From IMG/VR virus record IMGVR_UViG_3300042449_000696, positions 1-23,635 of that record: a stretch of DNA of 23,635 bases. The stretch is one strand, 5' to 3'. The notes under the pieces are model-generated. The model was not told the origin of the DNA, searched no databases, and saw nothing but the letters and a program-made list of their open reading frames with translations. The position numbers and the translations under genes are program-made. Below, piece by piece: positions 1 to 23,635 of the stretch (within the stretch, counting starts at the first letter, position 1; each line of letters opens with the position of its first letter). Source of the DNA: a virus.

Positions 1-296
1 GGTGCTGTATAATACCAACTACCATTTAACACTCTACCTGGAGTAGCTTTACCTGTAATTATTACATTTGCTTTATCAGAATCTCTTACTACTTTAATTC
101 CTTGGTTAAGTGCTAGGTCTTTCAGTTTTGCTCTTGGGATATTAACACCCGGCATAAGATAAATTGTATCTCCTTGTGCAGGAGTATACCCTTTACTTAT
201 TGTAAATAGTTCAAATTTTGAAGGATCTTCAAGTACATATCTTATATCTACATTGAATACTTCATCTTCCTTATCAAAAAATACTGCTCTTTTCAT
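1..296 (-). CDS. Hypothetical protein, N-terminal part (cut by window edge)
   Basis: The reading frame opens at an ATG (296-294) in an AATTATG context and runs off the left edge, so only about 98 N-terminal residues are visible. The protein begins MKRAVFFDKEDEVF. It contains an IPRAKLKDLALNQGIKVVR segment followed by DSDKANVIITGKA, which looks like an alpha/beta domain. I have an impression of similar short segments in other phage hypothetical proteins but cannot name a family, so no function is given. It lies directly downstream of a terminator that closes the AAA ATPase operon, so it probably has its own promoter within 297-388. Confidence 0.75.
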   Translation of the reverse strand, partial: MKRAVFFDKEDEVFNVDIRYVLEDPSKFELFTISKGYTPAQGDTIYLMPGVNIPRAKLKDLALNQGIKVVRDSDKANVIITGKATPGRVLNGSWYYTA

Positions 297-304
297 AATT
301 ATAA

Positions 305-328
305 ATTAAAGGGGGCTGTTACACCCCC
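305..328 (-). terminator. Rho-independent terminator after the MoxR/VWA operon
   Basis: Read on the minus strand this is GGGGG, an 8-nt loop TGTAACAG, CCCCC and then TTTAATTT. A second, weaker hairpin (AAAGG/CCTTT, 364-378) lies between it and the ATPase stop codon. The position, just past the last gene of the operon, fits transcription termination. The loop sequence recurs in the terminator at 23449-23468. Confidence 0.75.
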
Positions 329-388
329 ATTTATGTTTGATTTAATTAAAATGATGAATTTTTAAAGGGGAAACCTTTTACGTTAGTT

Positions 389-1558
389 TTACTGTATAGC
401 CATCTTAACTACATTAGTATCTTGCATGAGTTTTGCAAACTTAACTTTGTTACCATTTACAATCTCTTTGACCATATAGTATCTCAAGTCATTTGTAAAA
501 CCTTCAAACTCTGTAGTAAGTTTGGCTAATCTGTCAATCATAGTTGCAGGAACCCCTCCTTTGTCAGCTACAGTAAGTGAATAGTTAATGACACGTGTTG
601 CAATCACACTAGACAAGTCAGCACGGAAATCATCACCTTCTCCTACAGAATTTAACAAAGCACCTTTTACATATGCTTCATCTTTAGTAAGAAGATCTTC
701 TGGAGAAATAATCTTATCTAACTTGTTATTGATAAACATAGTAAACATAGAACTAAAGTCTGCACCTACAGAACCCTCACCAATCATTTGGATTAAAGGC
801 AATTGATCTTCAAACTTAGGAATAGAACTAATAGCATTGAAGAATGTAGTGATAGATCTTGGATTAACACGTTGAGTCACAAGCTCTGGGTGCATCAACA
901 TGAAGTTAATACATCTACCATCAATACCTGCGGTCTCAGCCCACTTAGCCCAAACATTTACATCATACTTCATCTCAACAGAAACAAATCTAGTCTTCTG
1001 AGCTACATCTAGACTGGTTACATTATAGTCACCATTGTCTGGATTTGAAGTCAAGATAACATGCCAGTTCTTAGGTAGTTTCCAAGAAACATATTCTTGT
1101 CTATCTAAGATCTCCATAGTAGCTTGCATGAATCTGTGGTCAGCACGAGTATAGTCATCCAAGATTAGGAAACCACCTTCACCTTTACCTTGAATCCATT
1201 CAGGAGCAGCATGAGACATTCTCTTATCTGCTACAGTATAACCTGCTTTAAGAGCACCACTTACTTGAGCTTCAGTAATCCATCTTTGTTTACCTTCTTG
1301 ATTTCTAACAAGAAATTCTTTAACAGGAAAACCAACAAGGTCACCTAACTCCTCAATCTGAGATAGATTAAGTTTTACAACGTCCATTTCTAACTCTTTA
1401 CCCAATTGTAAAATAGTTGAAGTCTTACCAAGACCAGCATCACCCTCAATATTGACAGCTACCGGAACTTTACCCTGAGCTTGGATGTGCTGATTATTAA
1501 TTACCATGTGTTTGATAAAAGTCTTTAACTCTTCTGCATTCAATTGTACTGTGTTCAT
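389..1558 (-). CDS. MoxR-type AAA+ ATPase
   Basis: A 389-residue AAA+ ATPase of the MoxR/AAA_5 type. Visible motifs are Walker A GDAGLGKTS (residues 39-47), Walker B LILDDYTRA (131-139), sensor-1 TSNP (170-173) and a KTRF arginine-finger region (188-191). MoxR ATPases remodel proteins or insert metals, usually together with a VWA-domain partner encoded next door. That is the case here: the preceding gene (1569-2750) carries a VWA domain, with only 10 bp between them. The phage role is unknown. It is the last gene of the operon that starts with the primase. The ATG at 1558 sits in an A-rich context, and all core ATPase motifs look intact. Confidence 0.85.
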   Translation of the reverse strand: MNTVQLNAEELKTFIKHMVINNQHIQAQGKVPVAVNIEGDAGLGKTSTILQLGKELEMDVVKLNLSQIEELGDLVGFPVKEFLVRNQEGKQRWITEAQVSGALKAGYTVADKRMSHAAPEWIQGKGEGGFLILDDYTRADHRFMQATMEILDRQEYVSWKLPKNWHVILTSNPDNGDYNVTSLDVAQKTRFVSVEMKYDVNVWAKWAETAGIDGRCINFMLMHPELVTQRVNPRSITTFFNAISSIPKFEDQLPLIQMIGEGSVGADFSSMFTMFINNKLDKIISPEDLLTKDEAYVKGALLNSVGEGDDFRADLSSVIATRVINYSLTVADKGGVPATMIDRLAKLTTEFEGFTNDLRYYMVKEIVNGNKVKFAKLMQDTNVVKMAIQ

Positions 1559-1568
1559 AACGTTTTTT

Positions 1569-2750
1569 TTATAATTCTAATTTAATTACTTGACCTGGTA
1601 GGTCCTCATTCATGCTTGATCTTTCTGACAAAACCCATAAGACTTTGCTTCTTGGTTTTACAGATGTATAACATTCACCATCAGTGAAATATACCAAGCT
1701 TGTATATTTCTTTAGGTTTGCATTGTAATAATCAAGGACGGGATCAAATTCAGTCCCACCTCTTCCTAATACATTGATTTCATTTTTGCCTTTATAGGGC
1801 TCAACAGACTTAATAGAAGTATCACACTGTACTACAGTGATATCTACTCCTGCTTTATAGATATGATGAATCTCATTCATAAACTCAGCAAGCTCTGTAT
1901 CACTTACTGAACCTGAAGTATCAATAGCAAGCAACATGTGTTGACGCATCTTAATCTTCAGACCTGGATTGTCTTCATATCTACGGTTCTCTTTTCTTCT
2001 GATTTTCTTAGTGAATACTTTAGTACTTACTCCTGTAAATCTTCTGAGATAACCTTTCCAATCAAATTTAGGTTTAGTAAACTCCTCAACTACAATAAGA
2101 CCCTCAATCTCACCTGGCATATTACCACGTTTCTTAATAGTCTGTTCTTTTGCATCTTGTAGAATCTTCTGAACTTGTTTTTCAATTAGTTTTTTCTCAG
2201 CATCGGTCATGTCATCAAACTCTTCCCATGTAGAATGATCTGGTATGTCTCCATTTGCTATATCATCAAGCAATTTATCCATACCTTGATTACCTGTACT
2301 ACCTTGCTTATCCTTCTCATCTTGAAGACGGAGAAGCTGGTCATAGTAATATCTACAACCAGCCTTTTTATCTAGTTTAAGATCTTCATAATCTTCAATT
2401 CTGATACCTCCTTCTGGCAGCCAAGAGTCTTCAATATACTGATTAATCTCCATATCCATTGCAACATTTGCAAGTTTCTTGTTACTAAAAGAACTAAAAC
2501 TTGTAAGGTGTCCAAATGCAATATGGAGTAATTCATGTTTCAGTAAGCCCATTTTATGATCATCACTTAGACCCATCCAGAATTCCTCATTGATGGCTAA
2601 TTGATAGTTAATATTCTGTTTGCTTACTCCTGCAGTTGGGAGATCTTTTCTCCAAACTTTATTCAACATAATAAGAAAGAACCCGTAATAGGGCTCTTTC
2701 AACATTAATTCTTTACTTATTTTACTAAGACTCTGTGCTTTGTCCATCAT
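1569..2750 (-). CDS. DUF2201-type protein: metallopeptidase-like domain plus VWA domain
   Basis: A 393-residue two-domain protein. The N-terminal half carries HELLHIAFGH (72-81), a HExxHxxxGH zinc-site motif followed by AMDMEINQYI (97-106), as in the putative metallopeptidase domain DUF2201_N. The C-terminal half is a VWA fold with an apparently complete MIDAS: DTSGS (277-281), T333 in GRGGTEF and D357 in YFTDGE. Family members usually sit beside MoxR ATPases, and here the ATPase follows directly. Whether the peptidase motif is catalytic in this family is not established. The start is a double ATG (2750 or 2747) and overlaps the upstream gene by 26 bp, which suggests coupled translation. Confidence 0.85.
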   Translation of the reverse strand: MMDKAQSLSKISKELMLKEPYYGFFLIMLNKVWRKDLPTAGVSKQNINYQLAINEEFWMGLSDDHKMGLLKHELLHIAFGHLTSFSSFSNKKLANVAMDMEINQYIEDSWLPEGGIRIEDYEDLKLDKKAGCRYYYDQLLRLQDEKDKQGSTGNQGMDKLLDDIANGDIPDHSTWEEFDDMTDAEKKLIEKQVQKILQDAKEQTIKKRGNMPGEIEGLIVVEEFTKPKFDWKGYLRRFTGVSTKVFTKKIRRKENRRYEDNPGLKIKMRQHMLLAIDTSGSVSDTELAEFMNEIHHIYKAGVDITVVQCDTSIKSVEPYKGKNEINVLGRGGTEFDPVLDYYNANLKKYTSLVYFTDGECYTSVKPRSKVLWVLSERSSMNEDLPGQVIKLEL

Positions 2751-3153
2751 CTTTTAGTTTTACATTGATTTCAAACTTATCTGCCGGATACCCCATTTGA
2801 CTAAGGAACCCCATCATACTTTCAGTAAATAACTCCATAAAGAGTTCAATAGACTGATTACTTGGATTACTGGCAGTAATAGCTGAAAGACATGCACCAG
2901 TACTTGGTGCACTCCATTCATCAGAATTTACATAAGTTTCTATTGCTTTTATAATTAAAGCAGCAGGCTCGGGACAATTAGTCTTCCATTCTTCAAGTGT
3001 ATGTTTACCAAACTTATATAATGTAATTAATTCCCCTAAATATTTTTTTGTATCCACTCCTTTAAGAGCTTCAAATGCTACAGTTGCATTTTCTTTATCA
3101 CTGGAACGTAGCATGTTCAACAAGTTTCTTGTTTCTTCTTTGTCAAAAATCAT
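2725..3153 (-). CDS. Hypothetical helical protein
   Basis: A 142-residue protein that I cannot assign to a function. Residues 11-34 (LLNMLRSSDKENATVAFEAL and following) resemble a short helical pattern of the form LLxSxDxEN, and a similar stretch occurs in the protein at 12150-12569. The C-terminal part looks mixed alpha/beta and ends in a polar tail. Its ATG overlaps the stop of the upstream DUF6915-like gene as TAATG, and its 3' end overlaps the VWA gene by 26 bp. Its place between those genes suggests co-translation with the MoxR/VWA pair, possibly as an accessory subunit. That last point is inference from position only. Confidence 0.7.
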   Translation of the reverse strand: MIFDKEETRNLLNMLRSSDKENATVAFEALKGVDTKKYLGELITLYKFGKHTLEEWKTNCPEPAALIIKAIETYVNSDEWSAPSTGACLSAITASNPSNQSIELFMELFTESMMGFLSQMGYPADKFEINVKLKDDGQSTES

Positions 3154-3500
3154 TAGTCTTCAATTTTTAAAGTTTTAATTGCCCATTGTTTTAATTCACC
3201 ACTTGCAATCATATCTAACCATTCTTTTGCACTTGGAATATATCCATTGCAATCTTCCTTAACATGTTGTTCTGCAACATATCTTGTATATACAGTTTTG
3301 CCATCAGAGTTAGTAAATGATATACCAAATCTTTGCTCACATTCAAATATACCCTCACTGTGGTGACGGAACATTCTGTGCTTACTATGACCTACCCATG
3401 CTTTGGTTTCATCAAACCATTGGTGTATATATAAATAATCTACTGGAGCTCCTCCAAACTTTCTAGTTGAAGATACAGCATGTTGATATGGATGTGCCAT
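3153..3500 (-). CDS. DUF6915-like protein
   Basis: A 115-residue protein. Its start MAHPYQHAVSSTRKFGG, the run IHQWFDETKA, the histidine-rich HRMFRHHSEGIFECEQ, the TNSDG turn and the EQHVKED segment match my memory of the widespread uncharacterised family DUF6915. The conserved histidines suggest a metal or nucleotide site, but no activity is known to me. The start codon overlaps the stop of the upstream gene (TAATG), and its own stop overlaps the next start the same way, so it belongs to a tightly coupled string of small genes between the primase and the MoxR/VWA pair. Confidence 0.75.
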   Translation of the reverse strand: MAHPYQHAVSSTRKFGGAPVDYLYIHQWFDETKAWVGHSKHRMFRHHSEGIFECEQRFGISFTNSDGKTVYTRYVAEQHVKEDCNGYIPSAKEWLDMIASGELKQWAIKTLKIED

Positions 3501-3916
3501 TATAATGTTTTTTGAATCAAAGATCCCTCATGAAGATAAGTTTCTATCTCAACAATTCTGATATCATTAATAATCTTGTACTTACCTGATGGTACAAGAA
3601 TACATACTGAACCAGAACCACCTTCATTATTCCACCAGTCTTCAATATCATTGAGTAATTGTTCTTCAACAAAATTTGCAATATCTGATTCAAGACCCGA
3701 ATCTAGTTTACTAAGAGGCATTACATCTTGACCCCAAACATATATGTCATTTATATCACTAAATGCATCTTCTTCATCTTCACTCAATTTTTCTGAAGTG
3801 TAGATTACATTTTCAATTGCACCTGAATCACCAGATCCTTCATAAGTTACTTTAATTCCGGTCACACCACGGTCAGCCAACTGTAATAGAAGGCCTGTCA
3901 TATTATTTTCTGTCAT
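3500..3916 (-). CDS. DUF6878-like protein
   Basis: A 138-residue acidic protein that I place tentatively in the DUF6878 family. The supporting feature is GIKVTYEGSGDSGAIENV near the N terminus (GSGDSG at 27-32), followed by an acidic helix and WWNNEGGSGS further on. The start at 3916 is preferred over an upstream ATG at 3955 because it lies one base after the TAG of the GIY-YIG gene, whereas the longer version would overlap that gene by 38 bp. No function is known. It is followed by the DUF6915-like gene with a TAATG overlap. Confidence 0.7.
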   Translation of the reverse strand: MTENNMTGLLLQLADRGVTGIKVTYEGSGDSGAIENVIYTSEKLSEDEEDAFSDINDIYVWGQDVMPLSKLDSGLESDIANFVEEQLLNDIEDWWNNEGGSGSVCILVPSGKYKIINDIRIVEIETYLHEGSLIQKTL

Positions 3917-3917
3917 A

Positions 3918-4343
3918 CTATTTAATTTTGTAAAACCTGCCAAGAATATTGGCATTCAGATATTCTTCTTTTTCAAGCACCTCCCTTACAAATTGTGATT
4001 TAGTCTCATGATATGTTAACTCTGTCTTTGAGAAACATATTCTAACCATAAATCTCTTTATAGGAATTCCTGCTTTATGTGCATCCTGTAGCACTGTATT
4101 ACTGCTGTAATAATTTTCATAGTTAGTTTTGCTAACAAAAGTGTATTTAGATGCTCTTTTGTCTGTAAGATTAGCAATAGCTTTCTTTCCTAGTTTTCTT
4201 TTAACTGTGGAATAAAAATTCTTTTTACCAATGTAACGGACTGCTTTACCATCAATAATTGCTTCCATTTCATAAATGAAACCTACAGCACCTTCTGGAA
4301 TTTTGCTGTCATTAAATACTTCACCTTTGTATAACCAACTCAT
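3918..4343 (-). CDS. GIY-YIG endonuclease, SegE-like
   Basis: A 141-residue GIY-YIG-type nuclease. The signature is GFIY (21-24) and RYIGKKNF (36-43), then YENYYSSN (75-82), a region with SKTELTYHET that supplies the expected catalytic glutamate (E113), and YLNANILGRF (128-137). This order matches the SegE-type GIY-YIG family, members of which include stand-alone phage homing or debranching-type nucleases. It lies inside the primase operon, its ATG overlapping the primase stop as ATGA. It may be a replication or repair nuclease, or a selfish homing enzyme. Tight operon coupling with no visible split gene favours the former, but this is inference. Confidence 0.78.
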   Translation of the reverse strand: MSWLYKGEVFNDSKIPEGAVGFIYEMEAIIDGKAVRYIGKKNFYSTVKRKLGKKAIANLTDKRASKYTFVSKTNYENYYSSNTVLQDAHKAGIPIKRFMVRICFSKTELTYHETKSQFVREVLEKEEYLNANILGRFYKIK

Positions 4344-5317
4344 ACTGTTTGTTTTAGTAAAGATAATAATTTATCTCTCACAGATTCAACACCATGATCT
4401 CTCACGGAGTCTGATAAATCCTTAGACATGTCAAGTACTACATGTGGAATATTATACTTATCCTGATATCTCTGAGCAGCTTTTATACCGGGCTCATCAT
4501 TATCAAACAGTACAATAATCTTAGAATACTTCTCTCTAAGTTTATTTATAACAGATTCTCCAATCATTGTATTCTCACTGTCCGGAGCAATGCATTCTAT
4601 ATTACCAATACCAAGTTTCTTGAAAGACATAAGATCTTTAAGTGAAGAAACAATCAGTAGATACTTAGAATCATATTGCAGTTGATCCATACCCTGTGTA
4701 TAGTTCTGGATCTTAATAAACTTTTTCTCTGGGATTTTAGGCATGTAAATCTTGTACAGCTCACCATCTTCTCTAAAATAACCATAGACATAAGGTCTTG
4801 TAAACTTATAGGATATTACAGTACCATCAATATCATTCTTTTCCATAGTAAAGAACTCTAATGGGACAACATTATACTTCTCCAAAATACTTGAAGAAAT
4901 CCTAAAACTTAACCAAAACTTAGAGTCTTGGGAATTCCAGTGTCTCATTTGATAATCAACTACTTTAAACTTATCATGAAATTGAATTGGACTTCTATCT
5001 GTTGGTGTATTGTATTTTAAATACTCTTGATAGTCACGTATAATTCTATCTGCTGCTTTAAATCTAGCATCATAGTTAAATAAATGTCTGACAAGTTCTA
5101 TATGATCACCTTGAAATCCTGAAGAAAAATCTTTAAACTTATAGTAATCCCCATTGCGATAGATAAACATGCTTGGAACTTTGTCCTTTACATTAAATGC
5201 AGAAAGCATCTTTATATCTTGACCAATAAGTTTTTCCTTTAAGTTTAAATAATACTCAAATACCCATTCTCTAGGTACTTCCTCTAAATCAGATATAATA
5301 TTCTTAGTTGAAATCAT
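4340..5317 (-). CDS. DnaG-like primase with TOPRIM domain
   Basis: A 325-residue primase-like protein. Residues 47-76 (VPSMFIYRNG... FSSGFQGDHIELV) follow the outline of a CHC2 zinc-binding domain but lack its cysteines. The C-terminal half is a TOPRIM domain: LLIVSSLKDLM (220-230), APDSE (244-248) and FDNDEPG (271-277). The first TOPRIM acidic residue is replaced by serine (S224/S225), a variant I believe occurs in other phage TOPRIM proteins, while the DxD motif is kept. It would make primers for the helicase encoded at 7420-8427. The gene leads the minus-strand operon after the terminator at 5326-5357, with ATG at 5317 in a GATTATG context. Confidence 0.82.
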   Translation of the reverse strand: MISTKNIISDLEEVPREWVFEYYLNLKEKLIGQDIKMLSAFNVKDKVPSMFIYRNGDYYKFKDFSSGFQGDHIELVRHLFNYDARFKAADRIIRDYQEYLKYNTPTDRSPIQFHDKFKVVDYQMRHWNSQDSKFWLSFRISSSILEKYNVVPLEFFTMEKNDIDGTVISYKFTRPYVYGYFREDGELYKIYMPKIPEKKFIKIQNYTQGMDQLQYDSKYLLIVSSLKDLMSFKKLGIGNIECIAPDSENTMIGESVINKLREKYSKIIVLFDNDEPGIKAAQRYQDKYNIPHVVLDMSKDLSDSVRDHGVESVRDKLLSLLKQTV

Positions 5318-5325
5318 AATCTAAA

Positions 5326-5357
5326 ATTAAAAAGGGGAGATATTACTCTCCCCTTTT
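5326..5357 (-). terminator. Strong rho-independent terminator between SSB and primase
   Basis: On the minus strand an 11-bp perfect stem (AAAAGGGGAGA with TCTCCCCTTTT, arms 5347-5357 and 5330-5340) encloses a 6-nt loop and is followed by TTAATTTT. It lies 16 bp after the SSB stop and 12 bp before the primase start, separating the UDG-to-SSB operon from the primase-to-MoxR operon. Confidence 0.85.
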
Positions 5358-5373
5358 ATGAGAGAGTAAGTTA

Positions 5374-6057
5374 TTAGTCTAGACTAAAATCAGATGATGT
5401 TTTTGGTTTCAAAAACGTGTCATCATCATCCCCAAAGGATTTAACTTCTTTAACTTCTAATTTTTTAAGATGTTTAGATTCATCAAAAGGAATCACAACT
5501 CCTCCTTCTTCTTCACCAAAAGCATATTTTTTACCTTCAGCTTTAGGTAACCACATGTCATAGTTTGTATAACCTGTTTTACCTTCATATTCTTTACCTG
5601 CAACACAGAATTCAAGAAACTTATTTCTGAAATCAGCAGTTTTATTGAATGCTTTAACAAAGTCCTCAATAGTTTCATGTTGACCATCTTGCTCAAGGAA
5701 CCAAGAATCTAATCCAAAAGTATGTGCAAGAGTTCTTAAGAAGATCAAGATAGATCTATCTCTTTGAATTTTGATACCAGATTTAGTTTCACCATCTGCA
5801 AATGCATATTGACTAGCTTTTACTCTACCAATTTGACCAGCATAATGACCTTTACTTTCATCATCTTTGTCAATCAAGAAACCTTCAAAACCTTCAATAG
5901 GTTTAGTTTCTACATGTAACATAAGGTGGTATGCTCCAGCAATAAATTTGAATTCTTCTAATTCAATGTTATTGATTTTCAATACATGGTTACCTGGAGT
6001 AATTGTTTTTGGTAGTCCTGAGCTTCCTTTGCCCAAATCAGTTGTGCTTAATGCCAT
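5374..6057 (-). CDS. Probable single-stranded DNA-binding protein
   Basis: A 227-residue protein with a beta-rich N-terminal domain (PGNHVLKINNIEL, then YHLMLHVETKPIEGFEGF), a central GYTNYDMWLP stretch (162-171), and an acidic, disordered C-terminal tail with DDDD at 210-213, ending in SDFSLD. This layout, an OB-fold-like core plus acidic tail, is typical of phage ssDNA-binding proteins. The position directly after a Sak4-like ATPase supports it, since Sak4-type annealases are often encoded with an SSB. Identification is by architecture and context, not by a diagnostic motif. It is the last gene of its operon and is followed by a strong terminator. Confidence 0.65.
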   Translation of the reverse strand: MALSTTDLGKGSSGLPKTITPGNHVLKINNIELEEFKFIAGAYHLMLHVETKPIEGFEGFLIDKDDESKGHYAGQIGRVKASQYAFADGETKSGIKIQRDRSILIFLRTLAHTFGLDSWFLEQDGQHETIEDFVKAFNKTADFRNKFLEFCVAGKEYEGKTGYTNYDMWLPKAEGKKYAFGEEEGGVVIPFDESKHLKKLEVKEVKSFGDDDDTFLKPKTSSDFSLD

Positions 6058-6076
6058 TTTTCTTTGTTTTTAATTA

Positions 6077-6799
6077 TTAAATAAATACTTTGTCCCAGTG
6101 AAACTCAAGTTCACCTTTTTCATTCATTTCAGTTATTACTATTTCTTCATTTCTTAAATGCTCCGGACGAGCACCACAAGTAACTTCTTCACTTGTTTTA
6201 AAAGATAATATAGTCTTATTACCTTTTCTATACATGTAACCAATTGCATCAGCATTAGCACAGATAAGAGACTTTATTTTACCTGTCAAATCAATATTTG
6301 CAGACATTACCATCTCTCCTTTATCATCTACCTGCTTGTCCTTAATATGACCAGATAAAATAATGTGGGGAGCTAAAGTATCAATAAAATCTAAAACTTG
6401 AAAGAAAGCTTGTCTTAAATATAAATAACCTGCACCATTAGGTAATGACAATACATTGTCACCATCATAGTTCTTACCCATACTTGTATTACGGTATAAC
6501 TTAATTGCAAGTGGCATAACCATATCTTCTAATGCAGTCACAGTATCTATTGTAACATACTTATATGGAAACCCACCTGCTTTAATAGCTTTACCTGCAT
6601 CAAGTAATTCTTGAAGACTATTAACTTTTAACTTTAATGCCTCTACATAATCAGCACCGTTTTCTAAGTCAAAAATTAAATTACTGTCTAAACCTGCAAA
6701 TGCAGTAGTTTTGCCAGTCTTAGGCTTTGAATAGATAATCAATCTTTTAGGATTAACTCTTTCTGCCTTCACTTTTTTAGTTGGAAGTACAATACTCAT
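6077..6799 (-). CDS. Sak4-like RecA-fold ATPase (recombinase/annealase)
   Basis: A 240-residue P-loop ATPase. Walker A is SKPKTGKTT (24-32), then LIFDLENGADY (41-51) typical of the AAA_24/Sak4 group, Walker B YVTIDTVTA (81-89), and a LSGHIKDK sensor segment (148-155). Sak4 proteins are shortened RecA-like single-strand annealing or recombination factors of phages, working with SSB. Here the SSB candidate lies 19 bp downstream and a replicative helicase upstream, which fits recombination-dependent replication. The ATG at 6799 lies 2 bp after the preceding reading frame ends, showing tight operon coupling. ATPase motifs are complete. Confidence 0.8.
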   Translation of the reverse strand: MSIVLPTKKVKAERVNPKRLIIYSKPKTGKTTAFAGLDSNLIFDLENGADYVEALKLKVNSLQELLDAGKAIKAGGFPYKYVTIDTVTALEDMVMPLAIKLYRNTSMGKNYDGDNVLSLPNGAGYLYLRQAFFQVLDFIDTLAPHIILSGHIKDKQVDDKGEMVMSANIDLTGKIKSLICANADAIGYMYRKGNKTILSFKTSEEVTCGARPEHLRNEEIVITEMNEKGELEFHWDKVFI

Positions 6800-6800
6800 C

Positions 6801-7412
6801 TTACTTTAGTTTTTGTGCTAGTTTTTGAAAGTCTGTTGCAATCCTTAAAAGTATATCAGAAGCTGATTCTTCATCAGAATGAAAAACATCTTCTTCTTCT
6901 TTTTTAGGAGCATACTTCTCTTCAAAATCTGGAAAAATACTTAGTGATTTTTGTAGTTGTGGAAGCTCAAGTTTACTCTCTTCTTTTCTTTTCTCATAAA
7001 GAGCATAACTGATCTCTTGACCACTAGATAGAATAACTGCCATCTCATTAAGAGGAATAAGATATTTTCTGTCTACTTTACCTTCGGCATCATAGCTTTC
7101 AATAACATCATATTCTTCACCAAAGAATGGATTATACCTCAACTTAAACAATTGTCTATCTTCATTCATTGGAACCATACCTGTGATTTTTCCAAAATCA
7201 TCATAGACATTGTCATAAAATTCAACATAGATATCCTCACCTTTCTTCAACTCCCACTCAAAGAATTGACATTGTCTGCCAAACTTACCTTTCTTGAAGA
7301 AAGCAGTCTTTAGAGTAAAAAATGGATCTGGGATACCAATTGCTGTGAAAGTATCCATATGCTGCATATAGAACTCTCTTTCTTTTTCTTTTCTCAAATT
7401 GCTCGTTGTCAT
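6801..7412 (-). CDS. Hypothetical protein in the replication operon
   Basis: A 203-residue protein between the helicase and the Sak4-like ATPase. I do not recognise a family. The N-terminal two thirds look like a beta-rich domain (GRQCQFFEWELKKGEDIYVE, then FKLRYNPFFGEEYDVIES), and the C-terminal third is charged (KKEEEDVF) and ends in an amphipathic helix ILLRIATDFQKLAQKLK. Such a beta domain plus helix could be a loader or adaptor for the helicase or recombinase, but that rests only on position. The start at 7412 follows the helicase stop by 7 bp in an AATTATG context. Confidence 0.75.
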   Translation of the reverse strand: MTTSNLRKEKEREFYMQHMDTFTAIGIPDPFFTLKTAFFKKGKFGRQCQFFEWELKKGEDIYVEFYDNVYDDFGKITGMVPMNEDRQLFKLRYNPFFGEEYDVIESYDAEGKVDRKYLIPLNEMAVILSSGQEISYALYEKRKEESKLELPQLQKSLSIFPDFEEKYAPKKEEEDVFHSDEESASDILLRIATDFQKLAQKLK

Positions 7413-7419
7413 AATTAAA

Positions 7420-8427
7420 TTAATTTACTTGAATTTTTTGTGTTGTTTCTCTTGCTGGTGTAGGTATTTCTACTATTCTCATACTCGTTCTATCTAGTTT
7501 AAAGAAACTGATTCTTGTAAGACCATTTCTAGATTTTAAGAAGTGGAACACTAGTGTATCCGGATCTTCAATCAAAAACTTCTCAGGACCATATTTCTTA
7601 ATCTTTCTGATAGAAGGTTTGTTAATACCAATAACTACATCAGCATGTTGTAATAAAGCATCAGAACCATAAATGTCAGAATCTAATACATAATTTCCAT
7701 AATTGGCTTCTACTTGTCTCTTAGTATCATCAATGTTTCTATTTAATTGACTTAGAACAACAAATGCTACAGGATAATTTTTCTTCATATGGGTCAAGGC
7801 CTCACCCAATGCACCTAGCATATCAAATTTGTCTTTTTGTCCTACATCATTCTTAAATAAAGCAGAGTGATCTATTGTAACAAGTAAGTTTCTATACGTA
7901 CCATCAGGATTCTTGTGTCTTTCACATTCATAATGAATGGTTGCACACATTTCATTGACAGTACATACATCATAGACAACATTGATTATATCACTGTCTG
8001 CAGATTCTTTATAGTAATCTACACACTTTTGAAATAACCTTTTGTCTACCAAATTGCCATTTTTACTCATTAATGTATTGTAATCAGCACCAGTAATCAG
8101 ACCGAACTTTCTAATTGCACTAGTTTCATCAACCATTTCCATCTGGAACTTAAGAACTCTAAAGTCTTGGTCAGCATTGTGTTTGATAATATCAGACACC
8201 AACTGTTCCATAAATAAAGTTTTACCAGTACCTGGTCGTGCACCTACTACAGTTATTGTTCTCCACTCAAGTCCATCACAGAAAGCATCATTAAACTTAG
8301 GCCATGCACTAATAAGTGCAGGTAACCTACCCTCTCTCTTTGCTTTCATTTTGAGAAGACCTTTTTCTAAACTTTCTCTCTCACTAACGGGAAGCAAATG
8401 TCTTGCCCCATTAAATAGTTTTGTCAT
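7420..8427 (-). CDS. dnaB: DnaB-type replicative helicase (RecA-like domain only)
   Basis: A 335-residue hexameric-type helicase. Motifs are Walker A GARPGTGKT (62-70), Walker B LVTIDH (182-187), the H3-like SQLNRN (226-231), GSDALLQHADVVIG (254-267) and KSRNG (298-302), all typical of the DnaB C-terminal domain. The usual N-terminal DnaB domain that contacts primase is absent; only about 45 residues precede the core. The enzyme would unwind DNA at the fork with the primase at 4340-5317. It lies in the UDG-to-SSB operon, with 15 bp between it and the upstream gene. Function is confident; how it is loaded is not visible. Confidence 0.88.
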   Translation of the reverse strand: MTKLFNGARHLLPVSERESLEKGLLKMKAKREGRLPALISAWPKFNDAFCDGLEWRTITVVGARPGTGKTLFMEQLVSDIIKHNADQDFRVLKFQMEMVDETSAIRKFGLITGADYNTLMSKNGNLVDKRLFQKCVDYYKESADSDIINVVYDVCTVNEMCATIHYECERHKNPDGTYRNLLVTIDHSALFKNDVGQKDKFDMLGALGEALTHMKKNYPVAFVVLSQLNRNIDDTKRQVEANYGNYVLDSDIYGSDALLQHADVVIGINKPSIRKIKKYGPEKFLIEDPDTLVFHFLKSRNGLTRISFFKLDRTSMRIVEIPTPARETTQKIQVN

Positions 8428-8442
8428 AGACTTTCATTTACA

Positions 8443-9030
8443 TTATACAATTAACTCACCGAATGTATCTACATCATCATCAGGACTGTCTTTTAAGAAT
8501 TCACAATAAGTAGCTAAGTCAGAATCCCAACTTTTATCTAAATTTTGTTTTCTAATAAAATACTGAGCTGTTCTCATGTACTCATAATTCTTTGACTCAT
8601 ACTCTGAGATATACTTCTGTGTTGCAAGAAATATAGTTTCCCAGTCATAGTCATAAGTTTCAAAAAACCATCTGAATGAATTTTCTAAGTTCTTTGCTGG
8701 AACTCTGGCATATTTACCAGAAGACAGTTTTTTATTAGGAAATAAAGAAACATATGCTTCTATATTCTGCATAAAACCGTCACCCATTAAATTTCTAGAA
8801 GTTTTTTTCTTTGATTTCTTGAAGTAGCCATCAATTTCTACCATAAATATAATGCTTTTGTTTGTCAAATCCAAATCTTCAGACAGCCAATCATTTGCTT
8901 TTAGTCTAGTTATTTCTAATGAAGAATTGACAGATTTATCAGGTACAATACCTGCATGCATGCAGTATAATATGTAGAACATATTAGGTGTGAGTTCTGC
9001 TTGACTCATTTTTAAAAAGATTTCTCCCAT
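8443..9030 (-). CDS. Hypothetical protein upstream of helicase
   Basis: A 195-residue protein between UDG and the helicase. It begins with a helical stretch (LTPNMFYILYCMHAGI), then WLSEDLDLTNKSIIFMVEIDGYFKKSKKK, and ends with FRWFFETYDYDWETIFLATQKYISEYESK, which looks all-helical. Proteins just before a phage helicase are often helicase loaders or replication initiators with winged-helix domains, and this layout would fit, but there is no diagnostic motif. The ATG at 9030 overlaps the UDG stop (TAATG); an alternative start is the ATG at 9009. Charge and length give no further clue. Confidence 0.72.
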   Translation of the reverse strand: MGEIFLKMSQAELTPNMFYILYCMHAGIVPDKSVNSSLEITRLKANDWLSEDLDLTNKSIIFMVEIDGYFKKSKKKTSRNLMGDGFMQNIEAYVSLFPNKKLSSGKYARVPAKNLENSFRWFFETYDYDWETIFLATQKYISEYESKNYEYMRTAQYFIRKQNLDKSWDSDLATYCEFLKDSPDDDVDTFGELIV

Positions 9031-9734
9031 TACCAGATGATTTTGTAGTTATACAAGTGATACACAGTGTCTTTTACTTCTTGAAAGACACCCTTAGAAT
9101 CCCATTTGCTACCATTGTAAGCAGCACTTGCAGGATGTGAGACCATAAATTTAGTACAATTTTCTCCACACATGTCTGCCCATTCCTGAGATTTTTTACC
9201 CATATACACATAAACTAATCCTGGATGAAAGTTCTTGAGGTAATCAAATACATAGGCTACAAATGGAGCCCATATTTCATAGTGCTTACCTATCTTACCA
9301 ACTTCAGTTGTAAGAGCTGTATTAAGCAAAAGTATACCCTGTCGGGACCATTTTGATAGGTCTAAGGGTCTTTTATACCCTTCCGGGTATAATTTTTCAA
9401 CTTCATCTAAAATGAATCTTAGAGACGGTTGTTCTTTTTCAGATTTACTGCAACTAAATGCAATACCATCTGCTACACCAAGTGTAGGATATGGATCTTG
9501 ACCCACTATGACTACTTTAAGTTCATCATATGGACACTCCTCAAATGCTCTAAAAACATCTTTTAATGTAGGAGTAAACCTTTTACCATCTTGAGAAAGA
9601 CTGTATAAATCAGTAAGAATCTTTTCAAATTCTAAACTAAATATAAAAGGTTTAAGAACTCTTCCCCAACCACTAGGTTCAAGTTTATTAAATATTTTTT
9701 GTTTATAATCATCAATGTCTAATATATTACTCAT
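9030..9734 (-). CDS. ung: Uracil-DNA glycosylase, family 1
   Basis: A 234-residue family 1 uracil-DNA glycosylase, which cuts uracil from DNA to start base-excision repair. The diagnostic segments are all present in order: VIVGQDPYP with the catalytic Asp (D80), GVADGIAFS (86-94), WSRQGILLLNTALT with Asn138, and VSHPASAAYNGS with the catalytic His200. E. coli Ung has GQDPYHG, LLLNTVLT and HPSPLSAHRG at these places. UDG genes beside DnaB-type helicases are typical of crAss-like phages. The ATG at 9734 starts the core replication operon, transcribed leftward from a 32-bp divergent gap, in an ATTATG context. Confidence 0.93.
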   Translation of the reverse strand: MSNILDIDDYKQKIFNKLEPSGWGRVLKPFIFSLEFEKILTDLYSLSQDGKRFTPTLKDVFRAFEECPYDELKVVIVGQDPYPTLGVADGIAFSCSKSEKEQPSLRFILDEVEKLYPEGYKRPLDLSKWSRQGILLLNTALTTEVGKIGKHYEIWAPFVAYVFDYLKNFHPGLVYVYMGKKSQEWADMCGENCTKFMVSHPASAAYNGSKWDSKGVFQEVKDTVYHLYNYKIIW

Positions 9735-9766
9735 AATAATGTATATTTGTTAATAATATTAATGTC
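9735..9766 (+). promoter_or_regulatory. Divergent intergenic promoter region with a Bacteroidota -7-like box
   Basis: This 32-bp gap separates the leftward UDG operon from a rightward gene. On the plus strand TATATTTG (9742-9749) matches the Bacteroidota -7 consensus TAnnTTTG, 17 bp before the ATG at 9767. No clear -33 TTTG is present. The leftward promoter must lie here or inside the rightward gene. A related TGTATATT...TTAATA pattern occurs in the other divergent gap (10443-10473). Confidence 0.45.
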
Positions 9767-10078
9767 ATGGTCAAAGTAAAAGAACTCAAAGATGATGCAG
9801 TACTAGACATAACTGTCAATAAGAATTATTATCTTATGGCTAAAGCTGCATCTTTGGCAATCATTCAATCCTTAAACATTGAAGAAAAAGGAGATGAATA
9901 CTTTAAAGAAACTATTACTAAGAGCTATGAGGATTTAGATCCTATGCAAAGAGCTTTTTATACCATTGTTCTTTTGTTGTCTGAAATAGAAAAGACAGCA
10001 ACAGAAAAGGACTTATACATTGAAAAAGAAATTCTTGAACCTGGAGATGAAGGTTACGTAGAACCTAAGATAAGTTAA
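9767..10078 (+). CDS. Hypothetical protein (plus strand)
   Basis: A 103-residue acidic protein, one of only three plus-strand genes here. It starts VKVKELKDDAVLDITVNKNYYLMAKAASLAI and continues with helical stretches and an acidic end (EPGDEGYVEP). I do not recognise the family; the pattern of a short beta strand followed by helices resembles many small phage early proteins. It is divergent from UDG, with a TAnnTTTG box 17 bp upstream, and its 3' end overlaps the convergent gene 10065-10442 by 14 bp. No membrane segment or metal motif is seen. Confidence 0.75.
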   Translation: MVKVKELKDDAVLDITVNKNYYLMAKAASLAIIQSLNIEEKGDEYFKETITKSYEDLDPMQRAFYTIVLLLSEIEKTATEKDLYIEKEILEPGDEGYVEPKIS

Positions 10079-10442
10079 GATTCCAATTCTCTCTTCCAAG
10101 TTGTACACATGCTTCTATAGCAAGTACTAATTCCATTTTACTACAGTCTGCAAAAGACTTACAGTATTCAGCACCATCTGCATCATAACATAGACCAGCT
10201 TGCTGCTTTATAATTTTTTTCATTTCATCAAATGTGTATCCTGATTCTTTTGCTAGTTCACGGATACAAGCATGTACTTTTGCAAGTTGTGCAATAGACC
10301 CATTATCAGAGGTAAGACCCATAAAGACCTCAACCTGCTGTCCCTCAGCTAGTTTATCAAGAAATATCTGATAGTTTAATTTTGATTTGTCATCAGGATA
10401 GACTAACTTACCATCCTGTTTGACCAGTTTTACGGTAAACAT
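10065..10442 (-). CDS. Hypothetical protein, weakly NinB-like layout
   Basis: A 125-residue protein. The first 45 residues look like beta strands (FTVKLVKQDGKLVYPDDKSK); the rest is helical: IAQLAKVHACIRELAKESGY, then DEMKKIIKQQAGLCY and KSFADCSKMELVLAIEACVQ. A helical block of that kind, ending in a conserved Ser-Lys-helix, recalls NinB/YbcN-type recombination proteins and similar phage families, but the match is weak and I give no symbol. It lies on the minus strand between two plus-strand genes, divergent from the metallophosphoesterase (31-bp gap) and convergent with 9767-10078. Confidence 0.65.
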   Translation of the reverse strand: MFTVKLVKQDGKLVYPDDKSKLNYQIFLDKLAEGQQVEVFMGLTSDNGSIAQLAKVHACIRELAKESGYTFDEMKKIIKQQAGLCYDADGAEYCKSFADCSKMELVLAIEACVQLGRENWNLNLS

Positions 10443-10473
10443 GTTGATTATTTTTTGTATATTATTAATAGAT
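10443..10473. promoter_or_regulatory. Short divergent gap with presumed promoters
   Basis: These 31 bp separate the divergent genes 10065-10442 and 10474-11502. The plus strand reads TTTTTTGTATATTATTAATAG just before the ATG. A TA-rich box with TTTG-like spacing is present but one base off the TAnnTTTG consensus. The shared TGTATATT...TTAATA pattern with the gap at 9735-9766 suggests a common early promoter type. Confidence 0.3.
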
Positions 10474-11502
10474 ATGGAAAGAATCCCTGGAAATAAAAGT
10501 CACAGAAGTAAAGATACTGATATAGTCCTGGATTACCTAGAAAGATTTCCAGAAGCCCCCTCAAAAACTCTAGCTAAAAAAATCTATTCTGAAAATCCTG
10601 TTCTTAGTTCTTTTGAATCTGTCTATGGTAAAGTAAGATACTATAGAGGTCAATACGGCAAAGAACACAGAAAGCATTTGTATGATAGAAAATTTCAAAA
10701 AGAACTTAAAGTTGAAATAAACATGAAAGAAAAATTCCTACCAGAATCATATGCATCCAAACGTGGTACATTTGTATTCCCAACAGGTTGCAACTCCGTA
10801 GGAGTTATAGGTGACCTTCATATACCATATCAAGATAATGATGCTATAGAAGCAGCATTTGATGAGATGGAAAAACAAAAGATAGAGTCCCTGTTTATCA
10901 ACGGTGACATGTTAGATTTCTACCAACTCTCTTTTCATGAGAAAGATCCAAGAATGGTTCACTTCAAACAGGAACTTGAGGCAGGTAGACAATTCTTAGA
11001 TTACTGTAGATCTAGATTTCCTGGTATTCCTATTTACTTTATCCCAGGTAACCATGAAAATAGATTTGAGAGATATCTTAGAGTTAAGGCATCAGAACTA
11101 TTGGACATGGATGAATTCAGACTAGATGTACTTCTACGTGTAGCTGAATATGGTGTACAGTATATTCCATTTAGATCTAAAGTTGTCTTTGGTGACTTCC
11201 TTATAGAGCACGGAGACAAAATCCCAGGTGCAGGTGGTGTTGTACCAGCACGTACTGCTCTAATGAGACTAAAGACAAACTGTCTTATAAATCACTTTCA
11301 CAAAACAAGTTCTAGCTCACAAAGAGTATATGGTCCTGATGACTCTACAACTATCCGTGGTTACAGTCTTGGTTGTTTATGTGAACTCACTCCAGAATAC
11401 CTTGAAATAAATGAATGGAATCATGGATTTGCTATTCTAAAAAGAAATGGTAATTTAGTGCAAGTAAACAATTACAAAATAGAAGGTAACCAAATAGTCT
11501 GA
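10474..11502 (+). CDS. Metallophosphoesterase (calcineurin-like)
   Basis: A 342-residue metallophosphoesterase. All core motifs are present: GDLH (113-116), NGDMLD (143-148), GNHE (192-195), HGD (246-248) and the NHFHKT metal-site histidines (273-278). Enzymes of this fold hydrolyse phosphodiesters or phosphomonoesters, for example of proteins, nucleotides or nucleic acid ends; the substrate here cannot be read from sequence. The first 90 residues form an extra helical region (YLERFPEAPSKTLAKKIY) like a helix-turn-helix, suggesting DNA or RNA targeting. The start at 10474 is preferred because an upstream ATG at 10420 would overlap the divergent gene and its promoter. The stop overlaps the next start as TGATG. 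Confidence 0.85.
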   Translation: MERIPGNKSHRSKDTDIVLDYLERFPEAPSKTLAKKIYSENPVLSSFESVYGKVRYYRGQYGKEHRKHLYDRKFQKELKVEINMKEKFLPESYASKRGTFVFPTGCNSVGVIGDLHIPYQDNDAIEAAFDEMEKQKIESLFINGDMLDFYQLSFHEKDPRMVHFKQELEAGRQFLDYCRSRFPGIPIYFIPGNHENRFERYLRVKASELLDMDEFRLDVLLRVAEYGVQYIPFRSKVVFGDFLIEHGDKIPGAGGVVPARTALMRLKTNCLINHFHKTSSSSQRVYGPDDSTTIRGYSLGCLCELTPEYLEINEWNHGFAILKRNGNLVQVNNYKIEGNQIV

Positions 11503-11813
11503 TGTTTCTACCAATTGAATTTAGAGATGAGCAGGGTCCATACATTGAACACCTGAATGTTACTCACATAACAAGAATATCTTTTGTCAATCCTAGAAAT
11601 CCAGATGCTGGTAGTAAAATACATCTCCGTACAGGGGAAGTATTAAAAACTACTATGACATTTGATATTTTATCTCAAGAAATTGATGATGCATGGGAAT
11701 CTGCATCAACTCTAATTCTTTCCACAGTACTTTCTGAAAAGGCCAAACTTATGAAACAAAGTGACCTACAGAATGAAGGAATTGAAGAACTTGATCCTTT
11801 GTCTGAAGCTTAA
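11502..11813 (+). CDS. Hypothetical protein cotranscribed with the metallophosphoesterase
   Basis: A 103-residue protein whose ATG overlaps the phosphoesterase stop (TGATG), implying translational coupling. The first 60 residues look like a small beta domain (IEHLNVTHITRISFVNPRNP, then KIHLRTGEVLKTTMTFDIL), faintly similar to FlbD-like proteins, followed by a helical, polar tail. No function is assigned. Its last 65 bp overlap the convergent gene 11749-12003 on the other strand, so the C-terminal 21 codons are doubly used if both genes are real. Confidence 0.72.
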   Translation: MFLPIEFRDEQGPYIEHLNVTHITRISFVNPRNPDAGSKIHLRTGEVLKTTMTFDILSQEIDDAWESASTLILSTVLSEKAKLMKQSDLQNEGIEELDPLSEA

Positions 11814-12003
11814 ATTGATCAGGCCAATCTAGATTATATACATACCAATCTTCATTTTCTACTCTATCATTGTCTACTGAGATCAAAGTAAGATTGTTAA
11901 ATATGTCAAAAGTATAATAATAATAATCATATCCGTTTTGACTTTCTAAGTTATTGACTTCCACCTTATTAAAGCCTAAGTCTGTTAATTCATTTTCTGT
12001 CAT
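11749..12003 (-). CDS. Small hypothetical protein, Tyr/Asp-rich
   Basis: An 84-residue protein starting MTENELTDLGFNKVEV, then a YDYYYYTFDI strand, FNNLTLISVDNDRV, WYVYNLDW and a final helix with TKDQVLQFL. I recall similar small beta proteins from Bacteroidota phages and mobile DNA but no function. The gene overlaps the preceding 55-residue frame by 14 bp at its 5' end and the convergent plus-strand gene by 65 bp at its 3' end. The well-formed N-terminal pattern makes it likely to be real. Confidence 0.68.
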   Translation of the reverse strand: MTENELTDLGFNKVEVNNLESQNGYDYYYYTFDIFNNLTLISVDNDRVENEDWYVYNLDWPDQFKLQTKDQVLQFLHSVGHFVS

Positions 12004-12157
12004 TTGTTAATTCTTTTGCAATTGTCTTGGCAATATATGTAGAACATTTATATCTTGTTTTTACATACTTTGCTATAGTTTCTGGAAGCATGTCTTTAAT
12101 GTTCTTATTACTATCTCTTATCTCTGCAATAATATGTTCTTTGATTAAATTAGCCAT
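11990..12157 (-). CDS. Small hypothetical protein, 55 aa
   Basis: A 55-residue reading frame beginning MANLIKEHIIAEIRDSNKNI, which continues KDMLPETIAKYVKTRY and ends in TNDRK. It looks fully helical and basic, with a pattern like a small helix-turn-helix (ETIAKYV... CSTYIAKTIAKEL). It fills an otherwise empty 146-bp space, its ATG overlaps the preceding gene by 8 bp and its end overlaps the next start by 14 bp, the usual spacing of this genome. Function unknown; a small DNA-binding protein is possible. Confidence 0.62.
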   Translation of the reverse strand: MANLIKEHIIAEIRDSNKNIKDMLPETIAKYVKTRYKCSTYIAKTIAKELTNDRK

Positions 12158-12569
12158 TTGCTGGGGACATTGTTTTCATAAATACTTCATGGTTAAGTAT
12201 TTCATGTGGATAATCCTTGGCAATCTTTGTATATGCCTTATTCACTTTACTATACTCACCATGTTCTAAAATTCTTAGATCTCTAAAGCTCTTAATTGAT
12301 AGAGTAACCATGTGCAGGTTTTCTTCATCTGAAGATTCTAACATTGCAATCATGTTTTTTATCTCAGTATCATTAATGTAGCCCATTCTCTTTAGCAGTT
12401 GTAACTCTGCCATATATACAAAAGGACGGAATGTCCCAACTTTACTACCCTTATAGTACATATACCACAGATAGTTTAAGTTTCTATCTACATTGTCTGT
12501 CAATTCATAATGTTCTTTTGCAATGTTTGCTGATAACTCTAGCATTTCATGTGTTATTTTCTGTTCCAT
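12150..12569 (-). CDS. Hypothetical helical protein with LxSSDxEN motif
   Basis: A 139-residue helical protein starting MEQKITHEML. The start at 12569 is chosen because it lies 7 bp after the radical SAM stop, with an A-rich AAAGAA leader; the longer open frame to 12740 would run through the end of the radical SAM gene. Residues 73-95 (MIAMLESSDEENLHMVTLSI) share the LxSSDxEN pattern with the 142-residue protein at 2725-3153, suggesting a common small helical-repeat unit. It follows the radical SAM gene closely and could be its partner, but no function is visible. Confidence 0.7.
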   Translation of the reverse strand: MEQKITHEMLELSANIAKEHYELTDNVDRNLNYLWYMYYKGSKVGTFRPFVYMAELQLLKRMGYINDTEIKNMIAMLESSDEENLHMVTLSIKSFRDLRILEHGEYSKVNKAYTKIAKDYPHEILNHEVFMKTMSPANG

Positions 12570-12576
12570 TTCTTTA

Positions 12577-13446
12577 TCAAAATATATAACGAATTGTGTT
12601 CCAAGGGATGATCCTGTCATGAAGTTCTCTAAATTGTTTAATATAGTCAAACTTCCTTCTGTGTTCATACCTAATGTTATTTCCTCCAAACTGGGAAATT
12701 TTCTGCTCCTGAATTTTAGGTGTGTATAAAAATTCTTCACCGGGTAATTTATTTGCTAGGTTATACCAATGCTTTTCTTCATTATGAGTTAAAAAGATTA
12801 CCTCAGCTTTAACTCTTGTAAGGTCCCAACCATGACTTTTTGCCATAAAAGCAACACTTTTAAATAAAGCTTCATAATGTTTTAACCAATTGTCATGTAC
12901 AATAACAGGACTAAAGTTTAAGTGAACATCATAACCAGCATTTAAAAACATTGGTATAGCCAAGAGTCTTTCATGAATAGTACTAGTATTAGGCTCAAGA
13001 TGTTGATGTAACTCAAAAGGCATTAAACTAAACCTAATTCTAACTTTATGTTCAGGATTAAATGCAAGAAGTTCTTTATTTACATACTTAGTAGCAAATG
13101 AACCCATAGCAAGAGGATGATCTCTAAAGAACTTAAAGATTGTTTTCCAATCATGGTACTTAGCATGTAGAGCAAAATCCTCATTACAACTGATATCATA
13201 TGTAATATAATCTCCAGTCTGATTTGGCTTCTCTACATCTGCAAAAAATGCATGGGAATTGATTTCTGTCAGGATATCCATAGTATTCTTAGCTACAGTT
13301 AATCCTTCCGGTTTATGTCTCTTCATATAACAGTAAGTACAGTTATACAAACAGCCATGACCAAAAGAAGGAGCAATGTAATCAGTGCTCCTCCCACTTG
13401 GTCTAATAATCATACTCTTTCTAGTGACTTTTTCTACAACTGACAT
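12577..13446 (-). CDS. Radical SAM protein, spore-photoproduct-lyase-like
   Basis: A 289-residue radical SAM enzyme. The iron-sulfur motif is GCLYNCTYCYM with C32, C36 and C39 (CxxxCxxC), preceded by APSFGHG and followed by DYITYDISCNEDFALH. This arrangement, with the cluster near the N terminus and the CxxxCxxCY form, resembles the SPL family, which includes spore photoproduct lyase, a thymine-lesion repair enzyme. Lesion repair would fit a phage that also encodes UDG, but many SPL-like proteins have other or unknown substrates. The ATG at 13446 lies in a GATTATG context, 43 bp after a 59-residue gene. The next gene follows after 7 bp. Confidence 0.8.
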   Translation of the reverse strand: MSVVEKVTRKSMIIRPSGRSTDYIAPSFGHGCLYNCTYCYMKRHKPEGLTVAKNTMDILTEINSHAFFADVEKPNQTGDYITYDISCNEDFALHAKYHDWKTIFKFFRDHPLAMGSFATKYVNKELLAFNPEHKVRIRFSLMPFELHQHLEPNTSTIHERLLAIPMFLNAGYDVHLNFSPVIVHDNWLKHYEALFKSVAFMAKSHGWDLTRVKAEVIFLTHNEEKHWYNLANKLPGEEFLYTPKIQEQKISQFGGNNIRYEHRRKFDYIKQFRELHDRIIPWNTIRYIF

Positions 13447-13489
13447 AATCTCTTAATCCGCTGTACCTTCCTAACACATGTAGAAATTA

Positions 13490-13669
13490 TCACTTTAGAA
13501 AGTTAATGTAAGATTGTGCAGCTCTTTTAGAATTGTATATAATTCTAAATCCTGCATGATTCTTAATAGTCTTCCAAAAGAACCATAAGAATCTTTTCTT
13601 TACTGCATACTTAGTTTCATAACCATCTTGTAATTCTACAATTTTGTAGTCTTTCTTATTTACACTCAT
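13490..13669 (-). CDS. Small hypothetical protein, 59 aa
   Basis: A 59-residue basic reading frame: it begins MSVNKKDYKIVELQDGYETK, continues YAVKKRFLWFFWKTIKN and ends SYINFLK. Its ATG lies one base after the TAG of the upstream gene. A short beta-hairpin-like start followed by an aromatic, basic stretch (FLWFFWK) could touch membrane or nucleic acid. The pattern 'YxIVExxDGYxxKYAVKKRFLWFFWK' looks like small proteins of other Bacteroidota phages. Function unknown. Confidence 0.68.
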   Translation of the reverse strand: MSVNKKDYKIVELQDGYETKYAVKKRFLWFFWKTIKNHAGFRIIYNSKRAAQSYINFLK

Positions 13670-13670
13670 A

Positions 13671-13907
13671 CTATTCTAGATTTAAATTATAGTCTTCTAA
13701 TATTCCTCTCAATTCTTTTCTAAGTCTATCAGCTAAATCTCTTTCTTGATCAGTAGCTTCTTTCTTGTCAACATAACCATATTTGGTTATCTCACGTAGT
13801 TTTTGGTCAAGATCCCATACAGCCGATTTCCATCTAGAACCATCTAATGCATCTCTTGCATCTTCTTTTTCTTCAATAGAGTCAAACTCAAGAATTATCT
13901 TTCCCAT
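13671..13907 (-). CDS. Conserved phage hypothetical protein (ALDGxxWKxxxWDLDQ type)
   Basis: A 78-residue protein beginning MGKIILEFDSIEEKEDARDA. The segment ALDGSRWKSAVWDLDQKLRE followed by ITKYG is a pattern I know from small proteins of many tailed phages, of unknown function. The start at 13907 is preferred over an upstream ATG (13976), because the latter lies deep inside the preceding gene; with 13907 the overlap is 20 bp. The rest of the protein is helical and charged. Confidence 0.75.
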   Translation of the reverse strand: MGKIILEFDSIEEKEDARDALDGSRWKSAVWDLDQKLREITKYGYVDKKEATDQERDLADRLRKELRGILEDYNLNLE

Positions 13908-14070
13908 TTTCCATAATTTTAGTTGGCCAATAATAATCACACTTTTCTTGATCAGAATCATAAGGTACTTCTGCAAAATGTGATTGCATAAAACCTGGTA
14001 CAGCTTTATATCTGTAACAAGTTTCTTTTAGTGGACATTCAACACCACTACACATTGTCATATCTGGCAT
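13888..14070 (-). CDS. Small cysteine-rich hypothetical protein
   Basis: A 60-residue protein with spaced cysteines: MCSGVECPLKETCYRY and later EKCDYYW. The pattern CxxxxCPLxxxCYRY...FxExPYD...KCDYYW resembles small conserved phage proteins that probably bind a metal ion or form a disulfide cluster; I know no function. It sits three bases or fewer from the micro-protein gene upstream and overlaps the next gene by 20 bp. Confidence 0.72.
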   Translation of the reverse strand: MPDMTMCSGVECPLKETCYRYKAVPGFMQSHFAEVPYDSDQEKCDYYWPTKIMENGKDNS

Positions 14071-14073
14071 AAC

Positions 14074-14163
14074 TCAAAGTATAAAGTTAAATAATATATG
14101 ACCGAAGCCAATACCTGCTAAAAAGTAAACAAGATTGTTTACCCATTTTGGATAGTTTTTCAT
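14074..14163 (-). CDS. Single-pass membrane micro-protein, 29 aa
   Basis: A 29-residue reading frame, MKNYPKWVNNLVYFLAGIGF and then GHILFNFIL. It has a short polar start and one hydrophobic helix. The ATG lies one base past the TGA of the 40-residue gene, and its TGA lies 3 bp before the next ATG, so it fills the space exactly. This spacing and the membrane-like composition favour a real gene, though it is too short for certainty. Confidence 0.5.
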   Translation of the reverse strand: MKNYPKWVNNLVYFLAGIGFGHILFNFIL

Positions 14164-14164
14164 A

Positions 14165-14287
14165 TCAAAAAATATTAAAAATTGCTTGAATAGTAGCTAC
14201 TATAATACATATGATTACAAAGCTTAAGAAAATAGCAGTACCAATACCACCCATTTCTTCTCTACGATCTTCTCTGTTTAGTTTCAT
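14165..14287 (-). CDS. Single-pass membrane micro-protein, 40 aa
   Basis: A 40-residue reading frame with a charged N terminus (MKLNREDRREEMGG) followed by one long hydrophobic helix (IGTAIFLSFVIICIIVATIQ). The clear charge-then-membrane pattern is what a small membrane protein needs. It lies 10 bp after the three-helix membrane protein gene and is followed after one base by the 29-residue gene. Function unknown; small phage membrane proteins can serve in lysis or superinfection exclusion. Confidence 0.6.
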   Translation of the reverse strand: MKLNREDRREEMGGIGTAIFLSFVIICIIVATIQAIFNIF

Positions 14288-14297
14288 AGTTTCATGT

Positions 14298-14567
14298 TTA
14301 AATAAAAAATGGTCTTATTGTCATTACACCAACTGCAAAACCTAAACTAAATGCAAATGCAATCAAAGCTCTTTGTTTAAAACTCTTTACTTCAATTGTA
14401 TAGTGGTTCATTGGTAGGCAAAGAAATGGGTTAATAGCCACCATCATTACCATACCAAACCAATTTTCATCCATTAGAAATCTTAATCCTGCTATTGAGT
14501 TGGCTTCTAAAACTATTGCTGATACAAACACAATCAATAGCTTCCACCATTCTACTGCTGTTTTCAT
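14298..14567 (-). CDS. Small integral membrane protein (about 3 helices)
   Basis: An 89-residue, very hydrophobic protein. Likely membrane helices are near residues 9-31 (LLIVFVSAIVLEANSIAGL), 36-51 (WFGMVMMVAINPFLCL) and 67-88 (ALIAFAFSLGFAVGVM). Size and topology resemble a phage holin, but holins are not recognisable without a lysis gene nearby, and none is seen here. It is the first gene after the dyad-rich stretch 14568-14714, which presumably holds its promoter. Confidence 0.7.
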   Translation of the reverse strand: MKTAVEWWKLLIVFVSAIVLEANSIAGLRFLMDENWFGMVMMVAINPFLCLPMNHYTIEVKSFKQRALIAFAFSLGFAVGVMTIRPFFI

Positions 14568-14714
14568 TGTTTACATTTTAATTTAACTTATGTGGTAATT
14601 TTTACCCCTTATCCTTTATAATGTTGTCTTAATCCATCTTTTTGTGAAAAAATCACAATTTATGCTGGTTTTAACCTACATAATCGGATCTTAACCGGTT
14701 AAATATGTCAAAAA
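14568..14714. promoter_or_regulatory. Intergenic regulatory region with four dyads
   Basis: This 147-bp stretch has no convincing reading frame but four inverted repeats: GGTAATTTTTACC (14594-14606), TTGTGA-AAAAA-TCACAA (14642-14658), GGTTTTAACC (14667-14676) and the perfect palindrome TTAACCGGTTAA (14691-14702). TTAACC occurs twice 20 bp apart (14671 and 14691), two helical turns. A minus-strand TTGACA (14710-14705) abuts the last palindrome. The set looks like operators controlling the membrane micro-protein genes to the left. Confidence 0.5.
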
Positions 14715-15110
14715 TTACATTTTAATCTCATTTTCAACAATTTTAAATACCTCATAAGCTTCTTCTTCGGCCCATGTAATAATTTCTTCTTCTTTATCTA
14801 CATCAAATTTATGTAATGCAAATGATTGATGCATTAACTCATGCATTATTAATCCAAAAGTACTAACTGAATCTGTACATCTTGAAAGATTAATAAATAC
14901 AAATCTTGGATCATCATCAGTATACTCACCAGATTCTTTGGGTATAAAATTACTCCAACCTGCTATATAAGCGCTTTCTGTAGTATTTTCATGATTGTTA
15001 CAATCTTGGATATTAAGACCATGCATTTCTGTCACATTAAAATACGTGAACACATCACAAGGATAGTAACTCAATAGAAGCACGTAGCTTCCTCTAATTA
15101 TTGTAATCAT
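14715..15110 (-). CDS. Putative zinc metallopeptidase (HExxH)
   Basis: A 131-residue protein with FGLIMHELMHQSFALH (85-100), a classic HExxH zinc motif (HELMH, 90-94), followed by an acidic helix EEEIITWAEEEAYEVF that could supply a third ligand (E109 or E116). The N terminus has a short hydrophobic run (YVLLLSYYP) but no clear signal peptide. Size suggests a minimal metallopeptidase domain; the substrate is unknown. The first ATG (15110) is used, giving a 17-bp overlap with the upstream membrane protein gene; a TTG at 15134 would lengthen that overlap and is less likely. Confidence 0.7.
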   Translation of the reverse strand: MITIIRGSYVLLLSYYPCDVFTYFNVTEMHGLNIQDCNNHENTTESAYIAGWSNFIPKESGEYTDDDPRFVFINLSRCTDSVSTFGLIMHELMHQSFALHKFDVDKEEEIITWAEEEAYEVFKIVENEIKM

Positions 15111-15297
15111 TCTTTCTTGTTTCTTTGTAATCAACTATAAATCCAACTGCCACAATAATATTCATACCCATTGACATCATCACCTCATGAATATCAGCAT
15201 AAACTGAAGTCATGAGATGAATATGTCCAATAGACCAAAAAGGTATAGCCAAGTTTTGGCTAATCCATATCAGTGTATATTTTATAAAATGTTTCAT
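15094..15297 (-). CDS. Small membrane protein, about 2 helices
   Basis: A 67-residue protein with two hydrophobic segments, near residues 7-29 (YTLIWISQNLAIPFWSIGHI) and 43-57 (MGMNIIVAVGFIVDY), and a charged C terminus (KETRKNDYNN). Its ATG overlaps the stop of the upstream gene as ATGA, and its end overlaps the metallopeptidase start by 17 bp. No family is recognised. It belongs to the membrane cluster 14074-15485. Confidence 0.65.
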   Translation of the reverse strand: MKHFIKYTLIWISQNLAIPFWSIGHIHLMTSVYADIHEVMMSMGMNIIVAVGFIVDYKETRKNDYNN

Positions 15298-15485
15298 TTG
15301 GTATTATACAAATGGTTTAAGTAACCAACTTTTGGTCCAGTTACAGTCTTAGACCAATCCTTAACTTTTACAAATTTAAAAGAATCTTTTACTTTTACAA
15401 CTGGTTCAGGATGAGTAAGATGTGAAATAATAGCAATCCATATAATAGCAATCAATACCATTATAACTCTAGTCTCCCTCTTCAT
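15294..15485 (-). CDS. Membrane-anchored small protein
   Basis: A 63-residue protein with a basic start (MKRETR), one strong hydrophobic helix (VIMVLIAIIWIAIISHL, about residues 7-23), and a basic soluble tail with a repeated VKVKD/VKVKDW pattern. It looks like an N-terminally anchored protein with its tail outside or in the periplasm, as in Rz-like spanins, but no proline-rich or coiled-coil spanin features are seen. It overlaps both neighbours by 4 bp (ATGA). Confidence 0.65.
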   Translation of the reverse strand: MKRETRVIMVLIAIIWIAIISHLTHPEPVVKVKDSFKFVKVKDWSKTVTGPKVGYLNHLYNTK

Positions 15486-15754
15486 TGTTGGTCTTTTTTG
15501 ATTTTTCTTCTGTTTTGACCCGCACGGAGTTCTTGTTCCCAGTATTCCCTTGTTTGTGCAACCTTTGTAATCTCTCTTGGATTCTCCTGTTTAACTCTGA
15601 ATACTCTAATTCTCTCTTGTTCCCTTTCATATTCTTCCCAGTTATAAATTTCTAGTTCTTTCATTTTTATCATGTCACTAATAGTCAATTCACCTGGAAC
15701 TTGACCATCATTTGCATGCATAACTTGCATGTAGATCTCTTTCATTCTGCCCAT
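15482..15754 (-). CDS. Hypothetical charged helical protein
   Basis: A 90-residue protein, strongly charged and helical (EEYEREQERIRVFRVKQENP and a basic end RRKIKKDQQ). The helix-rich first third (MGRMKEIYMQVMHANDGQVP) shows no known motif. The ATG overlaps the end of the DNA-binding gene by 13 bp and the stop overlaps the next gene by 4 bp, so it is tightly coupled. No function is assigned. Confidence 0.65.
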   Translation of the reverse strand: MGRMKEIYMQVMHANDGQVPGELTISDMIKMKELEIYNWEEYEREQERIRVFRVKQENPREITKVAQTREYWEQELRAGQNRRKIKKDQQ

Positions 15755-16176
15755 AATTTCATAGATTTTTCAAGTAAATGTGCAACTGTAGTTCTAACAT
15801 CTTTGTGCCCAAATAAATCTCTAACTAAAGTTAACTTCTTAAACAGTTTATCATCAACAGTTATTTGTATTGTTTTCTGTCTTTGTGATTTAATAGCATA
15901 ACTTTTACTAAAGTCAAAGGGAAATAATTGAGCATATACATATATATTTTCCTTATATGTTGGATCATCTTTAAATTGAACCGGCAATCTTCTATTGTAA
16001 TTTATTTTTTCTCTTTTAAGTCCTGTCAATTTTGCAATTGCATGTTCTGATAGACCAAATTTTTGATGTAAAATACCAATTAGATAACTTCTTTGATCAA
16101 CAACATTTCTTTTACGAGTTTTTTGATCTAAAGAACTAAGTTCTTTAACAACTTGTTCTTTTGTGTAATCTTCCAT
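15742..16176 (-). CDS. Probable DNA-binding regulator (HTH plus RHH-like)
   Basis: A 144-residue protein with two possible DNA-binding parts. Residues 31-62 (FGLSEHAIAKLTGLKREKIN) read as a helix-turn-helix, and residues 101-140 (KTIQITVDDKLFKKL then VRTTVAHLLEKSM) have the strand-helix-helix outline of a ribbon-helix-helix. It might bind the dyads at 14568-14714, the nearest operator-like sites. Both assignments come from pattern reading without a family match. It lies 5 bp after the 91-residue gene. Confidence 0.55.
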   Translation of the reverse strand: MEDYTKEQVVKELSSLDQKTRKRNVVDQRSYLIGILHQKFGLSEHAIAKLTGLKREKINYNRRLPVQFKDDPTYKENIYVYAQLFPFDFSKSYAIKSQRQKTIQITVDDKLFKKLTLVRDLFGHKDVRTTVAHLLEKSMKLWAE

Positions 16177-16181
16177 AAAAT

Positions 16182-16457
16182 TTAAATTAATTCTAAATCA
16201 GCCTCTAAGACTTCTTCTCGTTCTTCTTTCATATTAAGAACTCTTTCATCTAATGGAATAAATCTGTCAGCATCATAGTATTCATATGGAAAACAGTCAG
16301 CAGACATCTGTACCTCTTTAAGAAGCACACCATATTTGTTGTCTTGCAATCCCATCTTTACTATTTTGATAATAGTATAAGTTTCACCTTGTTTAATCCA
16401 CTGTTCTACAGGGACTTTAGCAGGTTTATTACTACTGTCAATGCAAATTGCCTTCAT
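16182..16457 (-). CDS. Conserved Bacteroidota-phage hypothetical protein
   Basis: A 91-residue protein with the pattern KAICIDSSNKPAKVPVEQWI, then GETYTIIKI, and a CFPYEYYDADRFIPLDE segment, followed by an acidic tail. I have seen very similar small beta-rich proteins (an SH3- or OB-like core) in Bacteroidota phages and genomes, of unknown function. Its start overlaps the ClpS-like gene by 20 bp, and the acidic tail (EEREEVLEADLE) is unusual. Confidence 0.72.
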   Translation of the reverse strand: MKAICIDSSNKPAKVPVEQWIKQGETYTIIKIVKMGLQDNKYGVLLKEVQMSADCFPYEYYDADRFIPLDERVLNMKEEREEVLEADLELI

Positions 16458-16692
16458 CTTGTTCCATTGTTACTTTGAGACCTTGTGATTGAAGAAACTC
16501 TAACATAGTTGATATCTGTGCCCAACATCCATGTTTTACAGTACACTGACCAGCAAGATCAGCAACCAATGCACATTGTTCTGCTTGTTGAGGTTCATGT
16601 CCACAATATTTAATTAAACATGCCATGACATAAGCAAAACTATGTTCATCATCATTGTATAATATGAGTCTGTGATCTTCTGGTAGTTCCAT
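16438..16692 (-). CDS. clpS: ClpS-like protease adaptor (N-end rule adaptor homologue)
   Basis: An 84-residue ClpS-like protein. ClpS delivers proteins with destabilising N-terminal residues to the ClpAP/ClpCP protease. The phage protein aligns without gaps to E. coli ClpS: LILYNDDEHSFAYV (9-22) matches the LxNDDxxxxxxxV core, and EPQQAEQCALVADLAGQC (33-50) follows the pattern of Bacteroidota ClpS. N13, D14 and D15 of the pocket are kept. The residue that matches E. coli His66, which contacts the N-degron amino group, is Asp45. The flexible N-terminal extension used for handover is also nearly absent. A decoy or altered adaptor is possible. It lies between the SF2 helicase (2-bp gap) and the 91-residue gene (20-bp overlap). 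Confidence 0.82.
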   Translation of the reverse strand: MELPEDHRLILYNDDEHSFAYVMACLIKYCGHEPQQAEQCALVADLAGQCTVKHGCWAQISTMLEFLQSQGLKVTMEQDEGNLH

Positions 16693-16694
16693 AA

Positions 16695-17786
16695 TTATAA
16701 TGTTAAACCGTAATCTTTCCAGAGTATTTTAGTTTGATCAAATCCCTCCAATGCTTCTTTAACCCACTTCTCATCAATTGTATCCATATAACATAGAATA
16801 TGTACAATTGCTTTATCATCTGGATTAAGACGGAGTAACCTACCAATCCTTTGACTAGCTTTTCTCTCATTACCATACGCATGCATAATGATACCTTGTC
16901 TAAGATTAGGTATGTTAACACCCTCATTCAATTGAAGAACAGTAGATAATTTAGTTATCTCTCCTGATTTAAACATCAATAAATTCTCTTCTGAATCTTT
17001 ATTACCACTGTGATAACTATATTGAGATAGTCTATCAGCTTGTGCTTGAGTATTAGCAAATACAATACATTTAGTATTAATGCTTTCCATTAACTTCTTA
17101 GTATATTTCTCTTTGCTTGGATACTCCATCATTGCTTTCATTCTCATAACTCTGAGCATGTGCATGTTACCAGAACCTACATCAATTCTTCTAGACCAGT
17201 AAATATAGTTATCATACTCTGAAGTAACAAAAGATTTGTTTTTCATCACTGCTTGATAACCTTTACACTTATTCAATTGAATCTCATGTACAATGATCTG
17301 ATAATCATTGAGTATTCCATTCTCAATAGCATCATCTGCTTTGAATGTATACACTACAGGACAGAATTCTTGTACTAATTTACCTTTCTCTGAATAATGT
17401 CTTTTGGGTGGTGTACCAGTTAAACCCAGTACCTTTCCTTTATACAATTGCAAAAATCCTCTATGACTATCTAGTATTGAATGACATTCATCCAAACAAA
17501 CCATATCATAATCATTAGGATTGTGCTTATTTAAGCTGAGATAAGTAGTAAATACAATTCTACCTAATAAATGATGCATATTAAACTTCTCTGCATCATC
17601 TTTCCATGACTGGAATATTGATTTCTTTGGTGCTACAACTAACACTTTCATTAACGGAGTTGTGTTTCTGTCAATGTAATTAAGACCAACAAGAGTTTTA
17701 CCAACTCCTGTGCCTAATACAACAGAACATCTCTGTTTACCATCAGTTGCAGATAGTGCTTCTAATTGGATGTCTTGTCTATCCAT
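16695..17786 (-). CDS. SF2 DEAD/DEAH-type helicase (UvsW-like)
   Basis: A 363-residue superfamily 2 helicase. Motif I is GTGVGKT (25-31), motif II DECH (99-102), motif III LTGTP (122-126), motif V LNEGVNIPN (287-295) and motif VI SQRIGRLLR (311-319). It is short compared with most SF2 helicases: the N-terminal Q-like region is MDRQDIQLEA, directly at the start. Phage enzymes of this kind (for example T4 UvsW) unwind branched recombination intermediates or R-loops, which would fit the Sak4/SSB system. The start at 17786 has the ATTATG context and follows the HNH gene by 4 bp. Confidence 0.87.
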   Translation of the reverse strand: MDRQDIQLEALSATDGKQRCSVVLGTGVGKTLVGLNYIDRNTTPLMKVLVVAPKKSIFQSWKDDAEKFNMHHLLGRIVFTTYLSLNKHNPNDYDMVCLDECHSILDSHRGFLQLYKGKVLGLTGTPPKRHYSEKGKLVQEFCPVVYTFKADDAIENGILNDYQIIVHEIQLNKCKGYQAVMKNKSFVTSEYDNYIYWSRRIDVGSGNMHMLRVMRMKAMMEYPSKEKYTKKLMESINTKCIVFANTQAQADRLSQYSYHSGNKDSEENLLMFKSGEITKLSTVLQLNEGVNIPNLRQGIIMHAYGNERKASQRIGRLLRLNPDDKAIVHILCYMDTIDEKWVKEALEGFDQTKILWKDYGLTL

Positions 17787-17790
17787 AATT

Positions 17791-18201
17791 TTATTTTAAA
17801 TAACCTAATGTTCTTGATTCTGCAGGGTGTGCATGCACCCAATCATGACAGTTTCTACACACAGACAACCAAGTTGACTGTACTAAATAGAATGCATCTC
17901 TGTTAGAGCCGGCATAAGTATGGTGCACATCAGTACTACCATTCATACAACCGGCTACAGAGACCTGACATATTGGATTTTGTGTAAGGAACCTTTCTCT
18001 TAACTTAAGATACTCAGTGTCTTTCTTTTTCTTTTTAGAAGAAACCTGAGGGATTTTATAATCGTTTGGTTTCTGTGAACTGTCACTATTAATGGCTTTT
18101 TGGCAACTCCAACAATATTTACAGTATTTAAACCCCTCATGGTTCTTCCATATTTGTGATGGTTTGCCACAACCATCACATTCTTTAAGTTTTATCTGCA
18201 T
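17791..18201 (-). CDS. HNH endonuclease with N-terminal zinc finger
   Basis: A 136-residue HNH-type nuclease. The N terminus has CDGCGK and CKYCWSC (cysteines 8, 11, 27, 30), an apparent zinc ribbon. A lysine-rich linker (SKKKKKDTEY) leads to the HNH core: CQVSVAGC (78-85), DVHHTY (91-96), N100, and VCRNCHDWVHAHP (114-126). HNH nucleases nick or cut DNA; phage ones act in packaging, homing or replication. Its neighbours are an SF2 helicase and an unknown protein, which favours replication or recombination. The gene overlaps the preceding one by 17 bp. Confidence 0.85.
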   Translation of the reverse strand: MQIKLKECDGCGKPSQIWKNHEGFKYCKYCWSCQKAINSDSSQKPNDYKIPQVSSKKKKKDTEYLKLRERFLTQNPICQVSVAGCMNGSTDVHHTYAGSNRDAFYLVQSTWLSVCRNCHDWVHAHPAESRTLGYLK

Positions 18202-18664
18202 TTCTCAAATTTGGTAAACTTACAGGTGCCTCCTTTAAACTTAAAAAGTTTTTAGGTAATACACCTTCGGCTATAAATATACGAATAATATCATCTTTTG
18301 AGATGTTTAAATCTTTAAAAGTTAAAGTATTCTTGAACTTTTCATCTACATCATTGAATTCTACTAACTCTTTAGTAATCTTTGACTTAGGGAAAAATGT
18401 TCTGAATAAATTATTAGTATATGCTATTGTAAGTTGCTGTTTAAATGAGTTTAAAACAGTTTGAGCACGCTTGTAAACATTAACTATTCTTTGTTTCTTC
18501 TTACTACACATAGTAGCAAGTTCTTTCTCTGTAAGAGCATCTAAACCATAGAGTGCTCTTTTATAAAGATAGTTTTGATAGAGTGAGTATCTATCTTGTT
18601 CATATGACATCACAGTTTGTGATCTCAACTGATATTGTTTAATATCTTGTTTCAACTTTTCCAT
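18185..18664 (-). CDS. Hypothetical helical protein
   Basis: A 159-residue, helical and basic protein (MEKLKQDIKQYQLRSQ at the start; later NTLTFKDLNISKDDIIRIF). No family is recognised. There are two close ATGs, 18670 and 18664 (ATGATTATG); 18664 is chosen because it has the ATTATG context common here, and the longer frame to 18691 would need a TTG inside the terminator. It is the first gene left of the terminator at 18688-18715, so it opens the HNH/helicase/ClpS transcription unit. Confidence 0.68.
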   Translation of the reverse strand: MEKLKQDIKQYQLRSQTVMSYEQDRYSLYQNYLYKRALYGLDALTEKELATMCSKKKQRIVNVYKRAQTVLNSFKQQLTIAYTNNLFRTFFPKSKITKELVEFNDVDEKFKNTLTFKDLNISKDDIIRIFIAEGVLPKNFLSLKEAPVSLPNLRNADKT

Positions 18665-18687
18665 AATCATACAATAAAAATTAATAA

Positions 18688-18715
18688 ACAAAAAGGGGAG
18701 CTGTTAACTCCCCTT
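18688..18715 (-). terminator. Rho-independent terminator
   Basis: On the minus strand AAGGGGAG, loop TTAACAG and CTCCCCTT (8-bp stem, arms 18708-18715 and 18693-18700), then TTTGTTTATT. It lies 22 bp past the stop of the gene at 18738-19220 and before the start of 18185-18664, separating two transcription units. Confidence 0.82.
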
Positions 18716-18737
18716 GTTTTTATTCCAATAAAATATA

Positions 18738-19220
18738 TTATCCTCCAATAGAGAAATCATCTGCAACTCCTGGACGGATTGCTTTAGATTTAGTTTGAGT
18801 GTTAAATGCAGCACGTAACTGATCAACATTATCATGTTTGATAAATGCATCTGCAGAAGTCTGGTCAAAACTCATCTTTGTTCTACGGTAAATAGGTAAT
18901 CCACCTAATGTACATACAATGCCAGTCTCTCCGGCAACTTTAAGATCTCTTTCTGGTTCTTTTTCATTAAATGGTTCAAGAGATTCTTCAATCACAATTT
19001 TACCATCTAATTGTTGACCAGCAAAGAATTGAGATGCTTCTAATTCATCAATTGTACCTGGTATTAATGCTGTAACAGGTTTTCTACGTAAGAAACCATT
19101 GTCATCAATCATAGTTCGTACTTGTTGTACACGGATAAATCCATAATTAGGATTTGTTTTTGATACATTTACAACTGTTTTTGTTGTTTCATCAGCTAAT
19201 ACAATTACTTTTGAATTCAT
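18738..19220 (-). CDS. Hypothetical protein, possible nucleic-acid-binding
   Basis: A 160-residue protein starting MNSKVIVLADETTK. It looks beta-rich in the first 80 residues, with YGFIRVQQVRTM (26-37), and later contains CTLGGLPIYRRTKMSFDQTS (103-122); its end VADDFSIGG is mildly acidic. The size, beta-rich core and acidic end suggest an OB-fold ssDNA-binding protein as one option, but the evidence is thin. The ATG at 19220 is preferred to an alternative start at 19283, because the bases between are an AT-rich leader (AATAAATAAATAG) shared with the gene at 22134. It has its own terminator, so it may be transcribed alone and strongly. Confidence 0.72.
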   Translation of the reverse strand: MNSKVIVLADETTKTVVNVSKTNPNYGFIRVQQVRTMIDDNGFLRRKPVTALIPGTIDELEASQFFAGQQLDGKIVIEESLEPFNEKEPERDLKVAGETGIVCTLGGLPIYRRTKMSFDQTSADAFIKHDNVDQLRAAFNTQTKSKAIRPGVADDFSIGG

Positions 19221-19233
19221 AACTTCAATTTTA

Positions 19234-19249
19234 AAAAATAAATAAATAG
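19234..19249 (-). repeat. 16-bp leader repeat (copy 1)
   Basis: The 16-bp sequence AAAAATAAATAAATAG (plus strand) lies 13 bp upstream of the ATG at 19220 and is identical to 23060-23075, which lies 14 bp upstream of the ATG at 23045. On the mRNA this is CTATTTATTTATTTTT. Equal placement before two separately transcribed genes suggests a shared leader or promoter element. Confidence 0.5.
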
Positions 19250-19309
19250 ATAATTGAGTAGATACTATACCATGGTTACTCAAGCCATAGTAAGTTAAGT
19301 AGTTTAAAA

Positions 19310-19582
19310 CTACATATTCATTTCGTCCGATAAGTCAATGATGTCATCAAAAGGGATGTCATCAGAAATGATGTCATTTATGTCTTCATCATCTACAGCC
19401 AAGAACTCAAAATCATAATACTTTTCTTTAGTATTACTATCTACGGCTGAACCACTAAAAGGATTTTTGATGTATTCCCCATAATCTAGGGACATAAGAT
19501 ACTGTATATCCTCGTCTGTAAGATCAAGAAATTCCTCTGTGGAGAGATGAACTACTTTCCCATTTGGGAGCTGATATAACAT
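19310..19582 (-). CDS. Acidic hypothetical protein conserved in Bacteroidota phages
   Basis: A 90-residue acidic protein that begins MLYQLPNGKVVHLSTEEFLD, continues LTDEDIQYLMSLDYGEYIKN and NPFSGS, and ends with a long acidic stretch (DDIPFDDIIDLSDEMNM). I recall similar short proteins from Bacteroidota phages, without known function. An IPF inside an acidic run resembles the SSB C-terminal tip, but it is not at the C terminus. The ATG at 19582 is directly preceded by an 8-bp hairpin (19584-19603), which could control its translation. Confidence 0.75.
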   Translation of the reverse strand: MLYQLPNGKVVHLSTEEFLDLTDEDIQYLMSLDYGEYIKNPFSGSAVDSNTKEKYYDFEFLAVDDEDINDIISDDIPFDDIIDLSDEMNM

Positions 19583-19583
19583 T

Positions 19584-19603
19584 ATCTACATAAATATGCA
19601 GAT
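19584..19603 (-). promoter_or_regulatory. Hairpin abutting a start codon
   Basis: On the minus strand ATCTGCAT, loop ATTT, ATGTAGAT form an 8-bp stem (one G:T pair) ending one base before the ATG at 19582. In genomes without Shine-Dalgarno sites, unstructured leaders favour initiation, so a hairpin here could repress translation or bind a protein. It is AT-rich and modest in stability. Confidence 0.4.
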
Positions 19604-19618
19604 AAATATATAGTATTT

Positions 19619-19640
19619 ATAGTGAATACAATAACACTAT
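19619..19640. promoter_or_regulatory. Operator-like dyad
   Basis: ATAGTG and CACTAT, separated by 10 bp, form a perfect 6+6 dyad in the 155-bp gap between 19582 and 19738. The same gap carries a terminator (19674-19695) and the sequence CAGGAATATATAGC (19652-19665), shared with 21831-21844. The dyad lies 37-58 bp upstream of the acidic gene's start, where a repressor or activator could bind. Confidence 0.35.
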
Positions 19641-19673
19641 TTAATAATAATCAGGAATATATAGCTAACAAGA

Positions 19674-19695
19674 ATAAAGGGGGCCGAAACCCCCT
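19674..19695 (-). terminator. Rho-independent terminator
   Basis: On the minus strand AGGGGG, loop TTTCGG, CCCCCT and then TTATTCTTG (arms 19690-19695 and 19678-19683). It lies 43 bp after the stop of the gene at 19738 and closes the transcription unit that includes the tRNA. Confidence 0.75.
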
Positions 19696-19737
19696 AATAT
19701 TCTTTGGTTAGGAAAAGCATACCTCAGATATACTACG

Positions 19738-20163
19738 TTAAATTTCCTTAATTACTTCTAGTTGATGAGCCTGTACATAACTGGTTTCTTCATATGCTCT
19801 ATCATTATCAAGATGCCAATTAGAGTATCTAATTGAATAATTAGAATGCTCATGCCAACCTCTAAATTCTTTGACTCTAGCAATAACTCTATCTTGGTCA
19901 TCTACTAAATCAGTCTTCATAAGAGCAGACTTGTTTGCATTATAGTCTAGATCTTGAACAGATATCTTACAAAGAGTTCCATTAGGTATTACTTCAGGTA
20001 GTTTATTACCAAGCAATAGTTTAAAAAACCATGTAGTTGCTTGACTATTCTGACATAACATGGGAGTCAATAACTTTACAAACTCTTTAGCATTATGATG
20101 TTCCATTATACCATCTAAAGCTACAGCAACATCAGATTCTTCATATGTTACTTGTACTTTCAT
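19738..20163 (-). CDS. Hypothetical protein
   Basis: A 141-residue protein. The first half is helical (ALDGIMEHHNAKEFVKLLTP, then ATTWFFKLLLGNKLPEV); the second half looks like beta strands with RVKEFRGWHEHSNYSIRYSN. I do not recognise a family or motif. The ATG overlaps the upstream gene's TGA as ATGA, and the gene is the last before the terminator at 19674-19695. Confidence 0.72.
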   Translation of the reverse strand: MKVQVTYEESDVAVALDGIMEHHNAKEFVKLLTPMLCQNSQATTWFFKLLLGNKLPEVIPNGTLCKISVQDLDYNANKSALMKTDLVDDQDRVIARVKEFRGWHEHSNYSIRYSNWHLDNDRAYEETSYVQAHQLEVIKEI

Positions 20164-20375
20164 GTGTTTAATCTTTTATAATCCCTAATTTTTTGCAATA
20201 AACCCTCATTAAAGTTGGTAAACCATCTTGTATTCCCAAAACTGTTACCAATATTTGGTAATTCATCAGTTTCAGGAGCACATGTATGTTTAATTCCAGG
20301 TTTAACTAAATCACCATCCCGGCCAATTAGTTCTAGGTTAAAATCAAAACCTAGTACAGTATCAATCATTTTCAT
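20160..20375 (-). CDS. Small hypothetical protein
   Basis: A 71-residue protein (MKMIDTVLGFDFNLELIGRD, then GIKHTCAPETDELPNIGNSF). No family is known to me. The first ATG (20375, or 20369) is used, giving a 14-bp overlap with the upstream gene; a TTG at 20402 would need a rarer start. The stop overlaps the next ATG. It probably folds as a small domain with one cysteine. Confidence 0.62.
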   Translation of the reverse strand: MKMIDTVLGFDFNLELIGRDGDLVKPGIKHTCAPETDELPNIGNSFGNTRWFTNFNEGLLQKIRDYKRLNT

Positions 20376-20685
20376 GACCAAATGCTTGAAATAAACCTGC
20401 AAGAGGATTGTTATTTAAATCACATAATCTTTCAAAGACTATACATGCTGGTATAATCTCATTCACATGATGACATTGATCAACAATCTCTTTGTAACTA
20501 TCTGTTTTAGTACTGTGATTGTTGTAAGCTTCTTTACACATCTTTACAATTTCATCTCTTCTCTTCTCTGTGATACCTAAAGTGATCCACAGATCAGTAG
20601 TTGTGTCATCAACAATACAAAGCTTAAGCTCTGTTGATGGTTTTAATTTGTTTTTTTTCTTAAATAGTTTTCCTAACACATTCAT
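20362..20685 (-). CDS. Conserved phage hypothetical protein
   Basis: A 107-residue helical protein with LKLCIVDDTTTDLWITLGIT followed by EKRRDEIVKMCKEAYNN and HHVNEIIPACIVFERLCDL. The pattern CxVDDTTxxLWxxLGIxxxRxxEI recalls small proteins of tailed phages of unknown function. Two close ATGs (20691 and 20685, ATGATTATG) are possible; 20685 has the ATTATG context. It lies just downstream of the tRNA gene. Confidence 0.7.
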   Translation of the reverse strand: MNVLGKLFKKKNKLKPSTELKLCIVDDTTTDLWITLGITEKRRDEIVKMCKEAYNNHSTKTDSYKEIVDQCHHVNEIIPACIVFERLCDLNNNPLAGLFQAFGHEND

Positions 20686-20717
20686 AATCATATAATTAAA
20701 TTCAACAATAAAAATAG

Positions 20718-20791
20718 TGATCCCATCTGGACTCGAACCAGAAACCTACACATTAGAAGTGTGTTGCTCTATCCAATTGAGCTATGGGACC
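20718..20791 (-). tRNA. trnR: tRNA-Arg (anticodon UCU)
   Basis: A complete 74-nt cloverleaf on the minus strand. The acceptor stem GGTCCCA pairs with TGGGATC (one G:U), then T8-A9, D-arm GCTC...GAGC, anticodon stem ACACA/TGTGT with loop CTTCTAA (anticodon TCT at 20757-20755), a 5-nt variable loop, and T-arm TCTGG TTCGAGT CCAGA. A73 is the discriminator; CCA is not encoded. It reads AGA/AGG, the codons favoured for Arg in AT-rich genes, and probably supplements the host pool. It is placed between the genes at 20800 and 20685 and is likely processed from their transcript. Confidence 0.95.
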
Positions 20792-20799
20792 TGAAGATC

Positions 20800-21159
20800 T
20801 TAATCTTCTGAAGCTTTATTAAAATCTGTAAACTTGTGTAATAACACTCTTCTAGCAAAACTAGTCAGATAAATAACATCTGCTTCTTCAATAGTACCTG
20901 TTAAATCAAGTGCAGTTTTACATTGTCCTTCAATGCTACTATAACTATCAAGTACTAACTTAACAATTTCTAACTGATTATCAGCTTGTTCTGATAAAAC
21001 TTCTCTTGCATTTGCAATAAACATTTCTGATGTTTCTTCACGTAATTTGTACTCTTTCAAAAGATCATGATACTTCTGTTTCCAAGTAACTACATTAATT
21101 TTCTCAACAACAGGTGCAGATGTTTTTCTTGGTCTCCCAACTTTTCTCTTTTCAGACAT
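20800..21159 (-). CDS. Hypothetical protein with AT-hook-like start
   Basis: A 119-residue protein starting KRKVGRPRKTSAP, whose GRP core flanked by basic residues is an AT-hook-like DNA-binding motif. The remainder is helical (WKQKYHDLLKEYKLREETSE, then SSIEGQCKTALDLTGTIEEA) and could form a coiled coil or dimer. AT-hooks bind the minor groove of AT-rich DNA, which fits this genome; a transcription or nucleoid role is inference. Its end lies 8 bp from the tRNA gene and its start 2 bp from the next gene. Confidence 0.7.
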   Translation of the reverse strand: MSEKRKVGRPRKTSAPVVEKINVVTWKQKYHDLLKEYKLREETSEMFIANAREVLSEQADNQLEIVKLVLDSYSSIEGQCKTALDLTGTIEEADVIYLTSFARRVLLHKFTDFNKASED

Positions 21160-21161
21160 AG

Positions 21162-21404
21162 TTAAAATATTAAATAAATAATAAATGAAATAATCAGTGT
21201 TATACCTAAGCCGATAATAACCTTTTTCTTAGATTGATTTGCTCTTTCTAAATATTCTATTGCTTCCATGATAGCAACAATTTGAGATTCTAACTCAAAC
21301 TGTCTCAGTTCCTTCATGTGTGGATTTGCTTCATACACATGTATATCTTCAAGATCCTGAAGATACATCTCTTTTAAGATTTTGAGTTCTTCTAACTTAT
21401 TCAT
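21162..21404 (-). CDS. Tail-anchored coiled-coil membrane protein
   Basis: An 80-residue protein. Residues 1-55 are a charged helix (LEELKILKEMYLQDLEDIHV... QIVAIMEAIEYLERAN) and residues 60-80 are hydrophobic (VIIGLGITLIISFIIYLIF), typical of a C-terminal membrane anchor. The ATG overlaps the stop of a 24-residue micro-protein as ATGA. Function is unknown; a membrane-associated scaffold or exclusion protein is possible. Confidence 0.68.
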   Translation of the reverse strand: MNKLEELKILKEMYLQDLEDIHVYEANPHMKELRQFELESQIVAIMEAIEYLERANQSKKKVIIGLGITLIISFIIYLIF

Positions 21405-21475
21405 AACTTTTGATTTAGTTTATACTGTGACCATACTAATGCCATTACTAATAGCATAACAATTATCTCTTTCAT
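21401..21475 (-). CDS. Membrane micro-protein, 24 aa
   Basis: A 24-residue reading frame starting MKEIIVMLLVMALVWSQYKL and ending NQKL, a single hydrophobic helix with a polar end. Its ATG overlaps the TGA of the upstream gene (ATGA), and its TGA overlaps the ATG of the tail-anchored protein gene in the same way. Four-base overlaps on both sides and a clear membrane helix make chance unlikely, though the length is below normal gene-calling limits. Confidence 0.6.
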   Translation of the reverse strand: MKEIIVMLLVMALVWSQYKLNQKL

Positions 21476-21801
21476 ACTGTAGTTTTTACATACAACATTT
21501 GAGGCATAATACCTCCAAACACAAACTTAGTGACACCACAAAGCCAGACACTATATACAATATCAGTATTGACAGGCTTGTAATCAGCACCACCATTGAT
21601 ATTATACTTCTTCTTCAGAATAATAGAATCATCTACCTCTTCTTGAGACACAAATAAACTCACTGTATCTTCATTATTAGATAGTTTATCTAGTAGTATG
21701 TCTGCACCTGCAACCATTTCTAGTTCTTCTTTATCACCTTCCCATGTTGGTAAATCAATATACCATTTACCTAATTCTTTATTGAATGTTAGCTTTTCCA
21801 T
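21472..21801 (-). CDS. DUF6717-like protein
   Basis: A 109-residue protein with KWYIDLPTWEGDKEELEMVA, then GADILLD and VYSVWLCGVTKFVFGG, which matches my memory of the DUF6717 family (W-IDLP-W-G...LEMVAGAD). No function is known. The ATG at 21801 is used rather than a TTG at 21810. A TAATTTTG box, fitting the Bacteroidota -7 consensus TAnnTTTG, ends 6 bp upstream (21815-21808), so this gene may start a transcript with a very short leader. Confidence 0.72.
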   Translation of the reverse strand: MEKLTFNKELGKWYIDLPTWEGDKEELEMVAGADILLDKLSNNEDTVSLFVSQEEVDDSIILKKKYNINGGADYKPVNTDIVYSVWLCGVTKFVFGGIMPQMLYVKTTV

Positions 21802-21824
21802 ATAATACAAAATTACTAGTCACC

Positions 21825-22076
21825 TGATAACAGGAATATATAGCCAAAAACAAATACAAATGCAAAATCAAAGACCTTCTCTCCCACAAAGACAAAAACA
21901 AAGATGAAGTCTCATGTTTTATCAGCCAAATGTACACCTCTAGGTACTTAACCTGTCTGATTAATGAGTTCTATCTCAGTAAAGTTGAAGAGAAGCGGTT
22001 TGTTTAGATCTAGTTTATAAATGTATCTTATAAGTGGTTCACATACCACGTTGCTATAGAAAAATTCCTGTTATCA
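21825..22076. repeat. 13-bp inverted repeat bounding the non-coding region
   Basis: TGATAACAGGAAT (21825-21837) and its exact reverse complement ATTCCTGTTATCA (22064-22076) enclose 226 bp. Both arms lie next to a TATAGC sequence. A shorter copy, CAGGAATATATAGC, is at 19652-19665. Confidence 0.65.
21845..21904 (+). repeat. Period-6 CAAANN array
   Basis: Five contiguous CAAANN units (21845-21874), a 12-bp spacer equal to two units, then three further units (21887-21904) stay in one 6-bp register across 60 bp. On the minus strand this gives repeated TTTG. Read in frame on the plus strand it would give alternating Gln codons, but no start codon suits a gene. Confidence 0.65.
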
Positions 22077-22084
22077 AGTATAAA

Positions 22085-22119
22085 GAGTAAGAGAATCAGT
22101 TTATACCTATCTCTTACTC
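22085..22119 (-). terminator. Terminator-like hairpin after the 303-residue gene
   Basis: GAGTAAGAGA and TCTCTTACTC form a 10-bp stem with a 15-nt loop, starting 14 bp past the stop at 22134; on the minus strand it is followed by TTTATACTTG. It is less G/C-rich than the other terminators, and the large loop could equally mean a processing or regulatory structure. Confidence 0.5.
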
Positions 22120-22133
22120 ACCTAATGCCAATA

Positions 22134-23045
22134 CTAATTTTCTTTTGTAATGAATTGATCAATTACATGCTGAAATCTTGGATCTACATTGATTCTCAAT
22201 GCAGCAGCAGCTTTAATATCCAACTCACGTTGACTATTAAACTCCATAGTGAGTCTTAATACCTCACCATTGTATGCATCCAATGCCATCTTGTATTTCT
22301 CATTTAACTCTTTTTCAAGTTTAAGAAACTCAGCTGCTTTATCTGCATTGACTTTTTGAATACGTGCATTCTCATCACTAGTTAAGTTCTTAACCTTAGC
22401 TTTGTAATAGTTTACACGTTGCTCATATTGTCTATGATGTGCTGCAATATCCTCATGAAGATCCAACAATGCTTGAGGATCATGATGCTTAGTAATCTTA
22501 ACTGGAGTTTTCTTACCATCTTCTACTTCAAACCATTCAATGCTTGGAAGATTAGATAGTTCTTTTCTCAATTGAGATAACTTACCACTTTTATGGATAA
22601 ATTGACCCAAGTGAGATGCCATAGCTTCAGATTGTAAATACTCTGAGTATTCAGCATCAGATAACTGAGACCAACCCCAAGTTTCTTCAACACCATAATT
22701 AATATCATAATCAGGTGCATACTCTCTTACTGGAGCAACCAAATGAGACAAATCAGGATTTGTATTTCGGAGTCTAGATAACTCTGCATCTTTACTCTTA
22801 ATAGCTTCCATTAAGAAAGCTTGACATGCATGAAGATCACCTTTATAAGTAAGCTTAGTCATGATATCATAAGGTACAGCAATACCTTCTTGCATTAAGT
22901 AGTCTTTACCATCAACTGTAATAGTCTTAGTAGAGTTGTTGTATGAATCCAACTCACGTTGAATCTCAAGAGCATTTTGATTACAAAGATTAGAAATACT
23001 TTGTGCTTGGGACATGCTTAAACCCTTGTTAGATAAATTTCTCAT
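22134..23045 (-). CDS. Hypothetical coiled-coil protein
   Basis: A 303-residue protein, the largest in the right part of the window. The N terminus (GLSMSQAQSISNLCNQNALE, then YLMQEGIAVPYDIMTKLTYK) is a mixed helical domain; residues about 195-285 are strongly helical with heptad-like spacing (KAAEFLKLEKELNEKYKMAL), predicting a coiled coil. No catalytic motif is seen. It has a long AT-repeat leader and its own terminator-like hairpin, suggesting separate and strong expression. A structural or scaffolding role is possible; family unknown to me. Confidence 0.75.
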   Translation of the reverse strand: MRNLSNKGLSMSQAQSISNLCNQNALEIQRELDSYNNSTKTITVDGKDYLMQEGIAVPYDIMTKLTYKGDLHACQAFLMEAIKSKDAELSRLRNTNPDLSHLVAPVREYAPDYDINYGVEETWGWSQLSDAEYSEYLQSEAMASHLGQFIHKSGKLSQLRKELSNLPSIEWFEVEDGKKTPVKITKHHDPQALLDLHEDIAAHHRQYEQRVNYYKAKVKNLTSDENARIQKVNADKAAEFLKLEKELNEKYKMALDAYNGEVLRLTMEFNSQRELDIKAAAALRINVDPRFQHVIDQFITKEN

Positions 23046-23059
23046 AATCAGAAACGGTT

Positions 23060-23099
23060 AAAAATAAATAAATAGAAAATAAATAGATAAATAAAATAG
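23060..23099 (-). repeat. AT-rich leader repeats (copy 2 of 16-bp element)
   Basis: Three imperfect units AAAAATAAATAAATAG, AAAATAAATAG and ATAAATAAAATAG lie upstream of the 303-residue gene. The first is identical to 19234-19249, and both lie 13-14 bp before a start codon. Confidence 0.5.
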
Positions 23100-23107
23100 A
23101 ACTCTCA

Positions 23108-23124
23108 CAAGGTTGCAACCCTTG
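23108..23124. promoter_or_regulatory. Dyad/hairpin between micro-gene and long gene
   Basis: CAAGGTTGCAACCCTTG contains the perfect palindrome GGTTGCAACC (23111-23120). On the minus strand it can fold as CAAGG, loop GTTGCAA, CCTTG, followed 12 nt later by TATTTTATTT. It may be an operator or a weak terminator. Confidence 0.35.
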
Positions 23125-23126
23125 AC

Positions 23127-23231
23127 TTAATTTTCCATACCACTGATGGTGTGCAAGTTACTGCCAATATCAACAATGTATACTTTATACACCTCTTCAG
23201 GTGTCCTGCTTGGATGAGAGTTAGTAATCAT
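23127..23231 (-). CDS. Small hypothetical protein, 34 aa
   Basis: A 34-residue reading frame beginning MITNSHPSRTPEEVYKVYIV and ending in ISGMEN. Its ATG overlaps the TGA of the upstream gene (ATGA), the pattern used by real neighbours here, and it fills most of the gap to the dyad at 23108-23124. A short helix and strand are visible, and no motif is recognised. Confidence 0.5.
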   Translation of the reverse strand: MITNSHPSRTPEEVYKVYIVDIGSNLHTISGMEN

Positions 23232-23428
23232 TTGACTGTATCCTTCAATGTCTCATCATATGTGAAGACACCAGTTTGTATATAGTCAATAATCTCTGCT
23301 TTGTATGCATACTCAATTCCCGCAGTAGGAACTGAATAGATAGGTCTACCATCTACATCATCAGTTGGTATAATAATACCTGTATGTAATTGTAGAACAA
23401 ATGTTAAATGTGCAAGTAATAAATGCAT
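23228..23428 (-). CDS. Small hypothetical protein
   Basis: A 66-residue protein beginning MHLLLAHLTFVLQLHTGIII, then DDVDGRPIYSVPTAG and an acidic, helical end (YDETLKDTVK). The start at 23428 is preferred, because the longer frame to 23479 would use an ATG inside the upstream gene and read through the terminator. The N terminus is moderately hydrophobic. No family is recognised. Confidence 0.6.
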   Translation of the reverse strand: MHLLLAHLTFVLQLHTGIIIPTDDVDGRPIYSVPTAGIEYAYKAEIIDYIQTGVFTYDETLKDTVK

Positions 23429-23448
23429 AGTAAATGTGTTTAATATAA

Positions 23449-23468
23449 AAGGGGTTGTTACACCCCTT
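23449..23468 (-). terminator. Terminator overlapping a stop codon
   Basis: On the minus strand AAGGGG, loop TGTAACAA, CCCCTT, then TTATATT (arms 23463-23468 and 23449-23454). The TAA stop of the upstream gene (23460-23458) lies in the loop, so terminator and coding end overlap. The loop TGTAACA is shared with the terminator at 305-328. Confidence 0.75.
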
Positions 23469-23635
23469 GTAATGGACATTCAATGATTGTATAAGTAATG
23501 CTTATATCCCATGGATCATCATCAATGTATTTCTTACATGTATCCATTTCTTTCTCTGCAAGTTCTTTAGTAGTAAATACTCCTACTATCTTGTTGCTTA
23601 CATGCTCAATATCATTGAACGCATCAGCAGTTAGA
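23458..23635 (-). CDS. Hypothetical protein, C-terminal part (cut by window edge)
   Basis: The last 58 or so residues of a gene that begins beyond the right edge: FNDIEHVSNKIVGVFTTKEL, then AEKEMDTCKKYI and WDISITYTIIECPLQGV. The pattern of a strand, a helix with KELAEKEM and a strand with IIECPL resembles small alpha/beta proteins that occur widely in phages and Bacteroidota, of unknown function. The TAA lies inside the terminator hairpin. Confidence 0.65.
   Translation of the reverse strand, partial: LTADAFNDIEHVSNKIVGVFTTKELAEKEMDTCKKYIDDDPWDISITYTIIECPLQGV

Follow-up and report, generated by a model that had tools for sequence, protein, structure and literature searches.

A short ClpS protein of crAss-like phages with recurrent exchange between histidine and aspartate at the N-degron α-amino contact

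The window analyzed here, which is an entire IMG/VR virus record of 23,635 bases, encodes a genuine ClpS-fold protein of crAss-like phages that is derived from the ClpS type of the Bacteroidota. It carries aspartate at the position of E. coli His66, and this aspartate has recurred within the ClpS fold: it is also seen in the eukaryotic UBR1, UBR2 and Ubr1 proteins, in Leptospira ClpS1 and in three cellular ClpS proteins, L218 (from G110), L237 (G198) and L241 (G049). The flexible N-terminal extension, which is the handover element of canonical ClpS, is absent from the window protein. Judging from these sequence features, we give a probability of about 0.4 to the reading that the phage protein binds N-termini and acts as an inhibitor or competitor of the host Clp protease.

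The identity of the protein is well established by both sequence and structure comparisons. It matches the Pfam ClpS family over residues 4-75 (PF02617; E=4.6e-13; score 49.2 bits, cut-off 23), no Pfam family scores better, and the weaker matches from NCBIfam and PDB sequences are in agreement. An AlphaFold2 model with a pLDDT of 92.5 recovered 38 ClpS chains at E<=0.001 in Foldseek searches, with ClpS structures as the best matches; it superimposes on E. coli ClpS (2wa8) with a TM-score of 0.88 and an rmsd of 1.3, and on the M. smegmatis and E. coli structures together with TM-scores of 0.86-0.88 and rmsd values of 1.0-1.6. The alignment to E. coli ClpS is free of gaps, such that N13, D14, D15, A44, D45 and G48 of the window protein correspond to N34, D35, D36, V65, H66 and G69. 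Thus, the preliminary description of this DNA, which had proposed a phage ClpS homolog with a gap-free core alignment, Asp45 in place of His66 and Ala44 in place of Val65, was correct on each of these points. The counterparts of N34, D36 and H66 in the ClpS of Caulobacter touch the α-amino group of the peptide (PMC12493166). The gene is under purifying selection, with a median dN/dS of 0.09 at a median dS of 0.93 in the clade of the window ClpS; across the 91 distinct copies listed from the same locus, Asn13 and Asp14 are 97% conserved after weighting, and the pocket columns are less variable than the others (mean entropy 1.00 vs 1.53 elsewhere).

The window protein shares with Bacteroidota ClpS the fold and the conserved motifs (NDD...F..V...L..C.H...QAEQC......G.C.VK.G) at 37-46% identity, and differs from it in having Asp in place of His (the latter found in 80 of 80 Bacteroidota proteins of our first set) and 12 residues ahead of the N34 position rather than the 24-37 of almost all Bacteroidota proteins. 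The Bacteroidota-like character of the EQC...G.C pattern, already pointed out in the preliminary description, was confirmed. In the tree, the clade of the window ClpS lies inside the Bacteroidota-type ClpS proteins and the UBR domains are placed elsewhere. Capture of the gene from a host, as had also been suggested, is backed at the level of the phylum only, because no cellular relative above 46% identity was found in 395 genomes of the phylum of the Bacteroidota reference genome.

The clpS gene occurs in a fixed order that is widespread in a group of crAss-like phages known from metagenomes of environmental origin: a helicase gene, clpS, and an overlapping gene for a protein of about 91 residues (Table 1). 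The helicase matches Pfam ResIII with 54 bits and the DNA helicase family PHROG_16 with 155.8 bits. The 91-residue gene was present and overlapped clpS in all 74 testable ClpS loci, and both genes were absent together from three loci (L260, L261 and L325), where the gene with a possible helix-turn-helix adjoins the helicase; a fourth locus, L285, is cut by the end of the contig. Those three loci represent natural empty sites of the two genes. The orphan protein displays a conserved core followed by a stretch of variable length; its C-terminal end is again conserved and is acidic (e.g. EADLELI). The family showed no confident match in Pfam, PHROGs or PDB, with one of 20 members matching DUF4528 at 1e-4, and a single-sequence structure model of the 91-residue neighbor reached a pLDDT of 36. 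Elsewhere in the window (14715-15134, minus strand) lies a gene for a small protein with an HExxH motif (HELMH), possibly a zinc metallopeptidase, which is present in eight of 34 loci of the window clade.

Table 1. Positions in the window of the clpS gene, its neighbors and the codons discussed in the text
Feature	Positions	Strand	Remarks
SF2 helicase gene, immediate upstream neighbor of clpS at a distance of 2 bases	16695..17786	(-)	Locus marker and probe
clpS, 84 aa, ATG start, ORF intact	16438..16692	(-)	PF02617; AlphaFold2/Foldseek; dN/dS 0.09
Codons 13-15, Asn-Asp-Asp = E. coli N34 D35 D36, conserved part of the N-degron site	16648..16656	(-)	
Codon 17, His = E. coli Thr38 position	16642..16644	(-)	Also in UBR1/UBR2/Ubr1 and Leptospira ClpS1
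Codon 44, Ala = E. coli Val65 position	16561..16563	(-)	Commonest in His copies too
Codon 45, GAT (Asp) = E. coli His66 position, N-degron α-amino contact	16558..16560	(-)	Gap-free alignment
Orphan 91-aa gene, start within clpS, overlap of 20 bases in the window	16182..16457	(-)	Proposed partner
144-aa gene, possible helix-turn-helix	15742..16176	(-)	Adjoins the helicase at loci lacking clpS and the 91-aa gene

The affinity of the carrier phages was read from G001, a relative of 117,768 bases with the same locus and a ClpS 85% identical to that of the window, rather than from the 23.6-kb window itself. This genome is almost complete, since its two ends fall within genes that adjoin each other in the window. 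Its terminase, portal and major head protein are crAss-like, and the first two match those of cr55_1, csAssE-Sib and Cellulophaga phi17:2. The portal (L204:9844-12585) has its best tblastn match, at 33.6%, in the Leptolyngbya phage Lbo-JY46, which is listed with a cyanobacterial host, ahead of crAss-like phages of Bacteroidota. The crAss-like phage type and the type of ClpS both suggest a bacteroidotan host. The relative encodes a single ClpS; searches for ClpP and Clp_N found neither in it nor in eight further records with the locus (104-123 kb), and thus any Clp partner of the protein in the tested crAss-like records must be that of the host. The Leu/Phe transferase was not found in six records of the window clade.

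Our first viral set divided cleanly at site 45: the 35 close relatives of the window ClpS all have Asp, encoded by GAT or GAC in every case, and His is found in each of the 84 viral copies that are more distant. Those Asp copies of this set that were sampled for the tree group into one clade with a support of 100/100 within the Bacteroidota-type ClpS. The viral His copies, though of the same ClpS type, occupy a different gene neighborhood, with none of the neighbor genes of the window near them, and hence the locus itself was probed with the adjacent helicase (best 80 of 276 matches) and the downstream 91-residue gene. At the helicase-probed loci His45 is kept in most ClpS copies among the matches listed, and these His orthologs rule out that the His phages are a separate lineage with Asp being the rule at this locus. 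Across the 91 distinct locus copies listed there are 51 with His, 39 with Asp and one with Asn, counts in which the share of Asp is inflated because several searches began from genes of the window itself. None of these copies has Tyr, Arg, Pro, Leu or Gln, each of which is one base away from the His codons, which suggests that Asp is favored rather than just tolerated.

The history of the site was reconstructed on a ClpS tree from which column 45 had been left out. On it Asp needs eight changes, and at least six His/Asp changes are forced by well-supported branches, although single branches are unsure on account of the short alignment (83 columns); the AU test rejects a tree in which Asp arose just once among the phage copies (p=6.4e-5). 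The helicase tree gives a count of nine, an overestimate owing to apparent recombination between clpS and the helicase gene, and the ClpS tree was therefore relied upon. The helicases that accompany window-type ClpS proteins are scattered over four positions in the helicase tree, an observation suggestive of such recombination. The exchange can be seen at close range in the L294/L303 pair, which has CAC in one member and GAC in the other at codon 45 in genes with 94% DNA identity, 12 of their 15 differences over 252 bases being synonymous. Thus, the conservation of the His-to-Asp change that had been asked about holds in the window clade (35 of 35) and breaks down at the wider locus, where 51 of the 91 copies listed keep His. 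The preliminary description had regarded phage copies with the histidine as a sign of a chance variant or sequencing error; such copies do exist, yet Asp recurs at least six times, and the 35 uniform copies of the window clade rule out both error and chance for Asp45.

Two further traits belong to the whole locus family rather than to the Asp copies, namely the short N-terminus and Ala44. In all 91 locus copies listed, exactly 12 residues lie ahead of the N34 equivalent; the corresponding stretch measures 25-28 residues in other phages, 24-37 in almost all Bacteroidota and 33 in E. coli. At site 44 the weighted frequencies in the same 91 copies are 0.74 for Ala, 0.20 for Thr and 0.06 for Val. 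As both traits are also found in His copies, they did not arrive with Asp: the missing extension that had been described is real (12 vs 33 residues) but marks the phage family as such, and Ala44 is likewise present but separate from Asp. His17 is common alongside Asp45 in the window clade; the idea that the two change jointly as a UBR-like pair is unsupported by independent pairs (median p=1). Two ClpA-contacting residues of E. coli ClpS, Glu82 and Lys84, are replaced by Gln and Ser in the window ClpS, and these positions are variable in Bacteroidota too.

The closest parallels for the Asp state come from cellular proteins. Leptospira interrogans ClpS1 resembles the window protein in having Asp62 in place of the His and, at the sites of Thr38, Met40 and Met62, His, an aromatic residue and Ala, respectively; it is distinguished from it by a 22-residue N-terminal domain and by being a cellular paralog beside a normal ClpS2 (PMC12493166). 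It binds the ClpA N-domain with a Kd of 0.44 µM and inhibits the degradation of SsrA substrates, with N-degron binding not being reported (PMC12493166). Two of the cellular Asp proteins, those of G198 and G049, are second paralogs beside a His copy and, like Leptospira ClpS1, combine His at the Thr38 position with Tyr at the Met40 position. The N-domains of UBR1, UBR2 and yeast Ubr1 likewise have Asp at the aligned site (AIDKEG, TVDRDG and RIDGEG), and their Thr38 position is occupied by His; unlike the phage protein they are part of a large ubiquitin ligase, and their Asp is of independent origin. The ClpS-like N-domain of the UBR family reads type-2 N-degrons, and a D251N/H254Y double mutant of the ClpS/N-domain of S. 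pombe Ubr11 loses type-2 recognition (PMC4447728). From their spacing, D251 and H254 are probably the equivalents of D35 and T38.

On the phage side, the ClpS proteins of the huge phages LR745206, LR756502 and LR756504 are comparable to that of the window in being phage-encoded and Bacteroidota-like. They differ from it in keeping the His and, in LR745206 and LR756502, in having an N-terminal stretch of 15-17 residues. These genomes (L039, L040 and L041, about 635-642 kb) each encode one His ClpS, two to three ClpP and no Clp_N. They account for all ClpS matches in INPHARED, in which no crAss-like record has a window-type ClpS or the 91-residue gene. For a jumbo-phage ClpS (AMM43882.1), a role in bringing targets to the ClpAP of the host has been put forward (PMC7824862), and gp708 of Atu_ph07 is a phage-encoded ClpS (PMC6102473). 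We found no literature linking ClpS to crAss-like phages. As far as we found, then, phage ClpS and the Asp state are each already known elsewhere, with phage ClpS having been noted but apparently not studied.

E. coli ClpS without its extension keeps its binding to ClpA and to N-degrons and loses delivery. To our knowledge, such a loss of delivery through a short N-terminus is known for E. coli ClpAP only. The E. coli extension is threaded into the channel of ClpA, where pulling on it brings about handover of the substrate; delivery is inhibited when the extension is blocked (PMC9663308). Given that the site for the N-terminus is kept and the extension is lost, the phage protein is best read as a non-delivering binder and a competitor of host ClpS. 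It would dock on the N-domain of the host ClpA or ClpC unfoldase and would bind N-terminal hydrophobic residues; with no extension for the unfoldase to pull, it would hold its substrate without delivering it. It may thereby protect N-degron proteins in competition with host ClpS, or alter the set of proteins that host Clp degrades. The exchange between His and Asp may tune which N-termini are bound, or how tightly, in a site that stays functional, as suggested by the membership of the Asp-bearing UBR1 and UBR2 in a family that reads type-2 N-degrons. Against docking on ClpA or ClpC, which is a prediction, stands the replacement of Glu82 and Lys84, at positions that also vary in Bacteroidota. 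The orphan 91-residue protein is predicted to be the partner of the phage ClpS. More tentatively, we propose that the two genes, a handover-deficient ClpS and its orphan partner, might constitute a module controlling host N-degron proteolysis, in which selection would repeatedly switch between His and Asp and so change the N-termini bound; such a module would be a phage N-degron anti-adaptor or a split adaptor.

The main rival of the competitor reading is a split adaptor, which we regard as rather doubtful and in which the 91-residue protein would replace the extension in trans and bring chosen host or phage proteins to host Clp, with the sets of N-termini differing between the Asp and His forms. 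The strict pairing of the overlapping genes (74 of 74 testable loci, with three roomy loci lacking both), the conserved C-terminal end of the orphan protein behind a stretch of varying length and the role proposed for the jumbo-phage ClpS (PMC7824862) are all consistent with this; on the other hand, gene neighborhood alone does not demonstrate contact between the proteins, and the orphan protein has neither a confident model nor a confident family match. It is unlikely that the protein is an ordinary substitute ClpS delivering N-degron proteins to host ClpCP, a reading in which the ClpC of Bacteroidota would need no long extension and His and Asp would be interchangeable in the pocket. The conservation of the site under purifying selection and the occurrence of both residues in ClpS-family N-recognins would agree with such a role, but the constant 12 residues ahead of the core depart from the lengths found in nearly all Bacteroidota and in other phages. 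A reader repurposed away from Clp, binding the N-terminus of a phage protein from the same operon, appears improbable: it would suit the fixed place directly after the helicase, the overlap with the orphan gene, the unkept ClpA contacts and the failure to find Clp parts in the phages, but the contact positions vary among the Bacteroidota hosts as well and the N34/D35 site is conserved. Neutral drift, with His66 dispensable in the phage family and Asp tolerated without functional meaning, is very improbable, for although site 45 changes often among close relatives, it does so only between His, Asp and a single Asn in the 91 copies listed despite other one-base options, and the window clade is uniform for Asp at a dS of about 0.93.

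In conclusion, the crAss-like phages possess a widespread ClpS family that has lost the part used for handover and has exchanged a key recognition residue many times, and the strictly linked orphan gene provides a concrete candidate for its partner. Close pairs such as L294/L303 constitute a natural His/Asp test, by which both the interference of phages with N-degron proteolysis and the effect of Asp on specificity become directly testable. The specificity of the Asp pocket also bears on the ClpS-based binders of N-terminal amino acids used for protein sequencing (PMC12874005). For the phages themselves, the repeated flips between His and Asp suggest that they retune or block the protein-disposal system of their hosts.
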